Position numbers and translations under genes: made by a program. The notes under the pieces were generated by a model. It saw only the letters and a list, made by a program, of their open reading frames with translations. It made no database searches and was not told the DNA's origin. This document shows, in pieces, positions 1-64,000 of a stretch of DNA of 64,000 nucleotides. Positions within the stretch are counted from its first letter, which is position 1. Every line of letters starts with the position of its first letter. This DNA is from Mycobacterium stomatepiae (GTDB lineage Bacteria > Actinomycetota > Actinomycetes > Mycobacteriales > Mycobacteriaceae), in contig NZ_AP022587.1 of assembly GCF_010731715.1 (NCBI RefSeq), forward strand, positions 1,488,001-1,552,000. Reading direction: 5' to 3'.

Positions 1-584
1 TCGACGATCTGGCGAAAGGCGCGGGCATCTCCCGCCCCATCTTCTACTTCTATTTCCGGTCGAAGAACGCGGTGCTGCTGTCGTTGCTGGACCAGATGAA
101 CACCAAGGCACACGCGGCCCTCAAGTCGCTGCGGGCCACGCTGTCCGGCGACCCGGCGACGCTGTGGCGCAACCGGATCGAGGCGTTCTTCGAGGTGTCG
201 GGATCCCACCGCGCGGTCGCGGTGGCCGGTGCGGCGGCCAAGTCCACCAACCCCGAGGTCCGGCACGTGTGGGCGACGCTGATGCAGAAATGGATCACGT
301 TCACCACCACCGCGATCAAGGCCGAACGTGAGCGGGGCGCCGCACCGGACACCATCGCGGCCGAGGATCTGTCCATCGCGCTGAACATGTTGAGCGAGCG
401 GGTGATGGCCGCCACGTTCACCACCGAGGAACCGGCGATCCGCGAGGACCGGGTGATCGACACCCTGGTGCACATCTGGCTGGCCAGCATCTACGAGGAC
501 GGCAACGCCTCGGCCGGGCACGCCACGCTGGCGCTACGGGATACCGTGGCCTCGCTTGCCGACTACCCGCTCGGCACGACGTAG
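1..584 (+). CDS. TetR-family regulator, EthR-like (5' end outside window)
   Basis: The reading frame is already open at base 3, so the gene starts upstream of the window. The visible part begins inside the helix-turn-helix (DDLAKGAGISRPIFYFYF), which closely resembles mycobacterial EthR, and the ligand-binding domain continues the resemblance (FMQKWI-like and DTLVHIW segments). EthR-type proteins are one-component repressors whose C-terminal pocket binds a hydrophobic ligand. The target here is unknown. The last 51 bp overlap the convergent pcaB 3' end, so this regulator is not obviously the pca regulator. Family assignment is firm; orthology with EthR itself is not established. Confidence 0.85.
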   Translation, partial: DDLAKGAGISRPIFYFYFRSKNAVLLSLLDQMNTKAHAALKSLRATLSGDPATLWRNRIEAFFEVSGSHRAVAVAGAAAKSTNPEVRHVWATLMQKWITFTTTAIKAERERGAAPDTIAAEDLSIALNMLSERVMAATFTTEEPAIREDRVIDTLVHIWLASIYEDGNASAGHATLALRDTVASLADYPLGTT

Positions 585-1766
585 GCTCTCGTCGATCAAC
601 CGGTCGACGGCGCCGAAATAGGTTGGCGACGAAGGCTTTCCGGCTAGGTCGGCGATCGCCCGTTGCTCACCGAGCACCTCTGCCGCCCCGAGGTTCTCGG
701 CCATCCGCGCGGCGTGCACCCGCAGCCCGGCCAGCAGCTCGCCGCACTGGGAGCCCGCAATCACGGTCCGCCGGGCCAGGGTCCGCAGCGTGTCCCACTC
801 GGCATGCCACGCGCCGTCGGGACGTTCGTCGTTGGCCAGCGCCGCCGCGGTGTGCAGGGCAGCCGCCAGCTGCGGTGTGGATAGCGCGGTCCGCCGGATC
901 ATGATGGACAGCACCGGATTGCGCTTGTGCGGCATCGACGACGAGCCGCCACGCCGATCGGCGGCCGGCTCGCTCAGCTCGCCGATCTCGGGACGAGCCA
1001 GCGTGACGACGTCCGACGCGATCCGGCCCCAGCCGTCGGTGCAGCCGAGGAAGGCGTCGGCCGCGGCGGTAATCGGCGTCCGGGTGGTGTGCCATGGCGT
1101 CCGCACATGCAGGCCTAAAGTTGCTGCCGCAGTGTGCATTACCCGTTCGGCAACTTCCGTCGGGTCGCCCGCGCGGGTGAGCAGCGTCGCGAGTTCGGTG
1201 GTGGCCGACCATGTTCCGACGGCACCACCCAGCTGGATCGGGGTGACCAGACCGCTAAGCCGTTCGTACGCGTCGACGACGCCGTCGCACCACCGGGCCG
1301 CCTTGGCGCCGAACGTGCTGGGCGCGGCGTGCTGGGTGAGCGTACGGGCCACCATCGGGGTGCCCCGATGCAGGTTCGCGAGCGAGGTCAGTGCCGAAAC
1401 CTGTTCGCGTAGCTGTGTTCTCAGCTCGTCGGCGACGGCACGCACGCCCAGCATCAGCGCGGTGTCCACGACGTCCTGGCTGGTGAGCCCGCGGTGGATC
1501 CACGGGCGGATGCCGGGCGTGGCCCGCTGGCGCAGCAGCTCGACCACACCGACGATCGGGTTGCCGCTGTCCTCGGCGCCCAGCGCGAGCGCTGCCACGT
1601 CCTCGTGGCCCACCAGCCGCGACAGGTCGGCGTCGGCCGGCGCCAGGCCCGCGGCAGCCAGGGCGCCCAGCCAGGCGGATTCCACCGCCACCATCGAGCC
1701 CAGCAGCGCGCGATCGGTCATGTGCTCGCCGGCGCGGTGATCGCCGGGCCACAACAGATTGGTCAT
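534..1766 (-). CDS. pcaB: 3-carboxy-cis,cis-muconate cycloisomerase
   Basis: A 410-aa member of the fumarase/aspartase superfamily, catalysing the step after protocatechuate ring cleavage in the beta-ketoadipate pathway. The superfamily signature GSSSMPHKRNP is present, as are HRGLTSQDVVDTAL and GGAVGTWSA. The open frame runs further upstream but the extra residues are out-of-frame pcaG. The ATG at 1766 overlaps the pcaG stop by 4 bp, giving a coupled pcaH-pcaG-pcaB operon on the minus strand. The length is slightly short for PcaB (about 450) but complete at both ends. Confidence 0.9.
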   Translation of the reverse strand: MTNLLWPGDHRAGEHMTDRALLGSMVAVESAWLGALAAAGLAPADADLSRLVGHEDVAALALGAEDSGNPIVGVVELLRQRATPGIRPWIHRGLTSQDVVDTALMLGVRAVADELRTQLREQVSALTSLANLHRGTPMVARTLTQHAAPSTFGAKAARWCDGVVDAYERLSGLVTPIQLGGAVGTWSATTELATLLTRAGDPTEVAERVMHTAAATLGLHVRTPWHTTRTPITAAADAFLGCTDGWGRIASDVVTLARPEIGELSEPAADRRGGSSSMPHKRNPVLSIMIRRTALSTPQLAAALHTAAALANDERPDGAWHAEWDTLRTLARRTVIAGSQCGELLAGLRVHAARMAENLGAAEVLGEQRAIADLAGKPSSPTYFGAVDRLIDESLRRAERVVGKRGHGIP

Positions 1767-2227
1767 CCCCCGGCATCCCGGTACGCCAGAAACACGGTCT
1801 CGCGCGGACCCTGCAGGTGAATGTCGAACCGGTAATCGGCTCGGCTTTCGGCCACGCACAATAGGGTTGCCCGCCGGCCGGCGTCGAGGGTCCCCAACAC
1901 CGGGTCGAGTTGCGCGCCGGGCAGATAGGCGCGGGTGAACAGCCCGTCCAGCAGTCCGCGAGCGAAGACGACGAGGGCGAAGAACGGCGGGCTCGCGATG
2001 GTCGTGAAGCAATAGCTCCCGGCGGCGTCCGTTGCGGCCCTGCCCCATCCGGCGTCGGCCTGCCAGAGTTCGACGACCGCGTCCGGGACCGGCTCGCCGG
2101 CCCCGTCGAAAACCGTGCCGCGCAGCCGGATCGCCGCGGGGTCGTCGACCAGGTGGGTGCGGCACGGCAGCCCGAGATCGAGGAACGGACCGACGGTTTG
2201 CCCAGGGGTGCAAGCCAATTCAGTCAT
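1763..2227 (-). CDS. pcaG: Protocatechuate 3,4-dioxygenase, alpha subunit
   Basis: A 154-aa intradiol dioxygenase alpha subunit, forming the (alpha-beta)n enzyme that opens protocatechuate between C3 and C4. The N-terminal TPGQTVGPF matches the family TPSQTxGPF signature, followed by RLRGTVFDGAGEPVPDAVVELWQ strands of the intradiol fold. The start overlaps pcaH by 8 bp and the end overlaps pcaB by 4 bp. It is shorter than typical PcaG (about 190-200 aa): the segment between SYCFTTI and the HIHxxx-equivalent region is compressed. That may be a lineage trait or a small in-frame loss. The alpha subunit does not bind the catalytic iron. Confidence 0.85.
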   Translation of the reverse strand: MTELACTPGQTVGPFLDLGLPCRTHLVDDPAAIRLRGTVFDGAGEPVPDAVVELWQADAGWGRAATDAAGSYCFTTIASPPFFALVVFARGLLDGLFTRAYLPGAQLDPVLGTLDAGRRATLLCVAESRADYRFDIHLQGPRETVFLAYRDAGG

Positions 2228-2966
2228 ATCCGGAACCGCCGGCCAGCACGATGTCCCATCGATACCCGGTCGCGAACTCCGGCTCGGTGAGCCCGTGGTC
2301 GTAGTCGGCGATCAACCGTTGGCGCGCGGCGGGATCCAGCACCGACTGGAAGATCGGGTCCAGGCCGAACAACGGGTCGCCCGGGAAGTACATCTGGGTG
2401 ACCAGGCGCTGGGTGAATGCCGTGCCGAATAGCGAGAAATGGATATGCGCCGGGCGCCAGGCGTTGTGGTGATTGCGCCACGGATAGGGGCCGGGCTTGA
2501 CGGTCACGAATCGGTACGTTCCGTCGGGCCCGGTCAGGCAGCGGCCGGCCCCGACGAAGTTCGGGTCCAGCGGAGCGGGATGCTGGTCGCGCTGGTGACG
2601 GTAGCGGCCGCCGGCGTTGGCCTGCCAGATCTCCATCAGCTGGCCGGCCAGCGGTCGCCCCGACTGGTCGAGCAGGCGCCCGGCCACGACGATGCGCTCG
2701 CCGATCGGTTCGCCGGGATGGCCGGCCGTCAGGTCGGCGTCGAGGGGATCGACCTCACGCTCGCCGAAACACGGCGCGCAGCGCTCGAGGTCGTCGGGAT
2801 CCACCAGCAGCAGGGGTTGTTTCGGGTGGCGCAGCGCGCTGCTGCGGTACGGCGGATAGTCCAGCCGGGGCCGCGGGTCCGTACCGCCGGCGTGCCGAGC
2901 CGCGAGTTCGGCGATCTCCGCCGTGATGTCCCCCTGCGACGCGACGCGCTCCGGTGCGGCCCTCAC
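2220..2966 (-). CDS. pcaH: Protocatechuate 3,4-dioxygenase, beta subunit
   Basis: A 248-aa catalytic subunit carrying the non-haem Fe(III) site. GGRYRHQRD holds the first Tyr ligand region, and YPWRNHHN...RPAHIHFSLFG holds the second Tyr and the two His ligands. The N-terminal PcaH-specific domain (YPPYRSSALRHPKQPL) is present. The start is the GTG at 2966; no better ATG lies upstream. It is first in the operon, divergent from the dioxygenase remnant that begins at 3058, so regulatory signals for both should lie in the 91-bp gap. Confidence 0.92.
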   Translation of the reverse strand: MRAAPERVASQGDITAEIAELAARHAGGTDPRPRLDYPPYRSSALRHPKQPLLLVDPDDLERCAPCFGEREVDPLDADLTAGHPGEPIGERIVVAGRLLDQSGRPLAGQLMEIWQANAGGRYRHQRDQHPAPLDPNFVGAGRCLTGPDGTYRFVTVKPGPYPWRNHHNAWRPAHIHFSLFGTAFTQRLVTQMYFPGDPLFGLDPIFQSVLDPAARQRLIADYDHGLTEPEFATGYRWDIVLAGGSGYD

Positions 2967-3036
2967 GAACCGTGAGGCTACCCGCCTAATTGACCAGCCC
3001 GGGCATTCTGCAAGATTCTACTAAGCGGAATTTATT

Positions 3037-3049
3037 TCTGTAAAACAGA
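3037..3049. promoter_or_regulatory. Short inverted repeat in pcaH/dioxygenase divergent gap
   Basis: TCTGT-AAA-ACAGA is a 5-bp perfect inverted repeat just upstream of the GTG at 3058, in the AT-richest part of the divergent intergenic region. It could be an operator half or part of a promoter. No regulator is assigned; the small size makes chance occurrence quite possible. Confidence 0.25.
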
Positions 3050-3057
3050 GCAACGGG

Positions 3058-3661
3058 GTGCTGGTGGCAGAGAACGGCCTGTTCGAGAATGTGCGCCGCG
3101 GCATGATCCCCGCGCACATCTACAACGACGACGAACTGTTCGCGCTCGAGAAAGAGCGCCTGTTCAGCCGGGCGTGGACGTTCGTGGGCCACGAATCGGA
3201 GATCCCGCAGGACGGCGACTACGTGGTGCGCCGAGTCCTCGACGATTCGTTCATCCTGACCCGCGACGCCGACGGCGAGGACGACCGCACGCGGCGCCGA
3301 GTTCGGCGCGTCGCCGTTTCCGAAACCGGGAATGGCCCACTTCGACGAGGACAAGTACTCGCTGAGCCAGCGGGTCGCGCGGATGGGCACCGAACATGTG
3401 TGGGCCGAGGATCCGCCGTCGCGGCTGCGCCACTTCATCACCAACGTGCGCACCTTCGAAGACGACAATCCCGGGCACCTGGTGGTCGAGTCGGCGGAGC
3501 TGCTATTCCGCAGCCGCGGCGACGTCAACGAGAGCGCGCTGCTGTCATGCGGTCGCGAAGACGTGCTGCGCTGGTGCGATGATCGGTGGAAACTCGCCCG
3601 GCGCACGATCAATGCCGACGAGTCGGTGTTGCGGATGCAGAACCTGGCGGTGTTCCTGTGA
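3058..3661 (+). pseudogene. Ring-hydroxylating dioxygenase remnant: alpha N-terminus joined to beta subunit
   Basis: The first ~75 codons encode the start of a Rieske dioxygenase large subunit (ENGLFENVRRGMIPAHIYND, LFSRAWTFVGHESEIP, GDYVVRRVLDDSFILTRD). The Rieske Cys/His motifs and the whole catalytic domain are absent. From about 3287 a different frame reads as the small beta subunit (AEFGASPFPKPGMAHFDED, GTEHVWAEDPPSRLRHFITN, WCDDRWKLARRTINADESVL), which lacks its own N-terminal third. The simplest explanation is one deletion of roughly 1.3 kb removing the alpha C-terminus and the beta N-terminus. No active dioxygenase can be made. The downstream genes of the operon remain intact. Confidence 0.85.
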
Positions 3662-3912
3662 ATGACGAACTCGAGCGGCTGATGGCGGGTGCGGTCGGCG
3701 AACCGCTCACGGTGGCAAACGAATTCACCGAGATCGTGATGCAGCGGGTCGACACCCGCAACGGAGCGCGACTGCTGATCCGCGCACCCAGAACGGGACG
3801 GTGGATCAGCCTGGACGCACTAGAGGTGGAGGCGCTGACGTGGCAGAACCCTCGAACGCTGGCGGCGATGGTGGGGAACTCGGGGGCGCCGCTGCTCCCC
3901 GATCCGCAGTGA
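3658..3912 (+). CDS. Small protein of aromatic dioxygenase operon
   Basis: An 84-aa ORF starting at the GTG that overlaps the beta-subunit stop and ending 4 bp inside the next gene, so it is translationally coupled on both sides. No signal peptide or membrane segment; hydrophilic, with NEFTEIVMQRVDTRNGARLLI and PRTGRWISLDALEVEALTWQ. I do not recognise a characterised family. Position between a dioxygenase beta subunit and a dihydrodiol dehydrogenase suggests an accessory role in the same pathway. That is inference from context only. Confidence 0.7.
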   Translation: MNDELERLMAGAVGEPLTVANEFTEIVMQRVDTRNGARLLIRAPRTGRWISLDALEVEALTWQNPRTLAAMVGNSGAPLLPDPQ

Positions 3913-4715
3913 CCGCCTGGTTGCACGGCAAACGTGCATTGGTCGTGGGCGGCGGATCCGGAATCGGGCAGGCCGTCATCGACGCCTTCCTCGCCGAAGG
4001 CGCCAGAGTTGCTGTCCTGGAACGCGATCGGCAGAAGTGTGACGCGCTGTCCACGCAGCTGCCCGATGTTCGGGTGGTTGAAGGGGACGCGATCACCAGC
4101 GAGGCCAACCAGCGCGCCGTCACCGCGGCGGTCGATTCGTTCGGCGGGCTGGACATCCTGGTCAACTGCGTCGGAGTGTTCGACTTCTACCGGGGCGTGG
4201 CCGATCTCGACACCGACAGTCTCGCGGCCGCGTTCGACGAGATGTTTCACACCAACGTGCTGAGCCATTTGCAGTCCGTCAAGGCTGCGGTGCCCGCGCT
4301 GCGAAACGGGACCGAGCCGTCGATCGTCCTGACCGAGTCCGCGTCGTCGTACTACCCCGGCCGCGGTGGCGTGCTGTACGTGTCGTCGAAGTTCGCCGTG
4401 CGCGGGCTGGTGGCGTCGCTGGCTCACGAGCTCGCGCCTGCGATCCGGGTCAACGGCGTGGCGCCCGGCGGCACCCTCAACACCGACCTGCGCGGCCTGA
4501 ACAGCCTGGGGCTCAACGACACCCGGCTCGACGACTACCCGAACCGGGCACGTGACGTCGCCGCCCGCACCCCGTTGAATGTCGCGCTGTCCGGGCCCGA
4601 CCACGCGTGGTCGTTCGTGTTCTTGGCCTCCAGCCGGTCCCGCGGGATCACCGGTGAAACCATCCACCCCGACGGAGGGTTCGGTATCAGCACACCGAAG
4701 GCCAAACCACGATAA
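3909..4715 (+). CDS. SDR dehydrogenase, cis-dihydrodiol dehydrogenase-like
   Basis: A 268-aa classical short-chain dehydrogenase. GGGSGIGQ near the N-terminus binds NAD, NCVG replaces the usual NNAG, the catalytic Ser lies in ESASSYYPG and YVSSK is the catalytic Tyr/Lys pair; HPDGGFG ends the protein. It resembles BphB/HcaB-type enzymes that re-aromatise cis-dihydrodiols made by ring-hydroxylating dioxygenases, which fits its place directly behind the dioxygenase remnant. The GTG at 3909 overlaps the upstream stop (GTGA), which decides the start. With its partner dioxygenase broken, the substrate supply is probably lost. Confidence 0.85.
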   Translation: MTAWLHGKRALVVGGGSGIGQAVIDAFLAEGARVAVLERDRQKCDALSTQLPDVRVVEGDAITSEANQRAVTAAVDSFGGLDILVNCVGVFDFYRGVADLDTDSLAAAFDEMFHTNVLSHLQSVKAAVPALRNGTEPSIVLTESASSYYPGRGGVLYVSSKFAVRGLVASLAHELAPAIRVNGVAPGGTLNTDLRGLNSLGLNDTRLDDYPNRARDVAARTPLNVALSGPDHAWSFVFLASSRSRGITGETIHPDGGFGISTPKAKPR

Positions 4716-4762
4716 CCGGCGAGCTGGACGGTCAGCGGACCCTGGTCGCCCTGGGCTGCCGG

Positions 4763-5437
4763 GTGGCCGCGGCCCGCGGCCTGGTCGACGGGATGCTCGG
4801 CCACCTGAGCCTGCGCGTCGACGACCATCACCTGCTGGTGCGCTGCCGCAGCGAATCCGATACCGGCGTGGCCAACACCGTGCCCGGCGACATCCGCCTG
4901 ATCCGATTAGACGGCAGCGCCGGCGCCAGTGGCGAACTCGAGGGGTACCACGTTCCCAACGAACTGCCCATCCACGTCGAGACCATGCTCGCCGACGCGC
5001 AGCACCGGGCCGTCGCGCACCTGCACCCTCCGGCCGTCGTCGCCGCGGATCTGGCCGGCATCACGATCCGGCCGATCTACGGGGCCTACGATATTCCCGG
5101 CGCCTGGCTCGCGCGCGGCGGCGTGCCGGTTTACCAACGCGCCGTGCTGATCCGCACCAACGCGCTGGGCAAGGAGATGGTGACCGCGATGCGGGGGCGG
5201 CCGGTGGCGATCCTCCGCGGGCATGGAATCACTAGTGCCGCAACCACTGTGCAGCAGGCCGTGCTGCAGGCGATCAGCCTCGACGCGCTGGCCCGGATGT
5301 CGTTGCGGGTGCTGTCGGCCGGCGGCACGCTGCACGACATCGACGACGCCGACTGGGAGGATCTGCCCGATCTGGGGCCGGCCTTCACCGCCGAGGCGGC
5401 CTGGCGGCATGAGGTCGCCCGGTTGCGGGCCGACTGA
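4763..5437 (+). CDS. Class II aldolase/adducin-family protein
   Basis: About 224 aa. Zinc ligands of the family are visible: HLHP (first two His) and LRGHGI (third His). Members act as aldolases or decarboxylases on small hydroxy-acids or keto-acids, here perhaps on an aromatic ring-cleavage product. The family N-terminal helix seems to begin earlier: in-frame residues TLVALGCRVAAARGLVDG start near 4740, and the frame is open back past the SDR stop, but no ATG/GTG is available upstream. The real start may be a rare codon near 4712-4724. The GTG at 4763 is given as the first conventional start. Confidence 0.75.
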   Translation: MAAARGLVDGMLGHLSLRVDDHHLLVRCRSESDTGVANTVPGDIRLIRLDGSAGASGELEGYHVPNELPIHVETMLADAQHRAVAHLHPPAVVAADLAGITIRPIYGAYDIPGAWLARGGVPVYQRAVLIRTNALGKEMVTAMRGRPVAILRGHGITSAATTVQQAVLQAISLDALARMSLRVLSAGGTLHDIDDADWEDLPDLGPAFTAEAAWRHEVARLRAD

Positions 5438-5515
5438 CGTCAAGGTCACAAGTTCGCATCTGCTGGCGACACTCGACCGTTACGAACGGGATTGGCGCGG
5501 CGGCCGACTTAGCCT

Positions 5516-6370
5516 TTGCAGGTGACCGAACTGGACCGCCGGCGATTCCTGGTCGCGCTCGCCGCCACCGTCGCCGTCACGGGTATCTCGTTGTCGTCGG
5601 CGAACGGGACGAAGGAGACCGTGGCCCGCGCCGACGCTCTCGGACCCGCGCCCAACCCGGTCGCCCCGGCACCGCCCAAACTGTTGCCGCCGCCGGGACC
5701 GGCCGCGCGTGTCGCACTGCCCGGCGGTTCGGTGCTCAAACAGCTTCCCGGCAACGGCGATCTGCTAGCGTGGACCGTCGACGACGGGGTCGACACCGAT
5801 GTGGTGCGGGCCTACACCCAATTCGCCAAGGACTCCGGCGTGCGGCTGACCTATTTTGTCACCGGAGTCTTCAAGTCCTGGACGGAGAATGCCGCGCTGC
5901 TTCGCCCGCTCGTGGACTCCGGGCAGATCCAACTGGCCAACCACACCTGGACGCATCCGGACCTGACGAAACTGTCGCCCAAGCAGATCGCCGACGAGCT
6001 GAAGAGCACCGACGCATTCCTGCACGACACGTATGGCGTGGACGCCGCACCATACTTCCGGCCGCCGTACGGCCACCACAACGCCGTGGTCGATGCGGTG
6101 GCCGCCGATCTGGGCTACCAGGTGCCCACGCTGTGGAATGGCGACTTACGCGATTCGGCGCTGCTTCCCGAAGACCAGATCGTCAAGCTCGCCGACCAGT
6201 ACTTCACGCCGGAGAACATCGTGATCGGCCATCTCAACCACGCACCGGTCACCCGGGTGTACGGGCAGTTGGTGGAGATCATCCGGGACCGCAAGCTGCG
6301 AACAGTCACACTCAACGATGTTTTCCTGCGCCCGGAAATCCCGTACCGGACACCGAGTTTCGCTAACTAG
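5516..6370 (+). CDS. Tat-exported polysaccharide deacetylase (NodB domain)
   Basis: A 284-aa protein with a twin-arginine signal (DRRRFLVALAATVAV), a Pro-rich linker and a NodB homology domain. Metal and catalytic motifs are TVDDG (general base Asp and metal Asp), HTWTHPDLT (two His ligands) and RPPYG. This predicts an exported, metal-dependent amide hydrolase acting on peptidoglycan or another N-acetylated envelope sugar polymer. The TTG at 5516 or the GTG at 5522 could be the start; the GTG keeps the whole signal. It stands alone, convergent with the IclR gene. Confidence 0.88.
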   Translation: MQVTELDRRRFLVALAATVAVTGISLSSANGTKETVARADALGPAPNPVAPAPPKLLPPPGPAARVALPGGSVLKQLPGNGDLLAWTVDDGVDTDVVRAYTQFAKDSGVRLTYFVTGVFKSWTENAALLRPLVDSGQIQLANHTWTHPDLTKLSPKQIADELKSTDAFLHDTYGVDAAPYFRPPYGHHNAVVDAVAADLGYQVPTLWNGDLRDSALLPEDQIVKLADQYFTPENIVIGHLNHAPVTRVYGQLVEIIRDRKLRTVTLNDVFLRPEIPYRTPSFAN

Positions 6371-6379
6371 GCAGCGGAC

Positions 6380-7216
6380 TCAGCTCAGCTGGTCGCCAAT
6401 CTCCTTGGCTGCCTTGACAAGTACGGCCGCCACCGCCGGGTGCCGCGCGCCGTCGAGGCGGTGCCGCGGCGCGGCCGCATTGAGCGCAAGCCGCAGTCCC
6501 GGAGCGCGGGTCGGTATGGGTACCGCGACCGAGGCGACGCCTTCCTCGCTCTCCTCCTCGTTGATGGCGTAGCCCCGGTCGCGGATGCGGGCGAGCTCGT
6601 CCTCCAACTCGGCGCGGCTGCCGATCGAGCGCGCGGTGATGCGCTCGAGTTGCTGGTCGGGCAGCAGCGCATCCAATTCCGGCGGCGACAGCTGGGCCAG
6701 CATGACCTTGCCCGTCGAGGTGCAGTGCGCCGGCATCGTGCGCCCCAACCGGGAGGCCACCCGGACGGCAGCCGGGCCCTCGACCGCGGCGACGAAGCGG
6801 ACGTTGGCGCCGTCGAGCATCCCGATGTGCGTGGTTTCCCGGAGCTGCGCGGACAGACCGCGCAGGACCGGCGCGGCGGAGCCCTGAATGTCGATGCGGC
6901 CGAAGATCGCAAAAGCCACACCGGTGAGCGACGGACCGGGCAGGTAGGCCTTGGACACCGGGTCTTGCCGGACGAAACCGCGATAGGTCAGCATCGCCAG
7001 CAGCCGGTGTGCGGTGGACGATGCCACGCCCAGATAGCGAGTCGCCTCGCTCAGCCGGATCTGAGGCTGCTCGCCCAGCAGGAGCAGCAGCTTGAGCGCG
7101 TTGTCGACCGATTCGATCGGGTACTGCGGCACAAGCGAATCGGTGGCCGGCTCGTTCGCGGCCCGCTGCTGCTTCTTCGGCACGAATTCACGGTACTCAG
7201 CTGGCGCGGGCTGCAC
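6380..7216 (-). CDS. IclR-family transcriptional regulator
   Basis: A 278-aa protein. The N-terminal winged helix (IESVDNALKLLLLLGE, LGVASSTAHRLLAMLTYRGF) is followed by the IclR effector domain (HCTSTGKVMLAQLSP, YAINEEESEEGVASVAVPI). IclR proteins commonly control aromatic-acid catabolism operons, including pca genes, so it may control genes at 1.7-5.4 kb, but it is not adjacent to them and faces away. The start could lie a few codons in; the extra N-terminal 30 residues are low-complexity. Confidence 0.9.
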   Translation of the reverse strand: MQPAPAEYREFVPKKQQRAANEPATDSLVPQYPIESVDNALKLLLLLGEQPQIRLSEATRYLGVASSTAHRLLAMLTYRGFVRQDPVSKAYLPGPSLTGVAFAIFGRIDIQGSAAPVLRGLSAQLRETTHIGMLDGANVRFVAAVEGPAAVRVASRLGRTMPAHCTSTGKVMLAQLSPPELDALLPDQQLERITARSIGSRAELEDELARIRDRGYAINEEESEEGVASVAVPIPTRAPGLRLALNAAAPRHRLDGARHPAVAAVLVKAAKEIGDQLS

Positions 7217-7219
7217 GAC

Positions 7220-8195
7220 TCACAGCACGCTCAGAACCGCGGAGCCGAGCAGTCCCGCCGCGACGACCACACCCGTCGCCGTCACGATGGCCTTCCAGCC
7301 GAAACTGCGGGCGACCATGGCGACGCCGGGGACACTGATCGCGGGAAGCGTGATCAGCAGTGCACCAAGCGGGCCCGACGAAACGCCGAGCAGCGCCAGG
7401 CTCTGCAGGATGGGTATCTCCCCTGCCGTCGGAATGACGAGGAGGGTGCCGACGATCGCCGCCAGCACGACGATCAGCAGGCCTCGGTGCGGAGGCTGAG
7501 TCAGGGTCACCAACCAGCCGCGAAACGCCCCGACGACCAGCACCATGATCGCGTACTCCGGCAGCAGGACTAGGCATAAGCAGAGCAGTGAGCGCACGAA
7601 TCTGCTTGCAGTTCAGCCGGATTCATTGGCAGGTGGCGCGATCGCCGTCGGCGCGGGTTGCCCGGACGCGCCGGTGACCAGTCCCACCGCCACCGCAACG
7701 CCGATCACCGTCACGACTCCGACGACCGCCCTGGTCAGCGTCCATTGCCAGGGGGCGACGAAGAACAGGAAAGCCAGTACCGCCGGATTCAGTAGCGGAT
7801 TCCCGAGCCAGTAGGCGATAGCCGCGGTGCGCGTGACGCCGTTGCGCCGCAACGTGACAGCGATCGGAGCGGCGCAGCATGTGCACATCATCGAGGGCAT
7901 GCTCGCGACTCCTCCGGCCAGCGCGCTCGACACCAAACCCCGGCGATTCAACAGCCGCGGCGGCGTACGCGTGAAAGAAGGTCGTGGCCGCATGCCAGGT
8001 CGGACCGTCGCCCGCCCGCACGCCACCGACCGCGAGGATGTTCGACCCCGACCAGTGACGAGTCCGCTGCGCCGTCAAGGCTTTGGCGAGATACGGCGTC
8101 CACTTCGCCCAGAGCAGCCCCAGCACGAACACACCCAGCGTGACGAGAACGCCGATCGTGACGCCCCGCCGCGGAGTCCAAGTCGATTCAGACAT
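7220..8195 (-). pseudogene. Broken permease, ArsP/YraQ-like (DUF318)
   Basis: Three pieces read as one multi-helix permease. The start (ATG 8195, overlapping the upstream synthetase stop by 8 bp) gives RRGVTIGVLVTLGVFVLGLLW. A frameshift near 7951-7965 is needed to reach the family core MMCTCCAAPIAVTLRR and YWLGNPLLNPAVLAFLFF. A TGA at 7613-7615 then interrupts PANESG-stop-TASRFVRSLL, after which the same frame continues through the remaining helices (EYAIMVLVVGAFRGWL, IPTAGEIPIL) to 7220. TGG to TGA (Trp to stop) is the likely nonsense change. The CTCC motif is typical of the family, which includes organoarsenical and metal effluxers. With two lesions it is very likely dead. Confidence 0.85.
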
Positions 8196-9853
8196 CTTGT
8201 GCAGCTTGATCTTTCGCCCACCGGTAGTCGGCCTTGCCGGATGGTGACCGTTGCAGACGATCGCGGAAGACCACCGCCTTCGGCAGTTTGTAGCGCGCGA
8301 CATGGCGGGCCGCCTCGGCGATGATGCTGTCCGCCATTTGTTTTTCGGACGCCTTTTCTCCGTCGGCCAGCGCGACGATGGCGACGACTTCGTTACCCCA
8401 CCGGGCGCTGGGCCGGCTCGTCACCACCACGTCGTACACCGCCGGGTGTTCGGCGATCGCGGCCTCGACCTCCTCGGCGAAGATCTTCTCGCCCCCCGAA
8501 TTGATCGTGACCGAGTCGCGACCCAGCAGCTCGATCTCGCCGTCGGCGAACCAACGGGCACGATCGCCGGGCACCGAATGCCGGATCCCGTCGATCATCG
8601 GGAATGTCCGCGCGGTCTTCTCCGGGTCGCCGAGGTAGCCCAGCGGTATCAGGCCCTGCTGGGCCAGCCAGCCGATCTCGTCGTCGCCCGGGGTGAGGAT
8701 CCGGGTCAGGTCCTCGCTGACCACCACCGCGCCCGGGTTCGGCGCGAAGCGGCCGGATGCGCTCTGCGCGCGGCTGCACGCCTGCATCATCTGGGCTCCG
8801 GATTCCGAGGCGCCACCCGCGTCCAGGATGGTCAGGTGGGGCAGCAGGTCCAGGAAACGCTGCTTGAGCGGTGCGCTGAGCGCCGCGCCGCCGGTGATCA
8901 GCAGCAGCAGCCCGGACAGGTCGTAATCCCCGGACTCGAGCGCGTCGAGCAGGGGCCGCCCGAAGGCGTCGCCGACGAAGGACATCGACATCACCCGTTC
9001 GCGGCTGGCCAGCGCCAACGCCTCGGCCGGATCGAAGTGGGTGGTCGTCGCCGCCATCACGAACGGCCGGCCGCCACACAGGCTGATGAAGGACGCCCAC
9101 TGCGCCGCGCCGTGCATCAACGGCGCGCAGGTCATCGAGCCGGGTCCCGGCAGCCGCGACCGCTCGACGATGTCCTCGATGCTGGTCACCGTCTCGCCGC
9201 CGAACGGCGGCCGTCCGCCCATCGCGTTCATATAGATGTCGTGCTGGCGCCACAGCACTGCCTTGGGCATCCCGGTGGTGCCGCCGGTGTAGAGCACATA
9301 AAGATCGTCGGGCGACAGCGCGAGATCGAGGGGCTCGTCGGATAGCCCCCCCGTCGTGAGAAGCCAGCAGTTCCTCGTACCGCACCGCCCCGGGCAACGG
9401 ATCGTTGCCGGACTCGTCGTCGACGTGGATCAGCCGCATCGGCGGCAGCTGGGTTGTCTCCAACGCCTCGGCCAGGGTCGGGGCGAACCGCGCCTGATAC
9501 ATCACGGCTTCCGCGCCGGCATTGCCCAGCAGATAGACCAATTCGTCGGCGACGTAACGATAGTTCACGTTGAACGGGGCGACCCGCGCCAGGTATGCGC
9601 CCAGCATGCCCTCGAGGTATTCGTTGCAGTTGGCCATGTACAGCCCGAGATGACTTTGCCCGGATTCGTGCGGAGCCAGTTCGTCACGTTCCCGGCGGGC
9701 GCCCAGTCCCCACGAGTGCAGCGCTTGCGCGAGCCGCCGGGCGCGTTCGGCAGTTTGCGAGTAGGTGAATCGTCGGTGTCCAAACACAATGCAGTCGCGA
9801 TCCGGATTTGCGGCCGCGACCGCCGAGAACACTTGGGCGAGATTGAATTCCAC
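8188..9853 (-). pseudogene. Acyl-CoA synthetase (FadD-like), frameshifted
   Basis: An AMP-forming CoA ligase of about 555 aa split between two frames. The N-terminal part (MEFNLAQVFSAVAAANPDRD, YMANCNEYLEGMLGAYLARV) changes frame in a run of seven Cs at 9346-9352. The rest carries the AMP-binding loop LYTGGTTGMPKAV, the A8-type hinge and GGEKIFAEEVE, and the catalytic Lys motif SPSGKADYR. One base fewer in the run restores DGGLSDEPLDLALSPDDLY. Because the lesion is a homopolymer indel, a base-calling error is a serious alternative to a real mutation. The gene would activate a carboxylic acid as its CoA ester. It overlaps the permease start. Confidence 0.85.
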
Positions 9854-9955
9854 TGACTCTCCTCACACCGACAGGCCCGGCGACAGTCACGCTACGCCAG
9901 CGTTTCGCGGCCGACGTCGCGCCTCGGGATTCGAATCGGGTTTACTCTCGGCATC

Positions 9956-10807
9956 GTGTACGGAGCTGCGCGGGCCGGATACTCCAGATACGTCGCCCTC
10001 GGCGACAGTCAGACCGAAGGTCTGTGGGACGGTGACGAAACCACCGGTCTCGTGGGATTCGCCGATCGGCTCGCCGTGATGCTCGACACCCTCTACCCCG
10101 GCTTGCAATACGCCAACCTCGCCGTCCGGGGTAAAAAACTGGGCGATGTGCTCACCGAGCAGATTCCGCCGATGCTGGCGATGAAGCCGGATCTGATCAC
10201 CATCTGCGTCGGGATGAACGACGTCATCCAGCCCGGCCGACAGTTCCCCCGGGCGCTGGCCGAGCTCGACTACGTCTATGCGGCGCTGGCCAGATCGGGC
10301 GCAACGGTGGTGACGACGACGTTCCCGAACGTCGCGCAATTCCTGCCGTTCGGCCGCATCGTGTCCAAACGGCTGGCCCGGATGAACAACGCGATCACAG
10401 TCGCCGCCGGCCGCTACGGGTTCAAGCTCGTCGATCTGTACAACGCGGCCTCGATGCGCGATTGGGACACCTGGAGCTTCGACCGGGTGCACGCCTCGCC
10501 CAAAGGCCATATCCTATTCGCCGCTGCCGCCGCCGAGGCCCTCAATTTGCCTGACAGCAGCCATGATTGGGCCGCAGCGCACCCGAATCCAACGCAGCTG
10601 TCCATTGCCGCGGGCGCCTACGGGCGGCTGCGCTGGACGCAAGACAACTTCTTCCCCTGGCTCTGGCGGCGCATGCGCGGGCTGTCCGCGGCCGACGGGC
10701 GCTTCCCCAAACGCCCCGAACTGGGACCCGTGAGCATGCCGCACGCCGCGCCCATCGACGACATTGCGGTACCGGGTCGCCAACAGTCAGGCATCCTTGA
10801 CCCATGA
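9956..10807 (+). CDS. SGNH/GDSL-type hydrolase
   Basis: A 283-aa protein with the SGNH blocks in order: YVALGDSQTEG (nucleophile Ser), a Gly in LAVRGKKL, GMNDV (Asn) and FDRVHASPKGH (Asp/His pair). No signal peptide is seen, so the enzyme is probably cytosolic. Substrate is not predictable: the fold covers esterases, lipases and deacetylases. A ~90-aa C-terminal extension with a hydrophobic-aromatic patch (WTQDNFFPWLWRRMRGL) is unusual and may touch a membrane. The stop overlaps the next start (ATGA). Confidence 0.88.
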   Translation: MYGAARAGYSRYVALGDSQTEGLWDGDETTGLVGFADRLAVMLDTLYPGLQYANLAVRGKKLGDVLTEQIPPMLAMKPDLITICVGMNDVIQPGRQFPRALAELDYVYAALARSGATVVTTTFPNVAQFLPFGRIVSKRLARMNNAITVAAGRYGFKLVDLYNAASMRDWDTWSFDRVHASPKGHILFAAAAAEALNLPDSSHDWAAAHPNPTQLSIAAGAYGRLRWTQDNFFPWLWRRMRGLSAADGRFPKRPELGPVSMPHAAPIDDIAVPGRQQSGILDP

Positions 10808-11469
10808 ACGTCGAGGCTTTGCTGCAGTCCATCCCGCCGCTGGCGGTCTACCTCGTGGTCGGCGGTGTGGTCGGCGTGGAAAGCCTGGGCATACCGCTAC
10901 CCGGTGAGATCGTTCTGGTCAGCGCGGCACTGATGTCGTCTCATCACCACCTTGCTGTGAACCCGGTCGGTGTCGGCGTCGCGGCCGTGATCGGGGCGGT
11001 GATCGGCGATTCGATCGGCTACTCGATCGGGCGGCGCTTCGGCATGGGACTCTTCGACAAGCTGGGCCAGCGGTTTCCCAAGCACTTCGGCCCCGGGCAC
11101 GTCATGCTGGCCGAGCGCCTGTTCGACCGCTGGGGAATCCGGGCGGTGTTCTTCGGTCGCTTCATCGCACTGCTGCGGATCTTTGCCGGGCCGCTGGCCG
11201 GCGCGTTGAAGATGCACTACAAGCGGTTCCTGGCCGCCAACGTGTCCGGCGCCATCTGCTGGGCGGGCGGCACGACCGCGCTGGTCTATTTCGCTGGGAT
11301 GGCCGCCGAACGATGGCTGGAACGGTTCTCCTGGATCGCGCTTGTGATCGCGATCATCGTCGGCCTGATCGCCGCAATCCTGCTGCGCGAACGTACATCC
11401 CGCGCGATCGCCGAACTCGAGGCCGAACACGCCGCGCAACACGGAAGCGCCGCCGCCGACCCGGCGTGA
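10804..11469 (+). CDS. DedA-family membrane protein
   Basis: A 221-aa integral membrane protein of the DedA/VTT family, involved in lipid-carrier or phospholipid flipping and membrane homeostasis. The family core is clear: GVESLGIPLPGEIVL, GDSIGYSIGRRFG, FFGRFIALLRIFAGPLAGAL with the conserved Arg, and G..CWAGGTTALVYFAG. It is coupled to the hydrolase by a 4-bp overlap and ends one base before the stop of the convergent TetR gene. Confidence 0.92.
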   Translation: MNVEALLQSIPPLAVYLVVGGVVGVESLGIPLPGEIVLVSAALMSSHHHLAVNPVGVGVAAVIGAVIGDSIGYSIGRRFGMGLFDKLGQRFPKHFGPGHVMLAERLFDRWGIRAVFFGRFIALLRIFAGPLAGALKMHYKRFLAANVSGAICWAGGTTALVYFAGMAAERWLERFSWIALVIAIIVGLIAAILLRERTSRAIAELEAEHAAQHGSAAADPA

Positions 11470-12090
11470 TCAGCCGGCCGCCTCCCCGATCTCGGCGACG
11501 GTCGCCGGCCGGTGTTGCTCGATCAGCGGTACGGCCATCTTCTGCGCGCGTCGGGCCGCGTCCAGGTCGCCCACGGCCGCGAGAATGATGGCCCCCTTCA
11601 TCAGGATGTGCCATGACGAGGCGAAGTCCTCGACGTCGGTGAGCCCCGCCGCCAGCGCCCGGCGGCGCACGATGTCGCGGACGTGGTCGATGTGGGCGAT
11701 ACAAGCCTGTCCGGCGGGATGATCGGAACCCAGCTCGAGCAGCACGTTGATGAACGAGCAGCCCTCGTAGCCGTCGCGGAGCTGGAACCACTCGTGCATG
11801 ACGTCGAAGATCGCCAGCAGTTGTTCCTCGGGCGTGGTGCCGCGCTGCTCGGACTGCGCCTCGATCAACCCGTGCGTCCAGATCTCTTCGCGGCGCTGCA
11901 GGACGGCCAATACGAGGTCGTTCTTGGTCGCGAAATGCCGGTACAACGTCGCCTTGGCCACGCCGGCCCGGTCGATCACCTCGTCGGTGCCGACCGCATG
12001 AATCCCACGCCGGCTGAACAGCTCATATGCCGCATTCAGTATCCGTTCACGAGCAGACGGAGCAGCCGGCACGACGTCGGAGGTTGCCAT
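11470..12090 (-). CDS. TetR-family transcriptional regulator
   Basis: About 206 aa. HTH residues GTDEVIDRAGVAKATLYRHFATKNDLVLAVL; the C-terminal domain (QRREEIWTHGL, CSFINVLLELG) resembles the TetR_C group that senses small hydrophobic ligands. The open frame reaches 12120 but the ATG at 12090 is preferred because an 18-bp palindrome at 12125-12142 would otherwise sit almost on the start codon. It is divergent from the STAS gene and probably represses itself. Confidence 0.9.
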   Translation of the reverse strand: MATSDVVPAAPSARERILNAAYELFSRRGIHAVGTDEVIDRAGVAKATLYRHFATKNDLVLAVLQRREEIWTHGLIEAQSEQRGTTPEEQLLAIFDVMHEWFQLRDGYEGCSFINVLLELGSDHPAGQACIAHIDHVRDIVRRRALAAGLTDVEDFASSWHILMKGAIILAAVGDLDAARRAQKMAVPLIEQHRPATVAEIGEAAG

Positions 12091-12124
12091 ATTTCGGCTT
12101 ACGATACTCTTAACCGCCACAGGT

Positions 12125-12142
12125 AGACAGACCGCCCTGTCT
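12125..12142. promoter_or_regulatory. Probable TetR operator palindrome
   Basis: AGACAG-ACCGCC-CTGTCT is a perfect 6-bp inverted repeat with a 6-bp spacer, in the gap between the divergent TetR and STAS genes. The AGACxG...CxGTCT pattern is typical of operators bound by TetR proteins of this subgroup. It would let the regulator control its own promoter and possibly the STAS gene. Confidence 0.65.
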
Positions 12143-12242
12143 CGTTATACAAAGGAGATCCGCACTTCGCGGAAGGTTCGTCTTCAGACACCAGGACGGA
12201 CATCCATCGCGGCGCCAATCGGTGCCGGGTTAGGAGTCCCCC

Positions 12243-12674
12243 ATGACGACGATTATCGAATCCTCGCCCCCTGCCTCGGGCCCGCGCTTGATGCTCAGCA
12301 CTCGGCTGATCTACGAGCTCGGCGACCCGCACAGCACGCTGCGGGCGACCACCGACCGCCGCGGCACGGCGGTGGTCATCTACGCCGGCGGGGAGATCGA
12401 TGCCTGCAACGAGGAAACCTGGCGCCGCCTGGTCAGCGAAGCGGCCGGCGTCGTCACCTGCCCCGGGCCTTTGATCGTCGACGTCACCGATCTGGATTTC
12501 ATCGCCTGCTGCGCGGTCGAGGCGCTGGCCGCCGAAGCAGAGACCCTGCGCCGGCGCGGCGTCGAACTCCGTCTGGTCAGCCCGCAGCGGATCGTCGCCC
12601 GCATCGTCGACGCGTGCGGCCTCGGCGGCGTGCTGCCCATCTACCCGACCGCGGACTCCGCCCTGGCTCGCTGA
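12243..12674 (+). CDS. STAS-domain protein (anti-sigma factor antagonist type)
   Basis: A 143-aa STAS protein. VVIYAGGEIDACNEETWRRL and LIVDVTDLDFIACCAVEALA match the family, with the phospho-acceptor position normally Ser occupied by Ala/Cys (DFIACCAVE). Such antagonists free sigma factors by binding anti-sigma kinases when unphosphorylated. The missing Ser suggests it is not switched by phosphorylation, or works differently. No kinase or sigma factor gene is nearby. Confidence 0.82.
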   Translation: MTTIIESSPPASGPRLMLSTRLIYELGDPHSTLRATTDRRGTAVVIYAGGEIDACNEETWRRLVSEAAGVVTCPGPLIVDVTDLDFIACCAVEALAAEAETLRRRGVELRLVSPQRIVARIVDACGLGGVLPIYPTADSALAR

Positions 12675-12692
12675 TCACGGTTGCCGGGCTGG

Positions 12693-13770
12693 ATGCCTCA
12701 CGTACCGAGCTTCGGCGTCGAGGAAGAGTTCCTCCTCGTCGACGCCGAGACCGGCGAGCCGGCGCCACGCAATGGGGAGGTCGCCGCGCAGGCCCAGCGC
12801 CGGGGCGTGGATCTGCAGCTGGAATTGAGCAGCTGCCAGGTCGAAACCGCCTCCGGTGTGGCCACCGACAGCGCCGCACTCGGTGCTGAACTCGCCCTGC
12901 TGCGACGCACCGCGGCGCAGGCCGCCGACGCCAGTGGAGTACGGCTCCTGGCGCTGGGACTGCCGCCGGTCACGCCGCACGAATTCCCCGTCACCGACAC
13001 CCAACGCTATCGGCAGATCGGTGAGAAGTTCGGAATGGTCGCCCACGAGCAGGGCATCTGCGGATGCCACGTGCACGTCGAGGTACCCGGCCGGGCGGCC
13101 GCGATCAAGGTCAGCAACTGGCTGCGGCCGTGGCTGCCGACTTTGCTTGCGCTGTCCGCGAATTCGGCTCTCTATCGCAATACCGACACCGGCTACGCGA
13201 GCTGGCGCAGCATCCTGTGGCGGCGCTGGCCCGCCGCCGTTCTTCGCCTCACCGGAGCAGTACGACCACACCGCGCGCATGCTGGTCGACAGCGGGGTGA
13301 TTCTCGATCGCAAGATGGTCTATTGGGACGTGCGCCCGTCGGCCAACTTGCCGACGGTCGAGGTGCGGGTGGCCGACGTACCGGCGACGGTCGAGGAAAC
13401 GGTGCTGCTGGCCACCCTGATCCGGGCCGCGGTGATGACGGCGCTGCAGGCCGACGGCCGCGGCGACGACGGCGGGCGGCTACCGCCCGCAATCCTGCGA
13501 GCGGCGTACTGGAAGGCAGCCCACGACGGACTGTCCGGACACTTGATCGACTCCGTCGGCAGCGCGGCGCCGGCGCGCCAGAGGTTAGACGAACTGGTGC
13601 AGCGGGTCCGCCCGGCGCTCGACGAGCTCGGCGAATACGACCGCGTCACAGCCGAACTCGACCGCATCATGGCGCAGGGCAATGGAGCGATGAGGCAACG
13701 GAAGGCCTGGCAACAGCGCGCCGACATGATGGACGTCATCAACCAGGCCGCCGCCGACACCGCGGGTTAG
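12693..13770 (+). pseudogene. Carboxylate-amine ligase, YbdK/GCS2 type, frameshifted
   Basis: The N-terminal half (FGVEEEFLLVDAETGEP, HVHVEVPG, GYASWRSILWRRWP) and the C-terminal half (PPPFFASPEQYDHTARMLV, MVYWDVRPSANLPTVEVRVAD) lie in different frames that meet near 13230-13245. Relatives read WRRWPxAGPPPFF here as I recall them, so about 11 bp seem to be missing, which a homopolymer error does not explain. The family ligates glutamate to cysteine or other amines using ATP. The ATG at 12693 is preferred over the TTG at 12681. The stop shares 4 bp with the convergent transporter stop. Confidence 0.82.
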
Positions 13771-14474
13771 ACCGTGACCAGGCGATAGAGGCCGATCAGT
13801 CCGACCACGATGATCGTGGCGCGCAATGCATTCGGCGATAACCGTCGTCCGTAGCGCGCGCCCACCCACCCACCGATCAGGGAGCCCACCGCCGCAACGA
13901 CATTCACCAGCAGCGCCAGCAAATTCTTGGCGGCGTTCATCCGCTGTACCGACTCCGGCAGCAGCGCACCCATCACCCCGACCAACAGGATGCCCTGGGC
14001 GGCGGTGAAGTATCCGCCGTACACACCGATGGCAAACGTTCCGAAGACGAGTACCGCCAGCCGGGCCGGCGTCACGTGTTCGGGTGATCGCCCGGCTTCT
14101 TCGGCCCGCCGTCGCGCCCACGCCTGAATCCGCGGCCCGACCAGGACCAGCACCAGGGCTAGCACCAGCAGTGCCGGCACAACCTTGGCGAACACCGTCT
14201 CGGGCAGGTGCAGTAGCAGGAACGCGCCCACCGCGGCGCCGGCCAGCGACGCCGGGATCTGCCAACGCAACCGATCCCACTGCCCGTTCAGTTCGACGCG
14301 GTAGCCCCAGGTGCCCGACACGCTGCCCGCCACCAAACCGACCGCGTTCGACATCGTGGACGTCACCGGCGGATAGCCCAACGCGACCAACGTCGGGAAC
14401 GTGATCAAGGTCCCCGAACCGACGAGCGCATTGATTGCGCCAGCGGCGAACCCGGCCAGGGCGATCAAAACCAT
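13767..14474 (-). CDS. TSUP-family membrane transporter (TauE/SafE-like)
   Basis: About 235 aa with seven to eight hydrophobic segments. The TSUP repeat signature occurs twice: GFAAGAINALVGSGTLITFP with GYPPVTSTMSNAVGLVAG, and GVYGGYFTAAQGILLVGVMG with NAAKNLLALLVNVVAAVG. These proteins export or import sulfite, sulfonates or other organic anions. The open frame extends far upstream, but residues before ATG 14474 (or GTG 14489) are not membrane-like. Confidence 0.88.
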   Translation of the reverse strand: MVLIALAGFAAGAINALVGSGTLITFPTLVALGYPPVTSTMSNAVGLVAGSVSGTWGYRVELNGQWDRLRWQIPASLAGAAVGAFLLLHLPETVFAKVVPALLVLALVLVLVGPRIQAWARRRAEEAGRSPEHVTPARLAVLVFGTFAIGVYGGYFTAAQGILLVGVMGALLPESVQRMNAAKNLLALLVNVVAAVGSLIGGWVGARYGRRLSPNALRATIIVVGLIGLYRLVTV

Positions 14475-14551
14475 ATGCGAATGCGACACTGCCGACGACG
14501 ATAGTCCGGTGCCGGATTGCGCCGACAATCGGGCAGCTGAGCGGCTTTTCG

Positions 14552-15484
14552 TCAGGCCGGCGGTGCTTCGGAGCCACGGTCGACGCCGGTGCGCAGCCTG
14601 ACCGAGGCCGAATACGCGAGGCTGCGGAAGTGCAGCACGGGGTCGTCGGACGGCTCGATGCCGTCGGTGACCCGCATCGGGTCGAATACGACGATGTCGC
14701 CGTCGTGTTCGCGCTCGGTGTCGAGACCGGTGATCTCGATGGTGCCGACGGTGACCGTCTCGGCGCTTCGCCACGGCGCCGACGGGTCGATCGTCGAATC
14801 CTGCGGCCCGGCGATCTGAACGCGGCAGTCGAACCGGACCGGCCCTTGTGCCAGACGCGCTTTCAGCTCGTCGGTGAGGAAGTCGGGAGCCGCACGGTGG
14901 GCGTCGGATCCGGACAGGTAGTGTTCGCCGGCGGCCGGAATCAGATGGTAGCGAACAAATCTGGCGTTGCCGTCGGCGCTGATCCACCGGAATGCGTGCA
15001 GGCCGTGGTACTCGATGGTGGCGTAGCTGGCCGGCACCTTGTTGGCGTCGCGCACCACCGGCAACGCGCCGAGCAGCCGGGGATGGGTGACGAAGTACTT
15101 CGCCAGCCGCAGCGGCGTAGTCAGGCCGGGCCGCATGGCCTTGAGCAGATCGACGAAGCCTTCGGGCTTGCTGGAGACGAACAGCCGGGCGGTCTGCGTC
15201 GACACGTCGGTGGTGGATCCGTCGGGCAGGGTGAACTTCACCGCCATCCCGCGCACCCCGGGCGAGCCGTCGGCCTGTTTCGGGTTTCCGGATCCGTTGG
15301 AGAAACGGATCAGCGCGGGAACTTCCGCGCCGTCGAGATGCTTTGCCAGGGAGAGCTCTCCCCCATCGCGGGTAGCGGTGAACGTACCGCGGTACAGCGT
15401 GCCTTTCGCGTGTAGCGCCCGAGCGCCGGGTTGGGCTCCCCCGGTGCCGCGAATCGCCTCGATCGCATCGTCAGCGGTGACCAT
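14552..15484 (-). CDS. Small catalase-family haem protein (catalase-related peroxidase)
   Basis: A 310-aa minimal catalase-fold protein, much shorter than classic catalase (about 480-700). Visible landmarks are the distal His in ALHAKGTLYRGTF, the Asn region IRFSNGSGNPKQ, and the proximal haem Tyr in FRSLAYSASVRLR (R-x3-Y). Such stand-alone small catalases usually act as organic peroxidases rather than efficient catalases. A single gene, 17 bp from the SDR stop, in the same direction. Confidence 0.88.
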   Translation of the reverse strand: MVTADDAIEAIRGTGGAQPGARALHAKGTLYRGTFTATRDGGELSLAKHLDGAEVPALIRFSNGSGNPKQADGSPGVRGMAVKFTLPDGSTTDVSTQTARLFVSSKPEGFVDLLKAMRPGLTTPLRLAKYFVTHPRLLGALPVVRDANKVPASYATIEYHGLHAFRWISADGNARFVRYHLIPAAGEHYLSGSDAHRAAPDFLTDELKARLAQGPVRFDCRVQIAGPQDSTIDPSAPWRSAETVTVGTIEITGLDTEREHDGDIVVFDPMRVTDGIEPSDDPVLHFRSLAYSASVRLRTGVDRGSEAPPA

Positions 15485-15501
15485 GCGCGAATCTTAAAGC
15501 G

Positions 15502-16290
15502 CTACTGCGGAAAGCCGAAGAGTTTGACGACACCGTGATCGCGACCAGCGGTGTAACCGCCGTCGACGGCGATGGCCTGACCGCTGACGAACGACCCGTC
15601 GAGCGACAAAAGGAACGCCGCCGTGGCCGCGACCTCGTCGGGGCGGCCGAGCCGTTGCAGCGCATGCTCCTCGGTGATCGATGCCAGCGGACCCTCCATC
15701 CCCGGCAGGCCGAAAACACTTTGGGCCATCGGTGTATCGATGAAGCCGGGGCAGATGACGTTTGCCCGGATGCCGCTCGGGCCGTAGTCGAGCGCAATGT
15801 TCTTGGTGAGCAGCACCACCCCACCCTTGGCCGCGTTGTAGGAGCTGCCGCCGGCGGTGCCTTCCAGTCCCTCGATGCTGGCCACGGTCACGATCGAGCC
15901 GCGTTCGCCGTCGACCCGGTCTTGCTCGATCATCGTGGCCAAGGCCGCCTTGGCCACCAGGAACGTGCCGGTGAGATTGATCCCGATCACGCGATCCCAC
16001 TCCGCGCGGTCGAGCAGATGGACCGGGCCACCCCCGGCGACACCGGCGGCGTGGAACACTCCGTCGAGACGGCCGGGCACCGCGGCGAACACGGCCTCGA
16101 TGGCGGCCTCGTCGGTCACGTCGGCCGTCACGAAGTGGAAGTCGGGACCCAAGTCGGGCGGGGATTCCAGGTCGGCTCCGATCACGGTGCCGCCCTCGGC
16201 TACCAGGCGCCGCGCGGCAGCCAGGCCGATGCCCGATGCCGCGCCGGTGACGACGAACGTGCGATGACGGGCGCGATCAACATTGACCAT
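15502..16290 (-). CDS. SDR-family oxidoreductase
   Basis: A 262-aa classical short-chain dehydrogenase: TGAASGIG (cofactor loop), HAAGVAGGG in place of NNAG, catalytic Ser in TVASIEG, YNAAKGG (Tyr/Lys), CPGFIDTPM and DGGYTAG. The Asp in IGADLES favours NAD over NADP. It is divergent from the LysR gene at 16394, a common arrangement for a regulator and its target. Confidence 0.9.
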   Translation of the reverse strand: MVNVDRARHRTFVVTGAASGIGLAAARRLVAEGGTVIGADLESPPDLGPDFHFVTADVTDEAAIEAVFAAVPGRLDGVFHAAGVAGGGPVHLLDRAEWDRVIGINLTGTFLVAKAALATMIEQDRVDGERGSIVTVASIEGLEGTAGGSSYNAAKGGVVLLTKNIALDYGPSGIRANVICPGFIDTPMAQSVFGLPGMEGPLASITEEHALQRLGRPDEVAATAAFLLSLDGSFVSGQAIAVDGGYTAGRDHGVVKLFGFPQ

Positions 16291-16393
16291 GTGTTGATTC
16301 CTTCATGAGGGGGTTTGCCCAGTCATGGTTACACACGTTGTCAACACGATTCTGCTAGGCCGTAACTCCCACTGTCGCACTAACATTTTCAGT

Positions 16394-17323
16394 GTGGAGT
16401 TGCGTCATCTTCGTTATTTCGTAGCGGTCGCCGAAGAGCTCAATTTCGGTCGCGCCGCCAAGCGGTTATGCATTGCCGGACCGTCGCTTTCGCAGCAGAT
16501 CAAGGTCCTCGAACGGGATCTGCGGGTGCGATTATTCGATCGCGACCGGCGCTCGGTCACCCTGACCGCGACGGGTGCGGCGTTGCTGCCGTCGGCCCGC
16601 ACGCTGCTGGATCAGGCAGATCAGTTGCGGCGGTCGGCAATCGGGCTGTCGCTGGCCGAGCCCGTGCGGATCGGGTACGCGCAATGGCTTCCGCCGGACC
16701 TGGCCGACCGAACCTCCGCGGTGGCGAAGGTGCACATCGACACCTGGGTGCTGCCGTCGCACGCGCAGGTCACTCGGGTCGCCGAGGGCGGTGTCGATTT
16801 GGCGATCTGCGGGGTGCGCTCCTCCGATCTGGACCGGCATGGCCTGAATGCGCATCTCATTGGCGCCGAACAGCTCTACGCGGTCAGCGTCGGCTCGGAC
16901 ACGTCGGCGGTCGACGCGGCCGACACGGTCGTGCTGCTCGACGCGGACTCCGGCAGCTGGTTCTCCTGGAACCGGTACGGGGAGCAATTCGCCCGGGAGA
17001 CCGGCGCGCGTACGGTGCGGATCAGCGACGGCGGGCTAGCTGCCCCAATGTTTTTCGAGCACGTCCGCCGGCTGGGCCGGCCGGTGCTCAGCTCTCCCAA
17101 GGCCCAAACCGTCGGGCTGCCAGCAGATCTCGTGCAGCGCCCGATCGCCCCGCCCGCACCCTTTTGGACGTGGTCGCTGGTGTGGCGGCGCATCGAGAAC
17201 CGGGAGACCGTGCGTGGGGTGATCGACGCGCTGACGGACGCCGCCGAAGTGCCCGATCTGGACGAGGCCTGGCTGCCCTTCACCGACCCCTACCGATCAC
17301 GAATCACCCTGGCAACCGCCTGA
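16394..17323 (+). CDS. LysR-family transcriptional regulator
   Basis: About 309 aa. The winged-HTH starts at VELRHLRYFVAVAEELNFGR with PSLSQQIKVLERDLRVRLF, which fixes the GTG at 16394 as start although the frame is open to 16325. The periplasmic-binding-like effector domain follows. It probably controls the divergent SDR gene and itself from the ~100-bp gap 16291-16393. The last 20 bp overlap the 3' end of the convergent monooxygenase remnant. Confidence 0.9.
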   Translation: MELRHLRYFVAVAEELNFGRAAKRLCIAGPSLSQQIKVLERDLRVRLFDRDRRSVTLTATGAALLPSARTLLDQADQLRRSAIGLSLAEPVRIGYAQWLPPDLADRTSAVAKVHIDTWVLPSHAQVTRVAEGGVDLAICGVRSSDLDRHGLNAHLIGAEQLYAVSVGSDTSAVDAADTVVLLDADSGSWFSWNRYGEQFARETGARTVRISDGGLAAPMFFEHVRRLGRPVLSSPKAQTVGLPADLVQRPIAPPAPFWTWSLVWRRIENRETVRGVIDALTDAAEVPDLDEAWLPFTDPYRSRITLATA

Positions 17324-18177
17324 TGTTGGCGTCTCGCCAATATTGTTGCAGTTGACTGGATTCCGCGAAGCTGCCGGCACCGTGCGCGTCGACCAGGATC
17401 GACAGCGCTTCGACGACCTGCTGGGCGGCATAGCCCAGCCGGGCGCGAAACTCCGCACGGGCGGCATAGCCGAATGTCCGCCCGTCGACGGCCGCGTCGT
17501 CGACGCTGGCAGCCATATCGAACGCGTGCAGCCGTGCCGTGGACAGGCGCATGGCGGCCTCGGCGATCCGTATCTGTAGGCCAACGGATTCGCGCTGCCG
17601 CGAAATCGTGGTGCCGGCAAGTCGTTTGGTCTGCGCGTTGTCCGCCACGAAACGCAGCGCCGCGCGGCCGACTCCCAGCAGCGGGGCCAGCAAGGGCACC
17701 ATCACCGCCACGACGGCGGGCAGCCGGTACATCGGTCCGTCGGCCGTCGGCGGTAGAGTTCCCTCGGCGATCGCGCCGAGGGATACCGCCCGATAGTCGG
17801 GAACGAAGACATCGTCCGCGACCCAGGTGTCACTGCCCGTTCCCCGCATACCGACAGTGCGGCCCGAACCGGGCGGCCATCGAGCTCGCCGACGCCCCCA
17901 GCACCACCAACCACGACGCGGAGGCGTCGGCCTCGCCCAGTGCCTCGCCCACCTCCAGCACCGTGCGCGCACCGACGGCGTAGCCGCCGAAGCGCTTGGG
18001 CGTCTGCAGCCGAAACATCCCGGCCTTGGTGAGGGCGGCGTCGACCGGGTCCGGTAGCCGGCGCAGTGATTCACCTGTTGCGGCGTGTTTAACCAAAACA
18101 GGTTGCAACGCGCGGGCTTGGGCGACAACTTCCTCGTGGGTGGGGATGTCGCGTGCCAGGGCACCGTGATTCATCAC
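17304..18177 (-). pseudogene. Acyl-CoA dehydrogenase-fold flavin monooxygenase, internally deleted
   Basis: Both ends belong to the HsaA-like branch of the acyl-CoA dehydrogenase fold. The N-terminal part reads FRLQTPKRFGGYAVGARTVLE and ASASWLVVLGASASSMAARF. The C-terminal part reads GMRGTGSDTWVADDVFVP, then LLGVGRAALRFV and AHGAGSFAESSQLQQYWRDAN. They lie in different frames and join near 17870-17890, where the beta-barrel domain of roughly 100 residues should be. The total of about 285 codons against the usual ~390 supports a deletion plus frameshift. Such enzymes hydroxylate phenolic or steroid intermediates using reduced flavin. It cannot fold normally. Confidence 0.8.
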
Positions 18178-18332
18178 AGCTGATCATTCGCTGGAAGCGG
18201 TGTCCATTTCCATGACCGGTTTGCTCCCAGGATAGAGTCTTCTACTCTCACCGAAACTCGTTGTGGACACGGTGACTAGCCTTGGCTTGACTGAACTTGG
18301 GGAATCCATGAGCTTCGATGAGCGGAGGAGTA

Positions 18333-19901
<1,569 letters not shown>

Positions 19902-19934
19902 CGCCGGCTGCATGATCCACGACGAAAGGGCGAA

Positions 19935-21191
19935 ATGAGCAGACCGTTCGAACCCATCAACACCGGCATCGCCGCTCACATCGGCAAGTACGCCGACGCG
20001 GTACGCATCCCCGCAGGCTCGGAGGTTATCTACACCTCCGGCACGCCCGGGCTGCGTCCCGACGGAACACTGCCGAAGGACTTCACCGAAGAGGCCACCC
20101 AGGCGTGGCGCAACGTCGAGGAGGCGCTGAACCGCGCCGGGGCCAGCTTGTCCGACGTCGTCAGCGTGCGGCAGTGGCTGACCGACGCGGCCGACATTCC
20201 GGCCTACTCGGCGGTGCGCTCGTCGGTGATCACACACGAGCCCGTCGTCTCCATGCTGGCGGTGATCCCGGCGCTGGTCTGGCCGAATATCCGGGTGGAA
20301 GTGGAAGTCACCGCGATCCGCAGACCGGCGATGTTATGCCTGCACTCGACCCGATATCGATTCTCCGCGAATGCAATCAGGGGCGACATGGGCGAGGTAG
20401 TCGACGCGAAGCGACGGGACGGCGCGATCGCGGTCCTGGGTGGCCCCACGACGGTCATCGACATCGGCGGCCGCAGGATCGTGATGGACCCGACCTTCGA
20501 CCCGCCCGGGCCGCACGACTACCTCGACAAACTGACCGGTCCGGCGGTCAGCGCCGAGGACTTGGGGCAGGTCGACGTGGTGCTGATCAGCCACGACCAG
20601 CATCCCGACAATCTGGACACCGCCGGCCGCCGGTTCGCCGAGGCAGCACCGTTGATCGTCACCAATCCCGGCGCCGCGGAACGGTTCGGGCCACCGGCGG
20701 TGGGGCTCAAACCGTGGCAGTCCTACTACTTGCCGGGCGGGCCCGGACGCGTTGCGGCACAAGCGGTTCCGGCTGTGCATGGTCCGGCCGACGGGATGCG
20801 CGACATGGAGGGCCACGTCAACTGCGAGGCGACCGGATTCGTGCTGTACGGACCCGGCCTGCCCACCATCTATCTCAGCGGGGATAACGCCTCGATGAGT
20901 GCGGTCGGTGAGGTGGCCGACCGGATCGGCGAGATCGACGTCGTGGTGCTGTTCGCGGGGGCCGCGAGCGTGCCGAGCAAGGAGCGCGGGCGCCCGCTGA
21001 CGCTGACCTCGGCCCGCGCAGCCGCGGCCGCCGAGATTCTGGGCGCCAAGGTGGTGATACCGGCCCACGTCGACGGCTGGGCCCACTTGACCGAGGGCCC
21101 GGCCGAGCTCGCGGCGGCATTCGACCAGGCGGGCGTCAAACGGTTGCTGCGCACCGCCCCGCACGGTGAATGGATCGACCTGAAGGACTAG
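19935..21191 (+). CDS. Fusion of RidA-like domain and metallo-beta-lactamase-fold domain
   Basis: A 418-aa open frame. Residues ~1-135 are RidA/YjgF-like (EVIYTSGTPGLRPDG, ALNRAGASLSDVVSVRQWL, PNIRVEVEVTAIRRP). Residues ~155-418 are a COG2220-type metallo-beta-lactamase fold (GGRRIVMDPTFDPPG, LISHDQHPDNLD, IYLSGDN, PAHVDGWAH). Between them MLCLHSTRYRFSANAIRGD has no domain character and an ATG (20388) begins MGEVVDAKRRDG, a natural MBL start. So this may be two genes joined by a small deletion or a genuine fusion. RidA proteins hydrolyse reactive enamines/imines; the MBL substrate is unknown. Confidence 0.8.
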   Translation: MSRPFEPINTGIAAHIGKYADAVRIPAGSEVIYTSGTPGLRPDGTLPKDFTEEATQAWRNVEEALNRAGASLSDVVSVRQWLTDAADIPAYSAVRSSVITHEPVVSMLAVIPALVWPNIRVEVEVTAIRRPAMLCLHSTRYRFSANAIRGDMGEVVDAKRRDGAIAVLGGPTTVIDIGGRRIVMDPTFDPPGPHDYLDKLTGPAVSAEDLGQVDVVLISHDQHPDNLDTAGRRFAEAAPLIVTNPGAAERFGPPAVGLKPWQSYYLPGGPGRVAAQAVPAVHGPADGMRDMEGHVNCEATGFVLYGPGLPTIYLSGDNASMSAVGEVADRIGEIDVVVLFAGAASVPSKERGRPLTLTSARAAAAAEILGAKVVIPAHVDGWAHLTEGPAELAAAFDQAGVKRLLRTAPHGEWIDLKD

Positions 21192-21199
21192 GTGCGGCG

Positions 21200-21490
21200 T
21201 TACACGTAGGGCAGGGTCGCGACCTCGACGGTCTCGGTCATGCTGAAGAGCAGGTTGCGGTGCTTGTCCTGCAGTGCGGTCGTCGCCTCGCCGACCGGTT
21301 TGCCGCACTGGGGGCAGGTCGTGGTGAACCGCGGCTGGTCGTGTTCGTCCGGCCAGAACCGGCGCGGTCCCACCTGCACTCCGGGGTCGTAGACGACTTG
21401 CTGATGCGGGGCCTCTTTGAGAATCCGGCCCACGGGATGCATTTGCGGACACTCGAGTTTCAGCGTGCCGATGCCTTCGTTGTTAACCAT
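21200..21490 (-). CDS. Small zinc-ribbon protein
   Basis: A 96-aa hydrophilic protein with a C-terminal CPQCG knuckle and an upstream CPQMHP that may supply the other metal ligands. No membrane segment. It lies 44 bp downstream of the MBL-fold gene on the same strand, so probably shares its transcript. Function unknown. Confidence 0.7.
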   Translation of the reverse strand: MVNNEGIGTLKLECPQMHPVGRILKEAPHQQVVYDPGVQVGPRRFWPDEHDQPRFTTTCPQCGKPVGEATTALQDKHRNLLFSMTETVEVATLPYV

Positions 21491-21534
21491 TGCTCGTCCC
21501 CGTCCTTAGTCGCGTCCGATGCTCATTGTTGTCC

Positions 21535-22374
21535 TCACGCGCTGGGCGTGAACGTGTAGGTCTCGCCGTGCGCCAAGTAGACGAACTTCGTCGTCGCCGA
21601 CGACGCCTCGGCGGCCTTCTTGAAGTCGTCGAGGCCCGAGAGGAACACCGAGAAGTCGTTGTAGTGGATCGGGATCGCGGTGCGCGGCTGGGTGATCTCG
21701 ACGGCCCGCACCGCCTGCTGGCCCGTCATCGTGACGACCGTGACCAGGAACGTCGTGCCACCGGTGTGGATCAGGCCGAGGTCGATGTCCGGGTAGCGGC
21801 GCGGAATGTCCTCGAGATCGTCGACGAGCATCGTGTCCCCGGTGATGTAGAGCCGGTAGAGCTGCTCGCCGTCGCGGCTGAAGTCGAGCAGGTGCCCGTT
21901 GACCGGCATCAGCAGCTCGTTGACCTCCTCTTCGGCGGAGTGCTTTCCCGGCATCGCGGTGATCGTCAGCGTCGCGTCGCCCTTGTGCACCCGCAGCGAT
22001 TCCCAGGTGTCCAGCGGGTAGCCCCGCTGGAAGCCGAGGCCCCCGAGCTTGTCCACCGCGTCGGCCGTCGACACGATCGGCAGTGTCTTGTCGAGCTCTC
22101 GGGCGGCGACGTCGTCGAAATGGTCGCCGTGGTAGTGGGACAACACGATCAGATCGATCGGTGGCAGGTCGGCGATCTGGCAGGCCGGCTCGACTTCGCG
22201 GCGCGCCCAAATGCCATGGCCCAGAAAGACATGCTCGCCCTTGTGCAGGAAGGCCGGATCGGTCAGCACCGTCAGGCCGCCGAAGCGGATCAGGGTGGTG
22301 GCGTTGCCGATGAAGTAAACCTCGCCCTCGGTGAAATCCGCTGTCCCCGTGCTGGTTAGCTCTAAGGAAGTCAT
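21535..22374 (-). CDS. MBL-fold metal-dependent hydrolase (UlaG-like)
   Basis: A 279-aa metallo-beta-lactamase-fold protein with the complete zinc motif LSHYHGDHFD, further ligand regions PGKHSAEEE and ITGDT, and PIHYNDF near the end. The group includes lactonases and phosphodiesterases. Intact, with no signal peptide. The upstream 130 bp to the TetR stop (22375-22505) hold no gene. Confidence 0.88.
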   Translation of the reverse strand: MTSLELTSTGTADFTEGEVYFIGNATTLIRFGGLTVLTDPAFLHKGEHVFLGHGIWARREVEPACQIADLPPIDLIVLSHYHGDHFDDVAARELDKTLPIVSTADAVDKLGGLGFQRGYPLDTWESLRVHKGDATLTITAMPGKHSAEEEVNELLMPVNGHLLDFSRDGEQLYRLYITGDTMLVDDLEDIPRRYPDIDLGLIHTGGTTFLVTVVTMTGQQAVRAVEITQPRTAIPIHYNDFSVFLSGLDDFKKAAEASSATTKFVYLAHGETYTFTPSA

Positions 22375-22505
22375 GGTGTGCTCTCCGGCCTCCGGTATGG
22401 CTTCGTTCAGTCTGGACCGGATCGCGCGGGCGTGCCAGGGGTGAAATGGCGCTCTAATCCGAGGACCGGGCGTGGACCCAGGCCGTTATCGGCCGGCGCT
22501 GCGCC

Positions 22506-23114
22506 TCATGAACCACTCTGATTGGACAGTGCGGGCAGCACGAGAGTGTCGGTGACCTGTCGCAGGAACTTCGCGTCGACGGTTTGCCCGTTCAGCACTC
22601 GTAGCAGGCTCATCGCGGTCAGGACGTTGGCGACCAGGGACCAGTCGCGGTCGGCGGGGATCTCCCCGCGGGCCACGGCGCGGGCCAGAACAATCGAGAT
22701 CTGACGTCCGCCCCGCAGCAGCATCAAATCGTCGAGGGCCGTGGCGAGTTGGGGATCGCGGGTGGCTTCCAGCGCGACGCGCAGCAACAGGTCGTTGGTG
22801 ATCAACCCTTCGTCGTGGCTGACGGCGCGGTCGATCAGGGTGTCGATGTCGCCGGTCAAACTTCCGGTGTCAGGGGCGTCGTCGGTGCGCAGGTCGGGTC
22901 GCCAGTAGACGAGGACATCGGTGATCAACGCCGCCTTCGACGACCACCGCCGGTAGATCGCGGCCTTGCCGACGCCGGCGCGCGCGGCGATGTCGTCCAT
23001 GTTGGTGGCGTCGTAACCGTTCTCGGTCAGCGCGGCAAGGGCGGCGTTGAGAATCGCGATATCCAGCGATCGGTCGAGCTTGCCAGCGGTGCGTTGGCGA
23101 AGCTTCGGTTCCAT
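22506..23114 (-). CDS. TetR-family regulator beside mmpL
   Basis: About 202 aa. HTH MDDIAARAGVGKAAIYRRWSSK; TetR_C-type effector domain with FLRQVTDTLVLPAL at the end. The ATG at 23114 (MEPKLRQRT) is chosen because the earlier residues are not TetR-like. It follows mmpS-mmpL on the same strand with a 53-bp gap, so it may be cotranscribed and act as the local feedback repressor of the transporter, as TetR regulators beside mycobacterial MmpL pumps often do. Confidence 0.88.
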   Translation of the reverse strand: MEPKLRQRTAGKLDRSLDIAILNAALAALTENGYDATNMDDIAARAGVGKAAIYRRWSSKAALITDVLVYWRPDLRTDDAPDTGSLTGDIDTLIDRAVSHDEGLITNDLLLRVALEATRDPQLATALDDLMLLRGGRQISIVLARAVARGEIPADRDWSLVANVLTAMSLLRVLNGQTVDAKFLRQVTDTLVLPALSNQSGS

Positions 23115-23167
23115 CTCACTCGTATGCCCGATACCTGCCTGGGTGTCACGCTTACCCACGCGGACCA

Positions 23168-26023
23168 CTACACCGTTGTCAGTTGCCGGACGGGTGCGGT
23201 GTCGCTCTCGGGTTCTGCGGCAGGCTTACGCATCTTGAAGGTATCCAGCGGCCACCAGAACCAGCGGCCCAGCGCGGCCGCGATCGCCGGCGTCATGAAG
23301 GCCCGGACGATGAACGTGTCGACCAGCAGGCCCATCCCGATCGCGGTGCCGAACTGCCCGATCACCACCAGGTCGCTGACGATCATCGACGCCATCGTGG
23401 CCGCGAAGATCAGGCCGGCCGCGGTGACCACCCGGCCCGACGCGCCCATGCCCCGGATGATGCCAGTGTTGAGGCCCGCCGGGATCTCCTCCTTCAGCCG
23501 GGAAACGAGCAGCAGGTTGTAGTCGGACCCGACGGCCAACAAGATGATGACCGTCAGCGGGAGCACGATCCATTGCAGGCCGATCCCAAGGATGTCCTGC
23601 CAGAGCAGCACGGACAGACCGCAGGCGGTGCCCAGCGACGCCAGCACCGTACCGACGATCACCAGGGATGCCACCAGGCTCCGGGTGATCAGCAGCATGA
23701 TCGAGAAGATCAGGATCAGCGTCGCGATGCCGGCGATCGTCAGGTCGATCTTCACGCCGTCCTGCATGTCGCTGTACATCGAGGCGGTGCCGGCCAGCGA
23801 CACCTTCGCGGACTCCAGCGGAGTTCCCTTGATCGCGTCGGCGACCGCCTGCTTGATGCCTTGGACGTGCCGGATGCCGTCCACCGAGGCGGGGTCGCCC
23901 TGGTGGGTGATGATGAACCGCACCCCCTTACCGTCGGGCGAGACGAACATCTTCAGGCCGCGCTTGAAGTCGGGGTTTTTGAAGACTTCGGGCGGCAGAT
24001 AGAAGCTGTCGTCGTTCTTGGCCTCGTCGAAGTAGTTGCCCATCATCGTCGAGCCTTCGGCGTTTTCTTGCATGTGCTGCTGAATGCCCGCCATCGAGCT
24101 GTGGGTGGACAGCATGTAGTCGCGCATTCTCTGCATCGACTCGATGGTCTTCGGAAAATCAGCGAGCAGTTGCGGCATCAACGTATCGAGCTTGTCGATG
24201 TCCTTGGTTGTTTTCCCGATGTCGTCGGCCATCAGGTCGATGTCGTCGAGCGTGTCGAAGATCGACCGCAGAGACCAGCACACCGGGATGTCGAAGCAGT
24301 GCTTCTCCCAATAGAAATAGGAGCGAATCGGGCGCCAGGTGTCTTCGAAATCGGCGACGTGCTGGCGCACCCCCTCGATGTCGGACTGCAATACGTGCAT
24401 ATCGGCAGTCATCTCGTGGGTGGTATCGGTCATCTGCTTCATGACGCCATACATGTGTTGCATGACGGCGATCGTTCTGCCCATCTCGTCGGCCTGCTCG
24501 AGCATCGACGCCATGCTGTCGTTCATGAATTTCGCGGTCTGCAGGGTGCTGGAACTGTTCATGGCGATCACGAACGGGATCGAGCTGTGCTCGATCGGCG
24601 CGCCCAGCGGTCGGGTGATGGTTTGCACCCGCCCGATGCCGCGTTCATGGAAGACGCTCTTGGCGATTCGGTCGATGATCAGCATGTCCGCCGGATCGCG
24701 CAGATCATGGTCGGCCTCGACCATCAGCAATTCGGGGTTCATGCGCGCCGGGGTGAAATGCCGCTCGGCCGCCGTCTGCGCGACGTTGGCCGCGATGTCC
24801 GGCGGGGTGAACTTCTTGTCGTTGTAGGTCGGGACATAGGTGGTCAGGCTGACGAAACCGATCACGGCGATAAAGAACGTCACGACGATGATCGGTACTG
24901 GCCACCTCGTCACCATGGTGCCGACTTTGCGCCAACCCCGTTCCGACACTTTACGTTTCGGATCGAAGAAGCCGAATCTGGACGCGACCGCGAGTAACGC
25001 GGGAGCCAGCGTCAGGCCCGCCAGCATCGTCACCACCAAGGCGATGGCGCACGGGATGCCCATCGTCTGGAAGTACGGAAGCTTGGTCGCGGTCAGGCAC
25101 AGGCAGGCGCCGACGATCGTCAGACCCGATCCCAGGATGATGTGCACGACGCCGTTGTAGGCGCTGTAGTACGCCTGCTCTTTATCTTCGCCGCGGGATC
25201 GGGCTTCGTGATAGCGGCCCAACAGGAAGATGAAATAGTCGGTTCCCGTGGCGATGGTCAGCATCGTGACCATGCTGACGGCGTACGGGGTCAGACCGAT
25301 GATGTCCAGATTGCCGGCGGTCGCCACGATGCCTTCCGCGGCATAGAGCTCGAAGCGCACCAGGATCAACGCCAGGATCGCGTTCTTGAGCGAACGGTAG
25401 ATGATCAGCAGCATCACGAAGATGACGCCGATCGTGACCAGCGTCATCAGTTCCATGCTGTTGTGCGCGGCGATCAGCGTGTCGGTATTGAGCGCGGTGT
25501 TGCCGGCCACGTAGGCCTTGACCCCCGGCGGGGGCGGCACGCTCTTGACGATCTTGCGGACCTCGGCGACCGACGCGTGGGCGGGAGTGGTGCCCTGGGC
25601 GCCGTCGAGGAAGACCTGCACGTACGCGGCCTTGCCGTCCGGGCTCTGGGAGCCGGCGGCGGTCAGCGGGTCGCTCCAGAAATCCTGGAGGAACTGGACG
25701 TGCTTGCTGGCCTTGAGCTTGGCGACGATCTGGTTGTAGAAGAGGTGCGCGCTGTCGCCGAGCTTGTCGTCGCCTTCCAACACGACCATCGCCGAGGAGT
25801 CGGTGTCGAACTCCTGGAACTTGTGGCCGATGTTCATCATGTGTTTGAAGGCCGTCGCGTCCCGCGGAGTCATGGGCACCGAGTGCTTGCCCGCCACCTC
25901 GCCGAGCCCCGGGGTGAACAGCGTGGTTCCGAGCGCGACCAGAAGCCAGAACAGGATGATCGGCACCGCCATGACGCGGATCAGGCGGGCGATGCGGGAG
26001 CGAGAGCCGGGCTCGTTACTCAT
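23168..26023 (-). CDS. MmpL-family RND transporter
   Basis: A 951-aa RND protein of the mycobacterial MmpL group. Two membrane halves each start with one helix, a large porter domain, then five or more helices. Proton-relay motifs GTDYFIFLLGRYHEAR (first half) and GSDYNLLLVSRLKEE (second half) are intact. The second porter domain holds a long coiled-coil-like stretch rich in Met/Asp (about residues 430-680) with two Cys (HCFDIPVCWS). MmpL proteins export lipids, siderophores or drugs. The ATG at 26023 overlaps the mmpS stop by 4 bp. Confidence 0.95.
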   Translation of the reverse strand: MSNEPGSRSRIARLIRVMAVPIILFWLLVALGTTLFTPGLGEVAGKHSVPMTPRDATAFKHMMNIGHKFQEFDTDSSAMVVLEGDDKLGDSAHLFYNQIVAKLKASKHVQFLQDFWSDPLTAAGSQSPDGKAAYVQVFLDGAQGTTPAHASVAEVRKIVKSVPPPPGVKAYVAGNTALNTDTLIAAHNSMELMTLVTIGVIFVMLLIIYRSLKNAILALILVRFELYAAEGIVATAGNLDIIGLTPYAVSMVTMLTIATGTDYFIFLLGRYHEARSRGEDKEQAYYSAYNGVVHIILGSGLTIVGACLCLTATKLPYFQTMGIPCAIALVVTMLAGLTLAPALLAVASRFGFFDPKRKVSERGWRKVGTMVTRWPVPIIVVTFFIAVIGFVSLTTYVPTYNDKKFTPPDIAANVAQTAAERHFTPARMNPELLMVEADHDLRDPADMLIIDRIAKSVFHERGIGRVQTITRPLGAPIEHSSIPFVIAMNSSSTLQTAKFMNDSMASMLEQADEMGRTIAVMQHMYGVMKQMTDTTHEMTADMHVLQSDIEGVRQHVADFEDTWRPIRSYFYWEKHCFDIPVCWSLRSIFDTLDDIDLMADDIGKTTKDIDKLDTLMPQLLADFPKTIESMQRMRDYMLSTHSSMAGIQQHMQENAEGSTMMGNYFDEAKNDDSFYLPPEVFKNPDFKRGLKMFVSPDGKGVRFIITHQGDPASVDGIRHVQGIKQAVADAIKGTPLESAKVSLAGTASMYSDMQDGVKIDLTIAGIATLILIFSIMLLITRSLVASLVIVGTVLASLGTACGLSVLLWQDILGIGLQWIVLPLTVIILLAVGSDYNLLLVSRLKEEIPAGLNTGIIRGMGASGRVVTAAGLIFAATMASMIVSDLVVIGQFGTAIGMGLLVDTFIVRAFMTPAIAAALGRWFWWPLDTFKMRKPAAEPESDTAPVRQLTTV

Positions 26024-26457
26024 ACGGATTTCACCAAGCAGTAGATGAACGGTTGGTATTCGTCGAGACTGCGGTCGTCGCGGACTTGGCCGTCGACGAT
26101 GACCCGGCATCGGATGTGGCGCATGCCGGTGTCGCCCTGGGCGACGATGTTGGCCGACATCGACGGCAACGTCGTCACGATGGTGTACGACCAGGGCAGC
26201 GGTGCGTTTTCGACGAGGTGGGGTTGCCCGTTTTCATCGAGGTAGTTGACGCTGACGCTGCCGCCGCCCGAGGGAGCCGTGACCTCGTAGGTGATGTGCT
26301 TGGGATTGAACGGCTTCGTCTCGGCATTCACATCACCGCGCGCGACGGCGGTGTTGGCACCGAAAGTGGCACGCACGCGAAGCACCACATATCCGCCGAG
26401 CGCGACGACGACGACAAGAAGTAGCGGTATCCACGCCTTCTTGAACCATCGATACAC
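26020..26457 (-). CDS. MmpS-family accessory protein
   Basis: A 145-aa MmpS: one N-terminal membrane helix (AWIPLLLVVVVALGGYVV) and a periplasmic beta-sandwich (ITYEVTAPSGGGSVSVNYLD, CRVIVDGQVRDD, two Cys). It partners MmpL in export. The GTG at 26457 is the start: a strong GAGGAGGGG ribosome site lies just upstream, while the frame extension to 26508 has no such site. First gene of mmpS-mmpL-tetR. Confidence 0.93.
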   Translation of the reverse strand: MYRWFKKAWIPLLLVVVVALGGYVVLRVRATFGANTAVARGDVNAETKPFNPKHITYEVTAPSGGGSVSVNYLDENGQPHLVENAPLPWSYTIVTTLPSMSANIVAQGDTGMRHIRCRVIVDGQVRDDRSLDEYQPFIYCLVKSV

Positions 26458-26750
26458 CCGTATCCCCTCCTCTGACGGCCACCGCCGAGCGCCCGCGACA
26501 CCAAACATGTGTTGTCGGCACCCGCGTCGAGGTTGACGTGCCGGACCGCACCCGCCAACGGAACTGAAGTTCCACAGCTGGGTAGTTCAGAACTGTACAG
26601 CATTGGAGAGAGGTCCGCCGAGACGGGCCGTCCCCGCCTGGCGGGGGTAGCTTTGCTGCCCGCGGCTTGAATCCCTTGGATACCGGGATATTTGGGGGTG
26701 ATGGGCCGGCTGACGGCCAGGCCTGCGATTTAAATGCAGGTCAGATTGTG
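26458..26750. other. Intergenic region upstream of mmpS
   Basis: No gene seen. It should hold the mmpS promoter. A short GC hairpin (CCCCG-CCTGG-CGGGG) lies near 26633-26648; it has no T-run and its role is unclear. Confidence 0.5.
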
Positions 26751-26822
26751 TGGTCCCGGCTGGGATCGAACCAGCGACCTTCCGCGTGTGAAGCGGACGC
26801 TCTTCCACTGAGCCACGGGACC
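26751..26822 (-). tRNA. tRNA-Val(CAC)
   Basis: Cloverleaf reads on the minus strand: acceptor GGTCCCG/CGGGACC, D-arm GCTC...GAGC, anticodon stem TCCGC/GCGGA with loop TTCACAC giving anticodon CAC, T-arm GCTGG-TTCGATC-CCAGC. CCA is not encoded. Confidence 0.95.
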
Positions 26823-27003
26823 GGCGCCGAGAGGCGAACGACGTCGAAGACTAGCACGAACGGTCGGCTACCAGCACATGACTTATCCGCCCCCGGGGGT
26901 GTCGCGATAGCCTAGAGCGACAACGCGCCGAGAGATTTGTGCGTGCCCGCTCGGGTGGACTATCGTCGTTCTTCGCACCGGGCGACGATCTCGCTCGTTG
27001 CGC

Positions 27004-27076
27004 GCGGATGTAGCGCAGTTGGTAGCGCATCACCTTGCCAAGGTGAGGGTCGCGGGTTCGAATCCCGTCATCCGCT
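27004..27076 (+). tRNA. tRNA-Gly(GCC)
   Basis: Acceptor GCGGATG pairs CATCCGC; the anticodon loop TTGCCAA gives GCC; T-arm GCGGG-TTCGAAT-CCCGT. First of three closely spaced tRNA genes on the plus strand. Confidence 0.95.
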
Positions 27077-27104
27077 CGAAGGTGCAAGAGGCATCAACCC
27101 CAGC

Positions 27105-27175
27105 GGTGGAGTGGCCGAGTGGTGAGGCAACGGCCTGCAAAGCCGTGCACACGGGTTCGATTCCCGTCTCCACCT
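27105..27175 (+). tRNA. tRNA-Cys(GCA)
   Basis: Acceptor GGTGGAG pairs CTCCACC; anticodon loop CTGCAAA gives GCA; T-arm ACGGG-TTCGATT-CCCGT. It lies 28 bp after tRNA-Gly. Confidence 0.95.
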
Positions 27176-27191
27176 CCATATATTTCTCCCA

Positions 27192-27266
27192 GCGCGATTA
27201 GCTCAGCGGGAGAGCGCTTCCCTGACACGGAAGAGGTCACTGGTTCAATCCCAGTATCGCGCACCA
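27192..27266 (+). tRNA. tRNA-Val(GAC), integration target
   Basis: Acceptor GCGCGAT pairs ATCGCGC, anticodon loop CTGACAC gives GAC, and CCA is encoded. The 3' part from 27243 onward is duplicated at 44893, so this gene is the attachment site of the 17.7-kb element and its 3' end may have been supplied by the element while keeping the tRNA functional. Confidence 0.95.
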
Positions 27267-27278
27267 GAGTTCTTGCAG
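27243..27278 (+). repeat. attL: left 36-bp direct repeat
   Basis: It starts inside the T-arm of tRNA-Val(GAC), runs through the encoded CCA and continues 12 bp beyond. It matches 44893-44928 except at 27267 (g here, c at 44917). The single mismatch, right after CCA, may mark which side of crossover each copy came from. Confidence 0.92.
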
Positions 27279-27313
27279 GTAACCAGCTGTGCCTAGCCGG
27301 GCTAACTAGCACT

Positions 27314-27333
27314 CATGCAATAACCATGCAATA
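27314..27333 (+). repeat. Integrase arm-type sites, left end
   Basis: Two direct copies of CATGCAATA at 27314-27322 and 27325-27333, 11 bp apart. The same word with the same 11-bp period occurs at the right end. Tyrosine integrases of this class bind short repeated arm sites flanking the core, so these are probably the P-arm sites. Confidence 0.75.
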
Positions 27334-27358
27334 GCCGAATGGCTCGAACGATTCTTCC

Positions 27359-30300
27359 ATGAGTCCACGGCAGCCCGACTCGCAAGTTGCCCGATTTCAG
27401 CAGCTTCAGCCGCAAACAACGCCGGATACACCACAATCAGTAGCCGTGGCCGCATCGCCATCGACTCCTGTGCGAAAACCTGTTGGTCCATACTGGTACG
27501 AGAACCTGGGCGAAGACGAGTTCCAGAAGCTTTGCCATGTCCTGATCACCAGCAAGTTTGACAACGTCACCTGCTATCCAGTCGGACAGAAGGATGGCGG
27601 TCGAGACATCAAGCAGCGGATCGCATCCGGCGAGATTATCTATCAGGTCAAGTGGTCAAAAGATTCGGTGAAGAACCCTCTGACGTGGCTGGAGCAGGCC
27701 ATAGCTGGGGAGTCCAAGCAAATCAAGGCCCGAGTAAAGGCCGGGGCGACACACTACGTTCTGATGACCTCCGTTGCTGGAACGGCCGCGGCCGCTACCG
27801 GTCCGAAAAATTACGGCGCCGGCACAATCAACAAGCTTGAAACGGCGTTGGCAGGCTACGCAAGCGAATACGGCCTCGCCTCCATGGAGTGTTGGTGGCG
27901 TGATGAAATCGATGCGCGAGTTTCTGTGCTGCCCCGATCGGTACTGTGGCGGTTCCAACGAATGCTTGCTGGCCCAGAAGCAATGCGATTCCTGCTCCAG
28001 GCAGATGATTCAGAAGCTTCAGAGGCGAAGCTCGCGCTGCTCGTCCGCAAGGCGGTCCAAGCGCAGTGGTGGCAAGACATCAAGGTGAAGTTCAAGCAAG
28101 CCGAACTCGACAACGATGACTTAGAGGACCTGTTCGTCGATGTCAAAACCTATCCGAACCCGAAGCGGCTTAAGGACCACGCCGCTGTCATCCAGACTGG
28201 GGCGACGCCGATTGGTGCGGTGCACTACTTGGTGCATTCGCAGACGCCGTTCACGCTGGTGCGCGGCGAGCCGGGACAGGGAAAGTCGACTCTCGCACAA
28301 TACGTTTCACAGGTCTATCGGTCAGAGTTTGTCCCTGACGAGCCGGGAACCATACTGAAGCGCCCTGCTCTCAAGGCGTCCCAATCGCGAGTGCCCTTAA
28401 GGATAGATCTGCGCGACTATGGAGCGTGGCTGGATGGCACCGATCCGTTCGTCGAGTCGAACCTGACTACCAAGTCACCAGCTAAGCCGCGCAAGTTCGG
28501 CGCCGTTGAAAGATTCCTTGCTGTCTTCCTAGCTGCCCTCACAGAATCCGACAGCATTGAGATGGCCACGGTGAATGACTTGCTGGACCGATTCCCCGTA
28601 ATGCTCGTTTTCGATGGCCTGGACGAGGTAGCGCAGCGCGAAACGCGTCAGCGAGTGGTTACCGAGATTGAAAAATTCATTGGTCGATGGAGGGGCGGCA
28701 GTACGGTACCTCCGAAAATTGTTGTCACAACAAGGCCGAACGTCTCGAAGCTGCCCGAGCCAAGCTCTCAATGGTTCGAGCCAATCACGCTGTTAAAGCT
28801 CGATCACCAGCTACGCCTGGTCTACTTGCGCAAATGGTGCGCTGCGAGGGGCATCGTCAGCCGCGCCCGCCGGGAACTGATTCATAGCTTCGACACACGT
28901 ACCGCTGAGCCACACATCGCACAACTGGCCGAGAATCCAATGCAGTTGACGATTCTGCTCTACCTCCTGCATCTGCAAGGCCATTCGGTCCCTGATAAGA
29001 GGACACCGCTCTATGACGATTACATGAAAACATTCCTGAACCGTGAGGCCGAAAAGAGCGCTTCGGTGCGCGAGAACCGCGACAATCTTGAAGAGGTGAC
29101 CGCTTATCTCGGCTGGCATCTACAGGCTCTGGCCGAGCAGCACGGGAGCATTGGTCGGCTCAGCACTATCGATTTGAAGACCGAGATTTTCCGGTACCTG
29201 ACAGCTGCACAGAAGGATACCGGTTTGGTCGATGCGTTGTTCACAGACGTAACCGACAGGGTATGGGCATTGGCCAGTAAGGCACAGGGCACGTTCGAGT
29301 TTGACGTTCAACCGGTCCGCGAGTTCTTCGCCGCCAAATACTTGTCTCAGTTCGCGTCCGCTGACAAATCCGAGGTTTTGAAAGCGTTAATCCGACGGCC
29401 TTTCTGGTTCAACACCAGTCGGTTTTTCGCAGGGTTTGCTCATGCGAACGAGGTCGGCGGACTGGTCGACGCCCTCACCGAAGAGCTGACAGAGGCCAGG
29501 CACCCACTATCTGAGCGTGTTGCAACGTGGACGCTGCTAGCAGATGGCGTCTTCTCTTCAAAGCAGACAGCACAACGCCGTGCAGTTAATTTGCTCAGTG
29601 ATGACCTGGGCGTCCGTCTGCTTCGGTATATCAACGCTACCTCCGAACCGCTGCCTAACCTGCCGGCTGACCGCGGATGGGCGATGCTGTGTGAACAGTT
29701 GCTGGACGCGGCCTTGGCACAGCCCGTGAGCGCGCTGTCCTATGAGCGACTAGACCTGGCGGCCACACTCGCTACAGATGTGGAGCCGATCAGTCAGTGG
29801 TGGCTCCAACATGCCCGTCCCGAGTTTGGTACGGCAGACGAGCTGCCATGGTTGCGTCTTGGTGCGTCCGTTACAGCCGGACGCCTCCTCGAGTCCGGAG
29901 ACTTGGACACACTGGCGCTCGCAGATTCCGCTGCGGCGCCCTCAGCGATCGCTTGCGGTGTCGCGCCGCCACTAGGGTCGTCAATGGAGCAGGCGATGTT
30001 GGCCGCGATCCTATCTGGGCACTGTTCGGACGTCATTTCGCCGCGGACCGGCTTCATTCCGGACTTCGTTAACGCGCTAGCACCTCGCGAGTTCATTCAC
30101 CTAGCCAAGGCAAACGATCGGAGCATCTTCGAGATGCGCTCCGCCCACTGTGACGAGCTGATGCCAACGCTTAAGCGCCAGGATGCTTTTCGGCGCCTCA
30201 GAAAGCGAGAACCAGTGTTCGACAAGGTTCAGCGTGCAATGAACACAGTTCGCCGCTCACCCAACACCGTCGCGCCCTGGAGCGGCGCAGCGGAGCTTTT

Positions 30301-31093
30301 GCGCCAACTTTATGGGCCGTCCTGGTTATGCACCGAGATCGCGATTATCGGCGCTGCGATCGACCCGAATACGCGACGCGATGTCGGGCCGATGAATCCC
30401 AATCGTTCGACGTTTGGGCCCGAGATCGATTACGGCCGTCTCGTGAACGACACGCGACGTAACCGAAATAACGTGGGGTGGTGGCTCGACCAGCGCAGTG
30501 CGCTCGCTGCGTCGGACCGCGCGGTATGGGTATATGCACTTGCCGCAGTCGCGAGCCCCACTGTCGTACGCGCCTGCCTGGGTGAGTTAGCTGAAGATAT
30601 CGATGCGCTCAATTCCGAGCGTGTTACTGCCCTCATGGCGAGCTCAAGCCGGCTGGGATTGTCACAAATTAGCCGCCGACTGCCATCAGACATAGCCGCC
30701 TCGGCAATGGCGCTATCGCTCTCCGTATGCCTACTGGTCGCCCATCACACGGATCTGCTGAACGCCGAGCCGAACCTTCTGACTAGCTTCACGCCTGAGC
30801 TAGCTACCCAAGCCGCCCAATTTGGCCCTGCAGGCTGGCCAGCGTTGTACATCGCAGGAATGGCCCTGTATAGCACGGAGTCGCAGGACTGGCTTGAGGT
30901 CCTTGAAGCCTTCGGAGCCGCTGCCGTAGGCGGTGTCGCATATGGCCCGCTGCCCGGAGGGCTATGCGAGCAAATCCTCAATAATTCGGCCCGTTACCCG
31001 TTGCAGTGGGTCCAGATCGCTGAAGCTTCTCGATCGCGACGGAATACAGAATTGCCATTACTTTCTGTTACCGGCTCGTGGTTCGAAGATTAA
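27359..31093 (+). CDS. Mrr-like nuclease-NACHT NTPase fusion, candidate antiphage protein
   Basis: A 1244-aa protein. Residues ~45-170 form an Mrr/PD-(D/E)XK-like domain: LGEDEFQKLCHVL, GGRDI (D83) and IIYQVKW (Q96, K98) are the expected catalytic positions. A NACHT NTPase follows: Walker A GEPGQGKST at 303-311 and Walker B LVFDGLDE at 416-423, then a TTRPN sensor-like segment near 460. The remaining ~650 residues are alpha-helical, compatible with a sensor, without an obvious repeat. Nuclease-NACHT proteins (bNACHT/Avs-like) sense phage products and destroy DNA to abort infection. First gene of the element, intact, ATG at 27359. Function is inferred from architecture. Confidence 0.82.
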   Translation: MSPRQPDSQVARFQQLQPQTTPDTPQSVAVAASPSTPVRKPVGPYWYENLGEDEFQKLCHVLITSKFDNVTCYPVGQKDGGRDIKQRIASGEIIYQVKWSKDSVKNPLTWLEQAIAGESKQIKARVKAGATHYVLMTSVAGTAAAATGPKNYGAGTINKLETALAGYASEYGLASMECWWRDEIDARVSVLPRSVLWRFQRMLAGPEAMRFLLQADDSEASEAKLALLVRKAVQAQWWQDIKVKFKQAELDNDDLEDLFVDVKTYPNPKRLKDHAAVIQTGATPIGAVHYLVHSQTPFTLVRGEPGQGKSTLAQYVSQVYRSEFVPDEPGTILKRPALKASQSRVPLRIDLRDYGAWLDGTDPFVESNLTTKSPAKPRKFGAVERFLAVFLAALTESDSIEMATVNDLLDRFPVMLVFDGLDEVAQRETRQRVVTEIEKFIGRWRGGSTVPPKIVVTTRPNVSKLPEPSSQWFEPITLLKLDHQLRLVYLRKWCAARGIVSRARRELIHSFDTRTAEPHIAQLAENPMQLTILLYLLHLQGHSVPDKRTPLYDDYMKTFLNREAEKSASVRENRDNLEEVTAYLGWHLQALAEQHGSIGRLSTIDLKTEIFRYLTAAQKDTGLVDALFTDVTDRVWALASKAQGTFEFDVQPVREFFAAKYLSQFASADKSEVLKALIRRPFWFNTSRFFAGFAHANEVGGLVDALTEELTEARHPLSERVATWTLLADGVFSSKQTAQRRAVNLLSDDLGVRLLRYINATSEPLPNLPADRGWAMLCEQLLDAALAQPVSALSYERLDLAATLATDVEPISQWWLQHARPEFGTADELPWLRLGASVTAGRLLESGDLDTLALADSAAAPSAIACGVAPPLGSSMEQAMLAAILSGHCSDVISPRTGFIPDFVNALAPREFIHLAKANDRSIFEMRSAHCDELMPTLKRQDAFRRLRKREPVFDKVQRAMNTVRRSPNTVAPWSGAAELLRQLYGPSWLCTEIAIIGAAIDPNTRRDVGPMNPNRSTFGPEIDYGRLVNDTRRNRNNVGWWLDQRSALAASDRAVWVYALAAVASPTVVRACLGELAEDIDALNSERVTALMASSSRLGLSQISRRLPSDIAASAMALSLSVCLLVAHHTDLLNAEPNLLTSFTPELATQAAQFGPAGWPALYIAGMALYSTESQDWLEVLEAFGAAAVGGVAYGPLPGGLCEQILNNSARYPLQWVQIAEASRSRRNTELPLLSVTGSWFED

Positions 31094-31749
31094 CGCTAAT
31101 GCTTGTATCTCGCTAATCGCACTGAGAAGTTGGAGTGGCTCCCTCATACCTTGCTCAATCAGGGAGGGAGCACGGAATATGAACTCTGGAACATACCGCA
31201 GGCAAGCCAATTGGAAGCAGGCGCTAAGGCTTGGACACAGCTGAACCTACGGGCACACCATCCCGAAGCTTCGGAGAATCAGGCGAGCGATAGTTCAGCT
31301 CGTAATGGCTAATTCTGATCCTGCCGGAAACTTCCTGGACGCAGAGTTGGGGAAATTCGGCTTCGCGAGTGTGTCAGCCCTAGCGCGGTCGAAGGGGACC
31401 ACCCCCAGGCAATGCTCCATGGTTGCTATAGGACCCCGGTTGCTGCGGTTGTATGGTCCGAACTGCATAGCTAGCTATCTCCTGCATTTGCCCAGTTACC
31501 GCAATGCATCGGCATTTTCCGGGGTTGCGGTCTCATGATATTCGGCCCCAACGCGCTGGTTGCATGTTTGCGGACGAGGTCAGACCTGTTCCTGCTGGTC
31601 AGCTTCTTGGCAGTATCGTTTGCCAACCGGATAAGCCGGCTTCAGTTACAGATGCTTCAGAGTTAGCGGACAAGCCCACTCTGACTTTGCACGCCACTTG
31701 TCAGACTGCCCGCAAGAGTCGGTCAGCCGTTCACCAAGCCGGGACGACA
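31094..31749. other. Stretch without a convincing gene
   Basis: Between the NACHT gene and the next supported gene there are only short frames (a TTG-started 69-aa frame at 31103, a 77-aa ATG frame at 31305) with no recognisable family, no good ribosome site and no operon overlap. They could be decayed or unknown small genes. Confidence 0.4.
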
Positions 31750-32205
31750 ATGGTCCATGGACAAAGACGCTGTGAGGCGGCGAAGGCGGAACAGGTGATC
31801 ACCTACGACGCCTGGAGCGATGGTGCACACTGCCGTCACTGTCAGCGGCTCGTGGCTAAGGGGTCGGCGCACGAGGAGGGCGGCCTCCGATGTGATGCGC
31901 ACTGGGACTGTGCCCGTCGCGCGAGGCTTGAGCAACGGGCCCGTGACGCCGAACCCAGCGCGTCGGAGCGCAGCCTGCGCGGTCGAATCGGTGCCTACAC
32001 GCGGTGGGCCAACACCGGGGATCGGTACACGGCCACAAGGGCTATGCGGGAGGGCTTCTACGCGAAGTTTGAGCGCGAGGTCGACCCGGAAGGCAAGCTC
32101 ACTCCTGGGGAGCGCGCCAAGCGCGCCGAGTACGCCCGCAAGGCTCATATGCAACGGATGGCGCTGAAATCCGCACAGGTGCGACGCAGGCGGCGTCAGC
32201 CGTGA
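31750..32205 (+). CDS. Hypothetical basic protein with Cys/His cluster
   Basis: About 151 aa from the ATG at 31750. CRHCQRLVAKG followed by LRCDAHWDC suggests one zinc-ribbon-like knuckle; the C-terminal half is highly basic and helical (TPGERAKRAEYARKAHMQRM...RRRRR). It resembles small nucleic-acid-binding proteins of actinobacterial phages and islands, but I do not recognise a family. Its stop overlaps the next gene's GTG, starting a tightly coupled three-gene run (31750-33667). Confidence 0.6.
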   Translation: MVHGQRRCEAAKAEQVITYDAWSDGAHCRHCQRLVAKGSAHEEGGLRCDAHWDCARRARLEQRARDAEPSASERSLRGRIGAYTRWANTGDRYTATRAMREGFYAKFEREVDPEGKLTPGERAKRAEYARKAHMQRMALKSAQVRRRRRQP

Positions 32206-32681
32206 GCCGGCGCTACATCAGCATTCCCGAAGCCGCCGAATACCTCGGCATCAGTACAAAGTTCGTGCGAAAACTGATCATGGAGGGCAAGATCAAGGGC
32301 TACCGCATCGGCAGCTATGCACGCCACCGCACGCTCAGGGTCGACCTGGATGAGATCGATGAGAAGCTCATGCAACCGATTGGGTTTTACTGGAACGATC
32401 CCTTTGCAATGCCACGCAAACGCGAGGGCCGACAAGTTCCGGATCGGTCAAACGCGGTCAAACGGGTCGAGGAATCAGCGGCGGTCAAGAAGATCGCCCA
32501 GCGAAGTTCGCGACCACCCAAGCGCTACTGCAAATGCGGGCACACCGATGCGGGTCACGGCCTCAAAACAACCATCGCACCCGGCACTATCAACCCACCC
32601 AAGATTGGCGCGTGCTGGACATGCGGGTGTAAGCAGTTTGTCGAAGACGCCGGTGGCCGAACGAAAGAGGGAAGTCAATGA
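32202..32681 (+). CDS. Excisionase-type HTH protein with C-terminal zinc ribbon
   Basis: A 159-aa protein. The N-terminus is a MerR-like/excisionase winged HTH: SIPEAAEYLGISTKFVRKLI and GYRIGSYARHRTLRVDLDEI. The C-terminus has a CKCGHTDAGH...CWTCGCKQF knuckle. Coupled by 4-bp overlaps to both neighbours. A role in excision control or transcription of the element is likely. Confidence 0.72.
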   Translation: MSRRYISIPEAAEYLGISTKFVRKLIMEGKIKGYRIGSYARHRTLRVDLDEIDEKLMQPIGFYWNDPFAMPRKREGRQVPDRSNAVKRVEESAAVKKIAQRSSRPPKRYCKCGHTDAGHGLKTTIAPGTINPPKIGACWTCGCKQFVEDAGGRTKEGSQ

Positions 32682-33667
32682 CGGTGGTTGAACGTAAGCT
32701 CCCAGGCCAACCCGCGACACGCGAAGAAGCTATCCGTGAATACGAGAGTTGGCGTTGGGCCAACGTGAAGGAAGGCCCTGGGCAAGCTGCGATCTTCGCT
32801 CTGCTCACCCCCAAGCCCGAGGAGATATTCCGGTGGCGCATCCAGCTGGACTGCGGCTGCATCCGCGAGGTGCAAACTCGTGGTGATGATGTTCAAGAGC
32901 TGCTGGCGCAATCGGATAGCTACCACTTCACCTCGGTAAAGGCGTCAGAACGGGACCGTAGAGAGGCCAACGAGCGGTTTAACGCAGACTGGCAAGAGGA
33001 TCGTGAGGCCGAAGCCGCCGGTGAAGAGCCACCAGTTAGGCCAAAAAGACCCAGTTTGAAGGGCAAGGAAAAGCTGACGGCGGGTCAGTGGTTGTGCGAA
33101 TACAACAGCGAGTGCCCGAGGTACCGGTGGTGGGGCGGCGGTCCCGTGCGGGAGATCGTCGAGTGGATCAGGCGCCGCGATCAACTACACATCTGCGAAC
33201 CACTAGAAATCGACGGCGAGATGATCGGGTCCAGGAAAGAGTATGCCGTGTGGGAGGTGCTGCTCAGTTGTGGGCACTACGAGCAGAAATGGGTCGACGA
33301 TCTCGACTGGAAGCCTGAAGACGGCATCGGCCACAAAAAGCCCGGCAAAAACGGGTTCCTGCCGCTCGATGAGCTTCTCTCCGAGATCGTCAAGGACAGG
33401 GAGCAGGACGACGAGCGGTTTTGGCGCCGCGTATATGCCGAGAACCACCCTGACCCGGTGCCGTTCGCCCAGTGCAAGACCTGCGGCAACTTGCGATCCA
33501 TGGTGGCCTACGAGCGCGTTGGGTTCCTGGCGCCCAAGCCGAAGCCGATCAAACCCGTCAAGCCCAGACCGAAGCCCCGCAAAACGTTGGAGCGGCAGTT
33601 GCAGAAACTGGAAGCCGAAGCCGCGGCACTACGGAACGAGTTAGAGAGTCGCCGACCCGATGAGTGA
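32678..33667 (+). CDS. Hypothetical protein of actinobacterial mobile elements
   Basis: A 329-aa hydrophilic protein. Two similar segments stand out: RWRIQLDCGCIREVQTRG and WEVLLSCGHYEQKWVDDL each put a CGC/CGH next to a Trp-rich strand, suggesting an internal duplication. CKTCGNLRSM near the end could bind zinc. The C-terminus is a Lys/Pro linker (PKPKPIKPVKPRPKP) and a coiled coil (LERQLQKLEAEAAALRNELE). No known function. Confidence 0.65.
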   Translation: MTVVERKLPGQPATREEAIREYESWRWANVKEGPGQAAIFALLTPKPEEIFRWRIQLDCGCIREVQTRGDDVQELLAQSDSYHFTSVKASERDRREANERFNADWQEDREAEAAGEEPPVRPKRPSLKGKEKLTAGQWLCEYNSECPRYRWWGGGPVREIVEWIRRRDQLHICEPLEIDGEMIGSRKEYAVWEVLLSCGHYEQKWVDDLDWKPEDGIGHKKPGKNGFLPLDELLSEIVKDREQDDERFWRRVYAENHPDPVPFAQCKTCGNLRSMVAYERVGFLAPKPKPIKPVKPRPKPRKTLERQLQKLEAEAAALRNELESRRPDE

Positions 33668-33691
33668 CGCCGACTGCTATATGACCGGGGG

Positions 33692-34018
33692 CTAACCTCG
33701 CCTGCGGGCGTCGTCCAGCCATTTCTCTACATCAGCGCGCCGGTACTTCACATGCCGACCAAGCCTGAATGATCCGGGCCCGGTACCGGCATATCGGAAG
33801 TATCGCAGGGTGGCGACCGGGATCTTCGTCATCGCTGAGACTTCGGCTGTTGTGAGGATTTCGCCGCCAGGATCTGGTGCAGACGCTAGCGGTTCCGGGG
33901 CTAGCAGGCTTTCCGCGATGGATAGCAGCGCGTAGGCACTCGCTAGCTTCCACGGCGAGACATGGGCCTCATCGATCCGGTTCGCCGCTTGGACCGCCTT
34001 GTCGTGCCAGTTCACCAT
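33692..34018 (-). CDS. Excisionase-like HTH protein
   Basis: A 108-aa protein whose C-terminal half is a DNA-binding helix-turn-helix of the excisionase/MerR type: LTTAEVSAMTKIPVATLRYF, RLGRHVKYRRADVEKWLDDA. The N-terminal helical part may dimerise. It is divergent from the gene at 34082, so the ~60-bp gap probably holds control elements. Confidence 0.75.
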   Translation of the reverse strand: MVNWHDKAVQAANRIDEAHVSPWKLASAYALLSIAESLLAPEPLASAPDPGGEILTTAEVSAMTKIPVATLRYFRYAGTGPGSFRLGRHVKYRRADVEKWLDDARRRG

Positions 34019-34081
34019 TGACCTTCCTTATCGCGGATGCCGTCGACATGCGCCAGACTGACGACGTTTCGAAGCACATAC

Positions 34082-34855
34082 GTGTCGGTCACAAGTCATA
34101 GACTGAGCGCGGCAGATTGGAGCCGCATGATTGCTGCGCGCGAGCTGGCCGCCGACTGCGGTGTCGATGTGGGCGACGTGCTTACAGCCCTTGCAGCAAT
34201 GCACGAGTTAACGCTCGGACCTGATAGTGGTGTGCGCGAACACGCTGCCAACCTAATTCGCGAACGGTTTCGCGAGCCAAAGCCCCGCAGGACAGGGAAT
34301 ACTCCAACGCCCGGCCTGGGACCAGATGAGCAGCTACAGCGGCTACGTGACAAGCTCGCGAGTAATACGGGCCATCCTTCAACGCCAACCGTCAACTTCT
34401 CCGTGACACCATCGCGCCGGCCACGCAAAAAGGATCGAGGATGGCGCCCAGGCGACACACCCCTCCCCAAGGTAGTCAAAGCACTAGCAGACCAGATTGT
34501 CGAATGGAATTACGCCCCGAAACGCCCCGCTGGTGTGATCTTCGCCGAAGAACTCGCTACGGCGCGCCAACGGCAAACCGAATGGGCCAAGCAATGTTTT
34601 GAGCAAGGAGTACTGCTCAGCGACGAGATAATCGTAGGCTGGGTCAGAGCCTTCCCAGACATGGTGCTGCCGCCGCGCGAAGTAGTCCGACTCGCTGCCG
34701 CGGGCCTGACGCCAAACGGTGCCAAACTCCGCCTATGGTACGGGCGGTGCAGAGACGACCGACCAATGTTGTTGGACCAGATTCGTATGGGCGACATCTC
34801 GGTCGAACAGGCGGTCGCCGATGTGATGGAGTACGAGCGCGGACAGGGCGGTTAG
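34082..34855 (+). CDS. Hypothetical protein of integrative element
   Basis: About 257 aa; the frame is open from 34037 but GTG 34082 or ATG 34127 are likelier starts. The protein is helical and basic (RPRKKDRGWRPGDTPLPKVV) with no signal peptide or known motif. It may be DNA-binding. Followed by a terminator-like hairpin. Confidence 0.55.
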   Translation: MSVTSHRLSAADWSRMIAARELAADCGVDVGDVLTALAAMHELTLGPDSGVREHAANLIRERFREPKPRRTGNTPTPGLGPDEQLQRLRDKLASNTGHPSTPTVNFSVTPSRRPRKKDRGWRPGDTPLPKVVKALADQIVEWNYAPKRPAGVIFAEELATARQRQTEWAKQCFEQGVLLSDEIIVGWVRAFPDMVLPPREVVRLAAAGLTPNGAKLRLWYGRCRDDRPMLLDQIRMGDISVEQAVADVMEYERGQGG

Positions 34856-34962
34856 CCAGGCCGAACGCTAGGCGGATACGGAAACCCCCGCGTTAGCTAA
34901 CACCGCATTGCGTATCTGACCCGGCGTTTTTGGTCGCCGTGCGCTCGGGGAGCGAGTAAAAG

Positions 34963-35012
34963 AAAAGGCCCCCCGGGGCATCGCGCCTCGGAGGGTACCT
35001 TCTTTTTTCGCG
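34963..35012 (+). terminator. Intrinsic terminator-like hairpin
   Basis: AAGGCCCCCCGGGGC, a short loop, then GCCTCGGAGGGTACCTTC can fold into an imperfect GC-rich stem followed by TTCTTTTTT. It would end transcription from the 34082 gene before the Abi-like gene, which has its own ribosome site. Confidence 0.55.
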
Positions 35013-35059
35013 AGGCTCATGTCCTCGCCTCTGGTACCAGTCTAGCAAGGAGGTAGCTT

Positions 35060-35834
35060 GTGCTTCAAGGAGCGAGGTTGCAGGCCGTGACCAGCCACAT
35101 CACCCCGGCAAGATTCGCTACTTACCTCACTGCGACCCAGAACAATACAAGCGCCGCCTTAAACCTATATCGATGGAACATCGAGATGGCCGGTGCTATG
35201 TATGAAGCGCTTGGCGTCGCCGAGGTATTCCTGCGCAACGCAGTTGACGCACAACTCAAGCTCTGGAACGCCGCTCAGCCGCCCCATCGTGGACGTGGCA
35301 TCTCCTACAACCACGAGTGGGTCAAAGTCCCAGCAGCCCCGCTATGGGGCGTCCTTAATCCCAGACGGCGCGGAGCGCCAGGCAACTATTCCACCTACGA
35401 TGACGCATTTCGCCGTGCTGAAAACGACCGGAACGCACGTGCGCCGGGTCATCGCCGACACGGCCACGCCATAGACCACGACGACGTTGTAGCGCACCTG
35501 ACGTTCGGGACCTGGAACTCACTGCTTCCCCCGGAAGGACCGGTCTACAACGCCACCGGGGCTCAAACCAAGGCCGCAAGCGGCATTATGGAACAGCGCA
35601 ATCCAGCATGCCTTCCCCCATCACCGCGACCCGGTTGTGATCAAGTTCTGGGTAGAGCGCCTTCATAGTGTGCGCAACCGCGTCGCCCACATGGAACCCC
35701 TAGTAGACATCGAGCCGATGAGCTATCACCGCACCATCGCGCGGCTGCTCAACGCGATCGACCCGACGCTGAAAGATTGGTACACGGCAACGAGCCGTAT
35801 CCCCGAGATCTGCCGACGTCGCCCAGTGCTCTAG
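35060..35834 (+). pseudogene. Abi-like HEPN-family abortive infection protein, frameshifted
   Basis: The GTG at 35060 is preceded by AAGGAGG at the right distance. The first frame gives ARFATYLTATQNNTSAALNL, YEALGVAEVFLRNAVDAQL and HLTFGTWNSLLP, typical of the Abi_2/AbiD-type family. The frame then changes in the five-C run at 35528-35532: removing one C gives LLPRKDR...AALWNSAIQHAFPHHRDPV and leads into the other frame with VRNRVAHMEP, the HEPN RNase motif (R-x4-H). Intact, it would be ~257 aa and would probably cleave RNA during phage infection. A base-calling error in the C run is possible. Confidence 0.78.
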
Positions 35835-35841
35835 GGCGCCC

Positions 35842-35877
35842 CTATATATCCAACTGCAGCTATATATCCAACTGCAG
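35842..35877 (+). repeat. Tandem 18-bp duplication at resolvase 3' end
   Basis: Two perfect adjacent copies of an 18-bp unit (CTATATATCCAACTGCAG). The right copy encodes the last five codons and stop of the resolvase gene; the left copy lies beyond the stop. Confidence 0.9.
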
Positions 35878-36450
35878 CGCGCGGTACACGGTTGCCCTGC
35901 TAACTCCCAACGTGGACGCGATTGTGCTAGCCGATTCACCGCTGGCGTGCATCCGCTGGGCTAAAGCAGCTTTGGAGGCATCGAGTGCCTTGGGTCGACC
36001 AATCGCCTGACCACGCGCCCGACGCGCCTCCCGCGCCGCCTCCCTACGCTCGCGACCTAGCTCAAGTTCAAGCTCAGCCAGGCTGGCGAGCACACCGGCA
36101 ACCATCCGTCCCGTCGCGTTCGACGTGTCAATCCCCTCACGCAGCGAGCGGAGCACGATGTCACGCCGACCCAGGTCACGGATCGTCGTCATCACCTCGG
36201 CCGCGTTACGTCCAAGCCGGTCAATACCAACCACAACGATTGCGTCCCCAGGCCGGGCATAGTCGAGCAGTGCGCCTAGGCCCGGCCGCTGCTCGCGCGT
36301 TGACGTTCCCGACAGCTTGTCGCTGTAGACGCGCTTGGGATCAACCCCCGCCGCGGTAAGTGCATCAAGTTGTTGGTCTAGGGACTGGTGGCCGGTCGAG
36401 ACGCGGGCGTAGCCGATCTGAACACCCGTGGGGGCGGTGGCGGTGGTCAT
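35860..36450 (-). CDS. Serine recombinase, resolvase/invertase type
   Basis: A 196-aa small serine recombinase. IGYARVSTGHQSLDQQ contains the nucleophilic Ser; YSDKLSGT, RPGLGALLDYARPGDAIVVV and DRLGRN are conserved active-site and dimer segments; the C-terminus is a Hin-type HTH (SASTIASTLGVSRATVYRAL). It would resolve element dimers or cointegrates. Two dyads with a shared GTCTCA/TGAGAC core lie just upstream. No Tn3 transposase is visible, so it is either a transposon remnant or a maintenance resolvase. Confidence 0.92.
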   Translation of the reverse strand: MTTATAPTGVQIGYARVSTGHQSLDQQLDALTAAGVDPKRVYSDKLSGTSTREQRPGLGALLDYARPGDAIVVVGIDRLGRNAAEVMTTIRDLGRRDIVLRSLREGIDTSNATGRMVAGVLASLAELELELGRERREAAREARRARGQAIGRPKALDASKAALAQRMHASGESASTIASTLGVSRATVYRALQLDI

Positions 36451-36460
36451 GCCTCAAGTA

Positions 36461-36592
36461 TGTCTCAAAAGTCTCAGAACTACAAGTATTGAGACGATGG
36501 TTTTGAGCCAACTTCTGCGACAGCACGACCTGGGACTTCCTACGCCACAATGTGACCTGTCCGAGGTGTCTCAGTTCTAAAGAATTGAGACA
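36461..36592. promoter_or_regulatory. Dyads resembling a resolvase res site
   Basis: GTCTCA-N13-TGAGAC at 36471-36495 and GTCTCA-N12-TGAGAC at 36568-36591, with extra half-sites TGTCTCA (36461) and TTTTGAG (about 36500). Spaced ~97 bp apart directly upstream of the resolvase start, they match the layout of multi-subsite res regions. They may also control transcription of both neighbours. Confidence 0.65.
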
Positions 36593-36622
36593 GTCGGAGA
36601 GGGGTCAAGCGCGGCAAACTCC

Positions 36623-39600
36623 CTACGTCGCCTGCCAAACCCAGCCGGGAAGCTGCCGAAGTCGCCGTTCCCGGTCAGCAGCGAGCGTGCCGTTGCGGTG
36701 AGCGGCGCGTTGGATGCCCACCCATGAACCTAGCCTCAAATCCTTCACGCTGTAGGCACCTGGTACGCGCGTGTGGCCATGTTCGTGCGCATACTTCTCA
36801 ACTAGCTGGAACGCTCTCTCCCAACTGTCTGCGTGGGGATTCCACGTCCACCCTGGAACGTCTTCAAGGCGGAGTTGCCGTTTCACGTCAAGGCTGCCTC
36901 TGGCGTAGTCACGTCGTTGGCGGGCGAACCAGGTGCCGAGCGGGTAACCCATGAACGGGATGCGTTGAGGAACAAGGCAATGCCCCTCGTTTCTGACGAA
37001 GTCAATAAGTTTTTCCATGCCCTCCTCCCAGCTCGCTGCCCGATGGTCCCAAACCCAACCTGGAAGGCTTTCAAGCCTGCGGACACGCTCGGCGCTGAGG
37101 TTTCCCTTCCTGTGTGCACCTCGCTGGATACCGACCCACGCACCGAGTCTGAAGTCCTCAACCGTGTAAGAGTCGGGCACTCGGGTGTTGCCGGTAGCCT
37201 CAGCGTACTGCTCAAGCAGCCGGAACGCTCTCTCCCAACTGTCTATGTGGGGTTTCCACGTCCACCCCGGAACATCTTCAAGGCGGCGCTTGCGCTCTGG
37301 GGCAATGGTTCCGTCGACGAACGCAGCGCGTTGAGTCATAACCCACCCGCCGAGCCGGTAACTCCCGACCTTGTACGCGACGGGTACTAGCGCGTGCCCG
37401 TGTTCAGCGACGAACTTCAGCAACTCCGAGAAGCCCCGCTCCCATTGGTCAGTCTTAGGGTTCCACCGCCAGCCCTTGACTGCCTCCAGGCGTCGCACGC
37501 GGTCGGTGCTGAGATCGCCTCTGGCGTATGCGCGCCGCTGGCGCTCTACCCAGTCCCCGAGCTTTTAGCCCTCGAAAACACGGCCGCCCGGAACGTCTGG
37601 ATTTCCCTCAGCTTTGGCGTACCGCTGGAGCAGCGCAAAGGCTCCCTCCCACTGCTCTCCTTTGACATCCCACATCCATCCGGGCAGCGCCTCCAGCCGC
37701 CGCTTGCGGTCTTCGGAAAGTTCTCCAGCCGCATTCTTACTTCTTTGAACACTCACCCATCCGCCCAGGGCGAACCCATCCAGCTTGCAGGACTGCGGTA
37801 CAAACGAGGTGCCCTCGCGTTCAACATATTTCAACAGTTTCGCAAAGCTGTCCTCCCAGCGGGCGTCAAAGGTGTCCCACACCCAGCCTGGAAGAGCGTC
37901 GAGACGGCGGTATCGGTCGGGGTCCAGCCGCCCGGCAGCGGCGGCGCTGCGTTGGACAGCCGCCCAACTACCGAGAGCGACGCCCTTAAACACATACGCG
38001 CTCGGCACGTTCACGTTCCCGTGCTCTGAGGCATATTCCATCAGGAGGGAGAACTTCTCATCCCAGGCGTCGTTCTTAGTGTGCCAGGACCAGCCGGGCA
38101 GTGCTTCAAGGCGCTTCACGCGGGCGGGATCGAGATCGTCTCTATTTCGGAGCTGCCGCTGAGAGTTTGCCCAAGCCCCTAGCGCGAATCCGGATTCGTC
38201 GATGTACTTGACCGGCATCCGCGCGGTTCCGGTTCGCTCGACAAACTCGACGAGGTGCGCGAACCCCTCCTCCCATTGCTCGTCCTTGACATCCCACATC
38301 CACCCCGGAAGCTGCGAAAGGCGCTCTTGGCGTTCTCGTTCCAGCTTCCCGGTCGTGTAGGCGCGCCTCTGTGTCGTCACCCAGATGCCAAGTTTGAATC
38401 CCTCATAGACGCACTGGTACTGCACTCGGGCGTCGCCGAACTCATCGACGTAGCGGCGTAGTGCGGCATACCCGTCTTCCCATAATTGGAGCCGTGAGTT
38501 CCAACTCCACCCCTTGAGTTGTTCCAGCCGTTCACGCCGGTCATCGGTCAACGTGCCTGCGGCATAGGCGTTTCGTTGGACGTTGATCCACTGACCGAGA
38601 CGCAGGCCATCCGGACTTCGGTAGCTGAAGGGCACCCGCGCGCTTCCACGTTCGGCGACGTAGGCGAGGAGGTGGTTGAACCCTTCCTCCCAACGCGCCG
38701 CGATGTCGTCCCAGGCCCAACCGAACAGACTCTCCAGCCGCGCTATGCGATCGGTGGTCAGCTCACCCTTAGTGTGCGCGACACGTTGTCTGCTAACCCA
38801 GCGGCCGAGCGGGAATCCTTCATAAGTTCCACCGCTTGGAACTCGTGCGTTCCCGTAGACGCCGACGTAGTCCGCCAGATGGGCGAATCCCTCCTCCCAT
38901 TGCTCCATGAAGGGATCCCAACTCCAACCGGCGATAGCTTCCAGTCGTCGTCGTCTGTCGCCGTCAAGGGATCCCTTGCCGAACTTCTGACGCTGCGTCG
39001 AAACCCACCAGCCCAAATTGAAATCATCAACCCTGTACGCGCGTGGTACTCGGGCATTCCCATGGACCCGGACGTATTTCACGAGGAGTGCAAACCCCGT
39101 CGCCCACTGATAGTCATAGGGATCCCACGTCCAGCCGGCGAGAGATTCCAGTCGCCGCTGTCGATCGCTTTCAAGTGTTCCCTTGGCGAACTTCTGCCGC
39201 TGGGCTTGGACCCACGCGCCAAGTTGATCGTTCGACCGCGGCGCCCGAGCATGTCCATTGGCTGCTACGAAGTCCCGAAGGCTTCTGAATGTCTGTTCCC
39301 ACTGTTCGTCGTGGGGATCCCACGCCCAGCCCGGCAGCTGCTCCAGACGCTGCTGACGTTCCTCGGAGAGAACTCCTCGGCGTCTGAACGCGCGCTGGTT
39401 GGTGACCCAGTTATCAAGTTTGTAGCTGTCGGACGAGTATCCCCGCGGTACGCGTGCATGGCCGTGCTCTTTGGTGAACTGCTCCAACAGCCCGTACCAG
39501 AACTCCCAGGGGGCGCTGGTTTCTTCGACCAGGCGGGCGTCAAATGCGTTGGAGAAGTCGCGCCCTATCGCGTTGGGGAGATCGACGTGAATCTTGTCCG

Positions 39601-41494
39601 GCAGCCGCGGACTTCCACCCTTGCGCCCGAGTTCGCGGCGTAGCTCATCAAGCTGGCGGCCCAGCTCCTCGTCGTGTGCCCGGCGCGCCCGCACCACGTC
39701 CCACACCGGCTTGAACACGGAACTGTTCAGAGCTATTTCGGGGTCGGCGTAGGTATCGACGAAGACCGGGATGACAATGGTGCCGACCTTCTTCTCGTCG
39801 GACTTGCGGATGGCACGGCCCACCGCCTGCACGATGTCCACCTCGGAACGGCGGGGGTCGATGAAGGCCACGCCGTCCAGCGTTGGCACGTCCACGCCTT
39901 CCGCCAAACAGCGGGCGTTCGCGAGTAGGCCCCGGTCGTCGTCGTCGAGGCGTCCGAGGTGCTGGAGCAAGACATACCGGTCACCGGCGGGCATCTCACC
40001 CGAGGCGTAGCGGGACCAGAGTTCACCCTTCGGGCGCTGCCGGGATGGCATCCAAGCCAGCACGTCCGGCATGGAGGCAGCGAACTCCCGCGCCCGCTTG
40101 ACTCGTGAGTGGAACGATATAACTCGGTGTAGATCGTACTTCCGTATGGCCTTCATCAGCCCGATCTGTCCCGCCAGGGACGCGGCGTCGGTGACCTTTA
40201 CGCCGTCACGGGTGACGAGCACTCCCTTCTTGGCCCACTCCAGATAGGTGGCATCATCCACACTGACGATGGCAACTTGGTAGTCCGTCAGAAGATCACG
40301 GTTGATGGCTTCTCCGAACCCGAGGCGGTGAAACACCTCGCCGAATCTGCCTTCGTCGTCCATTGAGGCGTACTCGAACTCCGCCTCCTCGGCGGCTTTC
40401 AGCACGCGACCGGTGAAGTAGCGCGGGGTCGCCGTCATGAACAGCCGCCGCTTCGCCTTGATCTCCATCGGGTCGAGGACCGTGGCGAAGTCGGACGAAA
40501 CCGGTCCTGCACAGCGATGTGCCTCGTCGGCGACGACCAGGTCGAAGCTCGGAACCCTTCCCAACGTGAACGCTTTGGCGATCTGTGGCGAGGACTGGTA
40601 GGTGGCGAACACCACCTGCGGACCGGACCGCCGCCGCAGGAAAGCCGCTATCTCGGAAGGGTCGGTCTTGACAGGTACACAGAGGTCGCTGGTGTGCTCC
40701 AGCGCCACATCATTATCCCGAGCAACTGTATCGTCGGAACACACTGGCAGCGAGACGAACTCGGCGGCGCAGTTGGCTCGCCACACGTTAAGCGTCTGCT
40801 TCAACAGCGACAGCGACGGAACCAGAACCAGGGTCCGCTCGGCGGCCAGCTTCTCGCGAATGAACAGCGCCGTCAACGTTTTGCCGGTTCCACAGGCCAT
40901 GATCAACTGCCCGCGATCCGCAGACCCGAACCCCTTGACGACCTTCTTGATCGCCTCGCGCTGGTAGTCGTGCGGGCGGGCTGGTTTGCGCGGGCGCGGC
41001 GCACGAAGCGCCGTCGGCGACGCTGGCCAGTCTACGTCGGCGGCCTGGAGGTCGTTGAGCCGGAAAAAGCTGACACGCTTCTCCTGATCCTGGATCGTGC
41101 GCTTGCCGATGCGGTCGATGAGATTGGTGGTGGCGATCAACATGCGGAAGGTGAACACTTCGCGCCCCGACTCAGCGAGGAACGTATTCACATCTCGCTT
41201 GGTGACCCTGTAGGCGGGGTCGTAAGCCTTGGCCTGAATAGCCCACAAGTTTCCGGTGCGGTCTTCAGCAACCAAGTCAATACCAGCATCCCCGCCCCAT
41301 CGGCCCGTCCACTCGTTCCACAGCCAGACTCGGCGAAGTTCGTGTTTGTAGACCGGATCGTTGGTTAGGAACCACTGGCAGATGCGCTCGAACTGCTTGC
41401 CTCGCACCCTCGGGTCGGGGTCGAGGCGGGCGAACAGGTCGCTGAATGTCGCCACGGCGGGGATGCTAGTCGAGGCATACGACGGCAAAGACAT
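36623..41494 (-). pseudogene. Giant restriction-helicase with 14 HA repeats, interrupted by in-frame TAA
   Basis: One frame of 1623 codons containing a single TAA at 37565-37567. Residues ~30-110 are a PD-(D/E)XK-like domain (GGDAGIDLVAED, WAIQAKAYD). An SF2 helicase follows (HDYQREAI, ACGTGKT, DEAH, TATPR, QAVGRAIR). From about residue 660 fourteen helicase-associated repeats of ~69 aa run to the end. The stop falls in repeat 10 between VFEG and KLGDWVERQRRAY, where sister repeats have Tyr or Phe, so TAC to TAA is likely. A 1309-aa protein with 9.5 repeats could still be made. Predicted to translocate on and cut foreign DNA; no methylase partner is visible. Confidence 0.88.
36626..39508 (-). 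repeat. Array of 14 helicase-associated (HA) repeats
   Basis: Each unit follows W-E-x-x-F...G-x-x-x-V-P...L-G-x-W-V-x-x-Q-R...G-x-L...R-x-x-R-L-E-x-L-P-G-W-x-W, 65-70 residues. Units are divergent in sequence except where recent copying occurred: 36808-36872 and 37222-37286 are 65 bp with about 5 differences, exactly 414 bp (two units) apart. Confidence 0.88.
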
Positions 41495-41722
41495 TTTCGC
41501 AACGCTGCGGCGGGTTGTTAGCGCGGCGCCTTAAACGAGCTGTGTAAGGACGATTGGTCAACACGCCACGCAGGGCGACGGGGCAACGCCACAAACGTGC
41601 AGAGGTACATTACTTTGACTACTCCGCCGAAGCCGGTAACGCATGGCACGAGGACGTGAAAGCCCTAGTCAGCGCGTTACTCTTGGGTGCAACCCCTATG
41701 CGCGTATCGGTCGCGTAACACG
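41495..41722. other. Intergenic region between restriction-helicase and ATPase genes
   Basis: No gene seen. It must contain the promoter for the restriction-helicase gene, transcribed leftward, and could contain the ATPase terminator. No clear hairpin was found. Confidence 0.4.
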
Positions 41723-42772
41723 TCACAAGGCGCACGCCTCTTCTAATGCCTGCTTTTTGATTCGCGGATCGATTCCCTTGACCAGACCGCTGTGCCCTAT
41801 TTCCCTGCCTCTGGCAACTAGTCCTTCATCATCCCACCGAGATACCGCACGCTGGGCGCGACGGTTTGATGACCCCAAGGTGTTACGAGCTTCCCTTACG
41901 GTTGGTCTGGTGACGCGATGGGCGCGCAGCATCGCAAGATCCTCGGCGAGCTGTCTGACGTCATCCGCCTTCTGCTTGCGGGTTGTCGTGACCAGGCCAC
42001 CGCGAAAGTTATAGCCTAGCTTGTTATCATCTTTGGCGAGCAGTTCAAAGGTGCCGATTACTGGCTTGATTTGGCCCGTGGGATAGTGCTTGCGAATCCC
42101 GCCATGCCTGTCTTTGTGTAGCTCCAATTTCGCCGTGCCGCCTTCTCCTGGCCGGAACTGCTTTTCGGCAGTAACCCGGACAGCTAGGCCACCTACCGCG
42201 CGGGTTTTAGCCATCGTGCCGGTTGGTCCGTGGGCTCTCGAATCAGCGTTCTTGGCAAGATGGTCAACCACTAGTACAGCTGCGCCTTCACGTGTTAACG
42301 GCTTGATGACTTCGGTATGCACAACAGTGAAGTCGTCAGCACTGTTTGAGTTGTACTTGAACAGTGGGAGAACTTCACCGAGTGAGTCAATCGTGACAAC
42401 ATCCGGTTTGAATACCAGCTGATCACCAACGACCTGTTTGAGACTTAGCGAGTCATGGGGTTCGGCAAGTCGGAAACGACTGGTGTCTGTCAGGATATCG
42501 AGGTCGACACCAAGATTGATTAGGTTGGTAACTATGCTTTCTGCACCGTTGTGGTCTAGATCAATGACGGAAGCTCTTCCCCCTTCCGCGAGCATCGAGG
42601 CGACAGCGGCTAGACATAGCCAAGTTTTCCCGGATTCTGTATCCCCGAAGATGAGGTTGAACTCACCGGAATAGAAGAGTGAAAAATCATCGGAGAATTG
42701 GAGCACATCCGGTTCCGGGGCGCTGAGACCACCAGCCAGGAGCGCAGCCACGTCTACATAAAGATCGTGCAT
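41723..42772 (-). CDS. RepA-like AAA/RecA-fold ATPase
   Basis: A 349-aa protein with a RecA-type core: NLIFGDTESGKTWLCLAA is Walker A, VVTIDSLGE a Walker B strand, VLVVDHLAKN the following motif. The C-terminal domain (HRVTRPTVREARNTLGSSNRRAQRAVSRWDDEGLV) looks like a winged helix. Close relatives are the RepA/AAA_25 hexameric helicase-like ATPases of plasmids and actinobacterial integrative elements, so it may support autonomous replication after excision. Confidence 0.78.
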   Translation of the reverse strand: MHDLYVDVAALLAGGLSAPEPDVLQFSDDFSLFYSGEFNLIFGDTESGKTWLCLAAVASMLAEGGRASVIDLDHNGAESIVTNLINLGVDLDILTDTSRFRLAEPHDSLSLKQVVGDQLVFKPDVVTIDSLGEVLPLFKYNSNSADDFTVVHTEVIKPLTREGAAVLVVDHLAKNADSRAHGPTGTMAKTRAVGGLAVRVTAEKQFRPGEGGTAKLELHKDRHGGIRKHYPTGQIKPVIGTFELLAKDDNKLGYNFRGGLVTTTRKQKADDVRQLAEDLAMLRAHRVTRPTVREARNTLGSSNRRAQRAVSRWDDEGLVARGREIGHSGLVKGIDPRIKKQALEEACAL

Positions 42773-42862
42773 TGTTACTCACCTTTGATAGATATAGGGG
42801 TTGCGACCACCGGTAACTCCTTAACCAGCGGTTTTGCCTTGCGGCGTGGTGCTGTTACTGCT

Positions 42863-43003
42863 TCAATGTGGGAACGACTCTCCCAGTTCACGTACCAGCA
42901 ACGCTCGGACGACTCCCTGACGAGTGGTTGCCGAGAGTTCTGCATGCTCACGCAGGCGCGCATCGAGCCACGCCGGCAAAGACACAAATAGTGCTACTTC
43001 CAT
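42863..43003 (-). CDS. Small ribbon-helix-helix-like protein (46 aa)
   Basis: ATG at 43003. MEVALFVSLPAWLDARLREH with ATTRQGVVRALLVREL has the strand-helix-turn-helix pattern of CopG/Arc-type DNA-binding proteins. It is too short for usual ORF cut-offs. It ends at TGA 42863; another frame continues for ~30 codons (EAVTAPRRKAKPLVKELPVV) to just before the ATPase start, so an indel may have truncated a ~75-aa protein. Probably a regulator of the ATPase gene. Confidence 0.55.
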   Translation of the reverse strand: MEVALFVSLPAWLDARLREHAELSATTRQGVVRALLVRELGESFPH

Positions 43004-43091
43004 TTACTGCTCCAAAGCAAGATTCACAGACTGCGAATCAATGAGACGACGAGAATAATTTCTCGCTATTTAGGGGCCATGGAGTTACGTT

Positions 43092-43289
43092 TCACGGCTT
43101 TTCGTCCCACTTGCTGCGTAACTTCTCAAGTTTGAGAATGAATTCGTAAAACTGTTCGCCCGAAAACTCGATCGGTACGTCGTGGAAATATTCTTCCCCG
43201 TCATACCATGCGGGGGAGATTAAGAGGCAGTCATCTCTCTGCGCAAGGAAGATTGTCATGCCATCGCGAGCATGGACAAAATCGATCAT
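43092..43289 (-). CDS. Small hypothetical acidic protein
   Basis: A 65-aa protein; AWYDGEEYFHDVPIEF and FYEFILKLEKLRSKW. Its ATG overlaps the stop of the upstream HTH gene (ATGA), which supports it as a real coupled gene. No known family. Confidence 0.6.
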   Translation of the reverse strand: MIDFVHARDGMTIFLAQRDDCLLISPAWYDGEEYFHDVPIEFSGEQFYEFILKLEKLRSKWDEKP

Positions 43290-43492
43290 CTGATACCGCC
43301 CACCGGACGCGCCAATCGGCTAATAGAATCCCTGTCGACTCGAATCAATCTTGGCCCTATTCGGGTAGCAGTTAGGCGGCCATTGGCGATCCACCTGCGC
43401 ACCGTGCGCTCATCAACGTCGAAATACTTGGCCGTTCTTTGGATGGAGACTTTCGCGGGCAAGTCGTGGCTTGCCTGAGTATTAGTGTTCAC
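43286..43492 (-). CDS. Excisionase-like HTH protein
   Basis: A 68-aa protein with a MerR/Xis-type HTH: SIQRTAKYFDVDERTVRRWI and ATRIGPRLIRVDRDSI. Located just downstream of the integrase on the same strand, the usual place for a recombination directionality factor. This is the best of three excisionase candidates in the element. Confidence 0.75.
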   Translation of the reverse strand: MNTNTQASHDLPAKVSIQRTAKYFDVDERTVRRWIANGRLTATRIGPRLIRVDRDSISRLARPVGGIR

Positions 43493-43564
43493 GGATATAA
43501 GTTTACGAAGATTTGCTGCTTCCCGAATAGCAAACTTTGCGTCTATGCAATTCCGCAGCTCTCG

Positions 43565-44725
43565 CTATTCTTTCGCCGCCAAATCCGGTCTCTTAGCAAG
43601 CTCAGAGAGCGCCGCAGCTATGGCCTTGTCCCTGCCCTCGGCCTGGTGCTGGTATCTCATCGCAGCCTGTGGGGTGGAGTGACCTAACCGTGCCATCAGC
43701 TCGGCCAGGGTTGCTCCCGTTTGTGCGGCCATCACGGCTCCGCTGTGACGTAAGTCGTGAAACCTCAGGTCGGGCCGTTTTGCCTTAGCGCGGGCTCTAT
43801 AAAAGTGCCGATACAAAGTTGATGGCTGTAGGTGGTGCTCCCCCGACTTGGGTGGGAACAGGAGCGAATCCGGCTCTTTGCCAACGTGTTCCGTCAAGTG
43901 ACGTTTGACCGCCGGCAGTATGTGAGGCGGGATTGCAACGTCGCGTTTCCCGGCGTCGGACTTGGGGTCGCCAACCGACCACCCCTCCTCCACGCGAACG
44001 GCAGCCCTGCGAACGTTAATTACCGCGTCCTCAAGATCGATGTCGTTCCGCCGCAACTCAACCAGCTCCCCGAAGCGCAACGCGCACCAGGACGCCAACA
44101 ACACCATCAAACTTAGGTTCTCGGGCATCTCTGCCGTGATGATGTCTAACTGTTCCAGGGTGGCCGGCTTGGGCTTGACCTTCCGCTCTGTGGTGCCAGC
44201 GCCACGAATCAGGCACGGATTCACATCTATGATCCGATCCCGTGTGCGGGCAGTTTCCAGAATGGTCCGCAACAGGCTGTACGTGTGCGCCCGGATTGTG
44301 GGCCTGTCCTTCAGCGTGCGGGCATACCACCTATCCACCGACTCCATGCTGATCTCTCGGAGCGCCTTCGCCTTGAAGGTTGGATAGACGTGATGCTTCA
44401 ACAGCGCCTCGTAATGCTCGCGGGTGCGCGGCTTAATCGGTCGGCCCCGAACGGTGCGAGTCTCTAACCACTTCTTCGCGTAGTCACCGAACTTGATTTC
44501 AGCCTTCCGCTTGGCTTTCTTCTGCTCGATGGTCGCGGGTGGACTCCACAGTTCACGATCAATCTCGCGTCGGCGGTCGGCTAACCAGGCTTCAGCGTCC
44601 TCGCGCGCATCGAAAGTCTCGGGCGCCTTGTGCAACTTGTCGTCCGGGCCTACGTAGCTGGCTTGGTATCTGCCAGACGGCTGACACTGCCTGATACGTC
44701 CGAAACCGCGTCTTCTCCGGGCCAT
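43565..44725 (-). CDS. int: Tyrosine-family integrase
   Basis: A 386-aa phage-type integrase. An N-terminal arm-binding domain is followed by a SAM-like core-binding domain (FGDYAKKWLETRTVRGRPIK) and the catalytic domain. Catalytic residues: Arg in CALRFGELVELRR, Lys in PKSDAGKRDV, HDLRH (His, Arg), LGHST (His) and Tyr in AAMRYQH. It starts 168 bp from attR with arm-type sites between. It would integrate the element into the tRNA-Val 3' end. Confidence 0.95.
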   Translation of the reverse strand: MARRRRGFGRIRQCQPSGRYQASYVGPDDKLHKAPETFDAREDAEAWLADRRREIDRELWSPPATIEQKKAKRKAEIKFGDYAKKWLETRTVRGRPIKPRTREHYEALLKHHVYPTFKAKALREISMESVDRWYARTLKDRPTIRAHTYSLLRTILETARTRDRIIDVNPCLIRGAGTTERKVKPKPATLEQLDIITAEMPENLSLMVLLASWCALRFGELVELRRNDIDLEDAVINVRRAAVRVEEGWSVGDPKSDAGKRDVAIPPHILPAVKRHLTEHVGKEPDSLLFPPKSGEHHLQPSTLYRHFYRARAKAKRPDLRFHDLRHSGAVMAAQTGATLAELMARLGHSTPQAAMRYQHQAEGRDKAIAAALSELAKRPDLAAKE

Positions 44726-44735
44726 CGCTCCCCTC

Positions 44736-44772
44736 TATTGCATGCGCCGTTCCATGCAATATACATGCAATA
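44736..44772. repeat. Integrase arm-type sites, right end
   Basis: CATGCAATA occurs directly at 44753-44761 and 44764-44772 (11-bp period) and inverted as TATTGCATG at 44736-44744, just upstream of the integrase start. The same pair lies at the left end. Occupancy would also influence the integrase promoter. Confidence 0.75.
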
Positions 44773-44892
44773 ACTATGTCGGGACGCGCCCCCTCGTGCC
44801 TGGTTGCGCCGGAGGTACTGTGTCGCATCGCAGCAGCTAAATCACTTGTTGGCGCAGTTCACACAGTTGCTCAATGGATTTATCTGGTACAA

Positions 44893-44928
44893 GTTCAATC
44901 CCAGTATCGCGCACCACAGTTCTTGCAG
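44893..44928 (+). repeat. attR: right 36-bp direct repeat
   Basis: Copy of the tRNA-Val(GAC) 3' end, including the T-arm half and CCA, with no tRNA body before it. It marks the right junction of the element with the chromosome. Confidence 0.92.
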
Positions 44929-45251
44929 TTCGAGGCAGTTTCTGGCGTCGGCCACCGAGTTCGTGGCCTGAAAACACCTCGGACCAGGGCGGCGGCGTGA
45001 CCGCGAAGTCCGTTCGGCATTGCCGCAATATGTGATTTGCCAAGGCTTTTCGCGTCGCGCCAAACGCCGCAAAAACCAGGTTTTCGAGCGTGAATGCCCG
45101 CTGTTGTGGGCAGAGCTGCGGATTGGGGAACCGGGAGATCCTGGTCTGATCACGACCGCCTGCCGGGAATAAACGCCACCACCTGCGAGTTCGGTCGAAT
45201 TACGCCCACCGGTCCAGGGCCATGTGTGTCCCCCTCACTCGGAGGCTTCCG
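44929..45251. other. Chromosomal flank after attR
   Basis: No gene seen from attR to the amidohydrolase start. Before insertion this was the region immediately downstream of tRNA-Val. It should hold the tRNA terminator and the amidohydrolase promoter; no clear hairpin was identified. Confidence 0.45.
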
Positions 45252-46915
45252 ATGGATACCCCAGCAGACCTCGTCGTCACCGGAACGCCGGTGCACACGC
45301 TCGACCCGCAGATGCCCACCGCCGAGGCGTTCGCGGTGACAGGTGGGCGGATCGCCGCCGTGGGGGCGGCCGACGACATAGCCGCCCTGGCGGGACCGCG
45401 CACCGAGGTGCTCGACGCCGAGGCGATCGGCGGCCGCGCGGTGGTTCCCGGACTCGCCGACGTCCACATCCATCTCGGCCTGGGCGGTACTCAGGCGGTG
45501 TATGAGCTCGTTGTCGCTCCCACGGACTCTCTCGACAGCGTGCTCGACAAGGTGCGCGCGTGGGCAGCGGGGCTCGGCCCGGACGAGTGGATCGCCGGCG
45601 GCGTCGTCGCCAGTCCAATCATCGACGTGCTTTGCGGGAAGCGGGCGATCGAGCGGCTCGACGAGGCCGCCGGCGGCCGGGCGGTGGTGTTGCGCGACCA
45701 GTCCCTGCACAACCGATGGGTGAGCTCGCGGGCCCTGGAGCTGATGGGCGTCACCGAGAGCACTCCCGAACCCGACGACGGAAATTTGTACGCGACTCCG
45801 AAGGACGCCTGACGGGGGTGTTGGTCGAGCAGGCCTCGGTGATCGCCGAGGAGGCCATGCAGGCGTCGATCGTCGACCTGCCCGGTCGGCACCGCGCGGC
45901 ATACCGCCGCGCTCTGGAGATCGTCAACTCGTGCGGCATCACCGCCGCGCAGGACGCGGCAATCCTGGAGTATGGGCTGGCGGCTCTCGCCGAACTCGAC
46001 GACGCGGGGGCGCTATCGGCGCGCGTCGTCGGCTCTCTGCCCGTGCGCCCCTTCCTGGACGTGGGCCCGACCGGTGACCCCCTGCTCGCCGCAGCACCGG
46101 GCTACCGTCGCGAGCGCGTCCGGCCCGACTTCGTCAAGTTCTTCCTGGACGGGGTGCCGATGACGCGCACCGCGCTCATGCTCGGCCCGTACCGCTGCCA
46201 CGGCGACCACGAGGACCCCGCCGACCGCGGCGCGCCTTTTTGGAGCCACGATGACCTCGTCGGTGAGCTGCGGCGCTGCGCCGATCTCGGCCTCGGCGCG
46301 AAGCTGCACTGCGCCGGCGACGGCGCTATGCGCCTGGCACTCGACGCTATCGAGCAGGTCCGCATGAGCCACGGCACCGGTCCGCGTTACCAGATCGCTC
46401 ATGTTTTGTTCATCGACGAGGTGGACCTGCCCCGCTTCGCAGCGCTCGACGTCGTGGCGGACGCCGCGCCCTACATCTGGTCGCCGAGCCCGATGATCGA
46501 CAGCATCGCCGAACAGGTACCCGAGTCGACGATGTCGCGCATCTGGCCGTTCCGTGACTTCGTCGAGTCCGGGACCCTGCTCGCCGCCGGGTCGGACTGG
46601 CCGGTCATGCCGCTGCCGAACCCCTGGCTGGGTCTCGGCACGATGGTCACTCGGTCTGACCCCGACGGCTTCTCGCCGGGACGGCTCAACGGTGCGCAGG
46701 CACTGTCGGTACAGCAGGCGCTCGCCGCATTCACCCGCAACCCAGCGCTCGCGATGGGCCTCGGGGACATCACCGGCGCGCTGCGGCCCGGCCTGTCCGC
46801 CGACTTCGCCGTGCTCGACCGAGATCCGTTCACCGTCGACCCGAACGAGATCGCCGGCACGGTCGTTGGACAGACCTGGTTCGAGGGCCGACGGGTGTAC
46901 GAGCACGCGCTCTGA
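45252..46915 (+). pseudogene. Amidohydrolase (YtcJ-like, amidohydrolase family 3), frameshifted
   Basis: GGAGG lies 6 bp before the ATG at 45252. The first 187 codons (VVPGLADVHIHLGLGG with the HxH metal site; DEWIAGGVV) are followed by a frame change in GGAAATTTG at 45782-45784. One more A restores GKFVRDSEGRLTGVLVE and leads into the remaining 370 codons (KFFLDGVPMTRTALML, AKLHCAGDGAMRLALDAI, AAGSDWPVMPLPNPW). The family hydrolyses exocyclic amides or esters at a zinc site. The lesion is in an A-run, so a sequencing error is possible. Confidence 0.85.
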
Positions 46916-47128
46916 GTGCAAGCCGTTGCGTCCGTGGGCCGCGCGTAGCTCGCCAGGACGGTCATGTTGCCGTCTAACGCGATAGTCCATCTCAACGCGC
47001 CGATGCCCGCCGTCCCGAATAGTTGCGGGGAATTGCGAGACACCTTGCAATGCAAGCTATTCCGCCACAACGGGTTCACCAAGACGGACACGATGGCGAC
47101 CCGTGAAACCGTGGGCTACCGTTCAATC

Positions 47129-47527
47129 ATGCCGATCCCCGTAGACCTGTCATGGTTCTATACGCTCAATCTGCACGACCGAGTCAACCTGCTGAACAAC
47201 CCGCGTCAATCACTGATATCTCAGTTCGTTGAACGCATTCTCGCTCAGGTCAAAGAGCACGGGATACGGCAGCAAGAGGTAGTAGACGAAACACAGTGGA
47301 GCGGCACCTCCAGCTGGAAGCTCACTGCGTCGATGGTGGCAAAACTGGAGGAGGACCGTCAAAGGCTTGATACGTGGTTCGACTCACTAACACCCACCGA
47401 GCGCACCCACGTCATCGCGCACCGCCGCGACGAGGGCACGCAAGCCGCATCCAAGGCACTCGGCGTCGACCCAGGCATGGCTCATCCCTATCTCGACATG
47501 AAGGCAACAAAACTCGGTCTGCCTTGA
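47129..47527 (+). CDS. Hypothetical protein
   Basis: A 132-aa frame from the ATG at 47129 (the open frame extends to 46964 but that part is unlike coding sequence). Hydrophilic and helical: SQFVERILAQVKEHGIRQQE, KLEEDRQRLDTWFDSLTPTE. No motif recognised. It might be a small regulatory or DNA-binding protein. Confidence 0.5.
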   Translation: MPIPVDLSWFYTLNLHDRVNLLNNPRQSLISQFVERILAQVKEHGIRQQEVVDETQWSGTSSWKLTASMVAKLEEDRQRLDTWFDSLTPTERTHVIAHRRDEGTQAASKALGVDPGMAHPYLDMKATKLGLP

Positions 47528-47601
47528 ACCAATGTCACTGTGCTTGAGCGCAAATCGAACATAAGCCGTTTCCCGCACCCCATATCGGGTAGGCCACAAG
47601 C

Positions 47602-47736
47602 GTGACTGCCTCCGAGCAACCACCTCCAGAAGGTGACGAACAGCCCCCGCAAAAGGGCGAGCAAAAAGACGACGCGTCCCCCGACGACGATCCCACGTCG
47701 GCGCCACCGGGCGAGACTTTAACTGGAGGCGAGTGA
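47602..47736 (+). CDS. Possible 44-aa acidic Pro/Gln-rich peptide
   Basis: GTG-started frame rich in Glu, Asp and Pro (EQPPPEGDEQPPQKGEQKDD). Its low-complexity disordered composition resembles small mycobacterial peptides, but there is no independent support. A GTG (47740) beginning another ~41-codon frame follows 3 bp later. Confidence 0.3.
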   Translation: MTASEQPPPEGDEQPPQKGEQKDDASPDDDPTSAPPGETLTGGE

Positions 47737-47868
47737 TCGGTGAAAGTAGTTGGGGTGGCCTGCGGCGACCTGCGTGCCGATGCGCCCGTCGACATCGGCG
47801 TCACGACCCGAGACCGAGACGCCTCATCCATAATGCAGTGGTGTCGATCGGCAATCGAGACCTGAGGG

Positions 47869-48072
47869 GTGCCATACGCTGTGCCCCTTAAGCGTGTCGA
47901 CGAGTTGAGGCCGGGCGACCGGATACGGATGAAGATCGGGCGGGCCACCGTCGTTGCCGTCGAGCCCCTCGCCGACGATCGCACCTTGATCACTTTCGCT
48001 TACGGGACGAAAGGCGCCGCCGACAACGATCTGACGGTCGATGTCCTCGCCGAGGATGAGTGGGGCGATTGA
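47869..48072 (+). CDS. Small beta-rich hypothetical protein
   Basis: A 67-aa frame with regular beta-barrel-like pattern: VDELRPGDRIRMKIGRATVVAVEPL and RTLITFAYGT. GTG start at 47869 or 47881. It resembles short hint/KOW-like or SH3-like domain proteins; no specific family is claimed. Confidence 0.55.
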   Translation: MPYAVPLKRVDELRPGDRIRMKIGRATVVAVEPLADDRTLITFAYGTKGAADNDLTVDVLAEDEWGD

Positions 48073-48099
48073 GCCGACTCGACTGGACTCAGCGGTGAC

Positions 48100-48705
48100 T
48101 CACCCGGTCAGGATCGTCGGGAACGGACTGCGGTCGGCCGGCAGGTCGGCGGGAAAACACGGCGAAATCGCTTGCAGCGTAGGCGCATAGCCAGGCTGAT
48201 ACCGGGCGATGATCTGCAGGATGTATCCGTCGGGTGCATAACCGAAGCGGTTGGGCTTGTAGAAGCCGTCGCGCTCGTACACCTGCCAGCCCCAGCTCTT
48301 CCAGACGTCACCGGCCTTGGCGACGATCGCATTCGTATCGACGCCCGCCGGCAGCGTGAGATCACCATTGGTCGCGAATTCCAATGGCGGAGTCCCAGTT
48401 TCGACGTCCTTGCACGGATGAACGGTGCCACCGCCGGCGTAGCGGCTGGCGTCCAGCGTCATCCCGGGCGGCAGCGCCTGCAGTGTCTTCTTGAGGTAGC
48501 CGATCACCGTATCCTGGGCCTGCTGTTGAGTTTTCGGGACAACGGGCTCAAGCTTCCATCCGGGCGGTGGCGGTGGTGTGGCTTCCATCGATGGACCTCC
48601 CAGTGGAGTAGCGCCGGTCGGCGTCTGCGGTCCCAGCGGACGATCGTGGCTGCAGGCACCGACCAATACGACAATCAACAGGACGCCGAGAACACGGTTC
48701 ACCAC
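48100..48705 (-). CDS. Lipoprotein
   Basis: A 201-aa protein with a lipoprotein signal (VLGVLLIVVLVGAC, lipobox LVGAC, Cys at residue 18) and a Pro-rich linker. The mature part (KTQQQAQDTVIGYLKKTLQA, WKSWGWQVYERDGFYKPNRFGYAPDGY, two further Cys) is typical of small mycobacterial cell-surface lipoproteins. The start overlaps the upstream hydrolase by 7 bp: third gene of a coupled trio. Confidence 0.85.
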   Translation of the reverse strand: MVNRVLGVLLIVVLVGACSHDRPLGPQTPTGATPLGGPSMEATPPPPPGWKLEPVVPKTQQQAQDTVIGYLKKTLQALPPGMTLDASRYAGGGTVHPCKDVETGTPPLEFATNGDLTLPAGVDTNAIVAKAGDVWKSWGWQVYERDGFYKPNRFGYAPDGYILQIIARYQPGYAPTLQAISPCFPADLPADRSPFPTILTG

Positions 48706-50378
48706 GTCGAGCCTCCCCCACCGCCAGCCTGCGGCGGCGGGACACCGGCGATCACCGCACCGAGATTGAGCAGCGCCGGATTGCCCTCACTCCAGTAGCT
48801 GCTGTGGGCCGCGACGCTCGGCGTCAGGCCGAGCAGGTCGCTGCTCGGGCCGGCAGCCGCGAACAAGCGCGTCGCACCGAAGTCGTTGGCCGTCGGATCG
48901 TGGCCCAGCGTCATGTCGGTCACCAGCTCGATGATGTCATTGCGGGCCCGCATGGCATAGACATGCGCGCCGGGATCAAGATTCAGATCGCCGGCGTGCG
49001 CAACGAGCATGCCGGGGCTGCCGACCGCGACGACGTTGTTGGCGTCGAGATGATGCCCACCGGACGCGGCCCCGCCGACCAGCGTCGAGCCGTAACTGTG
49101 CCCGATCACCGTGTCGATCGACGGCGCTCCGACGTGCGACGCGCGCTGCCCGCTCTGGAACGCTTCCAGCGCTCCCCCGCCCGCCCGGGCTCGATCGGGC
49201 CACGCCGCCTCGACGAGATCCATCGGGCGGTCATAGCCCATCCAGGTCGTCACCGCGACATCGCCCGGCTTCAACCCAGGGTCGGCCGCCATCGCGGAGT
49301 TGTACATCGCCAGGGACTTCAGGTCGCTGCCCTCGAAGGCCGCGAGGTCCTGGCCGGTGCCGGGCACCAGGATCGCATTGCGCTTGGCATAGTCGGGGTT
49401 TCCGATGGCCACCGCCCCGCGGCCCCGGTCGTCGATCAGGCCGAGGTAGCGCGGCACGCCCTCCTTGCGGTCCAACGCGGTCTGCACCGCCCGGTAGCCG
49501 TCGAGGCTGTGCCGGGCCGACACCAGTTGGGGCGCCAGCGCATTGAATTCGCCGGCCGTCGCGTCGCTGTGATCGCCCATGTAGATCTGGGCGGCCAGTT
49601 CGTCGACGCGGTGCTGCAGACGGTCGACGTCGGCTTGCGCCTGCTGCTGCAGCTCGGGCAGATGAAGCCGGTTGTAGTGGTCCCGGCCCAGATGGTCCGG
49701 CGGGTCCCACCGCATCCCGGGGTGATTGCCGATGCTGTGGTCTTGGCTGTAGAGCCAGTCCTTCTCCTCCGGCGTGAGCTTGTTCCACAGCTCGGCGAAC
49801 TGCCGGGGATCCTGCGGCAACGGCTGTTGCAGCGCCCGCTGCACGTCGGGCCGGTTGTCATGGGGCCCGGGTGGAATGAGCGCGTCGCCGTCGGCCATGT
49901 TGATCGCCTCCGCCAACTCCTGGTCCACGGCATTGGCCTCGGCGACGATCGCGTTCAGGCGTGTCTGCAGCTCGGCGCGCTGCGCCTGCATCCTCGCCCA
50001 TTCGGCCGCGGTGTAGCGCGATTGGGGAATCGCCACCACCTGGCTGGTCGCGGCGTCGACCTGCAGGCGCGCACTGGCCGCGTCCGCGCGCAACGTGGCG
50101 AGGTCGGCCTTGACCTTGTCGATCCCGCCGGCGGCCTGTTCCGCGGCCCGCGCGACGACGAGCGCCTCGTTCCCGTGGGCGTCGAGGTCTTGTCGAACCG
50201 CCGCGTTCTGGTGCACGGCGGCCTCGCGTGACGCGCCCTCCCAGGTGGCGAACACCGACAGCGATGCCAACTCACGCGAGGTGTCGAAGGCGCTCCGCGA
50301 GCGCGCGGAGGCCGCGTGAAACACCTCGCGCACCGCATCGGCGTTCCAGCGGTCAATGTCTGCGACCGATAAGGCCAT
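48699..50378 (-). CDS. Large alpha/beta hydrolase (DUF1023 type) with helical N-terminus
   Basis: A 559-aa protein. Residues 1-330 are helical and coiled-coil-like, beginning with a WXG100-like hairpin (VFATWEGASREAAV). Residues ~340-530 are a DUF1023 alpha/beta-hydrolase domain with nucleophile elbow VIGHSYGSTLVG (Ser), preceding strand NAILVPGTGQDLAAF and candidate acid/His (MRARNDIIELV, HSSYWSEG). The layout recalls type VII-secreted effectors: small WXG-like gene upstream, large enzyme with a WXG-like head, lipoprotein downstream. No signal peptide, consistent with that route. Confidence 0.82.
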   Translation of the reverse strand: MALSVADIDRWNADAVREVFHAASARSRSAFDTSRELASLSVFATWEGASREAAVHQNAAVRQDLDAHGNEALVVARAAEQAAGGIDKVKADLATLRADAASARLQVDAATSQVVAIPQSRYTAAEWARMQAQRAELQTRLNAIVAEANAVDQELAEAINMADGDALIPPGPHDNRPDVQRALQQPLPQDPRQFAELWNKLTPEEKDWLYSQDHSIGNHPGMRWDPPDHLGRDHYNRLHLPELQQQAQADVDRLQHRVDELAAQIYMGDHSDATAGEFNALAPQLVSARHSLDGYRAVQTALDRKEGVPRYLGLIDDRGRGAVAIGNPDYAKRNAILVPGTGQDLAAFEGSDLKSLAMYNSAMAADPGLKPGDVAVTTWMGYDRPMDLVEAAWPDRARAGGGALEAFQSGQRASHVGAPSIDTVIGHSYGSTLVGGAASGGHHLDANNVVAVGSPGMLVAHAGDLNLDPGAHVYAMRARNDIIELVTDMTLGHDPTANDFGATRLFAAAGPSSDLLGLTPSVAAHSSYWSEGNPALLNLGAVIAGVPPPQAGGGGGSTW

Positions 50379-50390
50379 ACCCCACTGTTC

Positions 50391-50717
50391 TCAGCCGCGA
50401 CCACTGAGCGCGGCGGCCCTGGCTGCAACGTCGGCAAGCGCCTGCGCCCGCTGCGCCTCGGCCGCCGCATGCGCGACGGCGGCGTCTTGCAGCGCAAACC
50501 CGTGGTCCCCGACCCAGCCCACCAACGCCTGCGACACCGGCAGCCACCGGGCCGCCCGGGTGCTCAGCGCCGCCGCCGACGCACCGGCCCACCCGTATTG
50601 CGCGGCCTCCATCCGGTTGTCGGCCGTCAGGAACCCTGCCGCCAGATCTTCGGCCTGACCACTCACGTGCCGTCCCGACGTCGTCAACTGCTCGACATCG
50701 ATTTTGATGTCAGACAC
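50391..50717 (-). CDS. WXG100-like protein
   Basis: A 108-aa all-helical protein with a YGWAG turn (W-A-G, the WXG position) between two helices, as in WXG100/ESX substrates. It lies 12 bp upstream of the hydrolase gene on the same strand and is probably its secretion or folding partner. It lacks a clear YxxxD/E tail at the C-terminus. Confidence 0.7.
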   Translation of the reverse strand: MSDIKIDVEQLTTSGRHVSGQAEDLAAGFLTADNRMEAAQYGWAGASAAALSTRAARWLPVSQALVGWVGDHGFALQDAAVAHAAAEAQRAQALADVAARAAALSGRG

Positions 50718-51238
50718 CGTCGGGATCCCCTTCCCCCCAAGTGATCACGTCAGCACTGCGCATCTGCGGAGCCTAGGCACATCGGGCGCCGGACGCACTT
50801 CACCCTGTGCAAGGGACGCCGCCCGATAGCCAACATGCCGACAGTTGTAGCTCACCCGCCGAGAGAGCCCACGGGTATGAACTTCGCCGCGATTGCAGAC
50901 TAAAGGATTTGCTCGAACCCGGTAAACGCACGAATCAGCACGATGCGGTATGGATTAATCGGAAATGGCAAACTCAGAGATTTGGCATAGCGGCATGAGA
51001 ATTCATCAGCACGGATAACGCGGAAATAACAAACTTCGGGATTTATCGATTATTTATTGGACGCCTCAAATGTCACACCAGCCACAGACCACCATTGAGG
51101 GCGCGAGTCGGTGGCGGGCTAGTGCCCAGATGCGGCGAGGGTTGGCGATAGCGGGTCGAGTGAGTCGATGCCAGCCGGCGAAGACTGCCTGACGGCAGCG
51201 GAACGAAGCGTGCGAAGAGTGCTCTGAGCAGCGAGTTT
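50718..51238. other. AT-rich intergenic region
   Basis: About 520 bp without a supported gene. It is markedly AT-rich around 50900-51070 compared with the flanks and should hold the promoter of the WXG100-like gene. No hairpin, repeat or RNA gene was recognised. Confidence 0.45.
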
Positions 51239-51412
51239 CTATCCGAAGAACGGGGACATCCGGCTTTCGCCGTCGTGGGGAGAGTCGCAGGAAGTGCACT
51301 GCATCCCGGCGCCGTTGCCGACGCATTCGGCGACGCAATCGGAGCTTCCGATGCCGATCGTGAGCAGGAACGCCCCCACCGAAGCGAAAAATAATGCTGC
51401 GACAGTTTCCAT
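51239..51412 (-). CDS. Small Cys-rich membrane or secreted protein (57 aa)
   Basis: ATG at 51412 with GGGAGG 7 bp upstream. One hydrophobic helix (TVAALFFASVGAFLLTIGIG) and then CVAECVGNGAGMQCTSC: four Cys close together, with one pair spaced like a metal or disulfide knuckle. Probably anchored or exported. Family unknown. Confidence 0.55.
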   Translation of the reverse strand: METVAALFFASVGAFLLTIGIGSSDCVAECVGNGAGMQCTSCDSPHDGESRMSPFFG

Positions 51413-51824
51413 TTCAGACCTCCCGCCCAACCCTGAATTAATTGCGACGCGCATACCACCAACTCAGAGAATCTAATCCACAAAAATGCTCTAAATTGTC
51501 GGCGGCGTCAAGTTCAAATTCGAAGTAATCAAGATCAATACGTTGCAGATCAAGATCAGTAGCTGGGCGCGCGTCTAGAACATCAAAATTTTCGAAAACC
51601 TAACGAATTCGGCAGGACGACGCGCCGGGGTGTGTGGTATCAAGCGAAGGCGCCATACGAAGTTCCAGCCCGCACTGCGAGGGCTACCGAGTCGGGGCGA
51701 TGAGATTGTGCTACGTCCCAGCGACGTCGGGCGGGCGGTCCAGCGCAATAACCTTGGGACACAGGCAGACTCAGCGGCGTGCGCTGCGCAGAGTTCAGGG
51801 ATGTCGACCGAAAAATTAAGTGAA
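51413..51824. other. Non-coding stretch
   Basis: No supported gene. Base composition is low in GC near 51480-51600. The frames present lack start sites and coding character. Confidence 0.4.
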
Positions 51825-51854
51825 GCGGCCACCGAGGATCCTCCCGGTGGCCGC
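51825..51854 (-). terminator. Perfect 10-bp hairpin, terminator for the VOC gene
   Basis: GCGGCCACCG-N10-CGGTGGCCGC. Read on the minus strand it is followed by TTCACTTAATTTTT, so it can stop leftward transcription from the VOC gene ~160 bp upstream. Confidence 0.6.
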
Positions 51855-52013
51855 CTCGTCGGCCATTGAATGATGCTAGCTTTCGGTCTCGATTCGCGTG
51901 CCGTTTTCGCAACTTCTTGCCGAGATCCGAAACCGCACACCGCAGGCGGCCGTAACGGCGCAGGTCACGGGCCCTCGACGGCCATGCGTGATGCCGTTGC
52001 GGTTGCCCGTCTT

Positions 52014-52367
52014 TCAGCGAGCCAGTGGCTTGTAGAACACCAAGCCGTTGCCTTTGTTGTCGTAGACGACGGCCCGGCGTTCGTGGGCGTCGTCATACGG
52101 CCCCTTCACGATGCCGCCGCCGCTGGCCTCAACCGCCTTGGCCGCCGCATCGACGTCGGCGGTCTTGATGCCGACGACGACCTGCCCGGGGATGGGATGG
52201 TCCACGTCGGTCGCCAGGGCAAGAGTGACCGGGCCACCGTCGAGAGCCGCGAAATGGGCGCCGTCGCGGAATTTCAGTGCCATGCCCAGGGTCTCGCTGT
52301 AGAACCTGATCGACTCGTCCAGGTCGTCGGTCGACAAGATGATCATCTTCACTTCGTGCTCGCTCAA
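52014..52367 (-). CDS. VOC-family (glyoxalase-like) protein
   Basis: A 117-aa single-unit vicinal-oxygen-chelate protein: IILSTDDLDESIRFYSETLG at the start, VYDNKGNGLVFYKPL at the end. Two paired beta-alpha-beta-beta-beta modules. Metal ligands of true glyoxalase I are not all evident, so it may bind rather than convert its ligand. Confidence 0.88.
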   Translation of the reverse strand: MSEHEVKMIILSTDDLDESIRFYSETLGMALKFRDGAHFAALDGGPVTLALATDVDHPIPGQVVVGIKTADVDAAAKAVEASGGGIVKGPYDDAHERRAVVYDNKGNGLVFYKPLAR

Positions 52368-52411
52368 CGGATACCTCCTCTGTACTGGGTCGCTTCCAGA
52401 CTAGGCAGAGG

Positions 52412-52918
52412 TCAGCGGCGAAACACCACCCATCTCATCGCGCTGTACATGTACGCCGCTTCGCACAGACCCGCCACGATGCGCGACAGCTGGTACTGCA
52501 GCCCGAGGGCCGTCAACAGTGTGGTCACCCCGAGGATGAAGGCCAGGTAGTTGACGACGACCACCACGACGTAGACCGCGACCTGGGAGCCGACGGCGCC
52601 GTGGGACTGAAAGTTGAAGGTGCGGTTGAGCACGTAGCTCAGTGCGAAGGCGCACACGTAGGAGACGGTGACGGCGATCGGCACCGCGAGGTCGAGCCCG
52701 TCGCGCAGCGTGGTGAGCAGTGCCAGGTCGACGCTGAAGGTGAAGCCGTTGATCACGCAGAAGCCGAGAAACGTCGGGGCGATGAGCGAACCGAGCCCGA
52801 ACGGCAGCCGGCCCACGACGGCCTCGCACATCTTGTGGAAGCGGTCGACCGCCGGCGTCCGGCTGACCTGCGATTCGGCAGTCACGCGGCTACGGTGCCA
52901 TGACCGGGTATCCGCCAC
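52412..52918 (-). CDS. GtrA-family membrane protein
   Basis: A 168-aa protein with four membrane helices and the GtrA signature SYVLNRTFNFQS after helix 2. GtrA proteins move polyprenyl-linked sugars across the membrane for decoration of envelope glycans. The N-terminal ~25 residues before KMCEAVVGRLP are polar; a later GTG start is possible. Confidence 0.85.
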   Translation of the reverse strand: MADTRSWHRSRVTAESQVSRTPAVDRFHKMCEAVVGRLPFGLGSLIAPTFLGFCVINGFTFSVDLALLTTLRDGLDLAVPIAVTVSYVCAFALSYVLNRTFNFQSHGAVGSQVAVYVVVVVVNYLAFILGVTTLLTALGLQYQLSRIVAGLCEAAYMYSAMRWVVFRR

Positions 52919-52952
52919 ATGATCAGTGGGCCAACTCTTCGCCCGGCGGGCA

Positions 52953-54890
52953 TCACTTCGCCGGGAGCTTGACGACCCGGTCGCCGGTGTAGTCGGTGAC
53001 GTAGATGTTGATGGCTTTGTCTACCGCGATGCCGCTGGGATGGTTGAGCCCGACGAACGGCAGCACCCTCTGTCGCTCGGTGCCCGCCTCCATTTTCAGC
53101 ACCCGGTTATTCGTGTAGTCGGTGACGAAGATGTCGCCCCCGCTGTCCACCGCCACGCCGCTGGGGTCTCCGGGGGTGAACAGGCCGCTGAACGGCACCA
53201 CGGTCTGGCGGCCCGTGTCCGCGGCCAGCTTCACCACCCGGCTGTTGCCCGAGTCGGCGATGTAGACGTTGCGGGCATTGTCCAGCCCCACCCCTTCGGG
53301 CCCGTTGAGGCCGGTGAACGGCAGTTCGATCGGGGTGGTGGAGCCGGGAGCCAGCTGTAGCACCCGATTGGCGTCGGTGTCGGCGAGATAGAGGGCACCC
53401 GCATCGTCGGTCGCCACCCCCTGGGGCCGGTGCAGGCCGGTGAATGGCAGCACGACCGGGGTGGTCGAACCGGCTGCCAGCTTGAGCACCCGATTGTTGT
53501 TGGTGTCGGCCACATACAGGTTTCCGGCGCTATCCCCCGCCACGCCCTCCGGCGAGTTGAGGCCGGCGAACGGCAACTCGACCGCGACGCTCGAGCCCAC
53601 CGCCAGCTTCAGCACTCGATTGTTGATGTCCTCGGCGACGTAGACGTTGCCGGCGGAGTCGACCTCCACATCCGCCGGATGACCAAGCCCGTTGAACGGC
53701 AACGTGATTTGCGGACCGAATAAGGGGTCGTGATGTTCGGCGGACTGCTTACCGCGATCGCTCTCCAGCATCCCGACGATGACGACGAAGGCGACCACAA
53801 CCGCGGTCACCGTCAACAGCGCAATGGGAATCAGGATGGCGGGCCGCCGCCACCACGGGGTCCGCGCCGCGGTGTCGTCCTCGCCGGCCGACGGCTGTTT
53901 GTACGGTTCCGGATCTGACCACTCGTCCGACGGCGCTTCGACCGCGAGATAGGAGGTGACCGGCGCTGGCGCGGGCGCGGGCGCGGAATACGTTTGTACG
54001 GCCCGGCGAGGCTCCGGTTGCGCCACCGGCTGTTCGGCTTGCGGCGGGGGCGGGTCCCGACGCGGCCGGTTGGCGGGCGGGGTGATGGCGTCGCGGGCGG
54101 CGCCGGCCAACTCGACGGCGGTGGCATACCGGTTGGCGGGGTCTTTGGCCATGCCGGTGGCGACGACCTTGTCGAGGTGGGCGGGCACGCCGGGCTGGAT
54201 CACCGACGGCCGGGGCGGCGGGTTGCTCAGGTGCGCGGCGAACAGCCAGCTGTCCCCGGCGAACGGCGGCTGTGCGGTCAGACATTCGTAGAGGACACAG
54301 GCCAGCGAGTAGATGTCGGCGCCGGGGTCGGCCTCGCGAGCCCCGGACCGCTCGGGCGCCATGTATTGCCGGCTGGCAATCTCGTTGTCGGAGTTCGTCA
54401 ATCGCGATTCGTACCAGGGTGCCAACCGGGCGATCCCGACGTCGACCAGATAGGCGAAGTCGTCGCGATCAAGCAGGATGTTGGACGGTTTGACGTCGCC
54501 GTGCACCAGGCCGACCTCGTGCACGGCGTGCAGGGCCTCGGCCACCTGCTCGACGATGTAGACCGCGCGGGCCGGCTCGAGCGGCCCGTCTGCCAACACC
54601 TGTTTGAGGTTGCTGCCTTCGATCAGCTCCATGTCGAGATAGAGGCGCTCGCCGATTTCGCCGAAATCGTGGATGGGAATGATGTGCGGGTTGTTCAGGC
54701 GTGCCGCCGCGGCCGCTTCCCGGCGAAACTGCTCCGCGATCGCGGGGTCGGCGGCCAGTTCGGGCGGGAGCACCTTGATTGCGGCGGCGCGGTTGGCGGT
54801 CGCGGTGTCGTACGCGCGCCACACCTGCCCCAGATCGCCTCGGCCCAACAACTCGACGAGCCGATAGCGGCCGAACTCCTCTCCCTGCAC
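52953..54890 (-). CDS. PknD-like Ser/Thr kinase with NHL propeller, degenerate motifs
   Basis: A 645-aa protein with kinase domain (1-265), Pro-rich juxtamembrane linker, one membrane helix (ILIPIALLTVTAVVVAFVVIVG) and six extracellular NHL repeats (LPFTGLxxPxGVAxDxAGxxYVADxxNNRVLKL). The layout equals Mtb PknD, but key positions differ. The glycine loop is GRGDLGQV, HRD is HGDVKPSN (Arg lost, Asp kept), DFG is DVG, and the activation loop lacks the TxTGT phospho-site. The ATP Lys (AAIKVL) is kept. It may be a weak kinase or a pseudokinase sensor. Confidence 0.9.
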   Translation of the reverse strand: MQGEEFGRYRLVELLGRGDLGQVWRAYDTATANRAAAIKVLPPELAADPAIAEQFRREAAAAARLNNPHIIPIHDFGEIGERLYLDMELIEGSNLKQVLADGPLEPARAVYIVEQVAEALHAVHEVGLVHGDVKPSNILLDRDDFAYLVDVGIARLAPWYESRLTNSDNEIASRQYMAPERSGAREADPGADIYSLACVLYECLTAQPPFAGDSWLFAAHLSNPPPRPSVIQPGVPAHLDKVVATGMAKDPANRYATAVELAGAARDAITPPANRPRRDPPPPQAEQPVAQPEPRRAVQTYSAPAPAPAPVTSYLAVEAPSDEWSDPEPYKQPSAGEDDTAARTPWWRRPAILIPIALLTVTAVVVAFVVIVGMLESDRGKQSAEHHDPLFGPQITLPFNGLGHPADVEVDSAGNVYVAEDINNRVLKLAVGSSVAVELPFAGLNSPEGVAGDSAGNLYVADTNNNRVLKLAAGSTTPVVLPFTGLHRPQGVATDDAGALYLADTDANRVLQLAPGSTTPIELPFTGLNGPEGVGLDNARNVYIADSGNSRVVKLAADTGRQTVVPFSGLFTPGDPSGVAVDSGGDIFVTDYTNNRVLKMEAGTERQRVLPFVGLNHPSGIAVDKAINIYVTDYTGDRVVKLPAK

Positions 54891-55009
54891 CGGCTCACCA
54901 TACCCAGCCCGGCACCCCAGTGGAGGTCAAAATTCGGCGCCCGTCGTCGCCGTTAACCTGAAGCGCTCAGCTAACTTTCACGCGAATAACATCATGGTCA
55001 CCAAAAGCC

Positions 55010-55025
55010 GCGGGTGGTGACCCGC
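55010..55025 (-). terminator. Hairpin terminator of the DUF732 gene
   Basis: GCGGGT-GGTG-ACCCGC; on the minus strand it is followed by GGCTTTTGG. It lies 36 bp after the DUF732 stop at 55062. Confidence 0.5.
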
Positions 55026-55061
55026 AGTGCCAAGCCCGCTCTCGGAGCGAGCCCGGCCAGT

Positions 55062-55394
55062 CTACGACTTGGGCGCCTTCTGGGCGTCGATGTCCATGTC
55101 CGGGCAGAACGCCTCGACCGCCGCGAAGGCGATCAGCTTGGTCTGCTGCTGGCTGTAGCCCATGTTCTGAATGCGCTGCAGGGCTTGGTCCGGCGGGAGG
55201 ATGTTGTTGCGCAGCTCATTGCACAGGGTGGTCCCCACATGGACGATCGTTTCGTGGTTGCTGTACTTGATGTTGTTCTGGTCGAGGTAGGAGATGTAGT
55301 CGGGCGTATTCTCCGGATCTGCGTTCGCGACTGCTGGCACTGAACACAGCAGTGCGGAGAAGGCGATGGAAGACGCCGCGAGTGCTGTTTTCAT
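55062..55394 (-). CDS. Secreted DUF732 protein
   Basis: A 110-aa protein: signal peptide (TALAASSIAFSALLCSVPAVANA) then a DUF732 domain with the usual paired Cys (TLCNELR, AFCPDMD) and tandem helices (ALQRIQNMGYSQQQTKLIAFAA). The ATG at 55394 (MKTALAA) is preferred to the upstream codon. Function unknown; common in mycobacteria. Confidence 0.88.
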   Translation of the reverse strand: MKTALAASSIAFSALLCSVPAVANADPENTPDYISYLDQNNIKYSNHETIVHVGTTLCNELRNNILPPDQALQRIQNMGYSQQQTKLIAFAAVEAFCPDMDIDAQKAPKS

Positions 55395-55531
55395 AGGTCG
55401 GAGCATAGGATCACTCCCGAACTTTTACGTGAACGAAAAGCAAACGGCCGCCCCCACGGTGGGCCACAGCAACAATCGGCAACGCTTGTTGCCGCGCCGG
55501 ATCGGCCACGGTGGCTAGAGTTCCCCAGTTA

Positions 55532-56568
55532 ATGGCACGACTGATCGACCTCGCCCCAGCCGCGATCCGGGAAACCGTGAAGAACTTCGCGGCCGGGTTG
55601 CTCTGCGCCGCCGGCGTCCCGGCGTTAGCCCGGCGACGCCACCGGGACATGCTCGCGATCGTGATGTTCCACGGCGTGCAGGACGAGCCGCTGTCACCGG
55701 CATGCTGGCATGTCCTGGACTCGGCGATGTACCGCCGCCAACTCGAATACATCCGCGATCATTTCACCGTCCTTGCCCTCGAGGAGGCGCTGACGCGGCT
55801 CGTCGCGGGGACGCTGCCGCCCCGCGCGCGCTGGCGATCACCTTCGACGACGGCACCCGCAACCTGGCCACGCACGCGGTCCCGGTGTTGCGCGAGCTCG
55901 GGCTCCCCGCGGCGGTGTTCCTGGCGACCGGCCCGATGGGCAGCGCCGAAACCCTTTGGCCCGACCGGCTTTGGCTCGCGATCGCACACACCACGGCGAG
56001 CGAGGTCGATCTGGGCGCGCTGGGACTGGGCACGCGTTCGCTCGACGGGACCGCCCACCGCGGCAAGGTCTACTCGACCGCGGTGCAACGGCTCAAGGAC
56101 CTGCCCGACGCGCAACGGATCGCGGTGCTGGACGAGATTTTCGCCGCACTGGGCTTCGGCGATGACGGCGACGGGGGCCCGTTCCGGATGCTGTCCTGGG
56201 ACGAAGCGCGGCAGATGGCCGGCGACGGTCTGGTGACGCTGTATCCGCATTCGGTGACCCACCCGATCCTGGCCCGCTGCGGCGACGACAAGCTGGAGCG
56301 CGAGATCGCGGATTCCTGCGCGGCTCTCGAACGCGAGACTGGCCGAATACCAACGGTTTTCGCTTATCCGAATGGCAGGCCGCAGGATTTCGACACCCGG
56401 GCGCGCGACATGCTGCGTGGCCGCGGCGTGCGGTGGGCGCTGTCGACTGCGCCGGGATTCGCCGACCGTCGCAGCGATCCGATGGCGCTGCCGCGGCTGG
56501 CGGTCGGCAGCAACTCGTCCTTCGACTACTTCCGGCTCATGGTGTCCGGCGGGCTGCCCCGGCGCTAA
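55532..56568 (+). pseudogene. Polysaccharide deacetylase-like protein, frameshifted
   Basis: The first frame (AIVMFHGVQDEPLSPACWHV, RRQLEYIRDHFTVLALEEAL, GTLPPRA) shifts in the alternating CG run at 55825-55833. Two bases fewer gives LPPRALAITFDDGTRNLATH. The rest holds the NodB-like motifs TFDDG, HSVTHPIL and AYPNG. This would be a membrane or cytosolic NodB-fold deacetylase of ~345 aa without a signal peptide, placed with glycosyltransferases, suggesting surface-glycan modification. Slippage in a GC repeat or a sequencing error are both possible. Confidence 0.82.
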
Positions 56569-56575
56569 CGCCACG

Positions 56576-57633
56576 TCAACGTCGCCGCGCTGCGGCGGCA
56601 AGCCACACGTCGTGCATCCCTTCGCGCCAGCGGTCGATGGCGAATTCGCGCGCACGCGCGTAGGCCGCCGCGGCGAGCCGATTGCGCAGCCCGGCATCGA
56701 CGACGAGCGACTGCAGCACCTCGGCGAGCTGGGCCGCGTCGCCGGGCCTGACCAACACACCGTTGACACCGTCGTTGACCACCTCCGGTATCGCCCCCAC
56801 CGCGGTGGTCACCGGGACCACGCCGTTGGCCATCGCCTCCAGCACCGCCATCGGGAGGCCCTCGCTGTAGCTGGGCAACAGAAAGATCGCCGACTCCGCC
56901 AACAGCCGGTCCCTGTCGTCCGGCCCGACCCAGCCAACGACGTCGATGGTGTCCTCCAGCGCGTTGGAGCGGACGAACTGCCGCACCTTGTCCACTTCCC
57001 CGTCGCCGGCCAGCGTGACCCGCACCCTGCCGCGAATCTTGTTGGGCAGCATATTGATCGCCCGGACCAGGTCGTAACTGCCCTTGTTGCTACCCAGCCT
57101 GCCCAGCGACACCACCCGCAGCGGCTCCTCGGTGTGCGGCGACGGGACGGTGGCGGGCATGACCACCGGGTTGTAGAGGACACGGATGTTGGCCTCGTTG
57201 AAACCGAGGCTCGAACGGAATCCCTCGAAGTGGGCGCGACCGAGCACCACCGAGAAGTCGGCACGCAGCGCCGCGCGTACGGCCCTGCGCTGCAGCCACG
57301 ACAGATCGTCCAGCCACGCGAAGAAGTGGGAGCTGTGGCAGTGAACGATCGTCGGGATGCGGCGATGCCGCGCAACGAATAATGCACGTGCAGCACCTCG
57401 ACGGAGCCGAACAACAGCAGCACCGACGCCCTCAGCATGCCCGAGATGCCCGTCCACAGCTGCGCGGCCAGCGAGTCGTCGACGTAGGTGGTGACCAGGC
57501 GCAGTCGGAATCGCGAATCGGCGTCCTCGATCAGCAAGCGCATCATCGTCGCCATGCCGCCGCGGCTGTTGGGTCCCGCCGGCGCGTTCCCGATCGTCAG
57601 CACCCGGATCGGACGGCTGACCGCGTCCGTCAC
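56576..57633 (-). pseudogene. Glycosyltransferase family 4, disrupted
   Basis: The N-terminal frame from ATG 57633 (RPIRVLTIGNAPAGPNSRGG, EVLHVHYSLRG) and the C-terminal frame (RRIPTIVHCHSSHFFAWLDD, SLGRLGSNKGSYDLVRAI, LPSYSEGLPMAVLEAMANG with the E-x7-E motif) meet near 57370-57385. Relatives have an extra 10-20 residues between the two segments (SxVRKxxxxxxA...RVPTVVH), so a small deletion plus frameshift is likelier than a single indel. GT-B retaining transferase; acceptor unknown. Confidence 0.78.
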
Positions 57634-57689
57634 TCGTGTGCCTTACATCCCAGCATCGTGCACCAGAGTTCTCACCACTCAAGCTAGCT

Positions 57690-58373
57690 TCACCACAGGA
57701 CGCTGCGGAACAACAGCGCGTCCGCCACGAGTCCGACACCGACGACCAGAAATAGTATTCGAACCGAGATCGGACCGTAGCGGGTAAGCCCGCGCACGAT
57801 GCCACGCTGGATCCGGACCGCTCGTTTGGTCTTTCGAGTGGCCAGGAACAGAATCAACAGCGACGGCGTGAGCGCCGCCGCCCAATAGACGTAGATCAGC
57901 AGCGGCCAGGCGGGCGGTCGCGGATGCAGCGCGGCGAGCATCGCCAAGCCCGTGATGTAGGGAATCGACGTCGGCGCCTGCCCGATGCCGACCGCGGCGC
58001 CCAGAATTCCGAGCAGCCAGGGGCGTTGGCGCATTGCCGCCAGCGCCCAGCCCGGAGCTGACGTCTGCGCCGTCAACGGAAAGTAGGCCAAGCACATCAG
58101 CACCACACCGAGCAACAGTTGGCACCAAAACCGAAGCGCCGGAGTGATTCTGAAGTCGACGGCGTGCGTCAAGAAGCCAAGTCCGAGTACCGTGCAGACG
58201 CCGAATGTGGTGGTGACCGCGAACAATCCGGCGATGAAACTCAAGCCGCCCGGGACCGGCGATCGGCGGTCGAGGCGGCTGGCGTAGACGACGGCTGAGA
58301 CAACGCCCACGTTCAGGACATTCAGCGAGTCGAGGAAGGCCAGACCGGCAAGCGCCAGCAAAAGAGCTTCCAT
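57690..58373 (-). CDS. GAP/Sap-family membrane protein (lipid addressing)
   Basis: A 227-aa membrane protein with six helices, beginning LLALAGLAFLDSLNVLNVGV and containing GAAVGIGQAPTSIPYITGLAML. Members of this family (GPL- and sulfolipid-addressing proteins) assist export of surface lipids in mycobacteria. Neighbouring glycosyltransferases fit a glycolipid pathway. Divergent from the transferase at 58536. Confidence 0.82.
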   Translation of the reverse strand: MEALLLALAGLAFLDSLNVLNVGVVSAVVYASRLDRRSPVPGGLSFIAGLFAVTTTFGVCTVLGLGFLTHAVDFRITPALRFWCQLLLGVVLMCLAYFPLTAQTSAPGWALAAMRQRPWLLGILGAAVGIGQAPTSIPYITGLAMLAALHPRPPAWPLLIYVYWAAALTPSLLILFLATRKTKRAVRIQRGIVRGLTRYGPISVRILFLVVGVGLVADALLFRSVLW

Positions 58374-58535
58374 GATCGCACCGAAGTTACTGCATCCGAT
58401 CCTGGACTGCCCTCACGTGCGTAACCAAACGGTCGTTCGCCCGAGAAAATAAGAGAACGCGAAGGACGCTGTGGCGCGGGTCGCCGTGCGGCTTGCGCCC
58501 CACCGGGACGAACCGGCAAGGTCGTACGTCGACGT

Positions 58536-59726
58536 GTGGGAAACTCCGCGAGTGAGGTTCTCCCCTTGAAATTTGCGCTCGCAGGCTACGGCAGCCGCGG
58601 CGACATCGAGCCCTTCGCGGCCGTCGGCAGGGAGCTGCTGCGTCGAGGTCACGATGTGTCCATGGCGGTCACGCCGAACATGATCGGCTTCGTGGAGTCG
58701 GCGGGGCTCGCGGCGGGCGCGTTTGGGCCGGATCCGCCGCAGAACAAGGACTTCTCGCACACGACGCTGCAGAACCCGATCCTGATGATGTCCGCGTTCA
58801 CCGATCAGATCCGGGCGGCGTGGGTGCAGTGGGGCACGTCGTTGCTGACGCTCGCTGACGGCGCCGACCTGGTGCTGACCGGCAAGAGCGAGCAGGGACT
58901 GGCCGCCAATGTGGCCCAGCACTACGGCATTGCGCAGGCCGCGCTGCACTTCTTCCCGGACGGCGCGACGAGCCCGAATGACATGTTGGCGCGCCTTGCC
59001 GCCGAGGCCGAGGAGACTCAGCGCGGCGACCTGGGTTTGGCGGAGATTCCCGAATCCGCGCCGCTGGAGATCCAGGCCTACGACAAGCTCTGCTTTCCCG
59101 GCCTGGACGCGCAATGGGCCGAACAAGGTCTGCGCCGGCCCTTCGTCGGCGCGCTGACGCTAGAGCTGCCCGCGGATGCCGACACCGAGGCCCTGTCGTG
59201 GATCGACGCCGGCACGCCGCCGATCTACTTCGGCTTCGGCAGCGGCGTGCGGGTCACCTCGACCGACACCGTCGCGGTGATCGCCGAGGCCTGCAGGCAG
59301 CTGGGCGAGCGAGCGCTGATCTGCAGTGGTCCCAACGACTTCACCGCCGTTCCGCCGTTGGACCACGTCAAAGTGGTCGGCGAGGTGAACCACGCGACCG
59401 TCTTTCCAGCGTGCCGCGCGGTCGTCCATCACGGCGGCGCCGGCACCACGGCCGCGGGTCTGCGGGCCGGAGTCCCGGCGCTCGTCCTACCGCTCGGGGT
59501 CGACGATCAACAGGTGTGGGCGGCGACCGTGCAACGGTTGAAAGTCGGTGCAGGCCAAGAGTTTCGGGCGACAACCCTGGATTCTTTGGTGGCGGAGCTG
59601 CGCTGCATCCTTGCTCCGGAATACGCCACCCGGGCCCGCGCGATCGCCGCCTTGATGACCACGCCCGCCGAGAGCGTCACCCGGGCCGCCGATCTGCTGG
59701 AAGAGGCCGCCCGCGCGGGACGCTAG
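58536..59726 (+). CDS. Glycosyltransferase, GT1/UGT type
   Basis: A 396-aa GT-B enzyme like those adding rhamnose or other deoxysugars in mycobacterial glycolipids. FALAGYGSRGDIEPFAAVGREL forms the N-terminal loop and VVHHGGAGTTAAGLRAGVP the donor-binding signature. A later TTG start (58566) would give the usual MKFALAxYG opening; the GTG at 58536 is a conservative choice. Intact, unlike the GT4 gene next door. Confidence 0.88.
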   Translation: MGNSASEVLPLKFALAGYGSRGDIEPFAAVGRELLRRGHDVSMAVTPNMIGFVESAGLAAGAFGPDPPQNKDFSHTTLQNPILMMSAFTDQIRAAWVQWGTSLLTLADGADLVLTGKSEQGLAANVAQHYGIAQAALHFFPDGATSPNDMLARLAAEAEETQRGDLGLAEIPESAPLEIQAYDKLCFPGLDAQWAEQGLRRPFVGALTLELPADADTEALSWIDAGTPPIYFGFGSGVRVTSTDTVAVIAEACRQLGERALICSGPNDFTAVPPLDHVKVVGEVNHATVFPACRAVVHHGGAGTTAAGLRAGVPALVLPLGVDDQQVWAATVQRLKVGAGQEFRATTLDSLVAELRCILAPEYATRARAIAALMTTPAESVTRAADLLEEAARAGR

Positions 59727-59759
59727 CGTCATATCAGCCGCGGCTGTATAGTTCTGCGA

Positions 59760-60113
59760 ATGCTGACCTGTGAGGCGCGGGAATCCGCGCTGGCCCGGCT
59801 GGGACGGGCGCTGGCGGACCCGACGCGGTGCCGCATCCTGGTGGCGCTGCTCGACGGCGTGCGCTACCCCGGTGAATTGGCGGCCCAGCTGGGCCTGACC
59901 CGATCGAACGTCTCCAATCACTTGGCATGCCTGCGCGGTTGCGGCTTGGTGGTGGCCGCCTAAGAGGGACGACAGGTCCGCTACGCGTTGGCCGACCCGC
60001 ACCTTGCCCGCGCACTGAGCGAGCTGGTCCAGGTGGTGCTCGCCGTCGACACCGATCAGCCGTGCCTCGACGAGCCCGCCGCCACCAAGAGCAAGACGGG
60101 CGTTACGCGATGA
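59760..60113 (+). pseudogene. cmtR: CmtR-type ArsR/SmtB metal sensor with premature TAA
   Basis: The frame matches Mtb CmtR closely: MLTCEARESALARLGRALAD, RSNVSNHLACLRGCGLVVA. Both Cys of the LACLRGC metal site (C57, C61 in CmtR) are present. TAA at 59961-59963 follows GLVVAA, where CmtR has Tyr, then the same frame continues GRQVRYALADPHLARAL to DQPCLDE (the third Cys ligand) and TGA at 60113. TAC to TAA explains it. The product would lack the winged-beta hairpin and third Cys, so Cd/Pb-responsive repression is probably lost. It overlaps the transporter start. Confidence 0.9.
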
Positions 60114-60816
60114 ACGACAAGGATGCCCCGAGCCCGGTCGGCCCGATGTTGCCGCTCTCGGTGTCTGCGCCGGACTGCCGCAACGACGGGTGCTGCGGCA
60201 CCGAGACCACGAATCTCGTTGAACCGCACCGTCGTACCGTTTTGCAACGACGGGTGCGGCTGCTCGTCTCGGCGACGATCACCTACAACATCATCGAGGC
60301 CGTCGTCGCACTCTCGGCCGGCGCGGTGGCGTCGTCGGCTGCGTTGATCGGGTTCGGGCTGGACTCGGTGATCGAGGTCTCCTCGGCCGCCGCGGTGTAC
60401 TGGCAGTTCTCCGGGAGCGACCCCGAGGCCCGCGAACGCGCCGCGCTGCGGGTCATCGCCCTGTCGTTTTCGCGTTGGCGGGCTACGTGACGGTCGAATC
60501 TATTCGTTCCCTGGCCGGCGGGGAGACCGCCGGAACCTCCACCGCCGGAATCATTTTGGCGGCCGTGTCGCTGGTGGTGATGCCACTGCTGTCCTACGCC
60601 CAGCGCCGCGCCGGCCGCGAGCTGGGTTCGGCCAGCGCCGTGGCCGACTCCAACCAGACCCTACTGTGCACCTACCTGTCCGGTGTGTTGCTGGTGGGGC
60701 TGCTGCTGAACTACCTGCTCGGCTGGGCGTGGGCGGATCCGGTGGTGGCATTGGTGATCGCCGCCGTGGCGGTCCGGGAGGGCCGCACCGCCTGGCGGGG
60801 TGAGCACTGCTGTTGA
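60110..60816 (+). pseudogene. CDF-type cation efflux protein, frameshifted
   Basis: ATG at 60110 overlaps the cmtR stop (ATGA). The N-terminus is Cys-rich (DCRNDGCCGTE), then membrane helices (ATITYNIIEAVVALSAG, GLDSVIEVSSAAAVYW). In the T-run at 60467-60470 a base seems lost: one more T gives LSFFALAGYVTVESIRSLAG and joins the second frame to 60816. CDF proteins export Zn/Cd/Co by proton exchange. Partnership with cmtR differs from Mtb, where cmtR serves a P-type ATPase. Homopolymer location leaves sequencing error open. Confidence 0.85.
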
Positions 60817-60819
60817 GGT

Positions 60820-60846
60820 GAATTGTGCCGCATCGCGGCACAATTC
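60820..60846. terminator. Perfect 12-bp hairpin between convergent genes
   Basis: GAATTGTGCCGC-ATC-GCGGCACAATTC. It lies 3 bp after the CDF stop and 6 bp before the convergent lipoprotein stop, so it probably terminates both. The 3-nt loop and perfect stem are unusually tight; AATT at the base can serve as a weak U-tract in both directions. Confidence 0.65.
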
Positions 60847-60852
60847 AGCGGT

Positions 60853-61496
60853 CTAGCCGGGCTGCCCGGCCTTGATGGCCGCGTCCTGCTTGCGCGCCAC
60901 GTCGAGGGCGATCTCCGGCGGCACCGGGTCGCTCGGTGCGCCCTCGAACTCGATCAGGGCGACGATCTTGCCCTCACCGAAGATCACCGACGTCTTCGCC
61001 TTGCTGCCGTCGGCCGAGGGCCCCGAGACGATCGTGCCGCCGACGCCCACGTCGGCGGGCGCCTGTGTTCCGCCCTTGATCGCGCCGTTCTGCGGGTCGG
61101 TGTAGGACTTGGTGAGCGAGTCACGGTCCTTGTCGGCCGCGGCGGGGTCGGGGTACACCAGCAGCGAGTCGATGATGCTGCGCGAGCCGGCCTGGTTGGT
61201 GTACACACCCTCGATGCCCGGCGCCGGGTCGGTCAGCTGCCGCGTCTTGGGCGGGTTGAAGCTATCGCCGGGCACCAGATGTCAGTGGCCTTGATCAGCA
61301 GGCCGCTGTAGTCCGTGGGCTGCGCGCTGGTCGACGTCGGTGCGGCCGACGAGGACGCCGCCGACGAACTCGATGTCGACGATTTCGATGACGACGACGG
61401 GCTGGACGACTTGTCGCCACCACATCCCGTGACCGCCACGCCGACCACCAGAGTGGTTGCCGCCAGACCGGCTGCCGCCACCGATACCTTCATCAC
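60853..61496 (-). pseudogene. LpqN-like lipoprotein, frameshifted
   Basis: The signal peptide with lipobox (VAVTGCGG) is followed by a Ser-rich linker and YSGLLIKATDI. The frame then shifts near 61276-61282: one more C gives DILVPGDSFNPPKTRQLTDP and joins GIEGVYTNQAGSRSIIDSLLVY to the end. The mature domain resembles the mycobacterial LpqN/LpqT family of periplasmic lipoproteins. About 214 aa if repaired. The lesion is a CC to C change. Confidence 0.8.
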
Positions 61497-61687
61497 GATT
61501 GGCTCCCTTGAGTGTCGTCCCGATTTGCTAGCTTCTCGCGCAACATAGCGGATCTCGGGCGAACTGGAAATGAATCACCCTAAATAATCTCCCGATTAAC
61601 AAACCACACCGCGGCGCCGAACGCTACCGCCAAGGCGTCGGTCGCATTGCCGGGATCCGAACGGCGGCCGACGGCGCACGGGGCCGC

Positions 61688-62614
61688 TCAGCCCCGGCCG
61701 AACCGTTCGCGCATTTGCGGATCGTTCTCCCACCACAGCCCGGAGGGGGCAGCCCGTTCGCTCTCGACGGCGTCCGTGCGATCCAGTTCGGCATCGACCT
61801 CGACGGCGTGCGCCCGTTCATCGCGTGACAACGCGCGCATCAACAGCAGCACAAACGGCAGCCCGACCACGTCGCCGAGAATCCACAGCACGCCCGCGCC
61901 GATGGTCTGGTCGAGCCGCTGATCGGGACCCCACGTGCGGTGCAACGCCGCGTAATACGCCTCGGCGATCAACGAGCCCTGCCAGATGACCAGTCCCAGC
62001 AGTCCGTCGCCCAGGGTCTCGGCGACCGAGATCAGCAACGAGATCAGCTGGGGATACCTGCGGGGCACGGGATCTGATTGCAGCCGGGCGTAGAAGTAGC
62101 CAAACCCTATGACTACCAACCCTATTCGGGCAGGTGCGCCGACCCATTCGGATTCCAGGGCCGCCGGGTACCAGGGCGTCAGGTAGAGCAGCCACGGCGT
62201 GGCCAGCATCGCCAGCGATGTCGTCAGCGGGTGTACCAGCATCCGGGCCCAGCGGGTGCCCAGCAGCCGGTCGATGCCCTCACGGCCGACCGCGTCGCCC
62301 AGGACGGTGATCGGCTTGCCCTGCGCGAGGAAGAACGGCACCACATACAGCAGCAGCAACACCTGCAGCGCGCGCATCCAGAACAGCACGTAGGCGTAAC
62401 TGCCGACCGCGCTGACGGTGGCCACGGCCCAGAACGCGATGCCGACGCCGAAGCATCCGGCCTGCGCCGCCCCGACCGTCCGGGCGCCGCGGGCGTTGCG
62501 GTAGCACCACGCGTACGCGGCCGCGGCCAGCACGATCACCGCCGCGGAGATGGGATCCAGATGTGCGGTCGCAACCAAGGCGCCCCATGTCAGCGGAGCC
62601 GGATCGGTGGGCAT
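61688..62614 (-). CDS. CtaG-like cytochrome c oxidase assembly membrane protein
   Basis: About 308 aa with seven or more helices. It matches the caa3-type CtaG family: CYRNARGARTVG, LLLLYVVPFFLAQGKPI, IDRLLGTRWARMLVHPLTTS, HRTWGPDQRLDQTIGAGVLWILGD. The family delivers copper to oxidase subunits. The frame is open to 62701 but ATG 62614 (MPTDPAPL) is the natural start. A charged C-terminal tail ends in GLWWENDPQMRERFG. Confidence 0.87.
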   Translation of the reverse strand: MPTDPAPLTWGALVATAHLDPISAAVIVLAAAAYAWCYRNARGARTVGAAQAGCFGVGIAFWAVATVSAVGSYAYVLFWMRALQVLLLLYVVPFFLAQGKPITVLGDAVGREGIDRLLGTRWARMLVHPLTTSLAMLATPWLLYLTPWYPAALESEWVGAPARIGLVVIGFGYFYARLQSDPVPRRYPQLISLLISVAETLGDGLLGLVIWQGSLIAEAYYAALHRTWGPDQRLDQTIGAGVLWILGDVVGLPFVLLLMRALSRDERAHAVEVDAELDRTDAVESERAAPSGLWWENDPQMRERFGRG

Positions 62615-62637
62615 GGCCCCCAGCGTATTGCCGCCGC

Positions 62638-63015
62638 CTAGTTGCCGACCGCGCCCTCGGGCTTGGGGCCCCGGCCCTCGCCGGTCAGGTAGTGGGGGCA
62701 ATACGCGCCGGCCGCGATCGCCGTGAACTTCGCCGCACCATTATCGGCGAATCCGGGATTGTGCAGCTGCAGGTTGTTGACGATCTCTTGGTCCGAATGT
62801 CCCGCGTCGACGAGCTCACACACCGTCTTGCCGGCCGATATCGCGGCGGCCGGGTCCTGGAAGGTGAGCCCCGCGTCCTTGAGCTCCTTGAGGAAGGCGG
62901 CGTCGGCGGCCGGATCCGGCGCCGGACTGGGGCTCGGGCTGGGATCGGCGTGGGCGGGCACAGCCAGGGCAATCGTGGTGGCGACGCTGAGCAGCGTCAG
63001 GAGGCGCCTCATCAC
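62638..63015 (-). CDS. Secreted DUF732 protein
   Basis: A 125-aa protein with a signal peptide (LLTLLSVATTIALAVPAHA), a Ser-Pro linker and DUF732 helices carrying the paired Cys (KTVCELV, AYCPHYL). It shares strong similarity with the protein at 63715. 23 bp upstream of the CtaG-like gene on the same strand. Confidence 0.88.
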   Translation of the reverse strand: MMRRLLTLLSVATTIALAVPAHADPSPSPSPAPDPAADAAFLKELKDAGLTFQDPAAAISAGKTVCELVDAGHSDQEIVNNLQLHNPGFADNGAAKFTAIAAGAYCPHYLTGEGRGPKPEGAVGN

Positions 63016-63032
63016 TCCACAATCCCAGAGAT

Positions 63033-63707
63033 GTGTCGACGATGCATCCGCCGAGTCGGGCGGGCGAGCGGAGTTCAGATGGTGTTGGCTTGGACGACGT
63101 GGCTGCCATCTTGATTGTTCTCGATGTCTTTGTCGGCATCATCGCCGTGGTCGGATTGATTTTTACCTGGAATCGGCTGCGGGCACGACGCAGAAGGTCG
63201 GGCGCCAAGGGTGTCGTCCTGGTTGTCGATCGACTCACCCCGCGCCGAAGGAATATGGCTCGCCTGCAGGTGAGCCTGCGGATGATCGGGCCGACCGTGC
63301 GCTACGAGGTGGGACTCGATCTCGAAGTGGACGGCAATCCGTTCGAGGTGTCGACACCCAAACCCGAGATACGTCCGTCGATGGGCTGCGAGGACGATGA
63401 AATGTCCTGGGGCTTCGAGATTTCCGAAGACGAACTGGACAACGTCTGGGTGATCGCGTCCTGGATGGCCGCCGAGAACGCCGACCTGCGGATGGCCGCG
63501 ATCGCGTCGAATCTGAGCACGGAGCAAACCTACGAGTGGCGCTGGGCGGCTGACTGGCGCATCTCGGGTGCGGGCCATTGGCGAAAACGACGACACCCGA
63601 CGACTCCCCCACGCACCGTGGCGGGAATGGGGCCCCTGGAACTGGGCCGGGCGCCGGGCCGGGGGCGGGCGGCGCGACCCGTGGCCGACGCCCCAGAACA
63701 GCAGTAG
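63033..63707 (+). CDS. Membrane-anchored hypothetical protein
   Basis: About 224 aa. One N-terminal helix (VAAILIVLDVFVGIIAVVGLIFTW) followed by a basic stop-transfer (RLRARRRRSG), then a cytoplasmic beta-rich domain and a disordered Pro/Gly tail. No family recognised. It lies divergent from the DUF732 gene at 63015. Confidence 0.65.
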   Translation: MSTMHPPSRAGERSSDGVGLDDVAAILIVLDVFVGIIAVVGLIFTWNRLRARRRRSGAKGVVLVVDRLTPRRRNMARLQVSLRMIGPTVRYEVGLDLEVDGNPFEVSTPKPEIRPSMGCEDDEMSWGFEISEDELDNVWVIASWMAAENADLRMAAIASNLSTEQTYEWRWAADWRISGAGHWRKRRHPTTPPRTVAGMGPLELGRAPGRGRAARPVADAPEQQ

Positions 63708-63714
63708 CGCGGCG

Positions 63715-64000
63715 TTATTGGGGGCCGTTGGTAGCGGTGGTGTGCGGCAGCGCACCGGGGCAATAGGCGGTGGCCGCGATCGCCGCAAACTTCGCGGCGT
63801 TCTCTTCGCGGAGTCCGGGATTGCGGTCTTCGACGGTTTTGACGACGTCCACCATCTGCGTGCCCTGGCCGACCGCCTGACACACCCACTTACCCGCCGC
63901 GATCGCCCGGCCCGGGTCGGGGAAGGTGACGCCGGACGCCTGCAGCGCGGCAAGGAACTGGTCGTCCATGGGATCGGCGCACGCGGGGGCAGCCGTGCAG
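63715..64000 (-). CDS. Secreted DUF732 protein (5' end outside window)
   Basis: The frame is open through the window end: CTAAPACADP before MDDQFLAALQASGVTFPDPG looks like the end of a signal peptide, so the ATG at 63969 is internal. Paired Cys in KWVCQAVG and AYCPGAL. A tandem paralogue of 62638-63015. Confidence 0.85.
   Translation of the reverse strand, partial: CTAAPACADPMDDQFLAALQASGVTFPDPGRAIAAGKWVCQAVGQGTQMVDVVKTVEDRNPGLREENAAKFAAIAATAYCPGALPHTTATNGPQ

What the first reader, a model, noticed from the sequence alone, without database searches (positions are those of the whole stretch)
36623..41494. Single-chain restriction-helicase with a 14-unit HA repeat array, cut by one in-frame TAA
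The frame continues exactly across 37565-37567: before it repeat 10 reads VFEG, after it KLGDWVERQRRAY, and the array goes on for four and a half more units. A nuclease-like domain plus SF2 helicase plus 14 HA repeats in one 1623-codon gene is much larger than the HA-helicases I know of. HA repeats are linked to DNA binding, so a long array next to a nuclease could act as an extended DNA-recognition or clamp module. The gene has no visible methylase partner. The stop could be a mutation, a sequencing error, or a truncation that leaves a working shorter form.
Basis: partly seen in the sequence, partly recalled or inferred. Interest (0 to 1): 0.85.

Follow-up and report, generated by a model that had tools for sequence, protein, structure and literature searches.

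The report
Restriction motor with swappable repeat array
A mycobacterial mobile element carries a gene that joins a homologue of a known restriction enzyme's DNA-cutting motor to 14 tandem repeats predicted to choose the DNA target, and relatives with similar motors often carry quite different repeat arrays; in this genome one stop codon cuts the array, likely leaving a shortened or dead protein.

Summary
Confirmed: frame 36623-41494(-) is open except for one TAA (37565-37567) inside HA repeat 10; 14 HA units in all. Residues 16-620 are homologous to the nuclease-helicase half of the type ISP restriction enzyme LlaBIII (E 8e-98); coupler, methyltransferase and recognition domain are absent and the HA array stands in their place. 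Of the 80 best related loci, 25 have HA only, 45 a methyltransferase motif only, 10 neither, none both. Fourteen repeats are not exceptional: the 120 best relatives have 4-15. The new result is that motor and array have separate histories: in 24 of 27 genome pairs with motors at least 80% alike, arrays are no more alike than unrelated ones, while this gene and a copy in another species share a nearly identical array (dS 0.09) on diverged motors (dS 1.1-1.4). The most variable repeat positions cluster on one acid-poor helix. I infer that the array is the exchangeable target-recognition module of a methylase-free, type ISP-like nuclease. The stop looks like a recent lesion, not a natural end. 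The gene is cargo of a 17.65-kb element at tRNA-Val.

The parts
37565..41494 (-). Main open frame (piece A, 1309 aa plus TAA): Mrr nuclease, SF2 motor, 9 complete HA repeats and half of repeat 10
41021..41362 (-). Mrr_cat_2 nuclease domain, residues 45-158; D73 and Q87-x-K89 align with LlaBIII D78 and Q92-x-K94
39770..40975 (-). SF2 helicase-like motor, residues 174-575 (GTGKT 202, DEAH 323, QAVGRAIR 556)
39785..39874 (-). Codons 541-570, where identity to L147 steps from about 0.70 to about 0.93: inferred 5' edge of the exchanged block
37670..39514 (-). HA repeats 1-9 (residues 661-1275)
37565..37567 (-). In-frame TAA inside repeat 10
36623..37564 (-). Piece B: second half of repeat 10, HA repeats 11-14 and natural stop
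36568..36591 (.). Inverted repeat GTCTCA-N12-TGAGAC, resolvase-site-like, also kept in L147
36471..36495 (.). Inverted repeat GTCTCA-N13-TGAGAC; homology to L147 ends inside it
35860..36450 (-). Serine resolvase gene (196 aa), co-directional, 172 nt behind the array gene
27243..27278 (+). 36-nt attachment-like direct repeat covering the 3' end of tRNA-Val(gac)
44893..44928 (+). Second copy of that repeat (97% identical): other end of the 17.65-kb element
43565..44725 (-). Tyrosine integrase of the element

Best explanation
This gene encodes a homologue of the nuclease-helicase half of type ISP restriction enzymes joined, where those have coupler, methyltransferase and recognition domain, to a 14-unit HA repeat array that has a different history from its motor and is predicted to be an exchangeable DNA-recognition module; here one in-frame TAA cuts the array, likely shortening or killing the protein. 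Inferred working: the array binds target DNA through the variable middle helix of its repeats, the SF2 motor then translocates, and the Mrr nuclease cuts or nicks foreign DNA, as in LlaBIII. As no methylase was found, self DNA would have to be spared because the composite target is long and absent from the chromosome, or through a trigger not yet known. A new array would retarget the same motor, as exchange of S subunits or TRDs does in classical restriction systems (recalled). Shown: anatomy, motor homology, absence of coupler, methyltransferase and TRD matches, separate histories of motor and array, hypervariable helix, mid-repeat stop. Inferred: DNA binding, sequence specificity, a defence role, any role of the neighbouring resolvase, the effect of the stop.
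For: Motor: LlaBIII E 7.9e-98, LlaGI 5.7e-73; active-site positions kept. One or the other C-terminus: 25 HA only, 45 methyltransferase motif only, 10 neither, 0 both among the best 80 of 581 loci. Separate histories: motor halves correlate at 0.76, motor and array at 0.19 over 6670 protein pairs; 114 of 172 pairs with motors >=85% alike have arrays at background; 24 of 27 pairs of genome loci with motors >=80%; window against L147 dS 1.39/1.09 in the motor, 0.09 in repeats 1-9. Reader-like face: of 67 columns the six most variable are 45, 37, 41, 44, 26, 40, five of them in the middle helix, with 2-6% Asp/Glu, varied between repeats but relatively kept between orthologous repeats.
Against: No binding, cleavage or phage data. 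The ISP coupler that links recognition to the motor is missing, so the coupling is unexplained. No DNA-binding fold was found for the array model. Low Asp/Glu is not confined to the five helix-2 columns, the entropy moment is no better in helix 2 (196 of 5000 shuffles as large) than in helices 1 and 3 (43 and 69 of 5000), and five-letter combinations are almost as varied as independent columns would give (476 of 488 distinct, 486.6 expected). Three of 27 like-motor pairs keep like arrays, and of 17 protein pairs with motors >=90% only 5 have arrays at background. The 1955 repeat pairs are not independent.
Confidence: 0.58

Rival explanations
1. The HA array is a sequence-blind DNA clamp or processivity aid for the motor; its sequences differ between relatives because tandem repeats evolve fast.
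For: Repeat number varies from 4 to 15, as for a device whose exact length does not matter; much of each repeat varies; HA units need not read bases to bind DNA.
Against: Fast evolution in place does not give a nearly identical array on an old, diverged motor (dS 0.09 against 1.1-1.4), nor arrays that share no repeat on motors 92-93% alike (L140/L141, L152/L153). Local duplication is modest: 14 of 121 arrays have an internal repeat pair >=80% alike. The variable helix positions are kept between orthologues relative to their variety between repeats.
Confidence: 0.2
2. The array recognises a protein or another foreign component (for example a phage protein) rather than DNA, and the motor-nuclease is the effector.
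For: Variable, exchanged recognition surfaces also occur in sensors of phage proteins (recalled); the array sits next to a NACHT-like gene in this element.
Against: The array takes the place that the DNA-recognition unit has in the homologous type ISP enzymes; the hypervariable helix positions are acid-poor and rich in N, Q, S, T, K, R.
Confidence: 0.12
3. The gene is simply a decaying pseudogene of a mobile element; the array differences reflect decay and misassembly.
For: The TAA; frame breaks in L143, L147, L157 and L161 and out-of-frame repeats behind the end of L145, among 28 other loci not cut by a contig end in the gene.
Against: Most relatives are open over the whole length; dN/dS is 0.16-0.25 in nearly all parts compared (the 35 codons just behind the stop give 0.95, on very few changes); the motor/array mismatch holds between assembled genomes.
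Confidence: 0.07
4. The TAA is a sequencing or assembly error and the gene is intact in the cell.
For: The rest of the 1623 sense codons is open and repeats 11-13 behind the stop show no relaxed selection.
Against: Single contig, completeness 100; other copies of the family are broken too. Reads were not available.
Confidence: 0.15

Closest known systems
Type ISP restriction-modification enzymes (LlaBIII 4xqk, LlaGI 5ffj)
   Same: Single chain with N-terminal Mrr-family nuclease and SF2 motor; residues 16-620 align with LlaBIII 14-657 at E 7.9e-98
   Different: No coupler (PF22240), no methyltransferase, no Type_ISP_C specificity domain (PF18135) in the window protein, although all three kinds ring in an ISP-type locus (L055); an HA array instead
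Proteins with the Pfam domain HA (PF03457), annotated as DEAD/DEAH box helicase or helicase associated domain protein
   Same: The window protein is one; its best relatives have the same Mrr-SF2-HA order
   Different: Other HA helicases hit only in the motor and HA part, without the Mrr match (for example G038, residues 156-790); the databases give no restriction function
HA domain structure 2kta (putative helicase fragment)
   Same: Profile of the window repeats matches it over 64 positions, E 2e-6
   Different: A single unit of another protein; no DNA complex known to me
TALE repeats and S-subunit/TRD exchange in type I restriction systems (recalled)
   Same: Works-like comparison only: modular recognition part exchanged against a constant effector; few hypervariable positions per repeat
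   Different: Unit of about 69 residues, repeats about 45-50% alike, no code shown, no significant structural match

Membership tests
Type ISP restriction-modification enzyme | N-terminal Mrr-family nuclease and SF2 helicase-like ATPase in one chain | tested here: met
   LlaBIII E 7.9e-98 over residues 16-620; Pfam Mrr_cat_2, ResIII, Helicase_C
Type ISP restriction-modification enzyme | Coupler domain (PF22240) | tested here: not met
   No match at E<=0.01 in piece A or B; the positive control L055 matches at 1e-52
Type ISP restriction-modification enzyme | N6-adenine methyltransferase domain | tested here: not met
   No Pfam methyltransferase match; HA-type loci lack the NPPY-type motif, 25 of 25
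Type ISP restriction-modification enzyme | C-terminal target recognition domain (PF18135) | tested here: not met
   No match; the control L055 matches at 2e-111
Type ISP restriction-modification enzyme | ATP-driven translocation and cleavage on convergence of two enzymes | not testable with these tools
   Biochemical property; described for LlaGI and LlaBIII in PMC4872093 and PMC4666363 (passages and abstract seen)
HA domain (PF03457) proteins | Tandem HA domains over the curated cut-off | tested here: met
   14 matches over 28.4 bits
TALE or PPR-like modular nucleic-acid readers | Shared fold of the repeat array | tested here: inconclusive
TALE or PPR-like modular nucleic-acid readers | Few hypervariable positions per repeat that dictate the target | tested here: inconclusive
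   Hypervariable columns 37, 40, 41, 44, 45 and 26 found; their link to a target was not testable

The most novel reading that the evidence does not exclude
HA arrays are protein-coded DNA address readers: each repeat reads a few bases with the variable face of its middle helix, a run of 4-15 repeats spells a target long enough to be absent from the host chromosome, and so a widespread nuclease family restricts chosen invaders with no methylation at all. Arrays travel between motors as cassettes, by homologous crossover near helicase motif VI on one side and, in some lineages, at the sites of a dedicated serine resolvase on the other.
Probability: 0.2. Interest if true: 0.92.

Novelty: new variant of a known kind. 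Interest (0 to 1): 0.67.

Why it matters
If the array is the target reader, a common gene family now annotated only as helicases becomes a restriction class that replaces methylase and TRD by a variable repeat array. Nature already supplies the test pairs (like motor with different array, like array with different motor), so the function of the HA repeat becomes directly testable, as does the question how a nuclease without a methylase spares its own genome.

Tried and rejected
Natural early end at repeat 10: unlikely. 113 of 120 relatives end with a complete repeat; P0007, P0012, P0089, P0090 and P0106 end clearly inside one and P0052 and P0083 a few residues short of the model's end; whether those are natural was not examined.

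Methylase partner: none among the element's larger genes by Pfam. Around related genes: of 163 neighbour frames called at 22 loci, 143 frames at 20 loci were scanned; 102 Pfam families matched, 25 were shown, none of these a methyltransferase; 77 were not shown. A motif scan of frames of at least 220 aa in 30 loci printed none. This is not proof of absence.

Known fold for the array: nothing significant. Silent HA cassettes in this genome: none, all 14 HA matches lie in this gene. A second resolvase-type site on the far side of the gene: none in the window; in the genome the pattern occurs at four places: two here, one beside the second resolvase copy, one elsewhere. Inverted repeats that would frame an invertible array: 28 pairs, 25 shown, short or imperfect. 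Local duplication as the main source of array variety: 14 of 121 arrays. HA-type motors in phages: 2 phage records matched at E<=1e-20, both at 33% identity; their C-termini were not examined. Papers: searches listed no paper on HA arrays joined to a type ISP-like motor; only listings, starts of abstracts and the passages were seen, and the library lacks most subscription papers and, beyond PMC copies, preprints.
Full report
What is there. The frame 36623-41494 on the minus strand is open but for one TAA at 37565-37567. Piece A (37568-41494, 1309 aa) carries Mrr_cat_2 at residues 45-158, ResIII/DEAD and Helicase_C, and nine HA repeats over the cut-off; piece B (36626-37564) carries four more (where B was scanned from its GTG at 37498). 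With the repeat that spans the stop, the genome has 14 HA matches over Pfam's cut-off, all in this gene. The genome is one contig of 6.21 Mb, completeness 100.

Where it sits. A 36-nt direct repeat (97% identical) lies at 27243-27278, over the 3' end of tRNA-Val(gac), and at 44893-44928. A tyrosine integrase is at 43565-44725. I infer a 17.65-kb integrative element with this gene as cargo, together with a large gene at 27359-31093 that resembles NACHT proteins (Pfam E 7e-6, 26.3 bits against a cut-off of 26.7) and a serine resolvase at 35860-36450. The attachment sequence is repeated 10-16 kb apart in two of the other genomes searched (G023, G021), so other islands probably use the site. I did not display an empty site.

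The stop. Among the 120 best relatives (of 7739 with E<=0.001) HA numbers run from 4 to 15: 9 in 32, 10 in 16, 14 in 12, 15 in 3. In 113 of 120 the last repeat is complete; 5 end clearly inside a repeat and 2 a few residues short. This gene stops after column 32 of 67 of repeat 10. The proteins with the most similar arrays have 14 units (P0002-P0006) or 13 (P0001); behind the 13 of P0001 (locus L147) lies, out of frame, a remnant of one more with the same kind of end. Against L147, dN/dS is 0.16-0.18 in repeats 11-13 behind the stop and 0.25 in repeats 1-9 before it; the 35 codons directly behind the stop give 0.95, but with very few changes. So the lesion is recent, or an error. Frame breaks are not rare in the family: L143, L147, L157 and L161 have them and L145 has out-of-frame repeats behind its end, among 28 other loci not cut by a contig end within the gene; L166 lacks the first half of the motor in its frame. 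Errors of assembly are possible there too.

What the motor is. Residues 16-620 match LlaBIII (4xqk, residues 14-657) at E 7.9e-98; residues 169-619 match LlaGI (5ffj) at 5.7e-73. D73 and Q87-x-K89 of the window fall on LlaBIII D78 and Q92-x-K94; D78A is a mutant used in the LlaGI structure work (passage, PMC4872093), and that it is the catalytic Asp is recalled. PADLOC gives the same part as the N-terminal 40% of a type IIG restriction-methyltransferase model (E 1.7e-148). Type ISP enzymes continue with coupler, methyltransferase and TRD (start of abstract of PMC4666363; passages of PMC7049714 and PMC4872093). None of these is found here, while coupler, methyltransferase and Type_ISP_C all ring in the ISP-type locus L055. 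HA-type loci are found in Mycobacteriales and in records named, for example, Sulfurimicrobium, Geobacter, Gallionella, Rubrivivax, Desulfogranum marinum, Chlamydiae and Crenothrix. In the window's genus, 49 of 297 genomes have a motor match at E<=1e-80. I fetched the 30 places (28 genomes) that by score and extent looked HA-type; 29 hold HA repeats and the thirtieth is cut by its contig end.

Motor and array have different histories. In 6670 pairs of 116 proteins (of 121; those whose first repeat begins at residue 600-700) the identities of the two motor halves correlate at 0.76, motor and array at 0.19. With background defined as the 95th percentile of array identity among pairs with motors under 65% (0.56), 114 of 172 pairs with motors at least 85% alike have arrays at background, 27 of 49 at 88%, and 5 of 17 at 90%; P0062/P0070 have 96% like motors and 47% like arrays. 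To guard against chimeric metagenome contigs I repeated this with 26 loci of assembled genomes: 24 of 27 pairs with motors at least 80% alike have arrays at or below 0.56, for example L152/L153 (motor 93%, array 47%) and L140/L141 (92%, 50%); L158/L159, L148/L150 and L153/L154 keep like arrays. The converse also occurs: the window and L147 have 68-73% like motors and 88-95% like arrays, L143 and L154 66% and 77%. At DNA level the window and L147 differ by dS 1.39 and 1.09 in the motor, 0.22 in residues 541-655, 0.09 in repeats 1-9 and 0.49-0.82 in repeats 11-13; identity steps up from about 0.70 to about 0.93 at codon 541, shortly before helicase motif VI, and down near codon 1350. I read this as block exchange of the array with a second edge inside it.

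The repeat. In 1148 repeats the six most variable of 67 columns are 45, 37, 41, 44, 26 and 40 (3.46-3.64 bits), among nearly invariant W38, Q42 and R43. A model of five window repeats (mean pLDDT 88, pTM 0.55) puts columns 35-47 in one helix (column numbers transferred by hand), so five of the six lie in the middle helix. They hold 2-6% Asp/Glu, against 30-56% at variable columns 7, 14, 17, 18, 52 and 61; other variable columns (46, 11, 47, 34, 4, 26) are low too. Between orthologous repeats the five change less than their variety among repeats of one array would suggest (ratios 0.37-0.47, up to 0.74 elsewhere; all five among the seven lowest of 19 variable columns; 1955 pairs, not independent). 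Columns 37 and 41 covary. 905 different five-letter combinations occur in 1148 repeats, which in a thinned set is nearly what independent columns give. The one-sided placing of variability is not peculiar to helix 2: 196, 43 and 69 of 5000 shuffles reach the observed moment in helices 2, 1 and 3. The argument thus rests on the level of variability and the composition. One HA unit has a solved structure, 2kta (E 2e-6). No significant structural match was found for the array.

The 3' edge. The resolvase gene lies 172 nt behind the array gene in the same direction. Of 45 other HA loci scanned, two have an 87-91% like copy about 200 nt behind the gene (L140, L149), one an 87% like copy 2 kb behind it (L141), and two a more distant homologue 2-3 kb behind it in the other direction (L137, L161); all five are on the 3' side. 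Between gene and resolvase lie two inverted repeats of the form GTCTCA-N12/13-TGAGAC; in the genome this pattern occurs at two further places, one of them beside the only other resolvase copy. L147 has no such resolvase but keeps the first inverted repeat, and its homology to the window ends inside the second. That the resolvase takes part in array exchange is a guess from position; 40 of the 45 loci lack it within the stretch held.

How it most likely works. By homology the motor translocates on DNA and the Mrr domain nicks or cuts, as in LlaBIII. The array occupies the place of the recognition unit, has the variability expected of a reader, and is the part that is exchanged. I therefore take it as the target-recognition module of a methylase-free, type ISP-like nuclease that likely acts on phages or plasmids. 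Neighbours of related genes include single matches to PADLOC models (RT_UG32, SduA, SoFic, a NucC-type effector, PD-T4-6; each 1 of 143 neighbours); some of these models may ring for ordinary kinases or transporters. How self DNA is spared is open; a long target absent from the chromosome is the simplest answer and is untested. In this strain the product would lack half of repeat 10 and repeats 11-14; nine complete repeats is a size found in working-length relatives, so loss of function is likely but not certain.

Standing. It is not a type ISP enzyme by that family's definition, because coupler, methyltransferase and TRD are absent; it shares the motor and probably the way of working. The databases name it helicase, whereas ISP-type genes are named as such. 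I found no paper on the arrangement in the searches listed under Tried and rejected.

Noticed in passing
L057:9854-16991: Two HA-type motor genes in tandem, overlapping, with different arrays (6 and 9 HA repeats).
   Followed up: partly
L038:1827-5252, L042:7004-10390, L048:2499-4754: Planctomycete-named loci with the same Mrr-SF2 motor (594-642 bits) but neither HA nor methyltransferase in Pfam: a possible third kind of C-terminal module.
   Followed up: partly
27359-31093: 1244-aa gene directly beside the tRNA-side end of the element, NACHT-like just below cut-off, with a weak PADLOC match (Avs-type nuclease-TIR model, E 2e-4) near its N-terminus; a likely second defence gene.
   Followed up: partly
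36471-36591 and L147:11213-11236: Resolvase-site-like inverted repeats behind the array gene; L147, which has no resolvase, keeps one and loses homology inside the other.
   Followed up: partly
35842-35877: Perfect 18-nt tandem duplication at the 3' end of the resolvase gene (D10).
   Followed up: no
P0001 against P0015: With motors 92% alike, repeats 6-13 of one array match repeats 2-9 of the other while the first repeats differ, so blocks within arrays seem to be exchanged or deleted too.
   Followed up: partly
tRNA-Val(gac) site, G023:C5:50771-61487 and G021:C9:727-16872: The attachment sequence is repeated 10-16 kb apart in other species, which suggests other islands at the same tRNA.
   Followed up: no
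41723-42772: AAA_25/RecA-like ATPase gene between the motor gene and the integrase; weak match to a PADLOC mads_8 model (E 4e-4), more likely a replication-type gene of the element.
   Followed up: no
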